Source of the DNA: Chitinophagaceae bacterium IBVUCB1 | GTDB lineage: Bacteria; Bacteroidota; Bacteroidia; Chitinophagales; Chitinophagaceae | Reading direction: 5' to 3' | Assembly (NCBI GenBank): GCA_002127285.1 | Contig: NFUW01000001.1 | Location: forward strand, 508,057 to 572,056 | DNA: 64,000 nucleotides | In this document: positions 1-64,000 of the stretch, piece after piece | Numbering within the stretch: the stretch's first letter is position 1 | How the letters are laid out: each line of letters begins with the position of its first letter | Notes under the pieces: model-generated | Database searches by the model: none | Told to the model about the DNA's origin: nothing | Seen by the model: the letters and a program-made list of their open reading frames with translations, nothing else | Made by a program: the position numbers and the translations under genes

Positions 1-141
1 ACAGAAAATCAAAAAAACATATTAAGAAAAGTACTTTTTTCATGAAATTTTGGCGCAACTTTGCCACCCTGCAACCAATGGCACAAAAGATGAGGGCTAT
101 GGGTACAAAGTAATTTTTAAATATTTAAATATTAATAAACT

Positions 142-420
142 ATGGCTAACGTAAACATCACACCGCTGCACGACAGGGTAATTGTGAAACCCGCAGCAGC
201 AGAAGAGAAAACAGCAGGTGGCATCATCATCCCAGATACTGCTAAAGAAAAACCACAACGCGGCACGGTAATAGCTGCCGGGCCTGGCAAAAAAGACGAA
301 CCCATGTCTGTAAAGTCGGGCGATACAGTTCTGTACGGTAAGTATGCAGGTACAGAAATATCTATTGAAGGTGGCGACTACCTGATAATGCGCGAAAGCG
401 ATATACTGGCTATTGTGTAA
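142..420 (+). CDS. groES: Co-chaperonin GroES (Hsp10)
   Basis: Ten-kilodalton lid of the GroEL folding chamber; it forms a heptameric ring in the cytoplasm that caps GroEL during ATP-driven folding. The 92-residue length is normal for the family. The N-terminus has the typical start of strand 1 ([12 protein letters not shown]), then the mobile loop that contacts GroEL (about residues 20-35, [12 protein letters not shown]), and the C-terminal strand ending DSDILAIV-like. It is the first gene of the groES-groEL pair, 98 bp ahead of groEL. The upstream 141 bp are AT-rich; I see no CIRCE inverted repeat there, so HrcA control is not supported by the sequence. Identification is secure. Confidence 0.97.
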
Positions 421-426
421 CCCCAA

Positions 427-444
427 CCCCTAAAGGGGCTTTTT
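427..444 (+). terminator. Short hairpin with T run between groES and groEL
   Basis: CCCC-TAAA-GGGG followed by C and five T, starting six bases after the groES stop. It has the form of a weak intrinsic terminator and would act as an attenuator that lowers groEL relative to groES. Only a four-base-pair stem, so leakage is expected. Confidence 0.4.
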
Positions 445-506
445 CAGTAACAATATTTAATTAAATAATACGCTTCTATTTCCTTTTATAGGGCAGGAGT
501 AAATAA

Positions 507-2159
<1,653 letters not shown>

Positions 2160-2181
2160 TCTATACACTAATCATAATAGC

Positions 2182-2215
2182 AAAGGGCTGCCACATAATT
2201 ATGTGGCAGCCCTTT
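2182..2215 (+). terminator. groEL intrinsic terminator
   Basis: Perfect inverted repeat with a 15-bp stem (AAAGGGCTGCCACAT and complement) and a four-base loop AATT, 22 bases after the groEL stop, followed by TATATTTT. Confidence 0.85.
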
Positions 2216-2350
2216 ATATTTTGTGGAGTCTACTTGAATTAATGATGCTAATGATGAATTAATTTTTCAAAACCTCATGATTTCTAAAACATTAGACATT
2301 TCGTCATTTTAAATGATACGAGCCAATGAAATTAAAAACTATATCGAATT

Positions 2351-3150
2351 TTAGTGTTTTACTAATTTAAGTTTTGTCTGCTTATTTCCGCATTTAACTT
2401 TCACAATATAGATGCCAGTGCTAAGTCCTTCAACCCCAATAGTCTCTTCCCCACTGTTTTTTGTCATTAACCTACTGCTATAAATAATTTTGCCGCTCAA
2501 ATCGCTTACTTCAATAGTCATGATATCATTGATAGTAGTTTCGTATTTCAGTTTTACGTTGTTAGTAGCCGGGTTGGGATATATTGCAACATTCAATTCG
2601 CCATCTTGACTATGTACAGACGATACACTCGTTGGCTTACCCAAAGTGCGCAGTTCAAATCGTTTATCTCCTTGAGACAGACTATCTGATGTTACATCAA
2701 ATATATAACTGCCGCCACTCAACAACTCAACTTGCTGATTGAGGTATTTATCAAAAAGATACAATTTCGTTCCGGTGGGCATATTGGCTTCGTCAACTTT
2801 TAAAGTATATGTACGTTGGGGCGCGTACACAAGGCCAAGCGGAATGATATTACTGTCTACATATGGCATTACATTGATAGCCATTATTTTATTATCTGCC
2901 GAAAAAGAATAAAGACTAGCGTCTGGGTTATATAACTTCACCGCGTCATGCCAATCGCTATCAGATGTTCCAGCAGCGTCAAAATAAATGCGTGTTTGAT
3001 CCCAGTCTACTGAGTCACTATTACTATATAAATGCAGTAATACACTATTGCTTAATCCTCCTGTTGTTTTGAATACTGTTCCACTTGGAGTAGTTGGATT
3101 TTTGTCTCCTTCTTCAAATGTTATTGTATTGTTGCTATTGGCGCTTACCG
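2351..3150 (-). pseudogene. 5'-truncated T9SS surface protein (C-terminal part only)
   Basis: About 265 residues are recognisable, ending in a type A T9SS sorting domain (VAIYPNPATNN, then SDLSGKIIY, GLSTGIYIVKV and a basic KLKLVKH tail). The preceding stretch (LHLYSNSDSVDWDQTRIYFD, later AINVMPYVDSN) resembles the penultimate region of very large Bacteroidota cell-surface proteins, which are normally many hundreds of residues longer. The reading frame stays open to a GTG at 3253, but everything upstream of about 3150 is the antisense of a response-regulator gene, so the natural N-terminus and signal peptide are gone. The open antisense part happens to encode a signal-like hydrophobic stretch. 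Most likely a dead remnant; expression from the new start is not excluded. Confidence 0.7.
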
Positions 3151-3629
3151 TACAAAAAGCAAAAAACACACAACCTGCTGCATATCTTGTTAAACCTTTT
3201 AATACCGCTTCCTTACTTGTATCGGTAGAGCTTGCGATACACAATTTTGCCACGCTGAGAAATACAGATAAAAAAAACGAAATAGCAGAAGATACAGATG
3301 ATGGTTTTTACCTGAAGGAGGGTTATTTATTTATAAAAGACGGCCAGACTTTTTTCAAAGTTTACATGCACGATATCTTATATTTATCTTCAGATGATAA
3401 TTATATACGTGTAGCAACAAAGCAAAAGAACATACTTGTTCGCTCCACGCTGACGCGTGCTTTGGAAAAATTGCAACAACCCTATTTTGTCCGCATACAC
3501 CGTTCTCACGCAATCAATATAAACAACATCAATTCATTTACAGAAAATGAAGTTGTAGTAGGAAATCAAAAGCTACCTATTGGCAGAAACTACAAAGAAG
3601 AAATAGGCAAAATATTCAAATTCGGATAG
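3150..3629 (+). pseudogene. 5'-truncated LytTR response regulator
   Basis: The frame begins in the last part of a receiver domain (QKAKNTQPAAYLVKPFN, with the conserved Lys-Pro-Phe near its end, then the helix LLVSVELAIHNF) and continues into a complete LytTR DNA-binding domain (DILYLSSDDNYIRV, then VRIHRSHAININNI and the closing LPIGRNYKEEI). The phospho-acceptor Asp and the first two thirds of the receiver are missing. Upstream the frame stays open only because it runs antisense to the T9SS gene fragment. Compared with the intact LytTR regulator at 8828-9589 it is a different paralogue. It could still bind DNA if translated, but no plausible start lies at the domain boundary. I call it a pseudogene. 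Confidence 0.7.
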
Positions 3630-3819
3630 TGGTATGCAATTGTGTTGAACTAATACATTACCTGAAATATTGTTGACATACCGTTACTTGATTTTGCAGC
3701 AAATAATAGCTTTGTTGACTTTTAAATTAACAATGTGTAAACCGATAAATATTTACTCCAGCTAAATTGGCCTCATACCAACACAATATCCTACTAGCAT
3801 TATATTAAACCAATAAAAA

Positions 3820-3838
3820 GCCGGCAGGATTCGAACCT
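3820..3838 (-). pseudogene. tRNA/tmRNA T-arm fragment
   Basis: On the minus strand this reads AGGTTCGAATCCTGCCGGC. It matches 16 of 19 positions of the 3' end of the tmRNA in this window (16369-16387). The rest of a tRNA is absent, so it is a relic or an attachment-site-like copy. Confidence 0.4.
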
Positions 3839-3879
3839 AAAAAATGTTCAAATTCAATATTTTATTAATAAAAATAGAA

Positions 3880-3918
3880 AACCCCTGCAATTCGCTATAG
3901 TAGCGAATTGCAGGGGTT
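3880..3918 (-). terminator. Strong orphan hairpin resembling the tmRNA terminator
   Basis: An 18-bp perfect stem with a three-base loop. On the minus strand the stem is followed by a T-rich run. It shares the outer stem AACCCCTG and the inner GCGAATT with the terminator downstream of tmRNA (16310-16349), yet there is no functional RNA gene next to it. Confidence 0.6.
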
Positions 3919-3931
3919 CATAATTTAAAGA

Positions 3932-3965
3932 GTGGAGTCTACGGAACGAGTGTCGAACCAACTTA
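3932..3965 (-). pseudogene. Remnant of a tRNA- or tmRNA-like 3' end
   Basis: On the minus strand the segment has GGTTCGA of a T-arm and ends ACTCCAC, followed by 13 bases and then the orphan hairpin at 3880-3918. In the intact tmRNA locus the ending TCCAC is followed by exactly 13 bases and then its own hairpin. Spacing between T-arm and end does not fit a functional tRNA, so it is degenerate. Confidence 0.4.
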
Positions 3966-4681
3966 AGTTTTTTTTCTGGCGCATATACCCCTTGAAAGAC
4001 ATTGTGGGCTTGACTTATAGCATTTTACATTGAGCCAATTTTTCAAACTCATTTAAAATATAAAATTTTATAAAAAATGATTTTTTATACCACTATTCCG
4101 TCTGACTAATAACTAAAGGGTTCTAATATGACTCCTCTATTTCTGACATTACCATATCCATCATTAATTCTTGCTGTCACTTCCACTTAAGCTTCAAAAA
4201 TATCTTCTTAGAATTTAACTTCTGTGAATATCATTGTGAATTTTCTATTTATACTCATTGCAAATGCGTTTAATTTCACCATCATATCACTTGATTATAT
4301 CGTTTAATAATGTGAAAAATCTGTTGGGGGGTTACAATGCGCCTTTGGCATTAGGTAGCAATTTTATTGGAACATCTGGCATTTGTAATAGCATATTAGC
4401 TAGCTCTTGGGAAGTAATATATATGCATGGGTTACCGGTAAATAACTCTAAGCGCGTTTGATTATCATTGCATGTTGTTAACCTTAATATTTATTTGAGA
4501 ATGGTTAGTATAGAAGTCAACTAGTCATTGAGCATAGAATATGACTTTGTAGAACAGGTTTTAAATCTCCCAATTACTGAAGTAATATAAAATGCCCCCC
4601 ACTTTTGTGAAAAACTGTACTGCTTAGCATCCTTGGCTTGGTGATAAAAACTAAGTATCAATTTATTACATTATTAATATT

Positions 4682-7600
4682 TCAGTGGATCGTTTTCATG
4701 TATTCAGTAAGCTCAGCTACAGAGCTTTTAACATCTTTCAGGAAATTTTGTATGTCACCCATATATTCTTGCATATCAACATTTTCATTGTCTTCAATAC
4801 TATTTGCAATCGCAAGGGCTGCAGCCATACCCATGATGGCACATTTAGGCTTAAAGGCATGTAGCAGATTTTTGATTTTTTCAATATCATTGTTTGCTAA
4901 GGATGCTTCCATTTCAGAGTAAAAAGCTGGTACGCTTTTTAAATATAAGTTTATATATTGCTCCATGCGTTTCTCATCATCTTCGCAAAACTCGCTCAAT
5001 TCTGCAAGATTAGTAACATTCCTATTATAATGCTTAACGACATAGGCATTTGTAGTTTGTTGGGCAATACTATTTTCAGTTCTATGCGTTAGTATTGCTA
5101 TCTCTTTAATCAGGGTCTGCGCATTGAATGGCTTAGTAATACAAACATTCATACCCGCTGTTAGACATTCTTGCATATATACATGCTGCACACTCGCTGT
5201 CATTGCTATAATCGGGATATCTCTTTTACTTGCATCAAAATCCTTTCTGATGTGCTTAGTTGCTTCAATACCGCTCATCACAGGCATTTGTGCATCCATC
5301 AAAATAATATCATACTCTTTTTCAGGTAGCAAATCCAGTGCCTCTTTGCCATTTGTTGCAATATCAATCGTCACATCCGCTTTCAATTTCAGTGTATCAA
5401 TTACTGCCCACCTATTATATTCATTATCATCTACTAATAAAATATTCAGTCCGTTTAGCAAGCTACCGTCAATTTGTTGTGATATTTTCAGTATGCTGTT
5501 TGTTTCGTCAGCATCGGTACGCAACAGCGGAATTATAAATGAAAATACAGAGCCTACATTGGGGATGCTTTCGGCAGCAATGCTGCCGCCCATCAGCGTT
5601 ACGAGTCCCTTTGATATGGAAAGTCCAAGACCAGTGCCACCGTGTATTCTGGTATCAGATGTATTTACTTGTGCAAAGTCTCTAAATAATAATTTTAGTT
5701 TATCGAATGATATGCCAATACCAGTATCGGTAATTATTAGTTTAATACTGTCTTCCTGCGCCAACTCTACACAAATAGATACATAGCCCTTTTCTGTAAA
5801 TTTTATAGAATTGTTGCATAGATTTAATAATACCTGGCTCAGCCTGTAAGGGTCCCCTTTTATCACATCCGGTACATTGTCGTTGACTGTTACTTTAAGT
5901 TGCAGATTTTTCTCTTTTGCCAATACTGATAGTGTTTCTGCTACATCGGTTATGGTTTGTCTTAAAGAAAAAGGAATATTTTCAAGCTGTAGCTTGCCAG
6001 CATCCATTTTAGAAATATCCAGTACATCGTTTATGATGTGTAACAGTAGCCCAGAAGATTTTGAAATAGCAGTCAGGTATTGTACCTGCTCGGGCTTGGG
6101 TTCTTTTTCTATCAATAGATTCACAAAGCTATTCACTGCATTCATTGGCGTACGTATTTCGTGGCTCATGTTTGCCAGAAATTGTTGACGCAACCGTTCA
6201 CTTATTTCCGCCTTTTCTTTTTGTTCCTTGTATTGTATGGTTCGTTCCTCCACTTGTTTTTCCAAAAGCCTTGTGCGCTTCTCAAAGGTACGGGTGCGAT
6301 ATCTATTGTATGAGTATGTAACGGCAACCACTGATAAAAAACAAGCTGTATAAAACCACCAAGATTGCCACCACGGTGTTGCTATCTCTATGGTCAATGG
6401 CAAGCTCTCGCTCGTGTACTTGCCGTCTCTGGTACTGGCGCGCACTTTAAAAACATAGGTACCTGGGTTAAGATTTGTAAAGTTAGCTTCTTGCTTATCA
6501 GCAATATTTACCCAATCATCATTCAGCCCTTCCAGTTTGTAAGCATAGTTGTACGATACATTCTCTGTATAATTAAGCAGATTATAATTGATTGTAATGA
6601 AGTTTTGATCGTGTGCAAAATGATACATCCCTTTTATAAACGCTGAGGAATCAGCTTTTACTGGCTTGTTGAACAACTTAAACCCTGTAACATAAATAGG
6701 GGGCACAGTATTTTTATCTCTCAATCTTTTCGGGTAAAATTTGACCAAGCCCTCATTGGCAGTAAAATATACGGCATCGTCGTAGCTATCATATACCATT
6801 TTATATTCAGGCTTGTGCACAGGCATATCTCGGTATGGCTCGTAGGTGGTTATTTCATTGTCAGCATTCATTTTTATCAACGCATCGCTGGTGATAAACC
6901 ACATATTACCATCTCCATCTTCGGTCATACCCCGTATGCTACTATCTGGCAAATGTTTTATCTGCTTATAACTAAACCACTTATTACTGTCAATATCAAG
7001 CAAGTCAAGTCTTCTATTACTGGCTATCCACAATCTGTTTTTTGCATCAACATACATTGCTTTTACTATCTCGTCTTTATAAGCAGTCCTTGTATTGCTA
7101 ACAAGCTTAGTTACTTTATTGTCCTTCCCAATTTTTATGACTATATCTCCGGGTGTCAAATACAACGAAGCCCATAAATCACCATTTCTGTCTTTTACTA
7201 CAATGTTATTAATCCCATTTATTATACTATCCGTTTTTCGAGTATTGACGTAGAATACAAATGTGAATTTTCCAAAATGGTTAGCAAACAAGCTGGTATC
7301 ATTTCGTTCTGTTAATGATAAAATATTAAGCGGTATTCTGCTTGAATATTTTCTATATGGGTATGGTATCAGTTGCCCTTTATTGGGATAGTACTTCCAT
7401 AAATCGTTGATATATGCCACCCAAAAATGTCCTAATACAGATGGATATATAGCCTGTACTTTCTCTGCTTCATTTTGGCTATTAAACATTCTGAATTTTT
7501 GCAACAATTTCACATCGTTAGTACGTGTATCTAATACGGTCAGCCCATCGCTACCACCCAGCAATATGCGCCCTTCGCCGTCTGTACACATTGCATGTAT

Positions 7601-8794
7601 AGTTACGTCTTCAACCCTGTTATTGGGCCGTATCTTTAGGAAGCTATAGGGGTACACTATAAAATCTTGTTTAGGCGGGTCTATTATGTTAATGCCGCCA
7701 CCTATTGTACCAATCCAAATCCTGCTGCTCCTATCTTTATATATGTACCTTACAAAGTCATCAGACAGACTGTTGGGGTTTCGCGGATTATTCTTATAAT
7801 TTGTGAATTTCCAAGTAGTGGTATCAAGCACACTCAATCCCCCACCCTCTGTAGCCAGGTATAGTTTACCATTGAGTTGGCAAATAGAACGAACTATATC
7901 GTTTGACAAACTTTGCGGGTCGTCGTCTTGAAACTTAAATCCGATAAATGATTTTGAGGCGATGTGATATCGCAATAAGCCTGCATAGGTTCCAAACCAC
8001 AAGTTGCCGCTACCATCGGGCTGTATGGTATGCACTAAGCGGTGCATATGCTTTACGCTGCCCTTATAACGCTTGTTAATTAGCGCCTCTTCGATAGGTA
8101 ATGCGTAGAACCTGTTTGTTCTGAAGTCGAAATAATTGATGCCTCCTGCATTACGTAAGTCTTTATGCAGGTTACCGCCAGCCTCAAAAGTGCCTACTAT
8201 GTATTTGTCGTCAGATAATTCGTAGATAGATTTACACTTAATACCAGCTATGCAATAGGGGTCGTTTTGCTTCCATACATGATGAATGAATGTTTGTGCT
8301 TTCTCATCAAACAAGTCAAGCCCACCGCCATATAAACATATCCAAAATCTGCCCTTGCTATCTTCGTATATCTGCGCTACGTAGCCTGTATTAATACTTC
8401 CGGGCTTCTTTGCGTCATGCTCATATCGCTTGAACTGTTGTGTAACAGGATTGTAAATAGTAATCCCATTGTTTTGTGTACCTATCCATATTCTACCCTG
8501 CCTATCTTCAAATAGCGCACTGACGTAGTTCCCGCTCAGGCTATTGGTATCTTTCGAATTATGAACAAACAGTTCAAAGTTTTTACCATCGTACCGGTTC
8601 AAACCCTTATCTGTACCAAACCACATAAACCCCTTGTGGTCTTGCAATATGGCACTAACCGTATTGCCTGCCAAGCCGTGAGACATATTCAGATGCCTGA
8701 ACACAACCGGCTGCCCTAAATCATTGTCAATATTGTTCTGGGCAAATGCAGCAGATGCCAAAAGCACGAGGCATATCAGTAGCACTCTTTTCAT
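4682..8794 (-). CDS. Hybrid sensor histidine kinase with two-component propellers and Hpt
   Basis: A 1370-residue membrane sensor. Signal peptide (about 1-19, ending AFA before QNN). Then periplasmic two-component-regulator propeller repeats (repeated GFMWFGTDKGLNRYD-like blades, about 30-700), a Y_Y_Y domain (about 730-800), one membrane segment (about 812-828), a coiled coil, HisKA with the phospho-His in SHEIRTP at about residue 878, HATPase with N, G1 and G2 boxes (DTGIGI, GGTGLGL), a receiver domain at about 1115-1238 with Asp near 1167, and a C-terminal Hpt domain with His near 1312 (LLHAFKPK). Classical Bacteroidota hybrid regulators end in an AraC-type HTH; this one ends in Hpt and so must pass phosphate to another protein. 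The LytTR regulator 33 bp upstream is the obvious receiver. The ligand is unknown. Confidence 0.92.
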   Translation of the reverse strand: MKRVLLICLVLLASAAFAQNNIDNDLGQPVVFRHLNMSHGLAGNTVSAILQDHKGFMWFGTDKGLNRYDGKNFELFVHNSKDTNSLSGNYVSALFEDRQGRIWIGTQNNGITIYNPVTQQFKRYEHDAKKPGSINTGYVAQIYEDSKGRFWICLYGGGLDLFDEKAQTFIHHVWKQNDPYCIAGIKCKSIYELSDDKYIVGTFEAGGNLHKDLRNAGGINYFDFRTNRFYALPIEEALINKRYKGSVKHMHRLVHTIQPDGSGNLWFGTYAGLLRYHIASKSFIGFKFQDDDPQSLSNDIVRSICQLNGKLYLATEGGGLSVLDTTTWKFTNYKNNPRNPNSLSDDFVRYIYKDRSSRIWIGTIGGGINIIDPPKQDFIVYPYSFLKIRPNNRVEDVTIHAMCTDGEGRILLGGSDGLTVLDTRTNDVKLLQKFRMFNSQNEAEKVQAIYPSVLGHFWVAYINDLWKYYPNKGQLIPYPYRKYSSRIPLNILSLTERNDTSLFANHFGKFTFVFYVNTRKTDSIINGINNIVVKDRNGDLWASLYLTPGDIVIKIGKDNKVTKLVSNTRTAYKDEIVKAMYVDAKNRLWIASNRRLDLLDIDSNKWFSYKQIKHLPDSSIRGMTEDGDGNMWFITSDALIKMNADNEITTYEPYRDMPVHKPEYKMVYDSYDDAVYFTANEGLVKFYPKRLRDKNTVPPIYVTGFKLFNKPVKADSSAFIKGMYHFAHDQNFITINYNLLNYTENVSYNYAYKLEGLNDDWVNIADKQEANFTNLNPGTYVFKVRASTRDGKYTSESLPLTIEIATPWWQSWWFYTACFLSVVAVTYSYNRYRTRTFEKRTRLLEKQVEERTIQYKEQKEKAEISERLRQQFLANMSHEIRTPMNAVNSFVNLLIEKEPKPEQVQYLTAISKSSGLLLHIINDVLDISKMDAGKLQLENIPFSLRQTITDVAETLSVLAKEKNLQLKVTVNDNVPDVIKGDPYRLSQVLLNLCNNSIKFTEKGYVSICVELAQEDSIKLIITDTGIGISFDKLKLLFRDFAQVNTSDTRIHGGTGLGLSISKGLVTLMGGSIAAESIPNVGSVFSFIIPLLRTDADETNSILKISQQIDGSLLNGLNILLVDDNEYNRWAVIDTLKLKADVTIDIATNGKEALDLLPEKEYDIILMDAQMPVMSGIEATKHIRKDFDASKRDIPIIAMTASVQHVYMQECLTAGMNVCITKPFNAQTLIKEIAILTHRTENSIAQQTTNAYVVKHYNRNVTNLAELSEFCEDDEKRMEQYINLYLKSVPAFYSEMEASLANNDIEKIKNLLHAFKPKCAIMGMAAALAIANSIEDNENVDMQEYMGDIQNFLKDVKSSVAELTEYMKTIH

Positions 8795-8827
8795 ACTGCA
8801 TTATTAAGAATTAACTGATATTGAATG

Positions 8828-9589
8828 TCAGAATTGCGAAACGAGTTTTAGTAATTCATCTTTTTTTCTTCTCGATACATCCAGTGCCGTACCATTTGCC
8901 ATAATCACTTGCCCGCCTTCGCCTTTTAAATATTTCTTCAGATGATGCAGGTTAATAAGATGCGATTTATGTATTCTGAAAAAACCATGCGATAAAAGCA
9001 ATTCTTCAAAACTACCGAGTGTCCTCGACGACATAATCATCTTATTATCGTGCAAGTATATTTTAGTATATCTGTCATCACCTTCGCAATATACTATATC
9101 GTCAAGGCCAATAAACAGTAAGCCTTCCATGGTAGGTATTGCCAGGTTCTCTATTTTCGTTTTGGCTTGTGTTACCACTTCCATTTGCCATAGCGATAGG
9201 TCAGCATTGCTGCTGCGCTTTTCATTAACCCGGCTTACAGCTTCTTGCAGGTCTGTTACGTTTACGGGTTTTAACAAATAATCTATTGCCGAAAAACGTA
9301 TGGCTCTGATAGCATAATGCTCATGCGATGTGGTAAAAATAATCTCGAAGTTGATAGCCGGTAGTTTTTTCAGCATATCAAACCCACTCATACCGCCAGG
9401 CATTTCTACATCCAGAAATACAACATCCGGCTTCAAAGATGATAGCTTCCCGATAGCATCTTCCGCACTGTTAAATACGGCTATCACATCCACATTGCCC
9501 ACCTTATGCTTTATAACATCTTGCAGGTGAAAACAAGAAAACTCGTCGTCGTCTATTATAACTGCTTTTAGTTGGTAAGGGGTACCCAT
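8828..9589 (-). CDS. LytTR-family response regulator
   Basis: A 253-residue regulator: receiver domain (about 7-125; acidic pocket IIDDDEF, phospho-acceptor in VVFLDVEMPGG near residue 56, and the conserved Lys in LLKPVN near 107) followed by a LytTR DNA-binding domain (about 150-250; IVYCEGDDRYTKIY, FRIHKSHLINLHHL, then DVSRRKKDELL). It is co-directional with and directly upstream of the hybrid kinase, so it is very likely the final acceptor of that phosphorelay. LytTR proteins bind pairs of direct repeats about two helical turns apart, and such pairs occur upstream of 11979 and 14903. The start codon lies inside the arm of a perfect hairpin (9585-9618). Confidence 0.93.
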   Translation of the reverse strand: MGTPYQLKAVIIDDDEFSCFHLQDVIKHKVGNVDVIAVFNSAEDAIGKLSSLKPDVVFLDVEMPGGMSGFDMLKKLPAINFEIIFTTSHEHYAIRAIRFSAIDYLLKPVNVTDLQEAVSRVNEKRSSNADLSLWQMEVVTQAKTKIENLAIPTMEGLLFIGLDDIVYCEGDDRYTKIYLHDNKMIMSSRTLGSFEELLLSHGFFRIHKSHLINLHHLKKYLKGEGGQVIMANGTALDVSRRKKDELLKLVSQF

Positions 9590-9618
9590 TCCCTAAAGAT
9601 AATATTTTAGGGAATGGG
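9585..9618 (-). terminator. Perfect hairpin between protease and LytTR genes, overlapping the regulator start
   Basis: Inverted repeat with 14-base arms (CCCATTCCCTAAA core) around an eight-base loop. It lies 18 bases after the protease stop at 9637 and its distal arm contains the ATG of the LytTR gene (9587-9589). It can serve as the protease terminator and can also mask the regulator start. The arm TTAGGGAATGG resembles the LytTR-box half-site GTAGGGAACGG. Confidence 0.6.
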
Positions 9619-9636
9619 CAATACCTCATTTACTAT

Positions 9637-11979
9637 TTATTGCTTTATAATTTTATATACGGCCTCTTCCCCATTGCTTGCTATGCGCAGTATATATATA
9701 CCTGCGGGGTTGTTGCCCATATTCACTATCTGCTCGCTACCGCCTGTCAATGTACCTACATTATTACTATATACTATTTTGCCGGTAATGTCTGCAATAT
9801 TTATCGTCGTATTATTAGCCTGCTTGTCAAAAGCTATGTGCAGTTCATTGCTTGCAGGGTTAGGATATACTTTCAACGTATTTTTAACGGCTGCTTTTTC
9901 TATACTCAGCGTCATACCCATAAAGGCATTTATTTTACCCCAGCCCCATGTATTGCTGCCAGTAGCAGGTATTGTACCTGTATAGCTATCGGTAATAGCG
10001 GTCTTCTTCATCATATCCAATGCCTGCTCTCTTGTAAGGCTTGGATATTTCTGCAACCACAATGCCAATATACCAGTAACCACTGGGCAAGCCATAGATG
10101 TACCAGACATAGTACCAAAATACCAAGTATCTGAACCATGTGTTACGCTCTTAACCGTACTATTATATGTTGGGCTATATAGTGTGGAAAATCTATTTAC
10201 AGAAGAAGCTATAGCATTGCCGGGAGCTGTTATCTCCGGTTTGGTTCTGCCATCTGCCGTAGGCCCTCTGCTTGAATTAGGCGCAATATTACCGACAGCA
10301 GTATTTGATACTATATCAAGGCCTGCTTGTTGATTATATAATGATATCCAGTGATTTTTTGTGGTATAAGACCCAACAGTAATAACACTATTACCAGTAG
10401 CATAACCATCAGATACGGTATAATCTGTACGGCCATCAAGAACCAGATTAGCTACATTATTAATACCTGCAACCGCTATGTACCCTAAATTAGTAAACCA
10501 AGTATTATAACTGAATTGTCCCCACATCTGAATACTCGTGTTGTATCCTGTAACTTCTAACAATACCCTTCTGCCTGTACTATCCGGTTGTGTATTCACA
10601 AAAGCTATAGTAATATGAGGTTTACCGTTAACAGGGCTGATTTCAGTACTATATAGTACAACAGCTTGTATACCATTACTTCCATACAATGTGTCAAACA
10701 TCGTCATATTAGATGTTGCAGGTATTTTAAACATTTGAGCATCCTCAATTTTATTTGTTTTTGTGTTGTATAGCAACATCCGTACAGCAAAATTCTCATT
10801 AACATTCCCCCAGATGTTCATGCGACCAACATCATTAGGACCTTTACGCATAATAGGAAATGTGTAGAAAACAGTATCTGTAAAAACGAACTTATGGTCT
10901 ATATACATCGGGTTAATCCCATCATTACCGGCAGCCACTACAATTAACTTGCCGGGGCCAACAGTGCTATCTGTAAATTTATCTTCGGTGCTGGTACCAT
11001 CATGAGGGCCAGATTGTCCGCCCAAACTCATATTAATAACACATGGTTTGCCAACAGATGCAGCATATGCCTGTATATACTTTATACCATCTGCTATAGA
11101 GGGAGATGTAAATTTGCTTGCTACCAAAACTAATTCGCTTTCATAAGCTACGCCTCGATATGGGCTGCCCGGGTAGCCTCCGGAACCTGCCGCTATACCT
11201 GCTGTATGTGTGCCATGGTCAGAATCTTTGTTGGTTTGAAAAAATGGAAAATCAGCTTTTGCATTCAGTATCTGTGCTTCTGTAATATACTCTCCGCCAT
11301 AAGCGTAGCCCGTAGGCGGCACACCTGAGTTATCAAATTGATTCCAAACTCTTTTTACACGATAATTATATTGCCCGGTGCTATCGTAAAAGTTAGGGTG
11401 GGTAAAATCAATGCCCTGATCAATTACACCCACTACTACACCTTTACCTGTATAGGGCATATTCAACGGTGCCATGCCTGCATGTACTTTGTCTACATTC
11501 GTTTGTTTGCGGGCACTATCCATCGTAGAGCTTAAAACGCTGCCTATATCCACATATCTTACATTGGGCTGCTTTACTATCTCTGCTATAAGCTCTACAG
11601 GCAACATAGCCGTAAATACATCACCCGATTTGCTGCCTGGCAGTACACCCAACTCGCCCAATGATGCAGTGGTAAATCCTTTTGTTCCCATCAGGAAGGA
11701 GTTGGCATATAACTTGCCGCCCTTTTTAATTAAGCCATATTTTTCAATCAATTCTTTTTCTTTGGTTGTAGATGGATTGCTTTTAAACTGCATCCAATCT
11801 ACCAATAACAAAGCTGTATTGGCAGACATACCTTTGGTAGAAAAAAGACCGTCCTTTTCTGTAAGATAGCCTGTAGCAGGCGGTATGGCAGGGAGCGTTT
11901 TCCCAATACCGTTTTCCTGTCCTTGCGCATTGATGGCAAATGCCAGGAATAGAATTAAGTAAATGTTTAGATGTTTCAT
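9637..11979 (-). CDS. T9SS-secreted subtilisin-like serine protease (S8), copy A
   Basis: A 780-residue secreted endopeptidase. Signal peptide (about 1-20), propeptide (about 45-150), S8 catalytic domain with Asp187 (VVGVIDQGID), His255 (DHGTHTAG), oxyanion Asn352 (AAGNDG) and Ser628 (GTSMACP), a large insert between Asn and Ser (about 370-520), and a type A T9SS sorting domain (about 700-780; VYPNPASNELHIAF, GIYILRI, ending YKIIKQ). The full catalytic triad is intact. Its paralogue lies directly upstream; both ends of the two genes are nearly identical while the centres differ, so they probably cut different substrates or differ in surface loops. It has its own promoter with a LytTR-type box upstream (12035-12065) and is followed by the hairpin at 9585-9618. 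Confidence 0.95.
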   Translation of the reverse strand: MKHLNIYLILFLAFAINAQGQENGIGKTLPAIPPATGYLTEKDGLFSTKGMSANTALLLVDWMQFKSNPSTTKEKELIEKYGLIKKGGKLYANSFLMGTKGFTTASLGELGVLPGSKSGDVFTAMLPVELIAEIVKQPNVRYVDIGSVLSSTMDSARKQTNVDKVHAGMAPLNMPYTGKGVVVGVIDQGIDFTHPNFYDSTGQYNYRVKRVWNQFDNSGVPPTGYAYGGEYITEAQILNAKADFPFFQTNKDSDHGTHTAGIAAGSGGYPGSPYRGVAYESELVLVASKFTSPSIADGIKYIQAYAASVGKPCVINMSLGGQSGPHDGTSTEDKFTDSTVGPGKLIVVAAGNDGINPMYIDHKFVFTDTVFYTFPIMRKGPNDVGRMNIWGNVNENFAVRMLLYNTKTNKIEDAQMFKIPATSNMTMFDTLYGSNGIQAVVLYSTEISPVNGKPHITIAFVNTQPDSTGRRVLLEVTGYNTSIQMWGQFSYNTWFTNLGYIAVAGINNVANLVLDGRTDYTVSDGYATGNSVITVGSYTTKNHWISLYNQQAGLDIVSNTAVGNIAPNSSRGPTADGRTKPEITAPGNAIASSVNRFSTLYSPTYNSTVKSVTHGSDTWYFGTMSGTSMACPVVTGILALWLQKYPSLTREQALDMMKKTAITDSYTGTIPATGSNTWGWGKINAFMGMTLSIEKAAVKNTLKVYPNPASNELHIAFDKQANNTTINIADITGKIVYSNNVGTLTGGSEQIVNMGNNPAGIYILRIASNGEEAVYKIIKQ

Positions 11980-11996
11980 ACAGAGTATTTATATTC

Positions 11997-12004
11997 CAAA
12001 CTTC
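11997..12004 (-). promoter_or_regulatory. Weak -7 element of protease copy A
   Basis: Coding-strand GAAGTTTG, a partial match to the Bacteroidota -7 consensus TAnnTTTG. The same octamer lies at the same distance from the same box upstream of 14903, which supports a real promoter that needs an activator. Confidence 0.55.
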
Positions 12005-12034
12005 TTACAATAAAAACTGTTGTAGTAGCACCAT

Positions 12035-12065
12035 GTAGCCAACGGCAGAAATGAGTAGTAAGTGG
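12035..12065 (-). promoter_or_regulatory. LytTR-type double box upstream of protease copy A
   Basis: Half-sites GTAGCCAACGG (12035-12045) and GTAGTAAGTGG (12055-12065), period 20 bp. The spacer CAGAAATGA is almost identical to that of the box at 14960-14990. The near edge is 30 bp upstream of the -7 element. Confidence 0.6.
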
Positions 12066-12082
12066 CATGGGCTTGTAAACAA

Positions 12083-12107
12083 CAAAGCCCCGTGTTAAGG
12101 AGCTTTG
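12083..12107 (-). terminator. Terminator of protease copy B
   Basis: Minus-strand CAAAGCTCC, seven-base loop, GGGGCTTTG, then TTGTTT, about 45 bases beyond the stop at 12151. Nine-pair stem with one G-T pair. Confidence 0.65.
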
Positions 12108-12150
12108 CTGTATCGTTTAATAAAGGGGCAATGGCATTGTTTTATATAAG

Positions 12151-14454
12151 TTATTGCTTCACAATCTTATATACAGCCTCTTCTCCATTGCTTGCTATGC
12201 GCAGTATATATATTCCTGCAGGGTTGTTGCCCATATTCACTATCTGCTCGCTACCGCCTGTCAATGAACCTACATTATTGCTATATACTATTTTGCCGGT
12301 AATGTCTGCAATGGTTATCATTGTATTATTTGCCTGCTTGTCAAAAGCTATGTGCAGTTCATTGCTTGCAGGGTTAGGATATACTTTCAGCGTATTTTTA
12401 ACGGCTGCTTTTTCTACACTCAGCGTCATACCCATAAAGGCATTTATTTTACCCCAGCCCCATGTATTGCTGCCCGTAGCAGGTATTGTACCTGTATAAC
12501 TATCTGTAATGGCAGTCTTCTTCATCATATCCAATGCCTGCTGTCTTGTAAGGTTTGGATATTTCTGCAGCCACAATGCCAATATGCCAGTAACCATAGG
12601 GCAAGACATGGATGTACCTTGCATACTACCAAAATACCACGTATCAGACCCATGAGTAACACTTTTTAGTGTACCCGTGGCTGTAGCAGAATAACGAGGC
12701 GAATAGTGATTAACAGATGATACTATAACGTTACCCGGTGCAGTAATATCCGGCTTTGTTCTACCATCAGCAGTTGGGCCAATGCTTGAAAATGGTGCTA
12801 TTTCTCCAATTGGTGCCATAAAAGGGGTATACGTTTGTTGATTAAATAATGATATCCATTGATTTTTTGAGGTATAAGCACCTACTGTAATAACGTTATT
12901 ACCACATGGCCCGCCTTCACCTATACTATGATCTGTGCGACCATTTGTTACGCCAGCAATACCCAAACTCGAAAAAGTGCCAGTTAGATTCCACATTTGA
13001 ATGCTGGTATTCAACCCTGAAACTTCTATAAATATTTTTTTATGATTACTATCTGGCTGGTTATTCTTGACATATAAATAAACATGGGGTTTCGAATTTA
13101 TGGGATCTATTTCACAAGTATATTGAGCCCATGATTTTATACCATTAGTACTATATATAGTATCAATGATAATAGTATTGAGCGCAGCAGCGAATTTAAG
13201 AGCAGGGGCATATTCTATTGTTGGAATCTTTGTGTTGAGTGTCATTACCCTTACCGAAAAATTTTCATTGGGTTTACCCCATATATCAATACCAATTTCG
13301 CCTTGCGATTTACCACCTGCATCTACCGGGATAGTGTACAAAATATCATTTGAAAGCAAGAAATCATGATCTATAAACAGGTGGTCATCTCCGCTATTAC
13401 CCGCAGACTGTGCCAGCAATTTTCCGGGTCCAGCCAAACTGTCCCTATATCTATCGCTTATGCTAGTACCATCGTGAGGACCATATTGGCCACCAAAGCT
13501 CATATTAATAACACATGGTTTACCAACAGATGCGGCATAATCCTGTATATATTTTATTGCATCCGCAGCTGTAGATGGTATTAATGGGCATGCTACCAAA
13601 ACTATGTCGCTTTCGTAAGCTACGCCTCTATAAGGGCTGCCAGGGTAGCCACCTGCGCCAGCTACAGTACCTGCGGTATGTGTACCATGATCTGTACCAC
13701 TTGATATTTGTTGAAAAAATGGGTAATCAGCTTTTGCATTTAATATCTGTGCCTCCGTTATGTACTCTCCGCCGTAAGCATAACCTGCTGGTGGCACACC
13801 TGTACCATCAAACTGATTCCAAACCCTTTTTACACGATAATTTTTTTGCCCTGTGCTGTCATAAAAATTAGGATGGGTAAAATCAAAGCCCTGATCAATG
13901 ATACCCACAACTACACCTTTACCCGTATAGGGCATATTCAATGGTGCCATACCTGCATGTACTTTATCTACGTTGGTTTGCCTGCGGGCACTATCCATCG
14001 TTGGGCTTAAAACGCTGCCTATATCCACATACCTCACATTGGGTTGTTTTACTATCTCTGCTATGCGCTCTACCGGCAACATAGCAGTAAATACATCGCC
14101 CGATTTGCTACCAGGCAGTACACCTAACTCACCAAGCGAAGCGGTAGTAAATCCTTTTATACCCATCAGGAAAGAGTTGGCATATAGCTTGCCACCCTTT
14201 TTAATTAAGCCGTACTTCTCTATCAGTTCCTTTTCGCCAATAGCAGATGGGTTCTTATTAAGCTGCATCCAATCTACCAACAACAAAGCTGTATTGGCAG
14301 ACATGCCTTTTGTAGAAAAAAGGCCGTCTTTTTCTGTAAAGTAGCCTGTAGCAGGTGGTATGGCAGGGAGCGTTTTCCCAGTACCGTTTTCCTGCGCTTT
14401 GGCATTAAAGCCAAATGCCAGGAATAGAAGAAAGAGAATGTTGAGCTGTTTCAT
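12151..14454 (-). CDS. T9SS-secreted subtilisin-like serine protease (S8), copy B
   Basis: A 767-residue paralogue of copy A with the same plan: signal peptide (about 1-20, ending AKA before QEN), propeptide (about 45-150), catalytic Asp187 (DQGFDFTHP), His256 (DHGTHTAG), oxyanion Asn near 353 (AGNSGD), Ser615 (GTSMSCP), and a C-terminal type A sorting domain. The first 280 or so and last 170 or so residues are almost the same as copy A, whereas residues about 285-560 diverge. This points to tandem duplication with continued exchange at the ends. It starts 11 bases after the propeptide-like gene and is surely co-transcribed with it. The triad is intact, so it should be active after secretion and propeptide removal. 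Confidence 0.95.
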   Translation of the reverse strand: MKQLNILFLLFLAFGFNAKAQENGTGKTLPAIPPATGYFTEKDGLFSTKGMSANTALLLVDWMQLNKNPSAIGEKELIEKYGLIKKGGKLYANSFLMGIKGFTTASLGELGVLPGSKSGDVFTAMLPVERIAEIVKQPNVRYVDIGSVLSPTMDSARRQTNVDKVHAGMAPLNMPYTGKGVVVGIIDQGFDFTHPNFYDSTGQKNYRVKRVWNQFDGTGVPPAGYAYGGEYITEAQILNAKADYPFFQQISSGTDHGTHTAGTVAGAGGYPGSPYRGVAYESDIVLVACPLIPSTAADAIKYIQDYAASVGKPCVINMSFGGQYGPHDGTSISDRYRDSLAGPGKLLAQSAGNSGDDHLFIDHDFLLSNDILYTIPVDAGGKSQGEIGIDIWGKPNENFSVRVMTLNTKIPTIEYAPALKFAAALNTIIIDTIYSTNGIKSWAQYTCEIDPINSKPHVYLYVKNNQPDSNHKKIFIEVSGLNTSIQMWNLTGTFSSLGIAGVTNGRTDHSIGEGGPCGNNVITVGAYTSKNQWISLFNQQTYTPFMAPIGEIAPFSSIGPTADGRTKPDITAPGNVIVSSVNHYSPRYSATATGTLKSVTHGSDTWYFGSMQGTSMSCPMVTGILALWLQKYPNLTRQQALDMMKKTAITDSYTGTIPATGSNTWGWGKINAFMGMTLSVEKAAVKNTLKVYPNPASNELHIAFDKQANNTMITIADITGKIVYSNNVGSLTGGSEQIVNMGNNPAGIYILRIASNGEEAVYKIVKQ

Positions 14455-14465
14455 ATAGTTGATAT

Positions 14466-14903
14466 TTAATTGACTTCAAGTTTTTTGGATAGTTCGAAAT
14501 AGGTAATGCCTTTTTGATTCAGAAATGACGTAAAAGCAGATAGTGGAATCATAACCGTTCTGATGCCCCCTGATGGCTGCCCCGGATGCACTTTTATCTT
14601 CCTGAGTTTTTTCTCTGAAAAGGCATTATTGGTTTGTATAAAACCGCTTATGTAATACTTGCCCTTTATTTTTTGCAGGTTGTATTTTTCAACAAATCGT
14701 GTACTAGGAACAAAGTTTTTTAAGGTCTGTTTTGATGCATTCAGTTCATTCTGCAAATCCAACATCAACATTTTAGCATCTACTGATACAGGAAAGCTGC
14801 CCAGCTCTATTTTGTTAGTAGCAGTTTGTGCACGTACAGTGGTGCAGCAGGCAAAGAAGAATATTAGGAGTATCGGCATCAAAAAAATGCTAAACGGCTT
14901 CAT
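14466..14903 (-). CDS. Secreted stand-alone protease-propeptide-like protein
   Basis: A 145-residue protein with a Sec signal peptide (about 1-25; hydrophobic core then VRA before QTA). I do not know a named family for it. The mature part aligns by eye with the propeptides of the two neighbouring S8 proteases: VEKYNLQKIKGKYYISGF against IEKYGLIKKGGKLYANSF, a KVHPGQPSGGIRTVMIP stretch against GVLPGSKSGDVFTAMLP, and ITYFELSKKL against VRYVDIGSVL. It stops just where the proteases pass into their catalytic domain. It is the first gene of the transcript, 11 bases ahead of protease copy B. Likely roles are folding helper or inhibitor acting in trans. A decayed third protease copy is the main alternative, although the frame and ending are clean. 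Cys19-Cys20 could mimic a lipobox, but the fit is poor. Confidence 0.75.
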   Translation of the reverse strand: MKPFSIFLMPILLIFFFACCTTVRAQTATNKIELGSFPVSVDAKMLMLDLQNELNASKQTLKNFVPSTRFVEKYNLQKIKGKYYISGFIQTNNAFSEKKLRKIKVHPGQPSGGIRTVMIPLSAFTSFLNQKGITYFELSKKLEVN

Positions 14904-14921
14904 ACGGCGTATTTATGAGTC

Positions 14922-14929
14922 CAAACTTC
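14922..14929 (-). promoter_or_regulatory. Weak -7 element of the propeptide-protease operon
   Basis: GAAGTTTG on the coding strand, 19 bases ahead of the start at 14903. Same octamer as upstream of 11979, at the same offset from the double box. Confidence 0.55.
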
Positions 14930-14959
14930 ACGCTAATTGAAATGAAATACTACCGCTAT

Positions 14960-14990
14960 GTAGGGAACGGCAGAAATGGGTAGGGAACGG
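14960..14990 (-). promoter_or_regulatory. LytTR-type double box in the divergent promoter region
   Basis: Two identical half-sites GTAGGGAACGG at 14960-14970 and 14980-14990, 20-bp period. Read on the other strand they contain CCGTT, fitting the general LytTR site form. It lies between the protease operon and the divergent DUF3667 gene. Confidence 0.65.
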
Positions 14991-15014
14991 TTAGCCTGCG
15001 TTGATTGACGCAAT

Positions 15015-15022
15015 TACTTTTG
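15015..15022 (+). promoter_or_regulatory. -7 element of the DUF3667 gene
   Basis: TACTTTTG is an exact TAnnTTTG match 17 bases before the ATG at 15040. It excludes the upstream TTG at 15001 as start. The double box at 14960-14990 is 24 bp further upstream. Confidence 0.6.
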
Positions 15023-15039
15023 AAGCAAAATATTTTTTG

Positions 15040-16098
15040 ATGGAAGAGATGCAAATTGCCAAAGAACAATCATGTGCCAATTGCGGCGCTGCAATTGATG
15101 GTAAGTTTTGTAAGCAATGTGGGCAAAAAGTAATTGAGCATAAGCAAACTATATGGCACTTGCTGGTACACTTCATTTCTGATATTATCCATTATGATGG
15201 AAGAATTGTAAGGACTTTGAAATTATTACTTACCAAACCGGGCTTTTTATCTTCTGAATATAAGCATGATGTGAGGCAAAAATATGTAGACCCTTTCAGG
15301 CTCTATTTATTTATATCCGCAGCCGCGTTTATTGCTTTCGTGGCTTTTGATAATGCAGAAAAAACTGCTACAAAAATCAGCAACCCCGAAATTATACATT
15401 ATATCGACTCTACCAGGCTTGCCTTGCAGAAAGACACTGCATACCAAGCCAAGCTGGAAAAAATAAGATTCCATACTATTAAAGACACGGTGTATGGTAA
15501 AAAAATTCACATATTCGAGGTGTCGGATATGCTGAGGCATGGTGAGCGATATTACGACTCAGTACAAAATGCACTATCTACTGAAAAAAGAAGCAAAGGT
15601 TATAAGCGGTACATAGAGAAAAAAATAAGCAGGGTATATGAAATATACGATACCGCACCTTATAATTATATAGTAAAAACATGGGAAAGAATAAGGCTGA
15701 TTATCCCAAAATCTTTTTTATTCTCAATGCCCTTTTTCATTTTCGGATTGTTTCTACTCTACTACAAAAAACGAAAAGAATACCCTTCAGCATATCATGC
15801 CATATTCACTATGCACTTTTTTTCTATGGTTCAGATTTTCATGACACTTGATAGCATCTTTTCAGGATTGTTTGAAAACCCTGCAACTAAAACCATATAT
15901 ACATACATAGGATACGGAATTATTGCAGGTTGTATCATATACCTGTATGTAGCTATGTTTCGCTTTTATAAAGAGCGTTGGTGGCTTACCTTCATCAAAT
16001 CAATCTTATTAATAATTTTTATCGCGTTTATGTACTACTGCATACTACTGGTTATGAGACAATACTATATCATAAGCCTCACTTCTCTACCAGCGTAA
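15040..16098 (+). CDS. DUF3667 membrane protein with zinc ribbon
   Basis: A 352-residue protein. The N-terminus has a CxxC-x8-CxxC zinc-ribbon-like motif (Cys12, 15, 24, 27), followed by the DUF3667 signature (TIWHLLVHFISDIIHYDGRI, LLLTKPGFLSSEY, KYVDPFRLYLFISAAAF) and a first membrane segment near 85-105. A charged central domain (about 115-225) follows, and then three or four membrane helices to the end. The family is common in Bacteroidota and has no established function. The ATG at 15040 is chosen because a TAnnTTTG element sits just upstream; a longer TTG start at 15001 would lie before it. It diverges from the protease operon and may share the LytTR box, which would tie it to the same response. 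Confidence 0.85.
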   Translation: MEEMQIAKEQSCANCGAAIDGKFCKQCGQKVIEHKQTIWHLLVHFISDIIHYDGRIVRTLKLLLTKPGFLSSEYKHDVRQKYVDPFRLYLFISAAAFIAFVAFDNAEKTATKISNPEIIHYIDSTRLALQKDTAYQAKLEKIRFHTIKDTVYGKKIHIFEVSDMLRHGERYYDSVQNALSTEKRSKGYKRYIEKKISRVYEIYDTAPYNYIVKTWERIRLIIPKSFLFSMPFFIFGLFLLYYKKRKEYPSAYHAIFTMHFFSMVQIFMTLDSIFSGLFENPATKTIYTYIGYGIIAGCIIYLYVAMFRFYKERWWLTFIKSILLIIFIAFMYYCILLVMRQYYIISLTSLPA

Positions 16099-16309
16099 GC
16101 ATTGTGGTAAACAGAAATGAGTTTGAAGATAATGGTAATCCTAGTTTATTACACAAAATGAAAATGCTTCATAATTATGCTGGGCGTTTTTTTGAGGTTC
16201 ATCTATACAATTTGTCTTAGAATTGCAAGACAGCCTAAGGGATATCGAACCATTAAATAAATGACTATCGAAATTTTACAGATAAAAATAAAAAACGACC
16301 AGAAGAAAG

Positions 16310-16349
16310 AACCCCTGAAAAACCGCTGCTGCAGCGAATTTCAGGGGTT
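16310..16349 (-). terminator. tmRNA terminator
   Basis: Interrupted hairpin: outer stem AACCCCTGAAA with complement, inner CCGCTGCTGCAGCG. It begins 14 bases beyond the tmRNA 3' end on the minus strand and is followed by CTTTCTTCT. Confidence 0.75.
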
Positions 16350-16363
16350 AAAATTTTAAATTG

Positions 16364-16727
16364 TGGAACCGGCGGGATTCGAACCCGCGTCCAAACATAT
16401 GCCCGATAAGCTTTCTACATGTGTATTCCTGCATTTGATTTCGGAAAGTTGCCGGAGCAGGACGAACCTACAATTTCCCTATCTGCTTTAGTTTCGCCCC
16501 GCAGGCGCAGCACTACGAGACTATCCTATTGATGGTTGAGTTAGGCGGCGGTAGCGTCAACAGGCCAAAGCCAGCCGCGGCCATAATGGTTGCGCTAATT
16601 TAATTAGGCAGCCATGGCAAAGTTAGATTCGCCATTTAAAAGTTGAATATTCAGATTTACGTGCTAATTATCCAACGCACGACATGCTTACTTACCCTGC
16701 CCTATGCTGTCAAAACCAGTCGGCCCC
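16364..16727 (-). ncRNA. ssrA: Transfer-messenger RNA (tmRNA)
   Basis: Rescues stalled ribosomes with SmpB by adding a degradation tag. The 5' end GGGGCCGACTGG and 3' end CGGTTCCA form a seven-pair acceptor stem with two G-T pairs; the T-arm is GGGTTCGAATCCC. The tag frame runs from 16633 down to 16607 and reads GESNFAMAA, followed by TAA at 16606-16604; the resume triplet may be preceded by the charged Ala. Length 364 nt, single piece. CCA is not encoded (the next bases are CAA), so it is added after transcription. An inverted repeat TTGACA-GT-TGTCAA (16736-16749) lies in the leader. The unrelated open frames that cross this gene should be ignored. Confidence 0.95.
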
Positions 16728-16783
16728 AAAATCAGTTGACAGTTGTCAATTGGCAGTTCTTGTAATTTTTCAAAGAACTGATG

Positions 16784-16791
16784 CAAAGTTA
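16784..16791 (-). promoter_or_regulatory. -7 element upstream of tmRNA
   Basis: TAACTTTG on the minus strand, exact TAnnTTTG. It would start a precursor with a leader of about 50 nt ahead of the mature 5' end. Confidence 0.45.
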
Positions 16792-16839
16792 CGAAACATG
16801 CACCGTTTTATATTGTTAAATTGGCAACCGTTTACTGCA

Positions 16840-17745
16840 ATGCTGAAAATAGCCTTCCATAGCCTCTATGCACACCCGCTACCTGCGGGGCATCGCTTCC
16901 CTATGGAAAAATATGAGTTGATACCCGCACAGCTTCTGCACGAGGATATCATTACCCAAGACAACCTCTTTGCACCTCACCCTGCTGACGAAGCTACCAT
17001 ACTGCTGACACATGATGCTGATTATTGGCAGCGTATGAAGAATCTGCAACTGACCGAAAAAGAAATACGCGCCATCGGGTTTCCGTTATCTGCTAAGTTG
17101 GTAGAACGTGAGATAAGGATATGCCAAGGCACAATAGACTGCGCCATGTATGCACTGCAATATGGTGCGGCACTGAATGTAGCAGGCGGCACACACCATG
17201 CTTTTGCCAACAAGGGAGAGGGCTTTTGCCTGCTGAATGATTTTGCTGTGGCGGCTAATTATTTGCTGCAGCAAAAAATGGTAAGGAAAATACTTATTGT
17301 TGATTTGGATGTGCATCAGGGTAATGGCACAGCAGCATTATTTGCAGGCAGAGATGATGTATTTACATTCAGTATGCACGGGCAGCACAATTATCCTTTT
17401 CATAAAGAAAAAAGCCATCTAGATATAGGGTTGCAAGACGGCACAACGGGCAGCGAATATCTTGCCATACTGAACGATACATTGCCCCGATTGATTGACA
17501 CAGTTCGCCCAGATGTAGTTTTTTACCTATGTGGTGTAGATGTATTGGCTACTGACAAATTTGGCAAGCTGAAGCTGACGATGGACGAATGTGCTGAGCG
17601 TGATTTAGTTGTATATACCCTTTGCAAAAAGCATGGCATACCTGTTGCAGCCGCAATGGGTGGCGGTTATTCGCCCAAAGTAAAGCATATTGTAAACGCG
17701 CATTGCAATACATTCCGTATTGCTAAAGATGTGTATGGTCTTTAG
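16840..17745 (+). CDS. Histone-deacetylase-family amidohydrolase
   Basis: A 301-residue zinc-dependent deacetylase-fold enzyme, cytoplasmic. Visible motifs: GGTHHAFANKGEGFCLLND (the paired active-site His and the following Cys/Asn region), IVDLDVHQGNGTA (Asp and His zinc ligands), FSMHGQHNYPF, CGVDVLATDKFGKLKLT (third zinc ligand Asp), and AAMGGGYS near the end. The natural substrate in bacteria is not known; acetylpolyamines or acetylated proteins are possible. The ATG at 16840 is chosen because longer starts at 16684 or 16798 would run through the tmRNA gene or its promoter and add residues the family lacks. It ends tail to tail with the nucleotidyltransferase gene, overlapping by four bases. 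Confidence 0.88.
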   Translation: MLKIAFHSLYAHPLPAGHRFPMEKYELIPAQLLHEDIITQDNLFAPHPADEATILLTHDADYWQRMKNLQLTEKEIRAIGFPLSAKLVEREIRICQGTIDCAMYALQYGAALNVAGGTHHAFANKGEGFCLLNDFAVAANYLLQQKMVRKILIVDLDVHQGNGTAALFAGRDDVFTFSMHGQHNYPFHKEKSHLDIGLQDGTTGSEYLAILNDTLPRLIDTVRPDVVFYLCGVDVLATDKFGKLKLTMDECAERDLVVYTLCKKHGIPVAAAMGGGYSPKVKHIVNAHCNTFRIAKDVYGL

Positions 17746-18743
17746 CCGAGGTCTATCTCTGTATTATCACCGATGTTCAGGCTTTGGCTTAGTCCGCGTA
17801 CGAAAGCATCGCTGCCGATGATGGATGAATGTAGCACCACCTCTACCAATTCGGCATAAGAGCCGATGATGGAATCTTTAATAATAGACGACTCCACACT
17901 GGTAAACTCGCCTATCGTAACATTTGGCCCGATGATGGAATTATGTATTGTGCAGCCCTCTGCAATGCTAACAGGTGGTATAATGACGCTGGTACCGAAG
18001 TTGTAAGGTTTATCATCTTCGCCACGCTCTTCGCTCATTTCCTTTAGTAGGGTGGCGTTGGTAGATAAGAGGGTTTCTTTCTTACCGCAATCAAACCAAT
18101 TGTTTACCCGAAAAGCTTCAAACTTAATACCCCCCTCTATCATGAATTGCAGCGCATTCGTCAGGTGGTACTCGCCCTCTTCTTCCAGCCTGCTGTTGAT
18201 GTGTTTTTCCAGTGCCTCGTACAGTGCTTTGGTTTCTTTAATACAATACACACCTACCATTGCCATGTTCGATTTTGGTATCAATGGCTTTTCTACCGCA
18301 CGCAGTACTCGGTCTTTGCTATCCAGTTCTACTACACCAAAGCTGCGCGGGTCGTCCACTTTCTTCACCCCTATTTGCGATGTGTTGTGGTTCAGTATGT
18401 CTTTTACATTATAGTCGCAAACGGTATCGCCCAGCACAATTATCACTTCCTCGTCCTTTACCGCATCTTTGGTAAGCCATATAGCATGGCCCGTGCCGCG
18501 CCTGTCTTCCTGCGTTACGATGGTGTAAGACAGGTTGGGGTATGTTTTGGCAATGTAGCGTTGTATTTTTTCGCCGAGATAGCCTATTACAAATACAAAC
18601 TCGGTAACACCTGCCTCTAATAGCTGGTCAACAATAACGCTGAGGATGGTTTTACCCGCAATAGGTATCAGTGCCTTTGGTTGTGTATATGTTAGCGGGC
18701 GTAGCTTAGTACCTGCACCTGCAACGGGGATAATAGCTTTCAC
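17742..18743 (-). CDS. Sugar-1-phosphate nucleotidyltransferase
   Basis: A 333-residue enzyme that activates a sugar 1-phosphate with an NTP. The N-terminal Rossmann-like domain carries the pyrophosphorylase signature (KAIIPVAGAGTKLRPLTYT, then QPKALIPIAGK) and the metal-binding LGDTVCDY near residue 105. From about residue 250 there are hexapeptide repeats of a left-handed beta helix (IIPPVSIAEGCTI, IIGPNVTIGEFTSV, SIIKDSIIG). This layout is that of glucose-1-phosphate thymidylyl- or uridylyltransferases with an added beta-helix domain. The exact sugar cannot be read. It stands alone and converges on the deacetylase gene with a four-base overlap. Confidence 0.88.
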   Translation of the reverse strand: MKAIIPVAGAGTKLRPLTYTQPKALIPIAGKTILSVIVDQLLEAGVTEFVFVIGYLGEKIQRYIAKTYPNLSYTIVTQEDRRGTGHAIWLTKDAVKDEEVIIVLGDTVCDYNVKDILNHNTSQIGVKKVDDPRSFGVVELDSKDRVLRAVEKPLIPKSNMAMVGVYCIKETKALYEALEKHINSRLEEEGEYHLTNALQFMIEGGIKFEAFRVNNWFDCGKKETLLSTNATLLKEMSEERGEDDKPYNFGTSVIIPPVSIAEGCTIHNSIIGPNVTIGEFTSVESSIIKDSIIGSYAELVEVVLHSSIIGSDAFVRGLSQSLNIGDNTEIDLG

Positions 18744-18836
18744 AAAAAATTGTTTTGCTTCCGTGTGTGAAAATACGGTAAAATGATATAATACCCTATG
18801 CTATGATAACGTTAAATATCTCACCTCATTCAGTCT

Positions 18837-19238
18837 TTATAATACATCATCAACTGCTTCCCATAGTTCTATCTTGGTGCCTTCGGGGTCTATAATGTGG
18901 GCAAACTTACCATATTCATACACCTGCATTTCGCCTATCTGTTCTATTCCTTCTTTTTTCAACTCGGCAAGCAACCACTCCAAATCTTCTACCCGCAGGT
19001 TTATCATAAATTCTTTTTCGGATGGCATAAAATAGTCTGTGGTATTCTTAAACGGGTTCCATACCGTCATGCCTTTTTCGTCTGGCTTGTCAGTCTTCAG
19101 CCATTCAAAAGTTGCACCGTATTGTGTTGCGTTAAAGCCGAGATGCTTATTATACCAGTTGCGCATATATTCGGGGTCGTTGCTTTTCATAAATATGCCG
19201 CCTATACCCGTTACCCGTTTTTTATGTTCGTTGCTCAT
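18837..19238 (-). CDS. VOC-superfamily (glyoxalase-like) protein
   Basis: A 133-residue protein with one vicinal-oxygen-chelate domain: GIGGIFMKSNDPEYMRNWYN at the start, WLKTDKPDEKGMTVWNPF in the middle, EFMINLRVEDLEWLLAELKK, and HIIDPEGTKIELWEAV at the end, with the Glu metal ligand in KIELWE. The family includes lyases, dioxygenases and drug-binding proteins; the role here is not predictable. I start at the ATG 19238 rather than the TTG at 19262. Single gene between the nucleotidyltransferase and the UbiD-type decarboxylase. Confidence 0.82.
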   Translation of the reverse strand: MSNEHKKRVTGIGGIFMKSNDPEYMRNWYNKHLGFNATQYGATFEWLKTDKPDEKGMTVWNPFKNTTDYFMPSEKEFMINLRVEDLEWLLAELKKEGIEQIGEMQVYEYGKFAHIIDPEGTKIELWEAVDDVL

Positions 19239-19291
19239 TTGTGCTGTTTTTATATAACACAAATATGCGCATAGTATTGCGCAGATAAAAG

Positions 19292-19315
19292 AATACCTGC
19301 CAATTGGCAGGTATT
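19292..19315 (-). terminator. Terminator of the UbiD-type gene
   Basis: Perfect 24-base palindrome (AATACCTGCCAA and complement) nine bases beyond the stop at 19324, followed by TCTTTTAT on the minus strand. Confidence 0.75.
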
Positions 19316-19323
19316 TTTATGTT

Positions 19324-21228
19324 TTATTCCATCACTTGTGCTTCCTCTCCATACATCTGGTGCTGGTACTTCAGCGATGGCGATGGTATCAACTTACCGA
19401 GATTCAATTCACCCCATTTACTATCTATCGTTTCTATCGTCTGGGCATCGGCGGCTATCACATTGGGCCATGGGCGCTCAAAGCCATCATAGGCTTTTGT
19501 TTTGCGTGTGCCGTCCAGCCCCAGTATATTCCTGTCCTCACCGCCAAACAGATGGTCGCGGCGGGGGTCTAAGTTGTTACAGAAACGCCATAGCACATCG
19601 GCTATATCATTGGCATCTACCGTATGTTCTACATACAATATCATCTTCATGCCCTGCATGGCGGGTTCTTTGCATAGCACATCGTGCAGGGCAGCAATAT
19701 GCCCTTTACGGTTTTTCTCTACCGCTACAAACAATACGGGTATATCCATATACCTTGCCAGCTTATCGTTCAGCGATGCTATTTCGGGATATTGTTTTTG
19801 CAATGCTGTTGCGTTAAATGCCCCGTTCAGTTTGAATGGCGCAAGTGGTGCTGCCATCTCTTCTTCCCACTTCTTGGTGCCGTCTATACACATCTTGCCG
19901 CCAAAGCCCAGCTTGCTGCAGCTATGGTCCAGCACATCCATCGGCCCTTGGCTGAAGTACACATCGGTAGCGGGGTTCAGGTTATCAAACACATATTTTG
20001 CCAGTGTCTTGTAATCATCAATCTTCACCTTGCCATCAGCCAGCACCAGTATTTTGTTAAACATCATTTGCCCTGCACCCCACATGGCGTTCATTACTTT
20101 CTGCCCCTGCCCTGCATATTCTTTTTCTATACTGGTGATGACGAGGTTGTGAAACACACCCTCTACAGGCATATTCATATCCCTTATTTCCGGCACCATC
20201 GTCATTTTAATAGGTGCTAAAAATATACGCTCCGTTGCCTTTCCTATCCATGCATCCTCTTGTGGCGGTATGCCCACAATGGTAGCGGGGTATATCGCGT
20301 CTTTTTTATGCGTGATGGCAGTAACATGAAAGCGCGGATAAAAATCGGGCAGTGAATAATAGCCTGTATGGTCGCCGAAAGGGCCTTCCCATATCAATTC
20401 TTCATTCGGATCTACATATCCCTCTATGATGATGTCTGCATCGGCAGGCACTTCTATTTCTGGTTGCGTTATGCATTTCACTAATTCTACCCGCTTCTTG
20501 CGCAGGAAGCCAGCCAGCATATATTCATCCACATTCTCGGGCAGTGGTGCAGTGGCTGCATATGTATATACAGGGTCGCCACCCAATGCCACGGCTACTG
20601 GCATCAGCTTGCCTTGCTTTTTATATTCGTTGTAGTGGCGGGCACTCACTTTGTGTTTATGCCAGTGCATACCCGTCATGGTTTCGGTAAATACCTGCAT
20701 ACGATACATGCCTATATTGCGGGTGCCGTTCAGCAGGTCTTTGGTATGTATAGCGGGTAGTGTTATGAAACGTCCGCCGTCTTTGGGCCAGCATTTCAGT
20801 ACTGGCAGTTTTGATAAATCGGGTTTATCCATCACCACTTGTTGGCATTCACCCCTGCCGCTTACAACTTTCGGCATCCACGATGAAAACTTTGCCAGTT
20901 GCGGCAGCATCGCCAGTTTTTCAAGCAAGCCGTTTTTGGGTGCTGTCATGGTCTTTAGCAAATCCTCTATTTCATGCGCTACATCGTCCAGTTCATTCAC
21001 ACCCAATGCCATACACATACGCTGCTCATTGCCCATACTGTTTATCAACAGCGGGAAGCCAGTGCCTGTATTCTCAAACAATAATGCCTTGTTCCTGTCG
21101 GGTGTTTTAGAAACCCTATCGGTTATCTCTGCAATCTCCAACACGGGGTCAACGAATGTCTTAATCCTTACCAGTTCGCCTGCTTTCTCTAATGCTTCCG
21201 CAAATGCCCTTAATGATTTGTGTGCCAT
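19324..21228 (-). CDS. UbiD-family prenylated-FMN decarboxylase
   Basis: A 634-residue UbiD-type enzyme, probably decarboxylating an aromatic or alpha,beta-unsaturated acid with prenylated FMN. Recognisable segments: LPVLKCWPKDGGRFITLPAI, IGMYRMQVF, PLPENVDEYMLAGFLR, EGPFGDHTGYYSLPDFYP (the E-x-P-type active region), and MSGxxx-like C-terminal parts EHTVDANDIADVLW and RRDHLFGG. The length exceeds classical UbiD (about 490) and fits the longer group often assigned to menaquinone biosynthesis in Bacteroidota; that role is inference. ATG 21228 (MAHKSLRAF) is chosen over an upstream TTG. A TAnnTTTG element lies at 21291-21284. Confidence 0.88.
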   Translation of the reverse strand: MAHKSLRAFAEALEKAGELVRIKTFVDPVLEIAEITDRVSKTPDRNKALLFENTGTGFPLLINSMGNEQRMCMALGVNELDDVAHEIEDLLKTMTAPKNGLLEKLAMLPQLAKFSSWMPKVVSGRGECQQVVMDKPDLSKLPVLKCWPKDGGRFITLPAIHTKDLLNGTRNIGMYRMQVFTETMTGMHWHKHKVSARHYNEYKKQGKLMPVAVALGGDPVYTYAATAPLPENVDEYMLAGFLRKKRVELVKCITQPEIEVPADADIIIEGYVDPNEELIWEGPFGDHTGYYSLPDFYPRFHVTAITHKKDAIYPATIVGIPPQEDAWIGKATERIFLAPIKMTMVPEIRDMNMPVEGVFHNLVITSIEKEYAGQGQKVMNAMWGAGQMMFNKILVLADGKVKIDDYKTLAKYVFDNLNPATDVYFSQGPMDVLDHSCSKLGFGGKMCIDGTKKWEEEMAAPLAPFKLNGAFNATALQKQYPEIASLNDKLARYMDIPVLFVAVEKNRKGHIAALHDVLCKEPAMQGMKMILYVEHTVDANDIADVLWRFCNNLDPRRDHLFGGEDRNILGLDGTRKTKAYDGFERPWPNVIAADAQTIETIDSKWGELNLGKLIPSPSLKYQHQMYGEEAQVME

Positions 21229-21283
21229 AATGCTCGTTGTGTGATAATAACAAATAAGCAAGCCTATCGTTCACTACACGGCG

Positions 21284-21291
21284 CAAAGTTA
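21284..21291 (-). promoter_or_regulatory. -7 element of the UbiD-type gene
   Basis: TAACTTTG on the minus strand, 55 bases before the start. It is back to back with the plus-strand element at 21317-21324. Confidence 0.5.
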
Positions 21292-21316
21292 AGGCGGCAT
21301 TAGCTAAACTATTGGC

Positions 21317-21324
21317 TAATTTTG
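21317..21324 (+). promoter_or_regulatory. -7 element of the YiiX-like gene
   Basis: TAATTTTG, exact consensus, 28 bases before the ATG at 21353. A start at the TTG 21332 would make the mRNA nearly leaderless. Confidence 0.5.
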
Positions 21325-21352
21325 CCCTGTTTTGAAGCGCAGCATACGATAT

Positions 21353-22003
21353 ATGGTTTGGGGGCTTGCATCCTTAGCATTTTTGCTTGGCGGGGTTGCC
21401 GTATGGTATTATGCTTTTGCCCTGCCCAAGCATCATCATACAGTGCATTCGATGGCTGCCAACCCATATAACAAACACCTGATAGACTCTGCTGCACAAT
21501 TTTTACAACATGGCGACGTAGTAGTGCGTACGGGCAATGATATGACGAGCGAGATGTTTCGGCAAGCTAACCAAACTGACAAAACATACTCGCATTGCGG
21601 CATTGTGATGATAGAGGAAGGGAAACCATATGTGTATCATTGCATTGGCGGAGAGGACAATCCTAACGAGGTGCTGCGCAGGGATAGCTTATCATTCTGG
21701 GCATCGCCCCGAAACAATTATGGCTTTGGCATAGTTCGCTACCGCTTTACACCCACGCAACTTGACAGTTTTTGCGCAATAGCCAAGCATTACTATCAAC
21801 AGAAAAAGAAGTTTGATTTAGACTTCGACCTGCAAAGTGATGATAAACTCTATTGTGCAGAGTTACTATACATTGCCATCAACCGCAGTATGGGCAAGCC
21901 AGTCATCCAAACCACCCAAGCAATGGGGCATGATTATGCAGCGATAGACAATATAACACACAACGCTTATTGCCAAATGATTTGCGAGGTAAGGTATAAA
22001 TAG
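21353..22003 (+). CDS. YiiX-like permuted papain-fold hydrolase, membrane-anchored
   Basis: A 216-residue protein with an N-terminal membrane anchor (about 1-22) and a circularly permuted NlpC/P60-like domain. In this fold the His comes before the Cys: here HGDVVVRTGN, then TYSHCGIVMIE (His), and DDKLYCAELLYIAI (Cys). Such enzymes hydrolyse amide or ester bonds in peptides or lipids at the envelope. The true start may be the TTG at 21332, which would add KRSIRY, a basic flank typical of membrane anchors; the ATG is preferred because of the promoter position. Followed by a lipoprotein gene with its own promoter. Confidence 0.8.
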   Translation: MVWGLASLAFLLGGVAVWYYAFALPKHHHTVHSMAANPYNKHLIDSAAQFLQHGDVVVRTGNDMTSEMFRQANQTDKTYSHCGIVMIEEGKPYVYHCIGGEDNPNEVLRRDSLSFWASPRNNYGFGIVRYRFTPTQLDSFCAIAKHYYQQKKKFDLDFDLQSDDKLYCAELLYIAINRSMGKPVIQTTQAMGHDYAAIDNITHNAYCQMICEVRYK

Positions 22004-22012
22004 ATACCTTTG
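21981..22012 (+). promoter_or_regulatory. Promoter of the lipoprotein gene
   Basis: TTTG (21981-21984), 20 bases, TACCTTTG (22005-22012): a near-ideal Bacteroidota promoter, partly within the end of the preceding gene, 22 bases before the start at 22035. Confidence 0.6.
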
Positions 22013-22034
22013 CCGAAATTTGAAAAATAAGAAT

Positions 22035-22511
22035 ATGAAAAAAGCATTTTCGGGTATCGTAGCGGCCATTGTGTTGTCCCTTGTGCTGACAGCCTGTAAC
22101 AACAATGCGCCCGAGCCCGTTGCTAAAAAATTCCTCAACAGCTTTTGGCAGATGAATTATAAAGAAGCCAAAACTGTATCTACAGAGGCTACCAAGCAAC
22201 TGATAGAACTGTTGGAAACAACATCGGCACGTGTACCCGATAGTGTGTTTAAAAAAGCTAAAAGCATCAGTATAGAAATAACCAAAGTAGAAGAAAACGG
22301 CGACAAGGCAGTAGTGCATTATAAGAAATCGGACGACAATGACTCACACGTTCTGAACCTTGTAAAGCAAAACGATAAATGGCTTGCCAACCTTACTAAA
22401 AACGATGATATTTTTCAGGAAGAACCTGCAGACGAAGCACCTGAAGCAGAGCCTGCTCCGGAAGGAGAACCTACACAAGTAGCACCTGCAGACACAACAT
22501 CTGCCAAGTAA
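22035..22511 (+). CDS. DUF4878-like lipoprotein
   Basis: A 158-residue lipoprotein. Signal peptide with lipobox LTAC (Cys near residue 21), then an NTF2-like region similar to DUF4878 (PVAKKFLNSFWQMNYKEAKTV and later VHYKKSDDNDSHVLNLVKQ, ending DKWLANL). The last 35 residues are rich in Glu, Pro and Ala, a flexible acidic tail. ATG 22035 is preferred over TTG 22020 because the lipobox signal starts there. Function unknown; the cell-envelope location is clear. Confidence 0.82.
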   Translation: MKKAFSGIVAAIVLSLVLTACNNNAPEPVAKKFLNSFWQMNYKEAKTVSTEATKQLIELLETTSARVPDSVFKKAKSISIEITKVEENGDKAVVHYKKSDDNDSHVLNLVKQNDKWLANLTKNDDIFQEEPADEAPEAEPAPEGEPTQVAPADTTSAK

Positions 22512-22527
22512 TTCAATAGCATATATA

Positions 22528-22564
22528 AAGAAGAAGGGCTGCAAAATTTGCAGCCCTTCTTCTT
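22528..22564. terminator. Bidirectional terminator
   Basis: Long inverted repeat (GAAGAAGGGCTGC and complement) flanked by A run and T run. It closes the lipoprotein gene and, on the minus strand, the SpmAB gene that ends at 22565. Confidence 0.8.
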
Positions 22565-24055
22565 TTATGCAGATGCGCCGAAGAACATATAACACAATAC
22601 AATGGCGGTAATGATGCCTACCAAATCGGCCAGTAGCATAGCGCCAATGGTATAGCGTGTGTTCTTCACCGCTACTGCACCAAAGTAAACGGCTATTACA
22701 TAAAACGTAGTATCTGAAGAACCCTGCAATATGCACGAGAGCCTGCCGGCAAAAGAATCGGGGCCAAAGTTTTTCATGGTGTCAATCATCATGCCACGCG
22801 CACCACTGCCACTCATGGGTTTTATCAATGCGGTAGGCAGACCGTCAACAAAACGGGTATCAGTACCCATAGCACTAAAAAGCGATTTCATACCTGCTAT
22901 TACTACATCGAACGTACCACTGGTGCGCAGCATACTGATGGCTACCAACATACCTACCAGATAAGGGATAATTTTGATGGCTGTTTCAAAACCACCTTTC
23001 GCGCCATCTACAAAAGCGTCGAAGACGTTTATTTTTTTATAGATACCACCCAGTATTATCAGTATAAATATTAACAGTATCAGCCCGTTGCTTAGCAGCG
23101 ATGAAAAAGATTGCATCCCGTCAAGGTTCAGCGTTCGCAGATATACTACTAATACGGCTATGATGGCAGACAAGCCACCTACCCAAGCCAGTATTACGGG
23201 TTGCAGCAAGTTTATCTTCTGCCTGATGGATACGATAAACATGGCAGCCATTGTAGCCGCAAAAGTGGCTATCATACAGGGCACAAAAATATCAGTCGGG
23301 TTGGTTGCTTTTACTGCTGCCCTCGCAGCAATGATGCTGACAGGTATCAGCGTAAGCCCCGATGCGTGCAGGCAAAGAAACATGATTTGCGCATTGCTGG
23401 CGGTTTTCTTATCGGGGTTTATCTCTTGCAGGCTCTCCATAGCCTTGATGCCGAATGGTGTAGCTGCATTATCGAGCCCCAAGAGGTTAGCCGAAAAGTT
23501 CATCATCATGTGTCCCATAGCGGGGTGTCCTTTGGGTAGTTCGGGAAACAGCTTTGAAAAAAACGGGCCGATGATTCTTGATAATAGATTGATGCCACCA
23601 GCTTTCTCTGCAATACTCATAAAGCCCATAAACAATGCCATAATACCTATCAGCCCGATGCAGATGTTGACCGCGCTTTTGCAGGTTTCAATAATACCGT
23701 CTGCCTTTTTAGTCAGTTTTGCCTGTATGCTTTTGTAGGTATAGACTTTTGTGCCAATTGGCAATTGCATGGCAGCAAGGCTTTGTTTGTCGGTTATTAC
23801 AAGCGTTGCAGGATGCAGTGAGTCTGACTCTTTATAACCATAACCTGCAATGTATTTGGTAAAACTTTCTTCGGATGCGAAGCCCTCATTTAAGGGTGAC
23901 CCATATTTCTGATAGTAAACCGTATCATACGCATCATCGGCTTTACCCGTTACCATACGGCTGAAGATGGCTTTATCTGCCGCAAAGAATGATTTATACC
24001 CCGCTACTGCAATGGCAATAATGATAAAAGCCGACCATATCCTGCTAAGCGCCAT
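22565..24055 (-). CDS. Fused SpmA-SpmB nucleoside-recognition-domain membrane protein
   Basis: A 496-residue polytopic protein. The N-terminal half carries a SpmA-like Gate domain (SAVNICIGLIGIMALFMGFMS, FPELPKGHPAMGHMMMNFSANLLGLDNAATPFG) and the C-terminal half a SpmB-like Gate domain (FVDGAKGGFETAIKIIPYLVG, PLTALIKPMSGSGARGM-like region, SCILQGSSDTTFYVIAVYFGAV). In sporulating Firmicutes the two are separate proteins; the fusion is usual in Bacteroidota, which do not form spores. Probably a transporter; the substrate is unknown. A periplasmic stretch with little similarity lies at about 30-105. Confidence 0.88.
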   Translation of the reverse strand: MALSRIWSAFIIIAIAVAGYKSFFAADKAIFSRMVTGKADDAYDTVYYQKYGSPLNEGFASEESFTKYIAGYGYKESDSLHPATLVITDKQSLAAMQLPIGTKVYTYKSIQAKLTKKADGIIETCKSAVNICIGLIGIMALFMGFMSIAEKAGGINLLSRIIGPFFSKLFPELPKGHPAMGHMMMNFSANLLGLDNAATPFGIKAMESLQEINPDKKTASNAQIMFLCLHASGLTLIPVSIIAARAAVKATNPTDIFVPCMIATFAATMAAMFIVSIRQKINLLQPVILAWVGGLSAIIAVLVVYLRTLNLDGMQSFSSLLSNGLILLIFILIILGGIYKKINVFDAFVDGAKGGFETAIKIIPYLVGMLVAISMLRTSGTFDVVIAGMKSLFSAMGTDTRFVDGLPTALIKPMSGSGARGMMIDTMKNFGPDSFAGRLSCILQGSSDTTFYVIAVYFGAVAVKNTRYTIGAMLLADLVGIITAIVLCYMFFGASA

Positions 24056-24104
24056 CCGAAATGTAGATTAATGGCTATGAAGATAAAACTTAGCAGCTAA
24101 TAAT

Positions 24105-24689
24105 TTATGTGTCTGATTTGTGATCCATTACTTGCTCTACACTCGGAGCTTCAAACCCATGCATCATCTCCAGCAGTTCTTCTATCGATTCGCTGGTCAT
24201 TAATATCTCTGCCGTACATTCTTCCAGAAAACCCTCTTGTATCATGTTATTCACCAGCACTTTCAGGCTATCATAAAAGCCGTGAATATTCAGCAAAGCA
24301 ATGGGCTTTTTGTGCAACCCCAACTGTCCCCAAGTCAGCATTTCAAACATTTCATCCATCGTGCCCCATCCGCCCGGCAGCACTATCACACCATCGCTCA
24401 GTTCGTGCATCTTTACCTTGCGACTGTGCATACTGTCGGTAACAATCATTTCCGTCAGCCCCTCGTGCGCTACTTCTTTGGTTTGCAGAAAATCGGGTAT
24501 CACGCCTATCACTTTACCGCCGTTTTGCAACACGCCATCTGCTACAGCACCCATCAGCCCTACTTTTCCACCGCCATACACCAAACCTATACCACGCTCT
24601 GCCAGCGTTGCGCCTAGTATATAAGCCGTTTCTCTGTATGCTTCGTGATAGCCCTCTTTAGAGCCGCAAAAGACTACAATATTTTGCAT
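24105..24689 (-). CDS. LOG-family nucleoside 5'-monophosphate phosphoribohydrolase
   Basis: A 194-residue Rossmann-fold protein of the LOG (TIGR00730) group, which cleaves N6-modified AMP to free base and ribose phosphate. Motifs: YGGGKVGLMGAVAD near residue 41 and the diagnostic PGGWGTMDEMFE near 103, plus GQLGLHKKPIALLN. The longer open frame up to 24788 would run through the lysA terminator, so the ATG at 24689 is chosen. Located after lysA but separated by that terminator. Confidence 0.9.
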   Translation of the reverse strand: MQNIVVFCGSKEGYHEAYRETAYILGATLAERGIGLVYGGGKVGLMGAVADGVLQNGGKVIGVIPDFLQTKEVAHEGLTEMIVTDSMHSRKVKMHELSDGVIVLPGGWGTMDEMFEMLTWGQLGLHKKPIALLNIHGFYDSLKVLVNNMIQEGFLEECTAEILMTSESIEELLEMMHGFEAPSVEQVMDHKSDT

Positions 24690-24760
24690 AAGCACAGATG
24701 GTTGTTTTATTAAAAATACAACGATTACCGATACAACAGTTGTTATAGAAATAATAAAAA

Positions 24761-24780
24761 AGCCCCCGATGGCGGGGGCT
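24761..24780 (-). terminator. lysA terminator
   Basis: AGCCCCCG, four-base loop, complement, followed by TTTTTTATTATT on the minus strand, seven bases after the lysA stop. Confidence 0.85.
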
Positions 24781-24787
24781 GGTATCA

Positions 24788-26002
24788 TTACAGTACTTCT
24801 ACCTGATTTCGCAGCAGGTCTTCAAATACATCCCGCTCGCGTATCAGGAAAGCTTTGCCATCTTTCACCATTACTTCGGCAGGCTTCAATCGGGAATTGA
24901 AATTGCTGCTCATTTCAAAACCATAGGCACCTGCGTTGTAGAACACAAGGTAGTCGCCTTCCCGCACTTCGTTTAGTACCCTGTCCCATGCAAACGTATC
25001 CGTTTCGCAGATATTACCTACAATGGTATAAATACGTTCTGCACCAGATGGGTTCGATATGTTTTCAATACGATGGTAGGCATCATAAAACATAGGGCGT
25101 ATCAGGTGATTGAAACCCGAATTGACACCCACAAAAACTGTTGCAGGTGTTTGTTTGATGACATTCGCTTTTACCAGAAAATAGCCGCATTCACTTACCA
25201 AATATTTTCCGGGCTCAAACCATACTTCCAGCGTGCGGTTATATTCCGCTTCAAATTCCTTAACGGCTGCCGTCAGTTTTTCGCCCAGCAGGTACACGTC
25301 TGTTTCTTTATCGCCCTCTTTATACGGCACTTTAAAGCCGCTACCCATGTCTATAAACTCCAGCGTATCGAAATGGCGGGCTATTTCAAACATTACATCC
25401 AACCCGCGCAGAAATACATCTACGTCTTTTATCTCACTGCCTGTGTGCATGTGCAGACCTTTTACATGCAGCTTGGTTGTTTTCACCACACGCTCTATAT
25501 GGCGCAGTTGGTGTACCGATATACCAAACTTGCTGTCTATATGCCCTGTAGATATTTTATAATTGCCTCCAGCCTCAATATGCGGGTTGATGCGAATACA
25601 TACTGGATAGCCACTACCGAATTTATTACCAAACTGCTCCAGTATAGATATGTTGTCTATGTTTATGTTGACACCCATTTGTTGTGCTTCCACTATCTCG
25701 TTGAAGTCAACACAGTTGGGTGTGTACAATATTTCATTAGGCTCAAAACCCGCTTTCAGTGCCAGTTTCACCTCATAGATGCTTACACAGTCTATAGAGG
25801 CACCGAGGCTTTTCAGATACTTCAGTACGTTGATATTGGTCAATGCCTTGCAAGCATAAAAAAAGCGGGTAGGATGGCTTTTGAACGCGTCCTTCAGCTT
25901 GTTGTATTGCTCGGCTATTTTTTCGGCATGATACACATACACGGGCGTACCAAATTCGTTGGCTACGCTTATCAACTGTTCTTTACTAAGTGGCTGAAAC
26001 AT
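24788..26002 (-). CDS. lysA: Diaminopimelate decarboxylase
   Basis: A 404-residue PLP enzyme converting meso-diaminopimelate to lysine, the last step of lysine synthesis. Fold-III type: FFYACKALTN with the PLP Lys near residue 50, HTGSEI and later the GSGF glycine loop (DMGSGFKVPY), EPGKYLV phosphate-binding region, and VGNICETDTFAWDR with the active-site Cys. Full length. A TACTTTTG promoter element lies 18 bases before the start. Confidence 0.94.
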   Translation of the reverse strand: MFQPLSKEQLISVANEFGTPVYVYHAEKIAEQYNKLKDAFKSHPTRFFYACKALTNINVLKYLKSLGASIDCVSIYEVKLALKAGFEPNEILYTPNCVDFNEIVEAQQMGVNINIDNISILEQFGNKFGSGYPVCIRINPHIEAGGNYKISTGHIDSKFGISVHQLRHIERVVKTTKLHVKGLHMHTGSEIKDVDVFLRGLDVMFEIARHFDTLEFIDMGSGFKVPYKEGDKETDVYLLGEKLTAAVKEFEAEYNRTLEVWFEPGKYLVSECGYFLVKANVIKQTPATVFVGVNSGFNHLIRPMFYDAYHRIENISNPSGAERIYTIVGNICETDTFAWDRVLNEVREGDYLVFYNAGAYGFEMSSNFNSRLKPAEVMVKDGKAFLIRERDVFEDLLRNQVEVL

Positions 26003-26019
26003 ATTTTAAAAAAGGACTG

Positions 26020-26027
26020 CAAAAGTA
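26020..26027 (-). promoter_or_regulatory. -7 element of lysA
   Basis: TACTTTTG on the minus strand, exact consensus, 18 bases before the ATG. Confidence 0.5.
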
Positions 26028-26234
26028 TAAAAACTATGCTCAGGTTAAAAGTACCTGCCTATACCAACCAGCATGGGTATATTACTTCATGCATACAGGT
26101 ACAATGTCGGTCTTCAGAATAGACGCTTCACATTAAATTAACCACTAATTAATAATACCCGTATCAATCATTAAAATACTATGAAAAAAGGCAACCATAG
26201 CTCATTTTATATCGTCTATACTTTTAACATTTCT

Positions 26235-26254
26235 TAACTTTATAGTAGGCCTAC
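26235..26254 (+). promoter_or_regulatory. Putative promoter and palindrome of the PKD-protein gene
   Basis: TAACTTTA (26235-26242) is one base from the -7 consensus and is directly followed by the perfect 10-base palindrome GTAGGCCTAC (26245-26254), where transcription would start; ATG is at 26272. Confidence 0.35.
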
Positions 26255-26271
26255 AACTACCGTAGCAACGT

Positions 26272-29200
26272 ATGAAAAATACCATAAAAGCCATCATATT
26301 GATTGTACTGTCAATATGTGGCAATAAAGCTTATTCTCAATTAAATGCAGACTTCACCGCGTCTGTTACTAATGGTTGTGCCCCATTGGTTGTCAGCTTT
26401 TTCGATAACTCTAGCGGCAGCCCTACAAGTTATTCATGGAACATGGGTGGCACGCCCAGTACGTTAAAAAACCCTTCGCGCACTTTTACAAGTCCGGGCA
26501 CTTATACTGTAAGCCTTACAATATACAAAGGCAGCAGTTCTGATGTAGAAACAAAAACAAATTACATAACCGTACACCCCGCACCCGTTGTCAATTTCAG
26601 CGCAACACCACTTACGGGTTGCGCGCCACTCACTGTTAGCTTTACGGATGCAAGCACAGCAGGTGGCACAGGCAGCAATACCTATTCATGGTATATGGGT
26701 GCATCTGTAGGTACGCGTACAGGGCCTACACCTACTGCTACTTTCAGCACGCCTGGCTCCCAGTCTATTACCCTCACTGTTACAAACAGTTTCGGGTGCA
26801 GTACTACGCATACCAAGCCTAATTATATAACAGTACTGCCACGTCCTACTGGCAACTTCACTGCTTCTCCAATAGATTTTTGCAGTTCTCCTGCTGTTAC
26901 TACATTCACCGGCACAGCCACTGGTAATGGCCCTTTTGCATATAGATGGATATACGGGGATGGCTCTCCGGATGGTACTGGTATTTCTAGTGGCCATACA
27001 TATGTAGCACCACCAAACAGTTGGACACCAAGAATGGTGGTAACAGACGTTAATGGTTGTACCGATTCTGTGAGCCGCTCTGCATACATCAATATCCATT
27101 ATCCTACAGCATCTATATCATCGGCCAATAGTGTGTGCCAAGGTAGCTCTATCAGTTTCACTAGCACTGTAACACCAGGCGGAGGTACATATTCATGGAA
27201 TTTTGGTGATGGCTTGGGAACATCCGGCGCAGCCAATCCATCATATACTTATAGTACATCCGGCACTTTTACCGTCACACTTATCTATACATTCAGGGGA
27301 TGTAGTGTCACTGCTCAAAAAACTGTCATTGTACATCCGAAACCTGTAGCAGATTTTACATACAATCCAGATTCTCTTTGTCCTGCACCTGTCACTACAC
27401 AGTTTGTTGCTAATGGCAGCTATAGTAGTTATCTGTGGAACTTTGGCGTAGTGCCATTAACTACCAGCACTGCTGTATCACCATCTCATACCTACATAGC
27501 AAACGGCTTATACTCTCCCACACTAATCGTATCTACTGCCAATGGCTGCAGAGATACCATTACTAAAACAAACTATGTAGAAATATACGACTTGCAAGCA
27601 GGCGCTTCTGCCGATAAAGACAAAGGCTGCGTTCCTTTAACAGTTACTTTTTCTGCCAGTGCCATTACCAATACACCAGGTCCATTGCCTGCACCATATC
27701 CCTATGGCATCAAGTCTTATTCATGGAATTTCAATGATGGTAGTTCACTCAACACACAAGCGTCTCCTACATACACGTTTATAGATACAGGCGTATTCAA
27801 TGTGACAGTAACTATAACTACCAATAACGGATGCACCAAAACAGCTACCGTACAAATAAAAGTTGGACCTAAACCCGATGCCGCGTTTGGTGTTTCACCT
27901 CCACGTATCTGCATGAACAATCTAATCAACATCACAGACTCTTCTACCGGCAAAATAGATACATGGCTATGGGATTTCTTAGATAGCAATTATGCGGTTG
28001 TTCAGGGCTATACTGGCAAAAGCCCCGGTATTAAATACAAAGGATTGCCCGGTACATTTACAATCAGACAGATAGTAAGCTATTACGGATGTGCGGATAC
28101 TGCATACAAAATGTATTATATCACTATTGATTCACCTAAAGCCGTATTCAATAAAGAAATATCATGTGATACCCTGCATAAAGTCAACTTTAAATACGAG
28201 GCTATTGGCGCTACGTCTCATGTGTGGCTATTCGGAGACCCGCTCAATACAACATCTACGGCACTTAACCCCGGATTTGTGTACCCTAATGCAGGCACCT
28301 ACACCGCCCGCCTTGCTACCCACAACAGCCGCTCGGGATGCAGAGATACAATGGAGCAACAAATCGTACTCACCAACCGGACGATGACACTATCGGTCAA
28401 TGACACTACTATTTGCCCGGGCGATAGCATACGGTTTACTTCTATACTTACTGGCAGGCCTTATCATATATACTCATGGTATATCAACGATGCATTAGTA
28501 GCAGATAGCGCCGTTAACTTCACCAGAAAATTCACAGTTCCCGGTTTTCATAAAATAAAAGTTATTATTACAGATGCCTTGCTTTGCAAAGACTCCATCG
28601 TCCGCAACAATTATATTTTTGTTTCAAAACCAACTGCTGCATTTTCAGGTACTCCTACAGATGGCTGCATACCTATGACAGTCAGCTTCAACAACAGCAG
28701 TACAGTAATACCAGGTCCGGGTTCTACAATTACAGACAAGGTATGGAACTTTGGAGTAGGCGCTAACGTACCAATAACACCTAATACTACATCGTTTACA
28801 TACACCAGCAGAGGGCTCTACGATGTGAAGCTGATGGTAAAAGACATCAACGGATGTACTGATACCCTCACCCGAACCGCTTATATCAACGCCCGTAAGC
28901 CCATAGCACAGTTTTCTGTAAAAGACACCGCCTGTATTGATGAACTACTGACATTCACCAATTCATCCGTAAATGCCTTGACGGCAGTATGGGATTTTGG
29001 CGATGGCGGCACATCTAATAACCTGGTACCCACATACAGGTACAAAGCAAAGGGTAATTATACCGTCAGACTGATTGTAACAGATGCTATTGGATGCAAG
29101 GATACGATAACAATACCCAATGCTGTCAACATTGTGAAACCAGACCCATCATTTACCATTTCAGACTCTGTAGCAGTATGCCCGCCTTTACTTGTCAACT

Positions 29201-30855
29201 TTACCAATACAACGCCCAACGCATCTACATACCTATGGCGTACAGGCCTCAGTACCAGCAACTCATTTAATACGAACGAATTTTATACTGCAAAAAACAA
29301 GTATGATGTAACACTCATCACAACAAATAAATTCGGGTGTGCAGACTCTATTACTAAAAGCGTCAGGATATTGGGATATGCAGGTGCGTTTTCTTACACA
29401 CCGCTGAATGGGTGTAAACCACTCGATGTCAACTTTACAACTATCACTACCAATATTGCAGGCATGACGTGGGACTTTGATGATGGTTATGTTGTTAAAT
29501 CATTGACGGGCACAATAAGTCATAGGTACGATATACCCGGTGCCTATGTACCCAGAATAATATATGAAGATGCTAAAGGATGCAAAACGTCTAGTGATGG
29601 AGAGGATACCATAAAAGTTGATGCCGTAGAAGCAGACTTTTACGCAACATCGCCGTGCCAATACAGCACAGTTACGTTTGTAGATACGAGCAAGTCTTAT
29701 TTTTCAAGCGTCAACGGATGGAAATGGACTTTTAACGACAATACAACAAGCGGCTTAAAAAAGCCAACTAAATTTTATGGTCCAGCAGGCAAATACCCTA
29801 TCAAATTGTGGGTACAAAATCAGCGTGGTTGTATAGACAGCATTAATAAAGAAATAGAAATCCACCCCTTACCTGTTATATCTGCAGGTGCAGATACTAC
29901 CATCTGCCTTAAGGATACTGCAACACTTACTGCAAGCGGAGGATTGACATATATATGGAATACGACACCATACCTTAGTTGCCTCGACTGTCCGTCTCCG
30001 TTAGCTTATCCAGCAGAAGCATTCAGGTTTGTTGTTACAGGTAAAGACGCAAATGGCTGTACAAACAAAGATAGCGTATGGGTACGATTGAAAACAAAAG
30101 TAGTAGCTATTTCAGGCCCCGATGAGGATATATGTGAAAAAGATGCCGTAACCCTTACCATCAGCGGAGCTAAAACATACAAATGGACACCACCTACAGG
30201 GCTTGATAACGATGGCAGCGCAGCGCCAGTAGCCAGCCCCTCAATTACTACAAAATATACTGTAATATCGTATGAAGGCAGTTGTATACCCGATACCGAC
30301 TTTGTAAATGTAACGGTACACCCGCTACCAGAAGTAACAGCTACCGGCAGCGCTAAAATAATTGCCGGCAATAGTACTCCCATATCTGCTACCGGTAAGC
30401 TGATTGACAGATTTAAATGGGTGCCTGCAGAAAGCCTCAGTTGCAGCGATTGTCCCGACCCCACAGCTTCTCCATCAAAAACAACAGAGTATACCATTCA
30501 TGTATTCACCGATTTCGGCTGTGTAGACTCTGATAAGGTAACCATTACCGTATTGTGCGATAAGAGCCAATTATTTATCCCGAACACATTCACCCCCAAT
30601 GGCGATGGACAGAACGACATATTCTATCCGCGTGGTAATGGATTAGATAAGTTAAAATCTTTCCGTATATACAACCGATGGGGAGAAACTGTATTTGAAA
30701 GGAGCAACATAGCACTAAACGATCAATACAGCGGATGGGATGGCAATTTCAGGGGTGCCCAACTTCCACCAGATGTATTTGTATACATTGTTGAAGCCTA
30801 CTGCGATAACGGCGATGTAATGACGATAAAAGGAGACATAACATTAGTACGATAA
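26272..30855 (+). CDS. Giant PKD-repeat surface protein with type B T9SS sorting domain
   Basis: A 1527-residue exported protein. Signal peptide (about 1-22), then about fourteen PKD-type repeats of 75-100 residues (cores such as TYSWNFGDG, AVWDFGDGGTS, MTWDFDDG), then about three Ig-like units with paired Cys (LSCSDCPDPTASPSKTTEY), and a C-terminal gliding-type CHU_C domain (FIPNTFTPNGDGQNDIF, FRIYNRWGETVFE, GWDGNFRG, DVFVYIVEA). That end is the type B T9SS signal, which usually works with a PorP/SprF protein; one is encoded four bases downstream. Likely a SprB-like adhesin used for attachment or gliding, as inference. Many Cys pairs per repeat suggest disulfide stabilisation. Confidence 0.92.
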   Translation: MKNTIKAIILIVLSICGNKAYSQLNADFTASVTNGCAPLVVSFFDNSSGSPTSYSWNMGGTPSTLKNPSRTFTSPGTYTVSLTIYKGSSSDVETKTNYITVHPAPVVNFSATPLTGCAPLTVSFTDASTAGGTGSNTYSWYMGASVGTRTGPTPTATFSTPGSQSITLTVTNSFGCSTTHTKPNYITVLPRPTGNFTASPIDFCSSPAVTTFTGTATGNGPFAYRWIYGDGSPDGTGISSGHTYVAPPNSWTPRMVVTDVNGCTDSVSRSAYINIHYPTASISSANSVCQGSSISFTSTVTPGGGTYSWNFGDGLGTSGAANPSYTYSTSGTFTVTLIYTFRGCSVTAQKTVIVHPKPVADFTYNPDSLCPAPVTTQFVANGSYSSYLWNFGVVPLTTSTAVSPSHTYIANGLYSPTLIVSTANGCRDTITKTNYVEIYDLQAGASADKDKGCVPLTVTFSASAITNTPGPLPAPYPYGIKSYSWNFNDGSSLNTQASPTYTFIDTGVFNVTVTITTNNGCTKTATVQIKVGPKPDAAFGVSPPRICMNNLINITDSSTGKIDTWLWDFLDSNYAVVQGYTGKSPGIKYKGLPGTFTIRQIVSYYGCADTAYKMYYITIDSPKAVFNKEISCDTLHKVNFKYEAIGATSHVWLFGDPLNTTSTALNPGFVYPNAGTYTARLATHNSRSGCRDTMEQQIVLTNRTMTLSVNDTTICPGDSIRFTSILTGRPYHIYSWYINDALVADSAVNFTRKFTVPGFHKIKVIITDALLCKDSIVRNNYIFVSKPTAAFSGTPTDGCIPMTVSFNNSSTVIPGPGSTITDKVWNFGVGANVPITPNTTSFTYTSRGLYDVKLMVKDINGCTDTLTRTAYINARKPIAQFSVKDTACIDELLTFTNSSVNALTAVWDFGDGGTSNNLVPTYRYKAKGNYTVRLIVTDAIGCKDTITIPNAVNIVKPDPSFTISDSVAVCPPLLVNFTNTTPNASTYLWRTGLSTSNSFNTNEFYTAKNKYDVTLITTNKFGCADSITKSVRILGYAGAFSYTPLNGCKPLDVNFTTITTNIAGMTWDFDDGYVVKSLTGTISHRYDIPGAYVPRIIYEDAKGCKTSSDGEDTIKVDAVEADFYATSPCQYSTVTFVDTSKSYFSSVNGWKWTFNDNTTSGLKKPTKFYGPAGKYPIKLWVQNQRGCIDSINKEIEIHPLPVISAGADTTICLKDTATLTASGGLTYIWNTTPYLSCLDCPSPLAYPAEAFRFVVTGKDANGCTNKDSVWVRLKTKVVAISGPDEDICEKDAVTLTISGAKTYKWTPPTGLDNDGSAAPVASPSITTKYTVISYEGSCIPDTDFVNVTVHPLPEVTATGSAKIIAGNSTPISATGKLIDRFKWVPAESLSCSDCPDPTASPSKTTEYTIHVFTDFGCVDSDKVTITVLCDKSQLFIPNTFTPNGDGQNDIFYPRGNGLDKLKSFRIYNRWGETVFERSNIALNDQYSGWDGNFRGAQLPPDVFVYIVEAYCDNGDVMTIKGDITLVR

Positions 30856-30859
30856 CCTC

Positions 30860-31906
30860 ATGACTATGAAGAAAAAACACCTTAAAAAAATACTTGCCGC
30901 AGGTGCATTGGGGCTTTCCTTATCTGCGGGTGCGCAAGACATACATTTCTCTCAATTTTATGAAACCTCTATTTTGCGAAACCCATCGTTAACAGGGCTC
31001 TTTACCGGCGATTATAAAGTGGGTGCTTTATATAAAAACCAATGGAGCAGCATAAGCAAGCCATATCAAACCGCTTTGCTGAATGCAGAAGCACGAATAC
31101 CGATAAACGAAGTAAACGATTATGTGAGCATTGGCTTTTTAGGCTACTATGATAAAGCAGGAAGTGTGAACCTTAGAACTACTTCATTATATCCTGCCAT
31201 CAATTACAATAAATCCCTGGCTCGCGACAGAAACAGTTATTTATCAGTTGGCTTTACGGGTGGCTACATACAGCGCAGCTTCGATGCATCAAAAGCTACA
31301 TTTAACAACCAATATCAGAATAACGTTTTCAGCCCATACAACCCAACGGGCGAAAACTTAGGAAACCCAACATTCAGCTATTGGGATCTTGGTGCAGGTA
31401 TTACATACAGCGGGTCATCAACAAGTGAGGAGAACAGCCTGAACTATATAATAGGCGTGGCAGGCTATCACTTTACACGTCCTCGAAACTCATTTTTTGG
31501 CAACAATACCATTCGCTTGTCTACACGCTGGAATGTAAATGCTGCCATCAGCAAACAACTGAATACTATCTGGAGCATGCAATTGCATACCAACGTATCT
31601 GTACAAGGCAGCTACAGAGAAGTGATTGCAGGAGGGCTGATAGGATGGAATAAAAAAGAAGATAATGACGCTGTATTATTTGTACTATTTGGCGGTGTCT
31701 TTTACAGGCTCAATGATGCCATTATCCCAACTCTGAAGATGAGGTATAAAGATTTTGCTTGCACCTTCAGTTACGACATCAACGTATCGCGCCTGCGGGC
31801 TGCCAGCAATATGCAAGGCGGCTACGAAATCAGCATTACTAAAATGGGGCTTATTAATAATCCTAACAGAGAAAAAAGCAGGACTATCTGTCCCGATTTT
31901 TACTGA
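30860..31906 (+). CDS. PorP/SprF-family outer-membrane protein
   Basis: A 348-residue beta-barrel of the PorP/SprF family. Signal peptide ends AGAQ (about residue 26), followed by the family start DIHFSQFYETSILRNPSLTGLFTGDYKVGALYKNQW and alternating barrel strands to the end. Such proteins help deliver or anchor type B T9SS substrates. It lies four bases after the PKD protein gene and is clearly co-transcribed, so that protein is its expected client. The start may be ATG 30860 or 30866 (MKKKHL). Confidence 0.92.
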   Translation: MTMKKKHLKKILAAGALGLSLSAGAQDIHFSQFYETSILRNPSLTGLFTGDYKVGALYKNQWSSISKPYQTALLNAEARIPINEVNDYVSIGFLGYYDKAGSVNLRTTSLYPAINYNKSLARDRNSYLSVGFTGGYIQRSFDASKATFNNQYQNNVFSPYNPTGENLGNPTFSYWDLGAGITYSGSSTSEENSLNYIIGVAGYHFTRPRNSFFGNNTIRLSTRWNVNAAISKQLNTIWSMQLHTNVSVQGSYREVIAGGLIGWNKKEDNDAVLFVLFGGVFYRLNDAIIPTLKMRYKDFACTFSYDINVSRLRAASNMQGGYEISITKMGLINNPNREKSRTICPDFY

Positions 31907-32121
31907 TCGTTTTTATTCTTCTTCAATAGGTGCATTTATGCTATTATCAAAGGTATAAAGCAAATAGTCACAAAATTATTGCAACAGTATTTAGCTACTC
32001 AAGCAGGCAAAAAAGCAGCCATCGAAGCATTTATGTAAATCATGAAGCTGTCGCACAAAATCATCGGCTGATATATTCACAAAAATAATCATAGCCTACA
32101 TCTGTGCAGTTGGCTGCAAAA

Positions 32122-32151
32122 AAATGGGGGCAGTATGCGCTGCCCCCATTT
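32122..32151. terminator. Terminator after the GEVED-protein gene
   Basis: Twelve-pair stem (AAATGGGGGCAG and complement), six-base loop. It lies 21 bases beyond the stop at 32173 and is followed by a T run on the minus strand. Confidence 0.8.
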
Positions 32152-32172
32152 ATATTGGTAATATCTGTCTAT

Positions 32173-35100
32173 CTATTGCTTTGCAAATTGGATTGTTTCA
32201 GATATGTTACTATCCGCATTTGCAACTTGTATCATATACACACCAGCAGCCAATGCCTGCAAGTTGATGCTTGCAATATTGTTTTTCAACTGCTCGATGG
32301 TTGTCTTATACACTACTTTACCCAGTTTGTCCATCACTTTGATGTCTGTAGCGCCTTTCACATCCTTTCTGAATACAATATTGAGTTCGTTGCCCGACAT
32401 CGGGTTTGGATATACTGTAACGCCATTATCTTCAGACTTGATGCCAGATACAGACAATGCAGGGTCTATAACCAATGTACCAAACTTGCTGGTAACGGTG
32501 CTAACACATACGCCGTTTATTACACAGCGATACTTGTTGCCACTCATCGTTAGTTGTATCGGGTCAATAATCAGCGTATTGGTATATACACCTTTGTATG
32601 GTATTCCTTCTCTCAGGTCTTTATAACCACCGCCTTTATTATCATCTTCTTGCCATTGGTAAGATGTGCCAGTGTTAGGCACTGTGAATACAGCAACATG
32701 TAGTGGCGGTATGATGAGATTTTCCGGATTAGTAGCCGGAAGCGGTCTTACACCTACAGGTATATCAGGCGTAAAGAACCATAAGTTACAAAGTTGTGTT
32801 TCTGTAATGGCGCAACGATAAACATTTCCGTTAAATGTAGCAGGCGCTCCGCTAATACGCAGAGAATCCGTATTAACACCTGAATATGGCGGAATGTTTG
32901 TCAGGTCAACATATGCTGTGCCCGATTTTATCTGCCATTGATACATTACTCCCGCACCGGTAACACGCACACCCAGTTTCGATGTTCCGCCTTCGCAAAA
33001 AGTATCTGTAAGCGAATTGCTGTTTATCACAATCGGGTTATGCACATTCAGTCTTGCAGCAGCAGATGTTGCTATCGGACTACATGTACCACGTACTACA
33101 CACCTATACAGGTAATTGTGCATAGCAGGTGTAACAGATGTAATCATTAAAGTAGGATTATTAGAGCCTGTATAAGGCGGTGTACCGGGTACATTTACAT
33201 AACCTGTACCAGCGTTTACCTGCCATTGATAAACAATATTAGTACCTGTAGCACTGATGCTGAAATTTGTATTAGAACCCGGGCATACTGTTTTGTCTGT
33301 TGGTTGAGTAGTAACCGTTGGCAACGTGTTTACAGTTAGCATGGCAGCATTAGTAGTTGCAACCGGCAAGCAAGTACTGTTTGAAATAACACAACGGTAC
33401 ATATAATTATTCAACGCGATTGTTGCACCTGTAATTGTCAGGTTCGGGGTAGTAACATTGCTATAAGGTGCCCCATTCACCAAGTTAGTAAACCCTGAAC
33501 CGGTATTCACCTGCCACTGATAAGACAAGGAGCCTACAATAGTCGCTGCTGTACCATTAGTAGTAAATACAACATTACTACCAGCACATACCTGCATATC
33601 TGTTGGCTGCCATGATACGGTTGGTGCAGAGTTTACAAACAATAATGCCTGGCCACTGGTAACACTAGCAGGGCAAGTACCACTTACTTCACAACGATAA
33701 GCAACAGAGTGCATTGTATTTGGCACACTTGTAAGCGTTAGTATAGGTGTAGTAGCACCGCTATACACACCACCATTAGTAACATTGACAAAGTTTGTAC
33801 CTGTAGCAACCTGCCACTGATATGTAAGATTAGTACCTGTAGCACCTACGGTGAATGAAGTATTATCTCCTGCACACATAGTTACAGTTGCAGGGTTCGA
33901 CGTTAGTACAGGCCTGTTTAAAATATTAAGTGTTGATACATTGCTGATAACAGCTGGTGTACAAGTACCTGTTACTACACACCTGTACTGAAAACCATTC
34001 ATACTGCTGTTTACATTCGCAATGTTTAATGTGGGGTCTAATGCACCGCTATACGGAGGCGTATTCGTCAGATTGATGAACCCTAAACCAGCGTTTATTT
34101 GCCATTGGTAGCTGAGGCTTGTGCCTGAAGCTGCAACGGCTATGCTTGCAGTTTGGAAATCGCAACTGGTAGTAACCGCAGGCGGCTGACTTGTAATAAC
34201 AGGCAGCGCGTTGACAGTTAATAAAGCTGCATTGCTTAAAACAGGTGCCGTACAGCTATTGCTCAACACACACCTGTATTGATAACCATTGAATGTAAGT
34301 GGAGTACCTGTAATATTAAGCGTTGCAGATGTAGCACCACTATACACACCACCGTTCGTCACGTTTGCATAACCTGAACCTGTATTTACCTGCCATTGAT
34401 GGCTGATGCCGGATGAACCGCCGGTTACGGTAAAGCTGCTATTGCTTGTTGCGCAAGCAATGACACTTGCAGGCTGACTAATGATGGGGACTCCCGAACC
34501 GATAGTAAGTGAACCGGCGCTTGAAGTCATACTGAACGGAGGACACGAGCCAGTGATAACACAACGATATGCGAAGCCGTTAATGGCTGGCGATACCGAA
34601 GATATATTCAGCGTAGCACCGTTTACATTACTATATATACCACCGTTACTTAAATTGTAGTACCCTGTACCATCGTGCACTTGCCATTGATATGTAATAT
34701 TGCTGGCAACAGCATTGATAGTAAATGAAGTAGGCGAACCGTTACATACTGTTTGATTTGGCGGATTGCCCAGTATAGCAGTAGTAGTACCTAAAGTTAG
34801 CGTTGCTACGTTTGATATTGCAGTGGTAGTACCGCAAGATATACCTGCCACACAACGGTACTGATAGCCGTTAAATGTAGCAGGAGGCAGTACAAGTGTC
34901 AGGTTAGCACTTGTAGCACCGCTATATACACCACCATTTGTAATATTAGTAAACCCAAATCCACTATTCTCTTGCCATTGGTAAGTAATACCACTACCAG
35001 TTGCAGATGCGCTGAATGTTACATTGTTGCCTGCACACAAAGTAGTTGAAGACGGGTGAGATCCGAAACTTGGCAACGTGCACACAAGATTTACATTATA

Positions 35101-36363
35101 ATCTTCTGTTTCTCCCCAACTAAATGTAGTACAAGGGTCTGTAGCTAATATTTGTGGTGTAGTGGTAAATGAATACCTGACACGAACACGCATTTTGGTA
35201 ACACCGGTTAGTGCAGTACTTGGTACATTTATTGGGGTTGTAAGTGTTGTGCCATTGCCCCTGCCTACATAAGTATATTCCGTAGTCTCAAATACGCCGT
35301 TTTGGTTATAGTCTATCCAAACGGCTACGTGCTCGCTACCACCTGCTCCTACTGTAACGCTTATTGGAGTACTGGTACCCAAATTTATGGTAGGTGCCGC
35401 TACAGAAGAGCCATAGTCTGTACTTGCAGGTACTGCCGTACAGCCAGATGTATTATTCAAAGTACCGAAAGTTACGTTTGTAATAACATCGCTGAATCCG
35501 CAGCCGCTTGTATAATTCGCAGCACAATAACAACCCAAAAAGCTGTTCATATTTATCAGTTGGCTATTGGAGAAGCCTGTATTGCTGCCGCAAGTTACCG
35601 CACAACGGTAATGTGTAGCTACAGATTGTGTAGTAGTATATGTAGATGATGTAGCGCCACTTACGTTTGTCCATGTGCTACCGTTAGGTGATGTTTGCCA
35701 CTGATAGCTAACACCAGAACCTGAAGTAGCGTTTTGCAGAGATAATGTAAAGCTTGTGCTTGGGCATACAGGATTGGCAGTTGTCAATGTATTACCTGGT
35801 GCCGGTGTACCTGTACAACCCGAGCCACCTGTAACTGTTACATTATAGTCTTCTACTTCACCAAAACCATATTGCATACAAGGATCCATTGAACTGTTAC
35901 CATTCCACCAGCATCTTACTCTCATACGCTTCAAACCAGCAGAGGTGCCTGAAGGCACAGTAACACTTGTACTTACAAAAGCATATATTGATAATGCACC
36001 TTGATAAACTTGTTCACCTACATCATAAAAATCACCATCGGCATTATAGTCTATCCAAACCTTGTAGTATTCGTCATAATAATAATTGTTCAAAAGGAAC
36101 AGGGTAAAAGTCCCTCCTGCAGCAATTGTTAAATTCTGAGTAGAATAATAGGCATAGGCTGAACCACCTGCACAACCCGAGTACCAGTTGCTTATGTTGG
36201 TAGAGCCTCCCGAAGTAGCTACTGCTTCTATCTGGTCTCCCCAAAAACAACCTGTAGAATATAAACTAGTAGTACAATATTGCGAATATGCACTATTACT
36301 ATAAATCACTACTGTTAATACAAGGGTAATTTTTTTAAACCAATTGTAAATTCTTGACTTCAT
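32173..36363 (-). CDS. GEVED and Ig-like repeat surface protein with type A T9SS sorting domain
   Basis: A 1396-residue exported protein. Signal peptide (about 1-27, ending AYS before QYC), a GEVED domain (about 90-180; signature GEVEDYNVTV), an Ig-like unit, a second GEVED domain (about 335-430; variant GETEDYNVNL), then a row of Ig-like repeats. Each repeat has a YQWQ core and a closing YRCVV motif; ten YQWQ-type cores can be counted in the whole protein. The type A sorting domain is at the end (VTVYPNPMSGNELNIVF, AAGVYMIQV). Probably an adhesin or matrix protein. It forms its own transcription unit. Confidence 0.9.
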   Translation of the reverse strand: MKSRIYNWFKKITLVLTVVIYSNSAYSQYCTTSLYSTGCFWGDQIEAVATSGGSTNISNWYSGCAGGSAYAYYSTQNLTIAAGGTFTLFLLNNYYYDEYYKVWIDYNADGDFYDVGEQVYQGALSIYAFVSTSVTVPSGTSAGLKRMRVRCWWNGNSSMDPCMQYGFGEVEDYNVTVTGGSGCTGTPAPGNTLTTANPVCPSTSFTLSLQNATSGSGVSYQWQTSPNGSTWTNVSGATSSTYTTTQSVATHYRCAVTCGSNTGFSNSQLINMNSFLGCYCAANYTSGCGFSDVITNVTFGTLNNTSGCTAVPASTDYGSSVAAPTINLGTSTPISVTVGAGGSEHVAVWIDYNQNGVFETTEYTYVGRGNGTTLTTPINVPSTALTGVTKMRVRVRYSFTTTPQILATDPCTTFSWGETEDYNVNLVCTLPSFGSHPSSTTLCAGNNVTFSASATGSGITYQWQENSGFGFTNITNGGVYSGATSANLTLVLPPATFNGYQYRCVAGISCGTTTAISNVATLTLGTTTAILGNPPNQTVCNGSPTSFTINAVASNITYQWQVHDGTGYYNLSNGGIYSNVNGATLNISSVSPAINGFAYRCVITGSCPPFSMTSSAGSLTIGSGVPIISQPASVIACATSNSSFTVTGGSSGISHQWQVNTGSGYANVTNGGVYSGATSATLNITGTPLTFNGYQYRCVLSNSCTAPVLSNAALLTVNALPVITSQPPAVTTSCDFQTASIAVAASGTSLSYQWQINAGLGFINLTNTPPYSGALDPTLNIANVNSSMNGFQYRCVVTGTCTPAVISNVSTLNILNRPVLTSNPATVTMCAGDNTSFTVGATGTNLTYQWQVATGTNFVNVTNGGVYSGATTPILTLTSVPNTMHSVAYRCEVSGTCPASVTSGQALLFVNSAPTVSWQPTDMQVCAGSNVVFTTNGTAATIVGSLSYQWQVNTGSGFTNLVNGAPYSNVTTPNLTITGATIALNNYMYRCVISNSTCLPVATTNAAMLTVNTLPTVTTQPTDKTVCPGSNTNFSISATGTNIVYQWQVNAGTGYVNVPGTPPYTGSNNPTLMITSVTPAMHNYLYRCVVRGTCSPIATSAAARLNVHNPIVINSNSLTDTFCEGGTSKLGVRVTGAGVMYQWQIKSGTAYVDLTNIPPYSGVNTDSLRISGAPATFNGNVYRCAITETQLCNLWFFTPDIPVGVRPLPATNPENLIIPPLHVAVFTVPNTGTSYQWQEDDNKGGGYKDLREGIPYKGVYTNTLIIDPIQLTMSGNKYRCVINGVCVSTVTSKFGTLVIDPALSVSGIKSEDNGVTVYPNPMSGNELNIVFRKDVKGATDIKVMDKLGKVVYKTTIEQLKNNIASINLQALAAGVYMIQVANADSNISETIQFAKQ

Positions 36364-36486
36364 ACCGTATAGATTTGGAATACTATGACTTATTTCAATG
36401 CGTAATAAACACTAATTTAGAATATATTTTTAATTATTATCAAAAATGTTAAAAAAAATATTAACTATACTTTTACTTATAGTTAA

Positions 36487-37998
36487 TTATTTGAATAAAA
36501 ACATGTATAAATCCTCTTTTCTTAGGTAGCTAACCCTGTATTGAGGCAATGGTTTTAGCTCTCCATCCATCCTTTTAAAATAAGGGATTGCATTCCATAA
36601 TAGGTTTTTTTTCATATCAACAATAAAAACACGACCTGAACCACCTGTACATACCAGCATAGTTGTATCACTAATTGGGTATATACTACCGCCTGTTGGC
36701 GAGCCAGCTGTTGTAAATGTATCTATATTACAAGGGTATGACCATATTTTTCTCAGCATTCCGCTATTGCTTTCTGGTTCTTTATATATCTGAGCCATAG
36801 AAGCAAAATCAGTACTTTTTGTTGTATTATTATTGAATATATATACTCTTCCCTTTTCTACCCTACATGCATGTTGAGAAGAAAACATTTCTTCATCCTC
36901 ATTTACAACATTGCCTCTTACAGCTTCAGCGCGCTCTGATCTTTGGAAACGCTCCGGCATTTTACCGCTATACATGGCTATCAGCTTACCGCTTGGGTAT
37001 TTTATTTTTAATATCTTACTGATGTTTCTAAAACCAATATACACTACGTTACTATCTTCATCAAAGTAAAAACTATTCATATGCGTGCCCGAGCTTATCC
37101 TTCTGTTATTAAAGCCTGTTATTTCGTTAGATGGAAAAATGTCTGAAGATCGCCAAGACCATACAAGTTTCCCGGATTTATCATATTCTAAAATATTGCC
37201 TGAAGTAGATTTTCTGTAGCGTTTATTGTTTCGAACTACAGTATTGCCGGTATCTGCGTCCTTTATATCACCTTGCATCTCATTTTCTATTATTTCATTG
37301 CCCGCTACCATATAGTGACCGTTTTTGAGTTTTGTAAATTCATGATGATATACCGGCGTACTCTCCAATAATTTTACTCCATTCTGTGGCCCCGACCATA
37401 GTACTTTCCCATTATAGTCAAACTCATATATGGCATTTTCAAATAAAGCAGTAAACGTACCATCGTTCGTAGGCTTCAAATCTCGCATTATATGCATATT
37501 TGTATCTAAGCTTGATAACTTCGGAAGATACCAAACCGGGTAGCCGTCTAAATCATACATTACACCACTATTATCCAACATCACGAAGATATTCTTGTCT
37601 TGGATGTTGTTTTTGAGTACTCTAAGCTTGTATTGACTCGAGTCAACATATTTAATATACCCTGTTTTAAAATAACTGATTGGGCTTTTGCCTATTATTT
37701 TACCCGTTTTATCAGCGTAAGAAACCTGCCATGTATAAGACATGTTAAAATATGGTACAGTAGCTATTATCTTATTGGATGAAGATTGAAGTTCTATTTC
37801 TGTTCGCCTTTCAAGATACTCTTCGTTAACAACCGAATCTAAGGCTACTCTTAATATATAACTTGCGGCTTTAGGATTAGCAGGCACTTGAAAACCGATG
37901 ACACGATAATTCAACACACTGTTCTTTGTCGGTTTTATTTGAGCATTCGTTACATTTATACTCAGAAAAGTCAATAAGTAGAGTAATTTCTTCAACAT
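36487..37998 (-). CDS. Arylsulfotransferase (ASST)-like propeller protein
   Basis: A 503-residue exported protein: signal peptide (about 1-19, ending TNA before QIK), an N-terminal beta-sandwich (about 20-120), then a six-bladed propeller similar to bacterial arylsulfate sulfotransferases, which move sulfate between phenols without PAPS. Candidate active-site His segments are VYHHEFTKLKNGHYMVAG, SGTHMNSFYF and SSQHACRVEKGRVYIFNN. The start ATG at 37998 overlaps that of the divergent cytochrome gene; an upstream in-frame start at 38037 would lie wholly within the cytochrome gene. Base composition looks more AT-rich than most neighbours. Substrate unknown. Confidence 0.82.
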   Translation of the reverse strand: MLKKLLYLLTFLSINVTNAQIKPTKNSVLNYRVIGFQVPANPKAASYILRVALDSVVNEEYLERRTEIELQSSSNKIIATVPYFNMSYTWQVSYADKTGKIIGKSPISYFKTGYIKYVDSSQYKLRVLKNNIQDKNIFVMLDNSGVMYDLDGYPVWYLPKLSSLDTNMHIMRDLKPTNDGTFTALFENAIYEFDYNGKVLWSGPQNGVKLLESTPVYHHEFTKLKNGHYMVAGNEIIENEMQGDIKDADTGNTVVRNNKRYRKSTSGNILEYDKSGKLVWSWRSSDIFPSNEITGFNNRRISSGTHMNSFYFDEDSNVVYIGFRNISKILKIKYPSGKLIAMYSGKMPERFQRSERAEAVRGNVVNEDEEMFSSQHACRVEKGRVYIFNNNTTKSTDFASMAQIYKEPESNSGMLRKIWSYPCNIDTFTTAGSPTGGSIYPISDTTMLVCTGGSGRVFIVDMKKNLLWNAIPYFKRMDGELKPLPQYRVSYLRKEDLYMFLFK

Positions 37999-39004
37999 GG
38001 AGCTTAAACTTAATCTTTGTAAATCTAAACCATTCATACTACTTACCCTAACATTGTACGTAGCTTTTATTGCATGTAATGAAAATACAATAGATACTAA
38101 AAGTGCCTCAGTTGCAGATAGCGTTCACACCCCGCCAGATACCAACACCATACCCAACGACGAGCTGGGCGATATGATACGCTATGGCAAGGAACTACTG
38201 CGCAATACTGCCTACTACATAGGTCCTAATGGCACTAAGGGCAAGTATCTGGGCAATAAAATGAATTGCAACAACTGCCACCTGAAAGAGGGTACTGTGC
38301 CTTACGGGCTCAATTTTTTCAGTACACATGCGCGCTATCCGCAATACCGAGGCAGAGAAAATAAAGTAATGACATTGCCTGAAAGGGTTAATAATTGCAT
38401 TGAGCGCCCCCACAACGGTACACCTATGCCCTTGGATAGCAAGGAAATGGTGGCTATCGTTTCTTATATGCGATGGCTGGCATCTAATGTACCTGTAGGC
38501 AAAAACGTACCCGGCGATGGTGGCATGACATTAGCATACCCAAAAAGGGCTGCCGACCTGGGTAATGGTGCGAAAATATACACTTTGCACTGTGCCAGTT
38601 GCCATGGCAATAATGGCGAAGGCCAGTTTAACGGAGACTCCAGCACTTACATATATCCGCCGCTATGGGGCAAGTACGGTTTTGAGGCGGGCTCCAGTAT
38701 GCACAGGGTATTGAAAATGGCAAGGTTTGTAAAAGCCAATATGCCACACCTCAAAGCCAGTTGGGATAAGCCTTTCTTGACAGATGCAGAAGCCATTGAT
38801 GTGAGTGCCTTTGTAGTATGTGATAGCTTGCACCCGCGCCCGCAAAAAGAAGCAGCACCCAGTTATTCCAACATCAAAGTAAAACCAATTGACTATGACC
38901 AAGGACCTTACCCGGATTCTTTTTCAGCAAGGCAACATAAATACGGTCCTTATCAACCTATTATTGATTATCACAAAGCACACAATCTGCCAGTAATATT
39001 CTAA
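37997..39004 (+). CDS. TsdA-like dihaem cytochrome c lipoprotein
   Basis: A 335-residue periplasmic cytochrome with a lipoprotein signal (AFIAC, Cys27). Two haem sites: Cys91-x-x-Cys94-His95 (CNNCH) and Cys199-x-x-Cys202-His203 (CASCH). Between them LPERVNNCIERPHNGTPM with Cys134 resembles the region of thiosulfate dehydrogenase TsdA that supplies an unusual Cys haem ligand, and AIVSYMRWL follows as in that family. Thiosulfate oxidation or tetrathionate reduction is therefore the best guess, not proven. The ATG shares bases with the divergent ASST-like gene, and the stop overlaps the stop of the barrel gene by four bases. Confidence 0.82.
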   Translation: MELKLNLCKSKPFILLTLTLYVAFIACNENTIDTKSASVADSVHTPPDTNTIPNDELGDMIRYGKELLRNTAYYIGPNGTKGKYLGNKMNCNNCHLKEGTVPYGLNFFSTHARYPQYRGRENKVMTLPERVNNCIERPHNGTPMPLDSKEMVAIVSYMRWLASNVPVGKNVPGDGGMTLAYPKRAADLGNGAKIYTLHCASCHGNNGEGQFNGDSSTYIYPPLWGKYGFEAGSSMHRVLKMARFVKANMPHLKASWDKPFLTDAEAIDVSAFVVCDSLHPRPQKEAAPSYSNIKVKPIDYDQGPYPDSFSARQHKYGPYQPIIDYHKAHNLPVIF

Positions 39005-40680
39005 AAGAAATCATACTCCCGTCTATTAAAGTTCAGACGGAAACCGCCATACAGAAAGGTGGTAGTTTGTGCAGGCAATACGCCTGTTTCATATACATAC
39101 CGGCGGTGTACGGCACCTAAATCAAAGAAGATATTTTCACGCAATTCGTACGATAAGTTCAGATTTACCATTGCGCATTGCACCTTTACGCCGTTTATCA
39201 GTTTTACACCATACCCACTGGGGCGGGTATCGTAGTCCTTAAAGATATTACCGCCATAATTGACACCACCCGTATCCACACCCTTGTTATAATACATTCC
39301 TTTCAGGGTGATGAACAGGTTTTTCACTGGTTGGTAGCGCACTACACCCAGCACCTCGGCAAAGCTGGCACCCAACGGATGCGCTAATGGTTGATTGTAA
39401 TGCGTATAGTTGGCAGTGCTGTCAAAATGCGTATAGGTATATGGGCGTACGATGTTTATCTCGCCCTGCAAGTCAAGGTTCTTTACGGTAAAGGCATCAA
39501 AGTATTTACCACCAACCTGTATAGCAAATTTATTAGCCCAATAACCATTGCCTGCTATCAGTTCTTTGGATGTAAACTCATCCAGCAATAGCTGTCCGTA
39601 AAACTGTAAATGCTTGGCTGCTATGGCTTTGAAATTCAGCCCCAGCACTACGTTATCGGGGCTGCCCAGCGAGCGTTCTACCTGCCTGTACAGGATGATG
39701 GGGTTCATATAACTGAACTCGTATCTGTCGCGCCTGTCAAATATCACACCTTCAAATATGCCTACATTCAGCCACTTGGTAGCGTTAATGCTCAGGTGGT
39801 GCATGGTAGCGTATTTGTGTGGCAGTTCCCTGTCTGCACCACGCACATACTGCGGTTGCAGTTCCATATACAGGTTTTGATAGTTGAATTTCCAAACCCT
39901 TGTATTCAGCCGCAGAAAAGTAGCCCCTGCCGAAAAATCGCTCAGAAACAAACTGCGAATACCATCTCCAATAAAATGTTTATCGTACCCGAATGTTACA
40001 TTGATATGGTCTTTCACTACGGCGAAGTCTATATAACCCCTCGCCATCAGGTAGTCATATTTACCACCGCCTTTTCTTGTATAGAAGTCGTTGCCCGGCA
40101 CTGCGTCTGCACTATCCGTCCATTGCGCGGCATAGCTTGGCATGGTTTCCTGATTATCAGTAAACATAGTATAGAAGCCTACACGCTTCGCTACCAATCC
40201 TCTTGCCTCTAAGCCCCTGCTGCTGCTGAATAGTGTGCCGTTGTTTTGTTCATATAATCCATGCGCCGTTATGATGGGATTGGCAGAAAAAAAGAAGTTA
40301 TCGTTGTTGACATATATCATGTCGGGCTGCTTCTTATAAAAGCTTTTCAGTATCGGGCGTTTGGAATCTAATGCCCCGTTTTGCTCCAATGCCCACTCAC
40401 CGCTTACAGATATGGCATGGTCCAGATTGTACCTGTCTATCTTGCTAAGCCCGCTGATGCGCGACTCCCTGCGTTGCTGCTGCAAAAAACTCACCGCGCC
40501 TTTTCGTTGCGTAGGCTTTACGGATAAAAACAAATCATCACTCAACTGCCCCGACCGTGTCTCTAATCTATCCAGCACATGATAATCTTCCTGATTCAGT
40601 TGCAGATAGGTTGTTTGTGCGGTAGATGTATATGCGGTGATGGCAAAGATGGCAATGAATAATGCTGCTTTTTTGTACAT
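39001..40680 (-). CDS. RemB/Wzi-like outer-membrane barrel protein
   Basis: A 559-residue exported protein: signal peptide (about 1-21, ending STA before QTT), then LNQEDYHVLDRLETRSG, which is typical of the RemB and Wzi-like capsule-assembly group of Bacteroidota, and many alternating barrel strands (YDYLMARGYIDFAVVKDHINVTFGYDKHFIG, ending RLNFNRREYDFF with terminal aromatic). RemB takes part in gliding in Flavobacterium; Wzi holds capsule at the surface. Which applies here cannot be told. It has a TATTTTTG promoter element upstream and converges on the cytochrome gene with a four-base overlap. Confidence 0.82.
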   Translation of the reverse strand: MYKKAALFIAIFAITAYTSTAQTTYLQLNQEDYHVLDRLETRSGQLSDDLFLSVKPTQRKGAVSFLQQQRRESRISGLSKIDRYNLDHAISVSGEWALEQNGALDSKRPILKSFYKKQPDMIYVNNDNFFFSANPIITAHGLYEQNNGTLFSSSRGLEARGLVAKRVGFYTMFTDNQETMPSYAAQWTDSADAVPGNDFYTRKGGGKYDYLMARGYIDFAVVKDHINVTFGYDKHFIGDGIRSLFLSDFSAGATFLRLNTRVWKFNYQNLYMELQPQYVRGADRELPHKYATMHHLSINATKWLNVGIFEGVIFDRRDRYEFSYMNPIILYRQVERSLGSPDNVVLGLNFKAIAAKHLQFYGQLLLDEFTSKELIAGNGYWANKFAIQVGGKYFDAFTVKNLDLQGEINIVRPYTYTHFDSTANYTHYNQPLAHPLGASFAEVLGVVRYQPVKNLFITLKGMYYNKGVDTGGVNYGGNIFKDYDTRPSGYGVKLINGVKVQCAMVNLNLSYELRENIFFDLGAVHRRYVYETGVLPAQTTTFLYGGFRLNFNRREYDFF

Positions 40681-40718
40681 AGAATATGTTTTCTACAAGC
40701 GTATGCGCTAACTTGCTG

Positions 40719-40726
40719 CAAAAATA
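40719..40726 (-). promoter_or_regulatory. -7 element of the RemB/Wzi-like gene
   Basis: TATTTTTG on the minus strand, exact consensus, 38 bases before the start at 40680. Confidence 0.5.
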
Positions 40727-40754
40727 GATTTATAATTCAGTTTATCATTTATTT

Positions 40755-42086
40755 ATGTCTATGCTTTTAATCAAAAATGCCTCTGTAGTTAACGAGGGCA
40801 CTACCACTGTTCAGGATGTACTTATCAAAAACGGACGTATCGAAAAAATAGCGGCGTCTATTCAACCCTCAAATGATTGTAAAGAAATAAATGCCGAAGG
40901 GCTGTACCTGATGCCAGGCGTTATAGACGACCAGGTGCATTTTCGCGAGCCGGGGCTTACGCACAAAGCCAGCATTGGCAGCGAGGCGCGCGCTGCGGTA
41001 GCGGGCGGCACTACTTCTTTTATGGAGATGCCCAATACCAACCCGCCTGCGCTGACGCAGGAATTGCTGGAAGATAAATATGCCATTGCTGCCAACACAT
41101 CTGTTGCCAACTATTCTTTCTTCATGGGTGTATCAAACGACAATGCCGATGAGGTGCTGAAAACCAACGCTAAGAAAAACGACATCTGCGGCATCAAAAT
41201 ATTCATGGGCAGCAGCACGGGCAATATGCTTGTTGATAATTATTTAACACTGAACAAAATTTTTGGCGAGAGCGAAGTATTGATAGCTACCCACTGCGAG
41301 GACGAGCGTGTAGTAGCCCGCAACAAAGAAAAATACCCCAACCCTACAGATGCATCTTACCACCCGCTGATACGCGACGTGGACGCTTGCTTTGAAAGCT
41401 CTTTTTCTGCCATACAACTGGCAAAACAAAACAATACACGCCTGCACATACTGCACATCACCACTGCTAAAGAATTGCAGTTGTTTACCAATATGATGCC
41501 ATTGGCAGATAAGCGTATTACGGCAGAAGTATGCGTACACCACCTGCATTTTACCGCCGATGATTATGCACAACAGGGCAACCTGATAAAATGCAATCCT
41601 GCCGTAAAAGCGGCTGAAAACAAAGCGGCTATATGGGAAGCCTTGCTGGATAACAGGATAGATATTATTGCGACAGACCACGCCCCTCATACGTGGGAAG
41701 AAAAACAACAGCCGTATGCACAAGCACCTGCAGGCTTGCCATTGGTGCAACACGGGCTGCAACTGATGCTGCAATACGCGCAACAGGGTAAAATAAGCAT
41801 AGAGTGTGTGGCAGAAAAAATGAGCCATGCACCGGCAGTATGTTTTCAGATAGCAGAGCGCGGTTTTATTCGTGAGGGTTATTTTGCCGATTTAGTTTTG
41901 GTTGACCTGAACGCGCCTTATAAAGTAACCAAAGAAAACCTGCTGTATAAATGCGGCTGGTCGCCATTTGAAGGGCACACATTCCCCGCTACTATCAAAT
42001 ACACATTTGTAAACGGCGAAATAGCTTACGAAAACGGCAAAGTGAACGATACAGTGCGCGGGCAGAGGCTGCGTTTCGACAGGTAA
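40755..42086 (+). CDS. pyrC: Dihydroorotase
   Basis: A 443-residue amidohydrolase of the class I dihydroorotase group, third step of pyrimidine synthesis. Segments: GVIDDQVHFREPGLTHK, EMPNTNPPA, HCEDERVVARN, LHILHITTAKEL, and IATDHAPHTWEEK with the catalytic Asp. The usual His-x-His metal motif reads Gln-Val-His here; this variant is, as far as I recall, common in the phylum. The next gene begins on the last base of its stop codon. Start may be ATG 40755 or 40761. Confidence 0.88.
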   Translation: MSMLLIKNASVVNEGTTTVQDVLIKNGRIEKIAASIQPSNDCKEINAEGLYLMPGVIDDQVHFREPGLTHKASIGSEARAAVAGGTTSFMEMPNTNPPALTQELLEDKYAIAANTSVANYSFFMGVSNDNADEVLKTNAKKNDICGIKIFMGSSTGNMLVDNYLTLNKIFGESEVLIATHCEDERVVARNKEKYPNPTDASYHPLIRDVDACFESSFSAIQLAKQNNTRLHILHITTAKELQLFTNMMPLADKRITAEVCVHHLHFTADDYAQQGNLIKCNPAVKAAENKAAIWEALLDNRIDIIATDHAPHTWEEKQQPYAQAPAGLPLVQHGLQLMLQYAQQGKISIECVAEKMSHAPAVCFQIAERGFIREGYFADLVLVDLNAPYKVTKENLLYKCGWSPFEGHTFPATIKYTFVNGEIAYENGKVNDTVRGQRLRFDR

Positions 42087-43420
42087 TGCAGAGCGACAAA
42101 ACCACACTTAAAGACCTTTCCGTATTTGCTGCCGACGAGCAGGGCAGCATCTTCGGGCTGCTGGCGCATACCACCACGCAGGCTGGTAAAGAGGTGCTGC
42201 GCAGGCATATACAGTCGCCGCCCGATGGCTACGAGCACCTGCTGCAAATGCAGGAAGTGGTGCAGTTCTTCACCCGCCATACCGATGTGTGGCCCGATGT
42301 CATTACCAATGGCACACTCGTGATGCTGGAAAAGTTTTTTGATGAAACGGACGGCCACCGTGCGCAGCCATCGGGGGTAGAATTGTTGTTTGGTAAATAC
42401 ATCCAGAAATACCTCAACAAGCAGGAATATTTCTTTACGCAGTTTTCGCTATCGCATATTACAGACTTGCTGCGTGGCTGTATGCAACTCACCTCACTTG
42501 CTTCGCTGCCGGATGTACCTGCTCTGTTAAAACGCGAATTGGAATTGATGGCGCGGGAGATGGTGCATCCGCTTACATCCGTATTATTAAACATCAATAA
42601 AGACACGCCATACAGAGAACTTGCCGCGCTCAATTACAAACTGCGCCGCGAGATGAAGAGCAATATTCAACGCCTCGTTTCCCACTACACAAGGCTGGAT
42701 GCATGGCAGGCGATGGCAAAAGCTACACTGCTGCACAACTGGCATTTCCCTGTTTTGTTGCCACCTGCAACATCGGTGTTGCAAGTGCAGGGTTTGTACC
42801 ATCCTTTGTTGCCGCAGCCCATACCCTACGATATAGCCCTGCAACAAAACCAAAATTTCTTGTTGCTGACAGGTGCTAATATGTCGGGCAAAACCACTTT
42901 TATGCGTGCATTGGGTGTGGCGGCACTATTGGCGCACTTGGGCATGGGCGTACCTGCCGCAGCCATGCGCATCAGCTTTTTGCAGGGCATCGTTACCAAT
43001 ATGCATGTAGAAGACAACCTGATAAAAGGGGAGAGCTACTTTTTTGCAGAGGTGCAGCGCATGAAGCTGACCGCCCGGCAACTGCAACAGCAGGGCGCGC
43101 ATCTGGTGCTGATGGATGAACTCTTTAAAGGCACCAACGTACACGATGCCTACGAGTGTACCAAAGCCGTAGTAGAGGGGCTGCTGAACCATCCACACCA
43201 CCTGATGGTATTATCTACCCACCTGCACGAGGTAGCACAGCACTTCAGCACCAACTCATCTATTAATTTTGCATACTTCACTACGCAAATGGCAGGCGAC
43301 GACCAGTTTCTGTTTACCTATCAATTGCAAAAAGGCATATCTAACGACCGCATCGGCTACCGCATACTGCAAAAAGAAGGCGTGCTGAAACTATTGCAAG
43401 GCAGCAAGGAAAACACTTGA
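42086..43420 (+). CDS. MutS-like ATPase lacking the mismatch-binding domains
   Basis: A 444-residue protein with a MutS lever/clamp-like helical region (about 20-230) and the C-terminal MutS ATPase: Walker A GANMSGKTTFMR near residue 267, the MutS signature region FAEVQRMK, Walker B VLMDELFKGTN near 344, and LSTHLHEVAQHF. Domain I, which reads mismatches in true MutS, is absent, as in other short Bacteroidota MutS-related proteins, so a role in recombination or other branched DNA is more likely than mismatch repair. Translationally coupled to pyrC by a one-base TAATG overlap. Confidence 0.85.
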   Translation: MQSDKTTLKDLSVFAADEQGSIFGLLAHTTTQAGKEVLRRHIQSPPDGYEHLLQMQEVVQFFTRHTDVWPDVITNGTLVMLEKFFDETDGHRAQPSGVELLFGKYIQKYLNKQEYFFTQFSLSHITDLLRGCMQLTSLASLPDVPALLKRELELMAREMVHPLTSVLLNINKDTPYRELAALNYKLRREMKSNIQRLVSHYTRLDAWQAMAKATLLHNWHFPVLLPPATSVLQVQGLYHPLLPQPIPYDIALQQNQNFLLLTGANMSGKTTFMRALGVAALLAHLGMGVPAAAMRISFLQGIVTNMHVEDNLIKGESYFFAEVQRMKLTARQLQQQGAHLVLMDELFKGTNVHDAYECTKAVVEGLLNHPHHLMVLSTHLHEVAQHFSTNSSINFAYFTTQMAGDDQFLFTYQLQKGISNDRIGYRILQKEGVLKLLQGSKENT

Positions 43421-43457
43421 TTAGCTGCTGCGGTTTTTATAATATTAACATTTATTA

Positions 43458-43492
43458 TTTGAGGCTAACAAGCACGATAACGTGTAATTTTG
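43458..43492 (+). promoter_or_regulatory. Promoter of the rhomboid operon
   Basis: TTTG (43458-43461), 23 bases, TAATTTTG (43485-43492), 59 bases before the ATG at 43552. Confidence 0.5.
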
Positions 43493-43551
43493 GCAGCACT
43501 ATTTATCAAGCGTGATAATTGAGTGCTGTTACAAAGACGAAACATTAAACG

Positions 43552-44439
43552 ATGACCGAATTCAGGCCGGGGCGCTTTCAGATACTTCCACCGATAGTTA
43601 AGAATTTAATTATCATCAATTCCATTATGGCTTTCGCTCAGTTTGTGCTTGGCAGGTTCGGTATAGACCTGTCAGACTATCTGGGGCTGCATCATTGGAA
43701 GTCCGTTTACTTCAAACCGTGGCAATACATTACCCACATGTTCATGCATGGTAGCTACAACGACGTGAACGGTACTATCATGCACCTGTTTTCAAACATG
43801 TTTGCCCTATGGATGTTTGGTAGCATATTGGAAAACGTATGGGGTGCAAAGCGTTTCCTCACATTCTATGTTGTTTGCGGATTGGGTGCGGCTGCCCTGC
43901 ACATGGGCGTATTGGCTTATGAATACAAAGTAATAGAGCAGGCATTTACCCACTATCAGCAAAACCCTACTATAGACCAGTTCAATCTGTTTCTGAACCA
44001 ACGTGTACGATTAAGCGGCAACCCGCTTAGCTTGCAGCTATATCAGGTAGCAAAAGATTGGGGCAATTTACCATCGCAAGACCTTGCCAATGAATCCATA
44101 TCAGCCATCAATCAATACCTGCATGGCACTACATATATGCCTACAGGGCAGTATTTCCCCGGTATATATGACGAGGCTACCGTTGGTGCTTCGGGTGCGG
44201 TATTCGGCATCCTGTTTGCATTCGGCTACTTGTTTCCCAATACATTACTCTACTTATATTTCTTAGTACCCATCAAGGCAAAATATGTAGTGGCTGCTTA
44301 TGCGCTGTTCGAGTTGTATGCAGGCATACAAAACTCGGCAGGTGATAATGTAGCCCACTTCGCGCACTTGGGTGGTATGCTGGTCGGCTTCATATTGCTG
44401 AAGATATGGAATAAACAAAACAGAAAACATTTCTATTAA
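43552..44439 (+). CDS. Rhomboid intramembrane serine protease (active type)
   Basis: A 295-residue polytopic protease with six or so membrane helices. TM2 has the His and Asn that form the oxyanion site (MHLFSNMFALWMFG), the nucleophile is Ser214 in GASGAVFG, and the base is His272 in AHFAHLGGM. A long loop (about 125-208) is inserted between TM3 and the serine helix. Substrates are unknown. One base separates it from a second rhomboid-like gene that lacks the catalytic residues. Confidence 0.92.
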   Translation: MTEFRPGRFQILPPIVKNLIIINSIMAFAQFVLGRFGIDLSDYLGLHHWKSVYFKPWQYITHMFMHGSYNDVNGTIMHLFSNMFALWMFGSILENVWGAKRFLTFYVVCGLGAAALHMGVLAYEYKVIEQAFTHYQQNPTIDQFNLFLNQRVRLSGNPLSLQLYQVAKDWGNLPSQDLANESISAINQYLHGTTYMPTGQYFPGIYDEATVGASGAVFGILFAFGYLFPNTLLYLYFLVPIKAKYVVAAYALFELYAGIQNSAGDNVAHFAHLGGMLVGFILLKIWNKQNRKHFY

Positions 44440-44440
44440 C

Positions 44441-45337
44441 ATGAACACGACTCGCAAACGTTCGCCATTATCTGCCATTCCCGGCTACAGCCAAAATGCG
44501 GTGCTGCAACTCATCGTGGCATCGGCAACGGGCTTCATCACGTATCACCTCATACGTGTCATACTACTGGTTGTGGGGCTTAGCGAGGGTTATTTCGCTA
44601 CACACTTTACACCTTATGTAGCCTTGCCATCTATACAACAGTTCGGCACCAAGTTTTGGACCGTCTTTACTTATGGCTGGACACACGATGGATTTTGGGT
44701 ACTCTTTACCAATATGGTATGGCTCTATGCTTTCGGTGCGGTTATGCAGTCGCTCGTGGGCTACAAGCAGGTGATACCTCTGTTTGTATATAGCCTCATC
44801 GTGGGCGGTTTGTTTTACGAGTGCAGCCAGTTGCTCCCCGTTGTTAGCACGGCTGGCTATATGGTAGGCGCGCACGCGGGCGTAGTAGGTGTGGCAACGG
44901 CTATCCTTACACTATCGCCCAATTACCGTTTTTATCTGGCACCCACATTCAGCATACCCATCGTAGTGTTAGCCATTATATTCTACGCGCTGATGCTGGT
45001 TAATATCAATATGCATACACCGTCTTTATTTATGATAGCGGGGGGTGCGCTTACGGGCTTTACATACATGATGCTGCTTAAAAACGGTAAGCAACCCGGT
45101 ATGTGGATATACAATATGTTCGACCGCCTGAGCGATATGGCAGAACCTGATGCGGATAAGCTGCGTGAAAAGAACAGCCGCAAGCGCAACGAGGCGCTGA
45201 GTGCTTATCAGGCAAGGCAAAACAACCAGCAACGCATTGACGATATACTGGATAAGATAAACAGGAAAGGCTACAACTCGCTGACGCAGGAAGAAAAAGA
45301 CATACTGATAAAAGCAAGCAAAGACAATAACGCCTAA
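44441..45337 (+). CDS. Catalytically dead rhomboid-like protein
   Basis: A 298-residue paralogue with the same helix layout (FTNMVWLYAFGAVMQ matching the active copy's second helix). At the nucleophile position it has VGAHAGVVG in place of VGASGAVFG, so Ser is replaced by His145. At the base position MIAGGALTGF replaces AHLGGMLVGF, so His is replaced by Ile199. The cytosolic tail (about 225-298) ends in a helical IDDILDKINRKGYNSLTQEEKDILIK segment common in Bacteroidota rhomboids. By analogy with iRhoms and derlins it may bind membrane proteins without cutting them. Frame is intact, so this is no decaying copy. Confidence 0.88.
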   Translation: MNTTRKRSPLSAIPGYSQNAVLQLIVASATGFITYHLIRVILLVVGLSEGYFATHFTPYVALPSIQQFGTKFWTVFTYGWTHDGFWVLFTNMVWLYAFGAVMQSLVGYKQVIPLFVYSLIVGGLFYECSQLLPVVSTAGYMVGAHAGVVGVATAILTLSPNYRFYLAPTFSIPIVVLAIIFYALMLVNINMHTPSLFMIAGGALTGFTYMMLLKNGKQPGMWIYNMFDRLSDMAEPDADKLREKNSRKRNEALSAYQARQNNQQRIDDILDKINRKGYNSLTQEEKDILIKASKDNNA

Positions 45338-45350
45338 TTGCTCCCCGATA

Positions 45351-46496
45351 TTGAAAGATAAACAACCCGGCATAATAAGGAAGCTGCTCAGCTACACGCT
45401 CTTGTTCATCAACATAGGTAGTGTGGTATGGCTGGCACTCTGCGTCGTTGCGGCTACTACCAGCCCGTTGGAAGTAAAGCACATCGCCCTGTTCAGCCTT
45501 ACTACACCCTTTGCCATACTGGTAAATGTTTTTTTCGTTTTGCTATGGTTATTCACCCGTAAAAAAATCAGGTCTTTATTATCGCTCATTGCGCTGGCTT
45601 GTTGTTACAAACTGATAATTACCATCTTCGGTTTCAACTTCGGCAGCAACGACAATGGCAAGACACCCGGCCGCATCCGCATCATGACGTGGAATGTACA
45701 TGGCATGGGCATCTTCAAAGTGCCACGCGATAAGCCTTTTGAAAAAGAGATACTGAATTTCCTGTCGCTGAAAGATGCAGACATCATGTGCCTGCCCGAA
45801 TACTCCGTACCCAAAACGGACTCTATGAAGCCCTATGCCCGAAAGATAATGGAGAACGGTAGCTATACAGATTACCGTTTTCATTACGACAATACATTGG
45901 GTACAACCATCTACCTTGGCACGGCGGCTTTCTCACGCTACACACTGCACAATTATATAGTGCATCAGTTGGCAGAATATACTTTTCTCTTGCAGGGCGA
46001 TGTGGCGTTGCCCGCTGGCGATACCATGCGTATGTTCTTTGTACACCTCAGCACATTCGGCCTCAGCGACGATGAGAAAGCCTATATAGAATATGTGAAG
46101 AAAAATAGTTCTGCACTTGCCAACAGCCTCGGGCTTACGCGCACGTTTGTGTGGAAGTTTAACTATGCCTTTGCCAAGCGAGCCGAAGAGGTGGACAAAG
46201 CGGCAGCCATCATGGCTACCAGCCCTTACCCCATATTCGTTTGCGGCGACTTCAACGACCTGCCCGGCTCTTATACCTATACCAAACTGCGCGGCAACCT
46301 GAACGATGCTTTTGAAGAAAAAGGACGTTTCTTTGGCCGCACCTACAGTCAGATACTGCCCACCCTGCGGATAGACCATATTTTTTACGACCCTCGTGTG
46401 CTGAAGATAACCGGCATGGAATGTCCGCACACCGAGCTATCAGACCACCGCCCCGTGATAGCCAATTTTGAAATAATACCAAAGGCTGGCAACTAA
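45351..46496 (+). CDS. Endonuclease/exonuclease/phosphatase-family protein with membrane N-terminus
   Basis: A 381-residue protein. Three membrane segments fill about residues 10-90, then an EEP catalytic domain: MTWNVHGMG (Asn), LPEYS (Glu metal ligand), VHLSTFGLSDDE, CGDFNDLPGSYTYTKL (Asp and Asn), and HTELSDHRPVIANFE (final Asp-His). The domain faces the outside or periplasm according to the topology rule, but this is inference. The start is TTG, 13 bases after the rhomboid-like gene; no ATG precedes the membrane segments. Same operon as the two rhomboids. Confidence 0.85.
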   Translation: MKDKQPGIIRKLLSYTLLFINIGSVVWLALCVVAATTSPLEVKHIALFSLTTPFAILVNVFFVLLWLFTRKKIRSLLSLIALACCYKLIITIFGFNFGSNDNGKTPGRIRIMTWNVHGMGIFKVPRDKPFEKEILNFLSLKDADIMCLPEYSVPKTDSMKPYARKIMENGSYTDYRFHYDNTLGTTIYLGTAAFSRYTLHNYIVHQLAEYTFLLQGDVALPAGDTMRMFFVHLSTFGLSDDEKAYIEYVKKNSSALANSLGLTRTFVWKFNYAFAKRAEEVDKAAAIMATSPYPIFVCGDFNDLPGSYTYTKLRGNLNDAFEEKGRFFGRTYSQILPTLRIDHIFYDPRVLKITGMECPHTELSDHRPVIANFEIIPKAGN

Positions 46497-46501
46497 AGCC
46501 T

Positions 46502-46509
46502 TATTTTTG
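46502..46509 (+). promoter_or_regulatory. -7 element of cysS
   Basis: TATTTTTG, exact consensus, 15 bases before the ATG at 46525; it also shows that the TTG at 46507 is not the start. Confidence 0.45.
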
Positions 46510-46524
46510 CGCTTATTTTACAAT

Positions 46525-48018
46525 ATGTCGGAGTTTCATATATACAATTCATATACAAGAGAAAAGGAAAAGTTTGAACCGATAACCCCCGGCCATGTGG
46601 GCCTGTATGTGTGCGGCCCTACCGTATCGGGCGAAAGCCATCTGGGCCATGCCCGCCCCTACATTACGTTTGATGTAGTGAACCGCTACCTGCAACACCT
46701 TGGCTATAAAGTACGCTATGTACGCAACATAACCGATGCAGGCCATTTTGAAGAAGAAGGCAGGGACGCTGAAGATAAAATTGCAGGTAAGGCACAGCTG
46801 GAAAAACTGGAGCCGATGGAATTGGTGCATAAATACACCAACCTGTTTCATTGGGGTATGCGCCTGTTCAATAATCTGGAACCGAGCATAGAGCCTACCG
46901 CTACGGGGCATATTATAGAGCAGATAGACATGATTCAGAAAATCATCCGCGAGGGTTATGCGTATGAGGTAAACGGCTCTGTCTATTTTGATGTAAAGAA
47001 ATACGCTGAAAAATACCCTTACGGCAAGCTGTCTGGCCGTATACTGGAAGACTTGCTGGAAACCACGCGCGAACTGGAAGGGCAAGACGAAAAACGCAAC
47101 AAGACCGACTTTGCACTATGGAAGAGCGCACCACCCGAACACATTATGCGCTGGAACAGCCCATGGGGCGAGGGTTTCCCCGGATGGCACATAGAATGTT
47201 CTGCCATGAGCCGCAAATACCTCGGCGAAACTTTTGATATACATGGTGGTGGTATGGACTTGCAGTTTCCGCACCACGAAAGCGAGATAGCACAATCAAC
47301 CATAGCACACGGGCACGCACCTGTACGCTACTGGATGCACAATAACATGATTACCATCAATGGCAAAAAGATGGGCAAATCATATAATAATGTCATTAAG
47401 CTAACCGAACTGTTTAGCGGCAACCACCCGATACTGGAGCAGCCCTACCACCCTATGACGGTTCGCTTCTACATACTGCAAACACACTACCGCAGTACGC
47501 TCGATTTCTCGAACGAGGCATTGCAAGGTGCTGAAAAAGGCCTGCGCCGCTTGTGGGAAGCATACGAGGTGCTGAAGAAGCTGGCACATACCGGCAATGA
47601 AAAAGCTGCTGACGCTGCGCTCGATACACAGGTAACTACATGGTGCAACGAATGTGCCGACTTTATGAATGACGACCTGAATACTGCAAAAGTCATTGCT
47701 AATCTGTTTGAACTGGCACCCGTTATCAATGGCATGAAAGGCGGGCAGGTAGCGATGGATGCATTGAGCGCAGGCACGTTCTCACTACTGGCATCTACAT
47801 ACAAAACCTATCTGGAAGATGTACTGGGGCTGCAACCACTGCAAGCGCAGCAAAGCAATAAGATAGATCAGGTATTGTCTTTACTGATAGAGATACGCAA
47901 AGACGCGCGCACACGCAAAGACTTTGCAACGTCCGACCAGATACGCAATAAACTGGCAGAGGCGGGCATCACACTGAAAGATGAAAAAGACGGCACGGTG
48001 TCTTATACCATAGAATAA
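46525..48018 (+). CDS. cysS: Cysteinyl-tRNA synthetase
   Basis: A 497-residue class I aminoacyl-tRNA synthetase. Zinc-binding Cys in [19 protein letters not shown] (the HIGH motif is HLGH), the second zinc ligands in HIECSAM and HHESEIAQ, and the KMSKS loop as KKMGKSYNN near residue 272. The C-terminal anticodon-binding helices end with [17 protein letters not shown]. Full length. Seven bases before the ABC exporter gene. Confidence 0.95.
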
Positions 48019-48025
48019 AAAGAAG

Positions 48026-49828
48026 ATGAAGAAACTCTCGTTGATACTGCACTATCTGCAAAACTACAAAGGCAAGATAGTGCTGTATTTTGTTACCAGC
48101 TTGCTGGCAGTACTGTTTGGCTTATTTTCATTTGCCATGCTGCAACCCGTGCTGGAAACGCTCTTTATGAGTGGTAAAGCCATGCTGCCAACGGGTAGCG
48201 GGCTGGCATCCAAAGTATCGCGCTTTGTTACAGAGTTCATATTGCAGCACGACAGGCAAACAGCACTCACCTATTCCGTACTGATAGTAGTTGGTTTCAC
48301 CATTCTCAAAAACCTGTTCATATACTTATCATTTCGCATACTGAACCCCATACGCTATTCGGTAATGCGCAAGTTGCGCAACGAAATGTTTACCAAAGTA
48401 CTATCACTACCCATCGGCTTTTTTACAGAAGAGCGCAAGTCCGACCTTATATCGCGCATGACCAACGACCTGAACGAAGTGGAAGTTTCCATCATGAATG
48501 TGCTGGAAACCTTTATCAGAGAGCCACTTACCATCATCTTCGTTCTTAGCTATATGCTGTTTCTTAGTCCGCAGCTTACTTTATTTTTGTTACTCTTTCT
48601 GCCATTTGCAGGCCTGCTCATCGGGCGCATCGGCAAGTCATTAAAGAAGCCGTCCAACTTGGCACAGGAGCAGCTTGGGCACATGCTGGGCGTGATAGAC
48701 GAAACCCTCGTAGGTATGCGTGTGGTAAAAGCCTTTAATGCCGAAGCACATCAAAAAAGCAGGTTCATCAGCCTCAACAATACTTGGTATCGCATACGCA
48801 ATAAACTGGCATCGCGCAAAGACCTCGGTTCTCCCCTGTCCGAAACATTGGGTGTACTGGTTGTGTGCATCATACTATGGTATGGCGGCAGGCTCATCTT
48901 TTCGGGGCAAGCTACCCTTACGGGCGCTTCGTTCGTGGTGTTCATTTCTCTTTTTTACCAAATCATCAATCCTATCAAGAATCTATCGGGTGCGGTATAT
49001 AATATTCAGAAAGGTACGGCCGCGTTAGAGCGTATTGAGTTTTTGCTGAAAGCGGATAACAACATAACAGAGAAAGCAGATGCAAAAGCCTTGCCTGCAT
49101 TCCAACATGCCATTGAGCTGCGCAATGTACATTTTGCCTATGGCGATAAAGTGATACTCGACAATATCAATATCACCATTCCCAAAGGCAAAACAGTCGC
49201 ATTGGTTGGCGCATCGGGTGCGGGCAAATCTACTTTAGTTGATTTGATACCACGCTTTCACGATGTTACAAGCGGACAAATACTGATAGACGGCATTGAC
49301 GTAAAAGACTACAAATTGTCTGACCTGCGCAAGCAGATGGGCGTAGTAAGTCAGGAGCCTATTCTCTTTAACGATACGATTTATAACAACATCATACTGG
49401 GTACTGGCAATGCAACGGCAGCACAGGTAGAAGAAGCTGCACGTATAGCCCATGCACACAATTTCATCATCAACAAGCCCGATGGCTATAACACATCTGT
49501 TGGCGATAGGGGTACAAAGCTAAGCGGTGGCGAACGCCAGCGTGTAACGATAGCCCGCGCGGTGCTGAAAAACCCGCCTATACTCATATTGGACGAAGCA
49601 ACCTCGTCGCTCGATACGGAAAGTGAACGCATAGTACAAGATGCCATCAACACACTGATGAAAAACCGTACCTGCATCGTTATCGCACATAGGCTATCTA
49701 CCGTACAACACGCGGATGAAATCATTGTACTTGAAAAAGGCAGAGAAGCCGAGCGTGGTACACACAACGAACTGATTGCAAAAAACGGCTTGTATAAAAA
49801 GCTGGTAGAAATGCAGCAGGTTAAATAA
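48026..49828 (+). CDS. MsbA-like ABC exporter (fused permease and ATPase)
   Basis: A 600-residue half-transporter that works as a homodimer. The N-terminal six-helix exporter domain covers about 1-330; the ATPase domain has Walker A GASGAGKST near 395, Q-loop GVVSQEPILFND, signature KLSGGERQRV, Walker B ILILDEATSSLD and the H-loop IAHRLST. This layout is that of MsbA-type lipid or drug exporters. In a Gram-negative, lipid A-core export is a reasonable but unproven role. Co-directional with cysS. Confidence 0.9.
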   Translation: MKKLSLILHYLQNYKGKIVLYFVTSLLAVLFGLFSFAMLQPVLETLFMSGKAMLPTGSGLASKVSRFVTEFILQHDRQTALTYSVLIVVGFTILKNLFIYLSFRILNPIRYSVMRKLRNEMFTKVLSLPIGFFTEERKSDLISRMTNDLNEVEVSIMNVLETFIREPLTIIFVLSYMLFLSPQLTLFLLLFLPFAGLLIGRIGKSLKKPSNLAQEQLGHMLGVIDETLVGMRVVKAFNAEAHQKSRFISLNNTWYRIRNKLASRKDLGSPLSETLGVLVVCIILWYGGRLIFSGQATLTGASFVVFISLFYQIINPIKNLSGAVYNIQKGTAALERIEFLLKADNNITEKADAKALPAFQHAIELRNVHFAYGDKVILDNINITIPKGKTVALVGASGAGKSTLVDLIPRFHDVTSGQILIDGIDVKDYKLSDLRKQMGVVSQEPILFNDTIYNNIILGTGNATAAQVEEAARIAHAHNFIINKPDGYNTSVGDRGTKLSGGERQRVTIARAVLKNPPILILDEATSSLDTESERIVQDAINTLMKNRTCIVIAHRLSTVQHADEIIVLEKGREAERGTHNELIAKNGLYKKLVEMQQVK

Positions 49829-49833
49829 TACGG

Positions 49834-49841
49834 TATATTTG
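49834..49841 (+). promoter_or_regulatory. -7 element of galE
   Basis: TATATTTG, exact consensus, 25 bases before the ATG at 49867. Confidence 0.45.
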
Positions 49842-49866
49842 CAGTAGGATTAATCCCCCTTTTTTG

Positions 49867-50907
49867 ATGAAGAAGATATTGGTAACAGGCGGCTGCGGCT
49901 ATATTGGCGGGCATACCATCACAGACCTGATAGCGAATGGATTTGAAGTAATATCGGTGGACGATTTGTCTTGCGGTTCGCTGCGTATGCTGCAAGGCGT
50001 AGAGCGCATTGTAGGCAAGCCTGTAAAGAATTACAAAGTAAACCTTTGCGATGCGGACGATACAGAAACCATCTTTATTGAAAACCCCGACATAGTAGGT
50101 ATCATACACTTCGCGGCTTTCAAATCAGTACCCGAATCGGTAGAAGCACCGCTGAAGTATTACCGCAACAACCTCGACTCGTTGGTGAACATACTGCAAT
50201 GCGCGCAGACGTATAATGTGAATCATTTTGTATTCTCGTCTTCCTGCTCGGTATATGGCAATACCAAGAAGCTGCCTGTTGAAGAAACAGCACCATTGGC
50301 AGAGCCTGAATCTCCCTACGCACGTACCAAGCAAATTGGCGAGGCGATATGCAGGGATATGGCAAAGCAAAACCCCGACTTCAACGTAACGTTGCTGCGC
50401 TACTTCAACCCCGTAGGCGCACACCCGACCGTACACATCGGTGAGTTGCAAGAGAAGCCTGAAAACCTTGTACCCGTAATTACACAAACCGCCATTGGCA
50501 AGCGGCAAGAAATGCAGGTGTTTGGTAAAGACTACCCAACCCGCGATGGCTCTTGCGTGCGCGATTATATACACGTAATGGATATAGCCAACGCGCATAC
50601 CAAAGCCCTGCAATTCACACTTGATGGCAATAACAGCAGCAATTGCGATGTGTTCAATCTCGGTTCGGGCAATGGTGTTACGGTGCTGGAGCTCATCAAT
50701 GCTTTTGAAAAAGTATCGGGCGAAAAGCTGAATTATAAATTAGGGCCACGCCGTGCAGGCGATGTGGTAGAAGTATATGCCAACAATGCCAAAGCGCGCG
50801 CCCTGCTCGATTGGGACATCCGCTTCTCGCTCGATGAGATGATGGATACCGCATGGCGATGGGAGCAGGCTATGAAGAAAGAAGCGGCACAATTATCAAT
50901 GAATTAA
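49867..50907 (+). CDS. galE: UDP-glucose 4-epimerase
   Basis: A 346-residue short-chain dehydrogenase-type epimerase. NAD-binding GGCGYIGGHT at the start, SSCSVYG with the catalytic Ser, and YARTK with the Tyr-Lys pair near 153-157; RYFNPVGAHP and DGSCVRDYIHV follow as in GalE. ATG 49867 is used; the TTG one codon earlier is not needed. Supplies UDP-galactose for surface glycans. Ends at a shared terminator. Confidence 0.92.
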   Translation: MKKILVTGGCGYIGGHTITDLIANGFEVISVDDLSCGSLRMLQGVERIVGKPVKNYKVNLCDADDTETIFIENPDIVGIIHFAAFKSVPESVEAPLKYYRNNLDSLVNILQCAQTYNVNHFVFSSSCSVYGNTKKLPVEETAPLAEPESPYARTKQIGEAICRDMAKQNPDFNVTLLRYFNPVGAHPTVHIGELQEKPENLVPVITQTAIGKRQEMQVFGKDYPTRDGSCVRDYIHVMDIANAHTKALQFTLDGNNSSNCDVFNLGSGNGVTVLELINAFEKVSGEKLNYKLGPRRAGDVVEVYANNAKARALLDWDIRFSLDEMMDTAWRWEQAMKKEAAQLSMN

Positions 50908-50931
50908 AAAACGGGGCGATTGCCCCGTTTT
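50908..50931. terminator. Bidirectional terminator between galE and rseP
   Basis: Ten-pair stem AAAACGGGGC and complement with loop GATT, directly after the galE stop and 24 bases beyond the rseP stop. Confidence 0.85.
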
Positions 50932-50954
50932 TATTTTATCGTTATTCGTTTCGC

Positions 50955-52334
50955 TTATTTTGAAAACAGCCTGAATATATCCAGCCCGTTGGCATATACC
51001 ATCAGTGCCAGTAATAGTATCAGACCTACGGTGGTGGCACGTTCCATAATCTTCTCGCTTACTTGTTTGCCCGTTATCATTTCAAACAGCAGGAAGATGA
51101 CATAACCGCCATCCAGCCCCGGCACGGGCAGCAAGTTCATCACTGCCAGTATGATAGATACAAAAGCCGTCAGCATCAAAAAGCTCTGCCAGTCAAACTC
51201 TGAAGGGAACATCTTACCAAAGCTCACAATGCCGCCTACACTTTCAGATGCCTTTATTTCTTTAGAGGTGAATATCAGTTTCAGTTGTCGCCAGTAGTTA
51301 CCAATCTCCGCAAACGTGTGTGTAAAACCCTTGCCCATAGCAGATATGGGATTGTAAGTAACTTTATCAAGCGTGAAAAATGCAGCATACGATTTAGGCG
51401 CGAAGCCTAATATTTTTGTATCGGGCACTTTACCATTCAGCGTTAGTATTGCACCACTACGAACCACAGTTAATGCAATAGGCATATTTACGGATGCACG
51501 CTTTATTTTTTCAAACTCATCGTAAAACATGATGGGCTGACCGTTAACAGCTATCACGCTGTCACCAGCTTTCAGCCCCATCTTCGATGCTTCGCTCTTA
51601 TCATTTACATTATCAATTACTAATGGCGTGCGTGCTTGTATAAACGTACCGCGCTGCGCTTTAATGATTTTACGAACAGTGCCTTGTGGTATGGCTATAT
51701 CCATGCCTGCACCATCACGTTCTATATTCAGCACCTTCGCCTCGCTGAAAATCATTTCAGGTACAATCTTATTAAACCTGTCCACTTTCTTACCATCTAC
51801 GCCTGTTATTTTATCACCATTGCGCAGGCCAATGCTCTCGCCGATGCTGTCAACCGCAATACCAAATTTGGCATTTTGTGTTGGCAGGTATTCCTCTCCC
51901 CATATTCCGAATATCAGCGCGTAGATGAAGATGGCTACCAGTACGTTCATAATGATACCACCCAGCATGATGAACAAACGCTGCCAAGGTTTTTTAGAAC
52001 GGTATTCCCAAGGCTGCGGTGGTTGCTTCATGGCTTCTTTATCCATGCTCTCGTCTACCATACCGGCAATCTTTACATAGCCCCCAAGCGGAAACCAACC
52101 AAGCCCGTATTCCGTATCGCCTTTCTTCTTTTTAAACAAAGAGAAGTTGAGCAGTCCAGGAAACGGAAACAGGAAATCGAAAAACAGGTAAAACTTCTCA
52201 ACCCTTGTTTTGAATAAACGGGCAAAAAAGTAGTGGCCGAATTCGTGTAGTAATATGAGTAGGGACAAAGCGGCCAGCAATTGCAGTGCCTGCACGGCTC
52301 CACCCGACATTAAAAGCATTGAGTTCAATAACAT
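50955..52334 (-). CDS. rseP: Site-2 intramembrane metalloprotease RseP
   Basis: A 459-residue regulated-intramembrane-proteolysis enzyme. First membrane helix with the zinc motif LLHEFGHYFFAR near residue 30, two PDZ-like regions (about 130-310; including KMGLKAGDSVIAVNG), and the last metal ligand in MNLLPVPGLDGGYV. It cuts anti-sigma factors and leftover signal peptides in the inner membrane. ATG 52334 is preferred over the TTG at 52343. It follows dxr by 18 bases, the usual gene pair in many bacteria. Confidence 0.93.
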   Translation of the reverse strand: MLLNSMLLMSGGAVQALQLLAALSLLILLHEFGHYFFARLFKTRVEKFYLFFDFLFPFPGLLNFSLFKKKKGDTEYGLGWFPLGGYVKIAGMVDESMDKEAMKQPPQPWEYRSKKPWQRLFIMLGGIIMNVLVAIFIYALIFGIWGEEYLPTQNAKFGIAVDSIGESIGLRNGDKITGVDGKKVDRFNKIVPEMIFSEAKVLNIERDGAGMDIAIPQGTVRKIIKAQRGTFIQARTPLVIDNVNDKSEASKMGLKAGDSVIAVNGQPIMFYDEFEKIKRASVNMPIALTVVRSGAILTLNGKVPDTKILGFAPKSYAAFFTLDKVTYNPISAMGKGFTHTFAEIGNYWRQLKLIFTSKEIKASESVGGIVSFGKMFPSEFDWQSFLMLTAFVSIILAVMNLLPVPGLDGGYVIFLLFEMITGKQVSEKIMERATTVGLILLLALMVYANGLDIFRLFSK

Positions 52335-52352
52335 GATGTGCAAAAATAGTAT

Positions 52353-53519
52353 TTAGTGTGATAGTTGGCTGTGTTTTACTAATTCGGAAGCATAAGCCCT
52401 TGCTTCTTTATCGGCTCTACGGTAGTCGTCGAGCGAGGCATTATCTGTAAATGCTACTTTGTTCATTACATTTTCTATGATGTCGCTCATTTCAATAAAG
52501 CTCACCCTGTTGTTGAGGAACGACTGCACTACTACCTCGTTTGCAGCATTCAATACACAAGGCGCATTGCCCCCTTTGTACATGGCATCTATTGCCAATG
52601 CCAGATTGCGAAACGTCTTGAGGTCGGGCTGCTCAAAGGTAAACTTGGTATAGTCTTTAAAATCGAACCGCTTGAAGTCGTTATGTATGCGTTGCGGAAA
52701 GGCAAGCGCGTATTGTATAGGCAGCTTCATATCGGGCAATCCCAGTTGGGCTTTCATAGAGCCATCTGTAAACTGCACCAACGAGTGGATGATAGACTGC
52801 GGGTGTACTATCACTTCTATCTGCTCGTTCTTTAACCCAAACAACCACTTCGCTTCAATCATCTCAAGGCCTTTATTCATCAGCGTAGCACTGTCAATAG
52901 TTATCTTTGCGCCCATCGTCCAGTTGGGGTGTTGCAGTGCGTGGCTTGCTTTTACATTCAGCAGGTAGTTGGTCTTTTTACCCAAAAACGGACCGCCCGA
53001 TGCGGTGAGTATTATCTTCTCAATCGTGCGCCAGTCTTCGCCTACCAAGCATTGAAAGATTGCGGAGTGTTCGCTGTCAACAGGTATGATGCGCGCGCCT
53101 TTTTCAGCAGCCGCTTTCATTACTATGTCTCCCGCTACTACCAGTGTTTCTTTATTGGCGAGTGCTATCGTCTTGCCTGCATTTACCGCCGCCAGTGTAG
53201 ATGATAAACCCGCAAAGCCAACGATGGCAGTCAATACGGTATCTACTGTATCCCACTGTACTACGTCGTTCAGGGCATCAGCACCTGCAAATACTTTGAT
53301 GGGCAGGTTGGATAAGGCATATTTCACCGCCTCGTAGCTGTCTTGGTCTGTTACAACCACCGCATTGGGGCTGAACTTCCTTGCCTGCTCTATAAGTAAT
53401 GCACTATTGCTGTGTGCAGTCAGTATCTCTACTTCAAACAAATCGGGGTGCGCTGCCACAACATCCAAAGCCTGTGTACCGATAGATCCTGTAGAACCCA
53501 ATATGGCTAAACGCGTCAT
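52353..53519 (-). CDS. dxr: 1-deoxy-D-xylulose 5-phosphate reductoisomerase
   Basis: A 388-residue NADPH enzyme of the MEP isoprenoid pathway. NADPH site GSTGSIGTQALDVV at the start, ALANKETLVVAG, PVDSEHSAIFQCL (metal and substrate loop), ASGGPF, and TMGAKITIDSATLMNKGLEMIEA. Full length. First gene of the dxr-rseP operon, with a promoter element at 53563-53556. Confidence 0.96.
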   Translation of the reverse strand: MTRLAILGSTGSIGTQALDVVAAHPDLFEVEILTAHSNSALLIEQARKFSPNAVVVTDQDSYEAVKYALSNLPIKVFAGADALNDVVQWDTVDTVLTAIVGFAGLSSTLAAVNAGKTIALANKETLVVAGDIVMKAAAEKGARIIPVDSEHSAIFQCLVGEDWRTIEKIILTASGGPFLGKKTNYLLNVKASHALQHPNWTMGAKITIDSATLMNKGLEMIEAKWLFGLKNEQIEVIVHPQSIIHSLVQFTDGSMKAQLGLPDMKLPIQYALAFPQRIHNDFKRFDFKDYTKFTFEQPDLKTFRNLALAIDAMYKGGNAPCVLNAANEVVVQSFLNNRVSFIEMSDIIENVMNKVAFTDNASLDDYRRADKEARAYASELVKHSQLSH

Positions 53520-53555
53520 TTAATACTATTATTAATATATACTTTGTAAGAACCT

Positions 53556-53563
53556 CAAAGGTA
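53556..53563 (-). promoter_or_regulatory. -7 element of dxr
   Basis: TACCTTTG on the minus strand, exact consensus, 36 bases before the start. Confidence 0.5.
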
Positions 53564-53686
53564 GTTAAAACCTTGTGCTTACGGGTTAAAAATCAGTTAG
53601 TTTGTGTACAAGTTGTCAAAGCTAAACGCATTATCATTTATATTCGTAGCTGTTTGCATCATTTCAATAAATCTTAACAACTGCGC

Positions 53687-54346
53687 ATGTTACAACAAGC
53701 CACCATCGAGTTTTTGAAAAAGCTGGAAAAGAACAATAACAAGGAATGGTTTGACAAAAACCGCCATTTGTACGAAGCCGCCAAAGCCGATTTTGAAACT
53801 TTTGTAACCAGCATCCATACAGAGCTTACTAAACTTGAACCGCGCCTTGCGGAACATAAGGCCAAAGATGCCATCTTCCGCATATTTCGAGATGTGCGCT
53901 TTGCAAAAGATAAGACACCATATAAGGCCAACTTTGGTGCATACTTTTGCAGAGCAGGTAAGAAAGCACCCGATGCAGGCTTTTATATGCACTTGCAGCC
54001 CAATGGCAAATCTTTCCTCGCTGGTGGTATGTGGATGCCAGAAGCACCCGTATTGAAAAAAGTGCGGCAGGAACTGGACTACAATTTCGATGAATTCAAA
54101 GGCATTATCAATAAAGCGTCTTTCAAAAAGCTATTCAAAAAATGGGAAGGCGAAAAGCTAAAAACCCTACCACAAGGCTATACAGCCGACAACCCCGCTA
54201 TTGAATTTCTGAAAATGAAAAGTGTGATTGTAAGCGTACCTGTGGATGATGCAGACTATACATCGAAAACGGCGGTAGCGAAGATGGTGAAGACCTTCAC
54301 CGAAATGAAACCCTTGATAGACTTCCTGAACAGGGCGATAGACTAA
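53687..54346 (+). CDS. DUF2461 family protein
   Basis: A 219-residue protein of the DUF2461 (TIGR02453) family, seen in many bacteria and without a known function. Characteristic parts: TIEFLKKLEKNNNKEWFDKN at the start, RIFRDVRFAKDKTPYKANFGAYF, GFYMHLQPNGKSFLAGGMWMP, and PAIEFLKMKSVIV. Cytoplasmic, no signal. It converges on the small gene at 54351. Confidence 0.88.
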   Translation: MLQQATIEFLKKLEKNNNKEWFDKNRHLYEAAKADFETFVTSIHTELTKLEPRLAEHKAKDAIFRIFRDVRFAKDKTPYKANFGAYFCRAGKKAPDAGFYMHLQPNGKSFLAGGMWMPEAPVLKKVRQELDYNFDEFKGIINKASFKKLFKKWEGEKLKTLPQGYTADNPAIEFLKMKSVIVSVPVDDADYTSKTAVAKMVKTFTEMKPLIDFLNRAID

Positions 54347-54350
54347 GGCA

Positions 54351-54596
54351 TCAGTTACGAAACACCAAAAACTCGAAAGGGCGGCCGGTAGGGTCTGCTT
54401 TTTTGCGCCTGCTCTTTTTCGGTTTGCTCTTGGTGCGGTACACATCCATCACTTCCGATGCGTGTTCTACCTGTTCATCGGTATCTACTTTGTTTACAAC
54501 TGCCATCAACTCCTCTACACGCTGCTCAAAATCCTGTTCTTGCCAGTTTTGCGCGGCTTTGGTAGTTACCAGCAATTCCCTCGATGTTTGCTTCAT
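54351..54596 (-). CDS. Small basic hypothetical protein
   Basis: An 81-residue protein I do not recognise. The N-terminal half looks helical (QDFEQRVEELMAVVNKV), the middle is acidic, then a very basic run (KSKPKKSRRKKAD) and a conserved-looking end PTGRPFEFLVFRN. The stop is four bases from that of the DUF2461 gene on the other strand. Clean ATG start and amino-acid pattern make it a plausible gene; nucleic-acid binding is only a guess from the charge. Confidence 0.55.
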   Translation of the reverse strand: MKQTSRELLVTTKAAQNWQEQDFEQRVEELMAVVNKVDTDEQVEHASEVMDVYRTKSKPKKSRRKKADPTGRPFEFLVFRN

Positions 54597-55016
54597 GTGG
54601 CTATGTTTTGGTATAGCTGAACAATATCGTCTTTCAGAAAATTAAAACATTTTTTTGCCAGATGGAATAGCGGTTTTGTGATATATAATTTTTACCGCAA
54701 GGGTTTGGCATAGCTATAAAGCCTAGCTATATGTTAGGTTTTGTTGCCGGTTTGCATTGTCTGATACAAATACCATTTTCGTAAAGCATTGACAGGCAAG
54801 GGTTACAAAAGGTATTGTTGCATTTTGTTGCAAATTCGCGATGATAGAAAAACGGCAACAAAACGAAACAATTTTAACTTTCGACTAATAAACCCAACAA
54901 TAGCTTAACCAAAATAATATATATGCTTAACATGGTTGAACGGATTATGATATGTCAAAGAGCGCGATAATATGGCTTATATATTATCATAGCAAATTTA
55001 CAATATTTATGCGAAA
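54597..55016. other. Gene-free interval
   Basis: About 420 bp, AT-rich. No protein or RNA gene is seen. It holds an inverted repeat TTTTGTTGC (54823-54831) / GCAACAAAA (54855-54863) and a short AGCTAT repeat near 54713-54732, none with clear terminator or riboswitch form. Confidence 0.6.
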
Positions 55017-56981
55017 TCACCTGATGTATTTTAGCAAGTGTGCCGTTGCAATACGAGAACCGATAGCAGATAAGTGTGTCTTATCCCGATAGACGGGGGT
55101 GGTGCGCATATTATAAAGAAATGCAGTGTCGTTAAGCAAATCGGTACCTATGGGCAATATATTGGCATGACGGCTAATGCTACTGAAGAATTTTAATAAA
55201 GCATTGTTATCTGCGTTGTATTCGTCAGTAGATGCTATGAAATGATTGTGCGTCATCCCTTGCAGTTTTTCAATTACCAACATTTCATTTACTGATGTTT
55301 TCAATTCGGGCAAAGGGGCGGTAATAAACACTTCCCTGCCGAGTTTGTTCAGTTCATTTAGTGTAGTCATTAACCCTTTCCGAAAAAGGATTTGTTGTTC
55401 ATTATCATGTTGAAGCCATTTCAATATACCGGCATCTCTCACATCCCTAAATTTTTCTGCTGCTAAGTACGGCTCTCGATAATATCTTGGCCAACGGGCA
55501 GTTAGGATAATTGTATTTATTTCGGGATGAGTATTTATAAACTCTAACGCGCTTTGGCTAAATGTTGACAGTTGCCTTTTATCATCCTGATAACGGATAC
55601 CTGAAAGCGGAGGCGAAAGCGGGGCACTGAGTACATATCCAGAAAAGCAGGTTGCCCTACCCAATGAATCGAGCCCCGGGGCTAAGGAACGGGCGTGAGA
55701 ATCTCCCCAAAGTATGAATGATGGCTTTGCCGTATCACTACCTGTACGGTATGGTTTCAGTTGTTTATAATCTTCTATGTTTCGCTGCTCCAGTTCACTA
55801 ATGTCTTCCCACACTTTATCGCCGTAGGCATTCAGTTGACTTTGATAAGCGGCGTATTCTTTGCGGCAAATCCCGTCTTTATTGTCAATAAACAATAAAG
55901 CGCAAACCATTAATGTAGCCGAGCTACCGAGAATAGCCCAAGGGATATATGGGTTGGAAGCAGCGCGTTTGGTTCTGAATGGTTGCTCGATAAAACGATA
56001 AGACAATGCCGATAACAGAAATACAAAAACTATCAACAGTAGCTTTTGCAGAGGACTGACAGGACCTACCGAAAAAAATACCGCAAATACCCATACAGGC
56101 CAATGCCACATATAGAGCGAATAGGATATTTTGCCTGTATATACTACTGGCTTTGCCGATAGCAAACGATACACATACGTGCCCTGCTTTGCTCTATGTA
56201 TCAGCAATACAGCACCTGCTACGGGCAGTATGGCCCGCAAGCCGGGATAGGTAATGCCATCCTGATAAAATAATACAGTAAATAGTAATAGTGATAACCC
56301 AACAAGCGATAAGAGGTTACCGGTTGGTTTTGTTTTTGCGTCTTTCCAAATACCTGTAGCCAGTAAAGCACCTGCCAATAACTGCCATGCACGGGTATGC
56401 GGCCAGTAATATGCTTTTTGCGCATTCCATGTTGTAACGATGATATTGGCAGTGAAAGATGCGAGTGCAAGCAGCACCAGCCAACGCCACCATTTGCTGC
56501 CGCCATAACGCAACAATAGCAGCATGGTAAGCGGAAAGATGATGTAAAATTGCTCCTCTACCGAAAGCGACCATGTATGCAGTAGCGGATTTTCCTGCAT
56601 ACCGGGGTCGAAGTAGCCCTTTTTGCGCAGCAGAAGGAAGTTGGATACAAATACCAGTGAGCTTTTTACAACATGGTTGATACTGGCATATTGCTTTTCA
56701 AAAAACAGGAAATAACAAATAGCCAGTACAATGGCATAAACCGCCACTGTAAGCGGGATGATGCGCCTGATACGCCTTTTATAAAAATCGAGCAGGGTGA
56801 AACGCCCCTGACGATGGCCTTGTAATATGATGCTTGTGATGAGATAGCCCGATATTACAAAGAATACATCTACCCCCACATAGCCACCTGTAAATGGTGC
56901 TACCTGCAAGTGAAACAATATGACACTCACCACGGCTATTGCCCGCAGGCCATCTATTTCAGGACGGTATTGTAATGACAT
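55017..56981 (-). CDS. OafA/YrhL-type acyltransferase with SGNH domain
   Basis: A 654-residue membrane protein that acylates surface glycans. The N-terminal acyltransferase-3 domain has about ten helices and starts YRPEIDGLRAIAVVSVILFH, with the catalytic His region near FVISGYLIT and LHTWSLSVEEQFY. From about residue 410 a periplasmic SGNH hydrolase-type domain follows: ILWGDSHARS (Ser), ILTARWPRYY, and DKTHLSAIGSRI (Asp-His pair). This fused form usually adds O-acetyl groups to O-antigen or exopolysaccharide. It begins 27 bases after hflX, so may be co-transcribed with it. Confidence 0.9.
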   Translation of the reverse strand: MSLQYRPEIDGLRAIAVVSVILFHLQVAPFTGGYVGVDVFFVISGYLITSIILQGHRQGRFTLLDFYKRRIRRIIPLTVAVYAIVLAICYFLFFEKQYASINHVVKSSLVFVSNFLLLRKKGYFDPGMQENPLLHTWSLSVEEQFYIIFPLTMLLLLRYGGSKWWRWLVLLALASFTANIIVTTWNAQKAYYWPHTRAWQLLAGALLATGIWKDAKTKPTGNLLSLVGLSLLLFTVLFYQDGITYPGLRAILPVAGAVLLIHRAKQGTYVYRLLSAKPVVYTGKISYSLYMWHWPVWVFAVFFSVGPVSPLQKLLLIVFVFLLSALSYRFIEQPFRTKRAASNPYIPWAILGSSATLMVCALLFIDNKDGICRKEYAAYQSQLNAYGDKVWEDISELEQRNIEDYKQLKPYRTGSDTAKPSFILWGDSHARSLAPGLDSLGRATCFSGYVLSAPLSPPLSGIRYQDDKRQLSTFSQSALEFINTHPEINTIILTARWPRYYREPYLAAEKFRDVRDAGILKWLQHDNEQQILFRKGLMTTLNELNKLGREVFITAPLPELKTSVNEMLVIEKLQGMTHNHFIASTDEYNADNNALLKFFSSISRHANILPIGTDLLNDTAFLYNMRTTPVYRDKTHLSAIGSRIATAHLLKYIR

Positions 56982-57008
56982 TTCTGAACCGTAAAATAGT
57001 GCATTACA

Positions 57009-58196
57009 TCAATAAAACTGCGTGAGATACGGATAGCGGATGGCGTATAGTTCTTTTACTTTATCCAGTATGGTATGGCGCAGGGCATCTATATTACGGC
57101 GTTCGGTAGCTGATATAAATACGCAACTGCCCGATGTTTCGTGCTCCCAACGTGCTCTTAGCTGGCGCAGCAAGTCTTCTTTCACTTCGCTATCCAGCCA
57201 TTCGTCAAACACGCGCTCTTCATACAAATCCATCTTATTGAAGATGGTAACAATTGGCTTATCAAACGCGCCTATGTCTTGCAGGGTTTTGTTTACTACG
57301 CCCATCTGGTCTTCGTAAGCAGGGTGAGAAATATCTACCACATGCAGCAGGCAGTCTGCCTCGCGTACTTCATCCAGCGTACTTTTAAAACTCTCTACTA
57401 AATGGTGCGGCAGCTTGCGGATGAAGCCCACCGTATCGCTCAGCAAAAAAGGTGTTTGTTCATACACCACTTTGCGCGTGGTGGTATCAAGCGTAGCAAA
57501 TAGTTTGTTCTCTGCAAATACTTCCGACTTAGTGAGCAAAGTCATCAGCGTACTCTTACCCACGTTGGTGTAACCAACCAATGCTACCCGTATATACGTG
57601 CCGCGCTCCTGCCTTTGGGTGGCAGCTTGCTTGTCTATCTCTCCCAGCCTGCGGCGCAGCAACGATATTTTGTCTTTTACGATACGGCGGTCGGTTTCTA
57701 TTTCTGTTTCGCCAGGACCACGGGAACCGATACCACCACCCTGACGCTCCAAGTGCTTCCACATACCACGCAGGCGTGGCAGTATATATTGATACTGCGC
57801 GAGTTCTACCTGCACTTTGGCCTGCGCAGTCTTTGCACGGCGGGCAAATATGTCCAGTATCAAATCGCTGCGGTCTATCACTTTTACACCAATGGCATCG
57901 GTGATATTGCCTATCTGCGAGCCTGTCAATTCATCGTCAAATATCACAAGGTTTACACCCTTCGCTTTTACACACTCTCGTATCTCTTCAATCTTGCCCT
58001 TGCCTACAAAGGTTTTGCTATCTGGGTGTGGTAGTTTTTGTATAAACTGCTTCACCGATTCGGCACCTGCTGTTTCTGCCAGAAAAGCCAGCTCTGCCAA
58101 ATACTCTACCGTCTGCGCCTCGGTTTGGTTTTTGTGAACCAAACCAACCAGCACGGCTTTCTCTTCGTTTTTAATTATGTTCTTATTCTCAATCAT
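57009..58196 (-). CDS. hflX: Ribosome-associated GTPase HflX
   Basis: A 395-residue GTPase that splits stalled 70S ribosomes. N-terminal HflX domain (KLPHPDSKTFVGKGKIEEI, NLVIFDDELTGSQ), a linker with GGGIGSRGPGETEIETDRR, then the G domain: G1 GYTNVGKST, G3 DTVGFIRKLP, G4 NKMD. ATG 58196 is chosen over 58220. A TAATTTTG element lies 42 bases upstream, and the hairpin at 58208-58230 sits between it and the start. Confidence 0.93.
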   Translation of the reverse strand: MIENKNIIKNEEKAVLVGLVHKNQTEAQTVEYLAELAFLAETAGAESVKQFIQKLPHPDSKTFVGKGKIEEIRECVKAKGVNLVIFDDELTGSQIGNITDAIGVKVIDRSDLILDIFARRAKTAQAKVQVELAQYQYILPRLRGMWKHLERQGGGIGSRGPGETEIETDRRIVKDKISLLRRRLGEIDKQAATQRQERGTYIRVALVGYTNVGKSTLMTLLTKSEVFAENKLFATLDTTTRKVVYEQTPFLLSDTVGFIRKLPHHLVESFKSTLDEVREADCLLHVVDISHPAYEDQMGVVNKTLQDIGAFDKPIVTIFNKMDLYEERVFDEWLDSEVKEDLLRQLRARWEHETSGSCVFISATERRNIDALRHTILDKVKELYAIRYPYLTQFY

Positions 58197-58207
58197 TCGG
58201 AAACAAA

Positions 58208-58230
58208 AACCACCCGCCAAGCGGATGGTT
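58208..58230 (-). terminator. Hairpin between the ureohydrolase-like gene and hflX
   Basis: Minus-strand AACCATCCGC, loop TTG, GCGGGTGGTT, then TTTGTTT. Ten-pair stem with one mismatch; likely the terminator of the upstream gene, though it would also lie at the very 5' end of the hflX mRNA. Confidence 0.6.
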
Positions 58231-58237
58231 CAGTATG

Positions 58238-58245
58238 CAAAATTA
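58238..58245 (-). promoter_or_regulatory. -7 element of hflX
   Basis: TAATTTTG on the minus strand, exact consensus; transcription would begin near 58231, at the edge of the hairpin. Confidence 0.4.
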
Positions 58246-58266
58246 CGTTATTTGTAGCAAATACTA

Positions 58267-59400
58267 TCAGATAAGGCGTTCCTGCTCCCGCAGCCAGCGT
58301 TCGGGTATCTCGTCGTTGCTGGCAGCCAGATAATCGTTGTATGAGCAGGGTACATAACTGCCATTGGGCAGCTTCATCCACCAGCGGTTGGTGCGTTTGC
58401 TTTTCAAGAAGATGGTTTCATTTTCCGTAAACGCTACGTGGAAAGATATAAACTCGTCGTGGTCTGTCAGTTTTGCCTCTGCTTTGCGCACCAGATAGCC
58501 ATCTATGAAATACCATATCATTTGTGATATGAGTTTGGCAGTCATGTTATGCACATCGTGCTGCGGATGATAACCGTATATACCGAATGACGAGAGGTTG
58601 GTACCCATACCCGCATAGCGTGTCAGGATGCAGGCCTCATCGCCTGTGAAGCCGTTGGGAGAACCATTGATATTAACAGGCGCATCGCTATAGCGGATGG
58701 CAGACATATCGAAACTGAACAGGTGGCTATTGCGCAGCACGGGTTCTACATCTTCAAAATGCTCCCGCACTTTGCCAAGTCGGTAGAAATCAAAGCGTAG
58801 CTTGTCTAAGGTTTCGAGCATACGCGGGTGTGCGTAGTAGCTCTGGAAACCGATATGGCTGTAGTGGTTTACAAAATTGGGCTGCCCCGTCAGCATATCC
58901 ATCAAAAAGCTGCTCGACGTAACGGCTTCGCTTTCGTCAAGGTCTATCAGCATATCTGCTACGGTGGCGTTTATCATCTTTTCAGATTTTTTAAACGCTT
59001 CGTATTGTTGCAATGTAAGGTCGTGAGAGCCGCCGAGTACTATCACGGTTTTGCCAGCCTGCTGCAATTCGTGCAGTACGGTACGCAATGCGGCGCGCGA
59101 ATCGCCCAAGCCTGCACCTTCCAGTATATTGCCTGCATCGGTTATCTTAACTGCAGGGTGCCATGCATACATCTTATATAACTCTTCCCTGATGGCATCG
59201 GGTGCATGGCTGAATGGTGCATCGTCGGCATCGCCTCTTTGCTCGCCGCATCCTACAATCACAATCTCGGCATCGTCCCAATCAAAATTATCCTGTGTGG
59301 CAAATTGTATGTTGGCACCGAGTTGTAATGGCTGGTAGGTGCCTGTTGGTTTTGTTTCGATGAAATGCCTGTTGGCAAAGAAATGGGTTAAATCCTGCAT
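58267..59400 (-). CDS. Ureohydrolase (arginase/formimidoglutamase-like) protein with altered metal motifs
   Basis: A 377-residue protein with the ureohydrolase fold. Segments at the three usual metal motifs: VLGGSHDLTLQQY (His126 kept, order GSHD instead of GDHS), MLIDLDESEAV (where DAHxD is expected; the His is lost) and SFDMSAIRYSDAP at 229-241 (where SxDxDxxDP is expected; the second Asp is Ser). Only some ligands remain, so classical two-manganese chemistry is doubtful. Related Bacteroidota proteins are often named formimidoylglutamase; I would not assign that activity. No hut genes are nearby. ATG 59400 is chosen over the 59502 extension. Confidence 0.75.
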   Translation of the reverse strand: MQDLTHFFANRHFIETKPTGTYQPLQLGANIQFATQDNFDWDDAEIVIVGCGEQRGDADDAPFSHAPDAIREELYKMYAWHPAVKITDAGNILEGAGLGDSRAALRTVLHELQQAGKTVIVLGGSHDLTLQQYEAFKKSEKMINATVADMLIDLDESEAVTSSSFLMDMLTGQPNFVNHYSHIGFQSYYAHPRMLETLDKLRFDFYRLGKVREHFEDVEPVLRNSHLFSFDMSAIRYSDAPVNINGSPNGFTGDEACILTRYAGMGTNLSSFGIYGYHPQHDVHNMTAKLISQMIWYFIDGYLVRKAEAKLTDHDEFISFHVAFTENETIFLKSKRTNRWWMKLPNGSYVPCSYNDYLAASNDEIPERWLREQERLI

Positions 59401-59525
59401 GTGTTGATTGATTCGTTGGCTAAAATAGATAAATGTTGGTTGGGTATATAACGCAGACACATAAATGAAATTGTTAAATACAATGCAAAAAGCATGAAGC
59501 ACCCCTGTTTTCTGCCTTATTTTTT

Positions 59526-59533
59526 TATTTTTG
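59526..59533 (+). promoter_or_regulatory. -7 element of ftsX
   Basis: TATTTTTG, exact consensus, 17 bases before the ATG at 59551. Confidence 0.45.
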
Positions 59534-59550
59534 AGCGATAAGCAAATTGA

Positions 59551-60408
59551 ATGTCTGCCTCGAAAAAAGCTAAACCATCTTATATATATGCCATCATCGG
59601 TATCTCATTAGTATTGTTCCTGCTGGGCAATCTGGGATGGCTGATGATAAACGGGCGCGCACTGAGCCGTGTGTTTAAAGAAGACATACAGGTAGAGGTG
59701 ATACTGCACGATAATACCCGCGATGAAAATATACAGAAACTGAAAGCGATACTGGACAGCCAACCCTTTACCCGCAAATCGGGCATTATAACAAAAGAAG
59801 AAGCGGCGAAGAAATTTTTTGAAGAAGGCGGCGAGGAATTTACCGAATTGCTCGATTTTAATCCGCTATACGCATCCATCACGCTGAATCTGCATTCGGA
59901 ATATGTAAATAAAGACAGCCTCGATAAAATAAAGGCATTTGCGATGCAGAGCAATGTGGTGCGCGATGTGGCATACCCCAATACGGTGGTAGATAATATC
60001 AACAGTAATTTCCGCAAAATCGGTTTGATACTTGGTGCTATATCGTTGCTGCTATTTATTGTAGTGGTGATACTGATAGACAATACGGTGCGCTTGGCTA
60101 TGTTCAGCAATCGCTTCCTTATCAAGACGATGCAGATGGTAGGTGCTACACGCTATTTCATATCGCGACCGTTTGATAAACGCGCTGTGCTGAACGGGCT
60201 GATAAGTGGTGTCATTTCCGTAATAGGATTGTGGATAGTGATTTCGTTTGCAGAGAGTTGGTTTCCGCCTGTGCGCGCGCTGCGCGAGCCGGGGCTGCTG
60301 GCTTTGCTTGTAACGGGTATGCTGGTAGTTGGTATATTAATATCGCTGCTGAGCACGCATCGCTCTGTAGTGAAATATTTAAAAATGCACGTTGACGACC
60401 TTTATTAA
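59551..60408 (+). CDS. ftsX: Cell-division ABC transporter permease FtsX
   Basis: A 285-residue inner-membrane protein that with FtsE activates peptidoglycan hydrolases at the septum. First membrane helix at about 12-34, periplasmic domain with EDIQVEVILHDNTRDENIQ and PLYASITLNL (about 45-145), then three helices in the C-terminal half with the FtsX signature RLAMFSNRFLIKTMQMVGATRYFISRPF. No ftsE is in the window, as is usual when it is encoded elsewhere in this phylum. Followed by the DUF3098 gene. Confidence 0.93.
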   Translation: MSASKKAKPSYIYAIIGISLVLFLLGNLGWLMINGRALSRVFKEDIQVEVILHDNTRDENIQKLKAILDSQPFTRKSGIITKEEAAKKFFEEGGEEFTELLDFNPLYASITLNLHSEYVNKDSLDKIKAFAMQSNVVRDVAYPNTVVDNINSNFRKIGLILGAISLLLFIVVVILIDNTVRLAMFSNRFLIKTMQMVGATRYFISRPFDKRAVLNGLISGVISVIGLWIVISFAESWFPPVRALREPGLLALLVTGMLVVGILISLLSTHRSVVKYLKMHVDDLY

Positions 60409-60432
60409 AATTGTTTCCTAATATTGTAAACT

Positions 60433-60708
60433 ATGGCTACGACAAAAGCAACAAAAGATTTGACACCGAAAGGCAACCAGACATTCCTGTTTGACAAGAC
60501 TAACTATATGTGGATGATTGGCGGCGTAATACTGATACTGATTGGCTTTATGCTGATGAGTGGCGGCAAGAGCGCAGACCCCAACAAGTTTAACTACGAC
60601 GAAGTGTATAGCACTACGCGCATTACCATCGCACCATTGCTGATATTGATTGGCTTTGCTGTAGAGGTGTACGCGATTATGAAAAAGCCTGCTGATACAC
60701 AAGCATAA
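60433..60708 (+). CDS. DUF3098 membrane protein
   Basis: A 91-residue protein of the DUF3098 family: FLFDKTNYMWMIGGVILILIGFMLMSGG (first helix), a short loop with DPNKFNYDEVYSTTRITIAP, and a second helix LLILIGFAVEVYAIM. In Bacteroidota it regularly sits right after ftsX, as it does here (24 bases), which suggests a link with cell division or envelope growth. Function not established. Ends at a strong terminator. Confidence 0.88.
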   Translation: MATTKATKDLTPKGNQTFLFDKTNYMWMIGGVILILIGFMLMSGGKSADPNKFNYDEVYSTTRITIAPLLILIGFAVEVYAIMKKPADTQA

Positions 60709-60728
60709 ACTATAAAAGCATTGAAAGA

Positions 60729-60760
60729 AAAATCCCCGTTCTTGTAAGAACGGGGATTTT
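60729..60760. terminator. Bidirectional terminator
   Basis: Stem AATCCCCGTTCTT and complement with a short loop, A run before and T run after; serves DUF3098 and the aminotransferase gene ending at 60783. Confidence 0.85.
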
Positions 60761-60782
60761 TTATGCTCGTAAAGTAAAGCGG

Positions 60783-61916
60783 TTACTTAAAGACTTTATC
60801 TATTACCGCAAAAATCCTATCAAAGTCAGTATCCGTTAGGTTGGAGCCTGAAGGCAGGCACAAACCATCGCGAAACAGGCGCTCGGCAGTACCATCGCCA
60901 TAAAAAGGTGCAGATGCAAAAACGGGCTGCATATGCATCGGCTTCCACAACGGGCGAGATTCTATATTGTCTTCATTAAATGCCAGCCGCAGTGTTTCTC
61001 TTGTAATGCTGTTTGGTTTTTCGGTATCTATCAGGATGGTCGTCAGCCAACGGTTGCTGAAGCAGCCTGCGGGTTCATCTACAAATGATATGCCTGCAAT
61101 ATTTTTCAGCTTGTTGTAATAGCGTGTATATACCGCACGGCGTTGCTCAATACGCTTTGCCAATACTTCCATTTGTCCGCAGCCTATGCCCGCGCATATA
61201 TTGCTCATGCGGTAGTTGTAGCCAATGTGTGAATGTTCGTAATGTGGTGCGGCATCGCGTGCTTGTGTGGCAAGGAATGTGGCTTTTTGCGCCAGTTCTT
61301 TACTATGCGCTACCAATGCACCGCCGCCCGATGTGGTGATGATTTTATTGCCGTTGAAAGATAAGGCACTCATCATGCCATAGGTGCCGCACATCCTACC
61401 ATTGATATGAGAACCCAATGCCTCTGCCGCATCTTCTATAATGATGATGCCGTATTTATTTGCAATGGCTTCTATCTCATCCATCTTAGCAGGCATACCG
61501 TACAGATGAACGGGTATGATGGCTTTGGGCTTTTTGCCTTTTGCTATCCTGTCTTGTATTGCCTGCTCCAGCCACTGCGGAGACATATTCCATGTATCAG
61601 CCTCGCTATCTACAAATACCGGTGTAGCACCGAGATATGCAATGGGGTTGGCACTGGCGGAGAAGGTCATGCTCTGGCATATCACTTCATCGCCCGCCTC
61701 AACACCTGCCAATATCAATGCAAGATGTAAAGCCGCAGTACCCGAGCTAAGGGCAGCAGCGTGTACATCTGCCTGCAAAAATGATACGATACTTTTTTCA
61801 AAATTATCAACATTGGGGCCAAGTGGCGCTACCCAATTCGTATCAAACGCTTCATGGATGTAGTTCAGTTCAGTACCGCCCATGTGTGGCGATGAAAGCC
61901 AGATTTTCGGATTCAT
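60783..61916 (-). CDS. DegT/PglE-like sugar aminotransferase
   Basis: A 377-residue PLP aminotransferase of the DegT/DnrJ/EryC1/StrS family acting on UDP-4-keto sugars. WLSSPHMGGTELNYI at the start as in the PglE/LegC type, SGTAALHLAL, PVHLYGMPAKMDEI, EDAAEALGSHING, and SFNGNKIITTSGGG with the PLP Lys. The first steps of UDP-bacillosamine-type sugars need a 4,6-dehydratase, which is not in the window. It follows the PglD-like gene by six bases in the same direction. Confidence 0.9.
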   Translation of the reverse strand: MNPKIWLSSPHMGGTELNYIHEAFDTNWVAPLGPNVDNFEKSIVSFLQADVHAAALSSGTAALHLALILAGVEAGDEVICQSMTFSASANPIAYLGATPVFVDSEADTWNMSPQWLEQAIQDRIAKGKKPKAIIPVHLYGMPAKMDEIEAIANKYGIIIIEDAAEALGSHINGRMCGTYGMMSALSFNGNKIITTSGGGALVAHSKELAQKATFLATQARDAAPHYEHSHIGYNYRMSNICAGIGCGQMEVLAKRIEQRRAVYTRYYNKLKNIAGISFVDEPAGCFSNRWLTTILIDTEKPNSITRETLRLAFNEDNIESRPLWKPMHMQPVFASAPFYGDGTAERLFRDGLCLPSGSNLTDTDFDRIFAVIDKVFK

Positions 61917-61922
61917 GTATCG

Positions 61923-62528
61923 CTAATCTTTCTTTGAAGTTTTTATTATCCTGCCGGGGTTGCCTACTACAGTTGCATAGTCGGGGACGTCATTTATCAC
62001 TACTGTACCCGCGCCTATCGTGCACCATTTACCAATTTTCTTACCGGGTATCACAACACTGCCTGCACCTATGTGTGTACCTTCGCCTACTGACACATTG
62101 CCGCAAAGCGCTACGTTGGGTGAGATATGTACATAGTCGCCGATTTGGCAATCATGGTCAACTGAGGCATTTGTATTGATGATGCAATGCTTACCGATAG
62201 TCGTATCGGGGTTGATAGCTACACCTGCCATGATAGCTGTGCCGTTATCTACATTCACCGTTCTTGCAAGTAATGCCTGTGGATGAATAGCAACAATATA
62301 GTTTGCTTCTGCTGGCAAGCGTTCAACAACTTTTTTTCTGTTTTCATTGCTGCCTATGGAAATGATAATCGGCTCGTCTGACAATTGGGTTATATTAGGC
62401 TTCTTTGTTTCGTATCCCCATACCGGTGTTACGGAATTATCATCCCATATCACTATATCGTCCACGCCGTTTAATTCCAGTATGTCTATAATTACTTTGC
62501 CATGCCCGCTTGCGCCAAATAGTATCAT
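61923..62528 (-). CDS. PglD/NeuD-like sugar N- or O-acetyltransferase
   Basis: A 201-residue enzyme with a short Rossmann-like N-terminus (ILFGASGHGKVIIDIL) and hexapeptide repeats making a left-handed beta helix (NVDNGTAIMAGVAINPDTTIG, ASVDHDCQIGDYVHISPNV, GTHIGAGSVVIPG). The catalytic His is in SVDHDCQ. This is the PglD/NeuD type that acetylates an amino sugar such as the product of PglE. Overlaps the sugar-transferase gene by four bases, so translation is coupled. Confidence 0.9.
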   Translation of the reverse strand: MILFGASGHGKVIIDILELNGVDDIVIWDDNSVTPVWGYETKKPNITQLSDEPIIISIGSNENRKKVVERLPAEANYIVAIHPQALLARTVNVDNGTAIMAGVAINPDTTIGKHCIINTNASVDHDCQIGDYVHISPNVALCGNVSVGEGTHIGAGSVVIPGKKIGKWCTIGAGTVVINDVPDYATVVGNPGRIIKTSKKD

Positions 62529-63142
62529 ACCGCTTGCTTTGGTGTGCCTTTAAATTTCTCCATCGTTGCCGCGCCTTCCTGACTGATGCCTTTGCCACGA
62601 AACACATTGACAACCGTCATCAATAAAATCTTTACATCCAGCAACAAAGACATATTATTTACATAATAAACGTCCAGTTCAAATTTCTCTTCCCAAGATA
62701 TGGAATTACGTCCGTTTACCTGCGCCCAACCCGTGATTCCGGGTTTTACCTCGTGCCGGCGGCGTTGGCGTTCGTTGTACAATGGCAGGTATTCTGCCAA
62801 CAAAGGGCGCGGGCCAATCAGGCTCATATTGCCTATCAGTACGTTGAGCAGTTGGGGTATTTCGTCTATAGATGTTTTGCGGACGATGCTGCCAACAAGC
62901 GTGAGGCGTTTGGCATCGGGTAGCAATTCGCCATTCGTGTCTTTGGCATCATTCATGGTTTTGAACTTGATGATGCGGAAAATTCTGCCACCTTTGCCGG
63001 GGCGTGGTTGCAGGAAGAATGGCTTACCGTTATTAGCTACAAACAACAAGATAGTTGCCAATACAAATAAAGGCGATAGGATGATGAACCCTATCAAGGC
63101 TATCAGTTTATCTAACAATGGTTTTATCAGTTGCCTATACAT
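62525..63142 (-). CDS. PglC-like undecaprenyl-phosphate sugar phosphotransferase
   Basis: A 205-residue monotopic phosphoglycosyl transferase that loads the first sugar phosphate onto the lipid carrier. One N-terminal re-entrant helix (ALIGFIILSPLFVLATILLF), then RIIKFKTMND, RKTSIDEIPQLLNVL with the catalytic Asp-Glu pair, and SLIGPRPLLAEYLPLY. The small size matches PglC rather than WbaP. ATG 63142 (MYRQLIKPLLDK) is chosen; it overlaps the preceding gene by eight bases. Confidence 0.92.
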   Translation of the reverse strand: MYRQLIKPLLDKLIALIGFIILSPLFVLATILLFVANNGKPFFLQPRPGKGGRIFRIIKFKTMNDAKDTNGELLPDAKRLTLVGSIVRKTSIDEIPQLLNVLIGNMSLIGPRPLLAEYLPLYNERQRRRHEVKPGITGWAQVNGRNSISWEEKFELDVYYVNNMSLLLDVKILLMTVVNVFRGKGISQEGAATMEKFKGTPKQAV

Positions 63143-64000
63143 GCCACTGTAAACTGTGTGCAAAATTATTTGCCAGTTCTTTGGTGAAGTTTGTAGCGCA
63201 GCTTGCTGCATTTTGTTGCAGTTGCAGATGTTGTTCTTCAGTAATTGCGAGCAGTTTAGTTACTACTTCGTTTAATTCATTCTCTTTGAAATATAGCCCA
63301 ACATTATGTGTATCAATCAGCGACGCGATTTCCGATGCACTATTTACCATAGCAAGTAGTGGAATACCCTCTGCTAACAGGTTGTATGTTTTACTGGGTA
63401 CGGAATTGTTGGTAGCACTTGTATCGAGCGTTACATATCCCCATGTAGCGATAGAGAGTAGTTGCGACAAATCTTCAAAAGGAACGGGTGGATGAAATTG
63501 AATGTTCGTAAGCCCTGCTGACAGGTCTTTCAACTTTACTTTTTTATTATCATTACCTACTACCACTACCGCCCAATCTGTATGCGATGCTAATTTTTTA
63601 GCTATCTCAACAATATATTCAAGCGGATGTGTCAGGCCGATGTTACCTGAATAGAGAATTATTTTTTTATCCTGAAGCTCCCACTCTTTTCTGAAATCTC
63701 TGCCAGATGTATTGTGTTTATCCGTTTGCTTGTTCCAAATAGGCACTACTTGTACTTTATCTTTATCACTTGCAAGCAGGTATTGTTCTATGGCAGTTTT
63801 CAAACCTGTACCAAGTGTAAAAATTTTTTGTGCGGCAGGTAACACTTTTCGGTTTCGTTTAGCCCAACGCTTCACCATCGTACTCGTAACAGTATTCTTT
63901 CGGAAACCACTCAATACATCGGGATATAAATCGTATATCAAACAAGCGAACTGCATTTTATGCAATCGGGGCAGGAAGACGAACAATGGAGGGTTTGATA
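63135..64000 (-). CDS. Glycosyltransferase family 4 (GT-B) protein, cut by the window edge
   Basis: At least 288 residues; the 5' end lies beyond 64000, as the frame is open to the border (it reads SNPPLFVFLPRLHK at the edge, typical for an internal part of WbuB/PglA-like enzymes). Visible: FACLIYDLYPDVLSG, the second Rossmann domain with ILYSGNIGLTHPLEYIV, and PSKTYNLLAEGIPLLAMV with the nucleotide-sugar-binding region. Probably extends a lipid-linked oligosaccharide begun by the PglC-like enzyme next to it. The TTG at 63986 is not the real start. Confidence 0.85.
   Translation of the reverse strand, partial: SNPPLFVFLPRLHKMQFACLIYDLYPDVLSGFRKNTVTSTMVKRWAKRNRKVLPAAQKIFTLGTGLKTAIEQYLLASDKDKVQVVPIWNKQTDKHNTSGRDFRKEWELQDKKIILYSGNIGLTHPLEYIVEIAKKLASHTDWAVVVVGNDNKKVKLKDLSAGLTNIQFHPPVPFEDLSQLLSIATWGYVTLDTSATNNSVPSKTYNLLAEGIPLLAMVNSASEIASLIDTHNVGLYFKENELNEVVTKLLAITEEQHLQLQQNAASCATNFTKELANNFAHSLQWHV

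Follow-up and report, generated by a model that had tools for sequence, protein, structure and literature searches.

Paired direct repeats before two secreted-subtilase promoters as putative operators of a LytTR response regulator in a Chitinophagaceae bacterium

LytTR regulators are numerous in Bacteroidota. The direct-repeat operator of such proteins is of a known kind, and a defined LytTR regulon of Bacteroidota appears to be undescribed in the literature searched, in which no operator or regulon of a LytTR response regulator of this group was found; the nearest description concerns LRS-like repeats (PMC6193735). The 64,000-nucleotide stretch of Chitinophagaceae bacterium IBVUCB1 analysed here (the window) raises the question in a concrete form, since two promoters that lead into subtilase genes are each preceded by a double box of direct repeats, and a LytTR response regulator and a hybrid kinase are encoded close by. 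Which protein reads these boxes, and what does it control? The features concerned are, in window positions:

14960..14990, minus strand: double box 1, coding strand CCGTTCCCTAC-CCATTTCTG-CCGTTCCCTAC, putative operator of smallI and protease B
14922..14929, minus strand: smallI promoter, -7 octamer GAAGTTTG; box 1 lies 30 bp upstream, and the start is predicted at about 14917
14466..14903, minus strand: smallI (145 aa), free-standing, putative subtilase pro-domain homologue with a lipoprotein-like signal peptide; target 1
12151..14454, minus strand: protease B, subtilase (Peptidase_S8) with a type IX secretion tail, separated from smallI by 11 bp and sharing its promoter
12035..12065, minus strand: double box 2, CCACTTACTAC-TCATTTCTG-CCGTTGGCTAC, putative operator of protease A and probably of regulator and kinase too
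11997..12004, minus strand: protease A promoter, -7 octamer GAAGTTTG; box 2 lies 30 bp upstream, and the start is predicted at about 11992
9637..11979, minus strand: protease A, subtilase with a type IX secretion tail; target 2
8828..9589, minus strand: LytTR response regulator (REC and LytTR), 47 bp behind protease A, proposed binder of both boxes
4682..8794, minus strand: hybrid histidine kinase (Reg_prop propeller, Y_Y_Y, HisKA, HATPase, REC, Hpt), proposed sensor

On the plus strand, box 1 consists of GTAGGGAACGG twice (14960-14970 and 14980-14990, a 20-bp period) and box 2 of GTAGCCAACGG (12035-12045) and GTAGTAAGTGG (12055-12065). Read on the coding strand, both sites take the form CCNNTNNCTAC-N9-CCNNTNNCTAC-N34-TTTG, with 11-bp direct repeats at a 20-bp period, and at both, the start offset between the box edge and the octamer, CAAACTTC when read on the plus strand and GAAGTTTG on the coding strand, is exactly 31 bp. 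The initial annotation had described the two boxes, their period and the offset to a shared octamer, all of which were confirmed in the sequence; its description was refined in that the half-site is best read as CCGTTNNCTAC on the coding (minus) strand and the octamer belongs to the unit, which runs CCGTTNNCTAC, 9 bases, CCGTTNNCTAC, 30 bases, GAAGTTTG. Between the two sites, identity is 0.77 for the box, 0.47 for the 30-bp interval and 1.00 for the octamer, and the statement that the flanks had diverged more than the box thus holds for the genome's own copies. As judged from sequence conservation, the conserved unit is the box plus the octamer at a fixed distance, not the box alone.

The paired pattern GTAGNNANNGG-N9-GTAGNNANNGG matches only the two boxes in the 64-kb window, where 0.01 matches are expected, and none of 100 shuffled windows held two matches. 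A scan of the 3.41-Mb genome, as proposed with the initial annotation, returned the two boxes as the only exact matches; allowing one mismatch adds just four, poorer and scattered, and a 77-position model gives two strong matches (6.6e-14 and 4.0e-13), the third (E 0.4) being at chance level. A chance origin of the boxes is ruled out by these window counts, shuffles, genome pattern matches and model E-values. Since only two sites score in this genome, the regulon there would comprise two promoters, in keeping with the small local regulon predicted at the outset (4682, 8828, 11979 and 14903). An RNA element was also considered and rejected: with the box positioned ahead of the -7 octamer, the transcript from that promoter would not contain it. 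An Rfam search of the window returned a tmRNA only (RF00023; 16361-16727, minus strand), the gene of which overlaps the annotatable start of ORF 16684-17745; the true start of this ORF is probably further downstream.

The REC and LytTR domains of the regulator, the latter at residues 140-253, are clearly recognized (PF00072, 1.9e-19; PF04397, 8.8e-19). Its residues 203-209 read FFRIHKS, to be compared with the FhRhHRS motif of LytTR domains; K replaces R at a position where AgrA has N (PMC4227749). A PDB sequence search with the regulator returned receiver-domain matches only and no LytTR-DNA complex. The kinase gene lies 33 bp behind the regulator gene. Because the two gaps measure 47 and 33 bp, and because the corresponding genes of G226, a genome of another genus, all run in one direction, the protease A operon probably ends with regulator and kinase, which the initial annotation had treated as a separate next operon. 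Such co-transcription would therefore establish positive feedback, the regulator being likely autoregulated via box 2.

Two further observations concern this part of the window. A strong hairpin of about 15 bp (z -5.5) spans the regulator start codon in the minus-strand transcript (9584-9619); it is kept in the congeners G012 and G007 with wobble changes and is absent in G226, one of its arms, CCATTCCCTAA, resembles the half-site, and translational coupling between protease A and the regulator is a possible role. The ORF at 3048-3629 encodes a LytTR domain, and its upstream part resembles a receiver-domain end only; a LytTR regulator gene may have been truncated here, and the ORF overlaps the beginning of the gene for a type IX tail protein (2351-3253).

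The predicted targets are exported proteins. The type IX tail of both subtilases is a Por secretion tail. No Pfam family was matched by smallI, which is 27-31% identical to protease N-termini (E 1e-7 to 1e-9). Foldseek matches of its model are, at the top, mostly subtilase propeptides, with probabilities of 0.9-1.0 and E-values of at least 0.03. Cys20 is conserved in a lipobox-like context, the homologue in G226 begins MKHLWIFVAFGLMAAGC, and in four species smallI immediately precedes the protease. The protein looks like a lipid-anchored, free-standing propeptide, and it is possible that it acts as an inhibitor giving the producer self-protection.

In a genus sample of 15 genomes, the regulator is present in three (100, 87 and 86% identity; the next best match is at about 40%), and the double box is found in exactly these three. 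Other LytTR response regulators occur in all 15 genomes, and the box therefore tracks the 8828-9589 regulator. Comparison of orthologous upstream regions, another check proposed earlier, showed that the box and its 31-bp offset are kept in G012 and G007 (regulators 87 and 86% identical) and, outside the genus, in G226 (62%). In these relatives the 30-bp interval is 0.4-0.5 identical versus 0.8-0.9 for the box; among the orthologous promoters of the three genus species, the values are 0.52 and 0.91. G012 has a single protease and a single box. In G007, which also has one protease, four boxes were recognized. The first is the orthologous one; the second, 2 kb away, precedes the gene for a 482-aa protein. 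The third, on a different contig, stands before genes for a C39-peptidase ABC exporter and for a 168-aa protein whose leader is of the double-glycine type. The fourth, a weaker one, precedes a gene whose product has a type IX tail. A -7 octamer (GAAGTTTG, CAAGTTTG or GAGGTTTA) is equidistant from every box of the three genus genomes, bar the weak fourth. The region beneath the third box (L070:5803-8613), in which the leader reads EEQLAKVNGG, would represent a bacteriocin-like export operon in the regulon of this sister species.

A search of 396 genomes of the family yielded two more regulators at E<1e-75, and a further scan of genome contigs gave no additional regulator orthologue. In G226, box, smallI, protease, regulator and kinase follow each other in the same orientation, and AAGATTTG is found at the canonical distance; this order is probably the ancestral arrangement, which would place the regulator inside its own target operon. 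A family-wide pattern scan with three mismatches stayed at background level, a reversed-pattern control giving at least as many matches, and the weight of the G226 site therefore comes not from match number but from its correct geometry and its position 2.8 kb from the regulator. In a third genus (g121, eight genomes), the regulator is 62-69% identical and mostly lies beside a small secreted protein of another family. The site in one genome (G334) was found first by eye, and a prediction was recorded before the other seven loci were opened; six fit by the simple pattern, and the seventh (G446) by a sequence model at 5e-6. When mismatches of 18 are counted within 1.3 kb upstream of the regulator, G334 (4 mismatches) being included among the eight loci, 5/8 match at <=3 mismatches and 7/8 at <=4; shuffled regions match in 0/800 and 4/800 cases. 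Paralogous LytTR loci match in 0/27 cases at the strict and 1/27 at the loose threshold, and a box common to all LytTR regulators was rejected on these counts.

Many sites of the third genus contain three repeats, the additional one lying another 20-21 bp upstream. A good box with a -7 octamer in G441 (L097:9250-9318) is oriented away from the regulator, has no obvious gene downstream in its direction and adjoins a hairpin, AACCGTTCCC...GGGAACGGTT; it is possibly an eroded target or serves a small transcript. Downstream of several box promoters of this genus (L133, L134, L135, L098 and L099) lies a conserved leader, roughly 120 nt long, with DUF805b, an Rfam cis-regulatory motif (RF02914). As a regulon marker this leader was discarded, the motif being widespread and present also in genomes without the regulator.

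A sequence-only model built from 18 sites (R1) was run on 30 genomes. Matches at E<1e-5 were obtained in 12/12 genomes with the regulator, a result that is partly by construction as most of them supplied training sites, and in 0/18 congeners without it, where the best value was 0.014. Outside the training set, R1 matched G446 and about ten other sites, among them G438:C117 (1.3e-14 and 2.5e-13), G444:C54 (1.3e-11 and 4.7e-9), G444:C37 (8.2e-11) and G446:C659 (4.9e-10). Genes for lipase-like proteins, small secreted proteins and proteins of unknown function are among those near the dispersed sites, and an OAA-family lectin gene is found near a site at the G438 regulator locus. The 12 regulators form one clade with support of 1.0, apart from 27 paralogues. 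The octamer has A at position 2 in 18/18 sites and G at position 4 in 17/18, neither of which was ever in a search pattern; TTTG was part of the pattern for the later sites, not for the first six. The box was found at 12/12 regulator loci in three genera, so that nowhere was the regulator kept without it, the finding that the initial annotation had named as contrary to its proposal. Together with the absence of the box from congeners without the regulator, this co-occurrence, which is a correlation over three genera and clustered within them, supports the original suggestion of a LytTR operator.

The double boxes are thus very probably the operators of the 8828-9589 regulator, acting as activator sites with probable positive feedback. 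We infer binding, activation rather than repression, the phosphorelay and the operon structure, activation being deduced from the position of the box only. The hybrid kinase (4682-8794) would phosphorylate the regulator via its REC and Hpt domains, and the regulator would bind both direct repeats CCGTTNNCTAC, two helical turns apart, with one subunit per repeat. The TAnnTTTG octamer of Flavobacterium spans -12 to -5 (PMC9723704); numbered by this analogy, the box is predicted to cover -73 to -43, which leaves 7 bp between it and the -33 position; the latter precedes the octamer by 19 bp. The place is of the activator type, because the box does not overlap the core promoter, and dependence on an activator is well suited here because the -7 and -33 elements of the window promoters are weak. 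Bound at about -73 to -43, the regulator would aid RNA polymerase at promoters with a poor -7 octamer and -33 region, at box 1 activating smallI and protease B, and at box 2 protease A and, by read-through, also regulator and kinase.

The same regulator might instead repress, the promoters staying off until a signal releases the bound protein. LytTR repressors do exist, CoxC binding three direct repeats over -35 (PMC11347149). The CoxC site overlaps -35, however, whereas the boxes described here end upstream of -33 and about 30 bp from the -7 element, and poor core promoter elements suit an activator better, so that we regard repression as improbable. It is still less probable that the boxes are the operator of another DNA-binding protein travelling with the locus. 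Co-occurrence of box and regulator is a correlation and binding is assigned from sequence, which leaves room for such a protein, but the regulator is the one DNA-binding gene common to all neighbourhoods examined; regulator and box remain associated across genera that have different kinases and targets, the repeat form is of the LytTR type, and the other LytTR regulators of the same genomes do not follow the box.

Proteases A and B are close paralogues with related upstream regions, and the similarity of the sites could accordingly be a mere remnant of the duplication that produced them. The initial annotation already doubted that duplication alone would suffice, and we consider this explanation hardly credible. 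Box and octamer outlast the interval between them, G012 and G226 keep the box beside a single protease, which we count as refutation, and boxes occur in other genera and, with the same offset, before unrelated genes in G007.

If the double boxes are indeed activator sites of the 8828-9589 regulator, the operator of one LytTR clade is now laid out with its exact promoter geometry and targets, and the proposed sensor is linked with secreted proteolysis as well as with a protein that may serve self-protection. Relatives would have extended the regulon to other exported proteins. Tentatively, and with considerable doubt, the locus may be read as a Gram-negative exoprotein regulon of the Agr/Com type, in which a LytTR phosphorelay co-induces a type IX-secreted subtilase together with a lipoprotein-like, free-standing propeptide protecting the producer from it, with the operator having spread in relatives. 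If this were true, the spread would cover a double-glycine-leader peptide with its C39 exporter as well as small secreted, lectin-like and lipase-like proteins.

Known LytTR sites consist of 9-bp repeats 10-13 bp apart, that is, with a 19-22 bp period (PMC11347149), and the 20-bp period of the window and related sites lies within this direct-repeat range. As in LytTR operators, the box stands upstream of the -33 region, the starts being predicted. AgrA, acting at S. aureus agr P2/P3 with promoter-proximal repeats centred near -60 (PMC4227749), and the streptococcal HdrR/BrsR systems likewise rely on paired direct repeats that are spaced by some two turns of the helix and sit near -60, ahead of the -35 region; as proposed here, they show positive autoregulation and count exported proteins or peptides and exporters among their targets (PMC4227749, PMC6193735). 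In contrast to these systems, the sites described here combine a 20-bp period (11-bp repeats, 9-bp spacer) and the half-site CCGTTNNCTAC with a Bacteroidota-type core promoter, and a hybrid kinase bearing REC and Hpt domains would provide the input.

LRS-like LytTR operons of Bacteroides (B. thetaiotaomicron, B. ovatus) also place 11-bp direct repeats before a Bacteroidota promoter. Their promoters read TGTA-19 bp-TATCTTTG (PMC6193735, Table 3), with the -33 position 19 bp before -7 as in the window, and their repeats, ACCGTAAATCA / TCCGGTATTCA (PMC6193735), contain CCG, as does CCGTTNNCTAC, which is not a textbook LytTR consensus. The LRS-like repeats have an 11-bp spacer (22-bp period) and end 11 bp before -33, whereas those in the window end 7 bp before it, and the LRS-like regulator is a membrane protein without a kinase, unlike the window regulator. 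The three repeats at 18-21 bp intervals of CoxC and RcoM resemble the three-repeat sites of the third genus; CoxC represses from a site overlapping -35, and the sites of the window have two repeats only. HTCS proteins unite sensor, kinase and AraC-type DNA-binding domain in a single polypeptide. With the HTCS of Bacteroidota the window kinase shares the periplasmic Reg_prop propeller and Y_Y_Y on a hybrid kinase; Pfam detects no DNA-binding domain in 4682-8794, and in place of the single HTCS polypeptide the output consists of an Hpt domain and a separate LytTR regulator.
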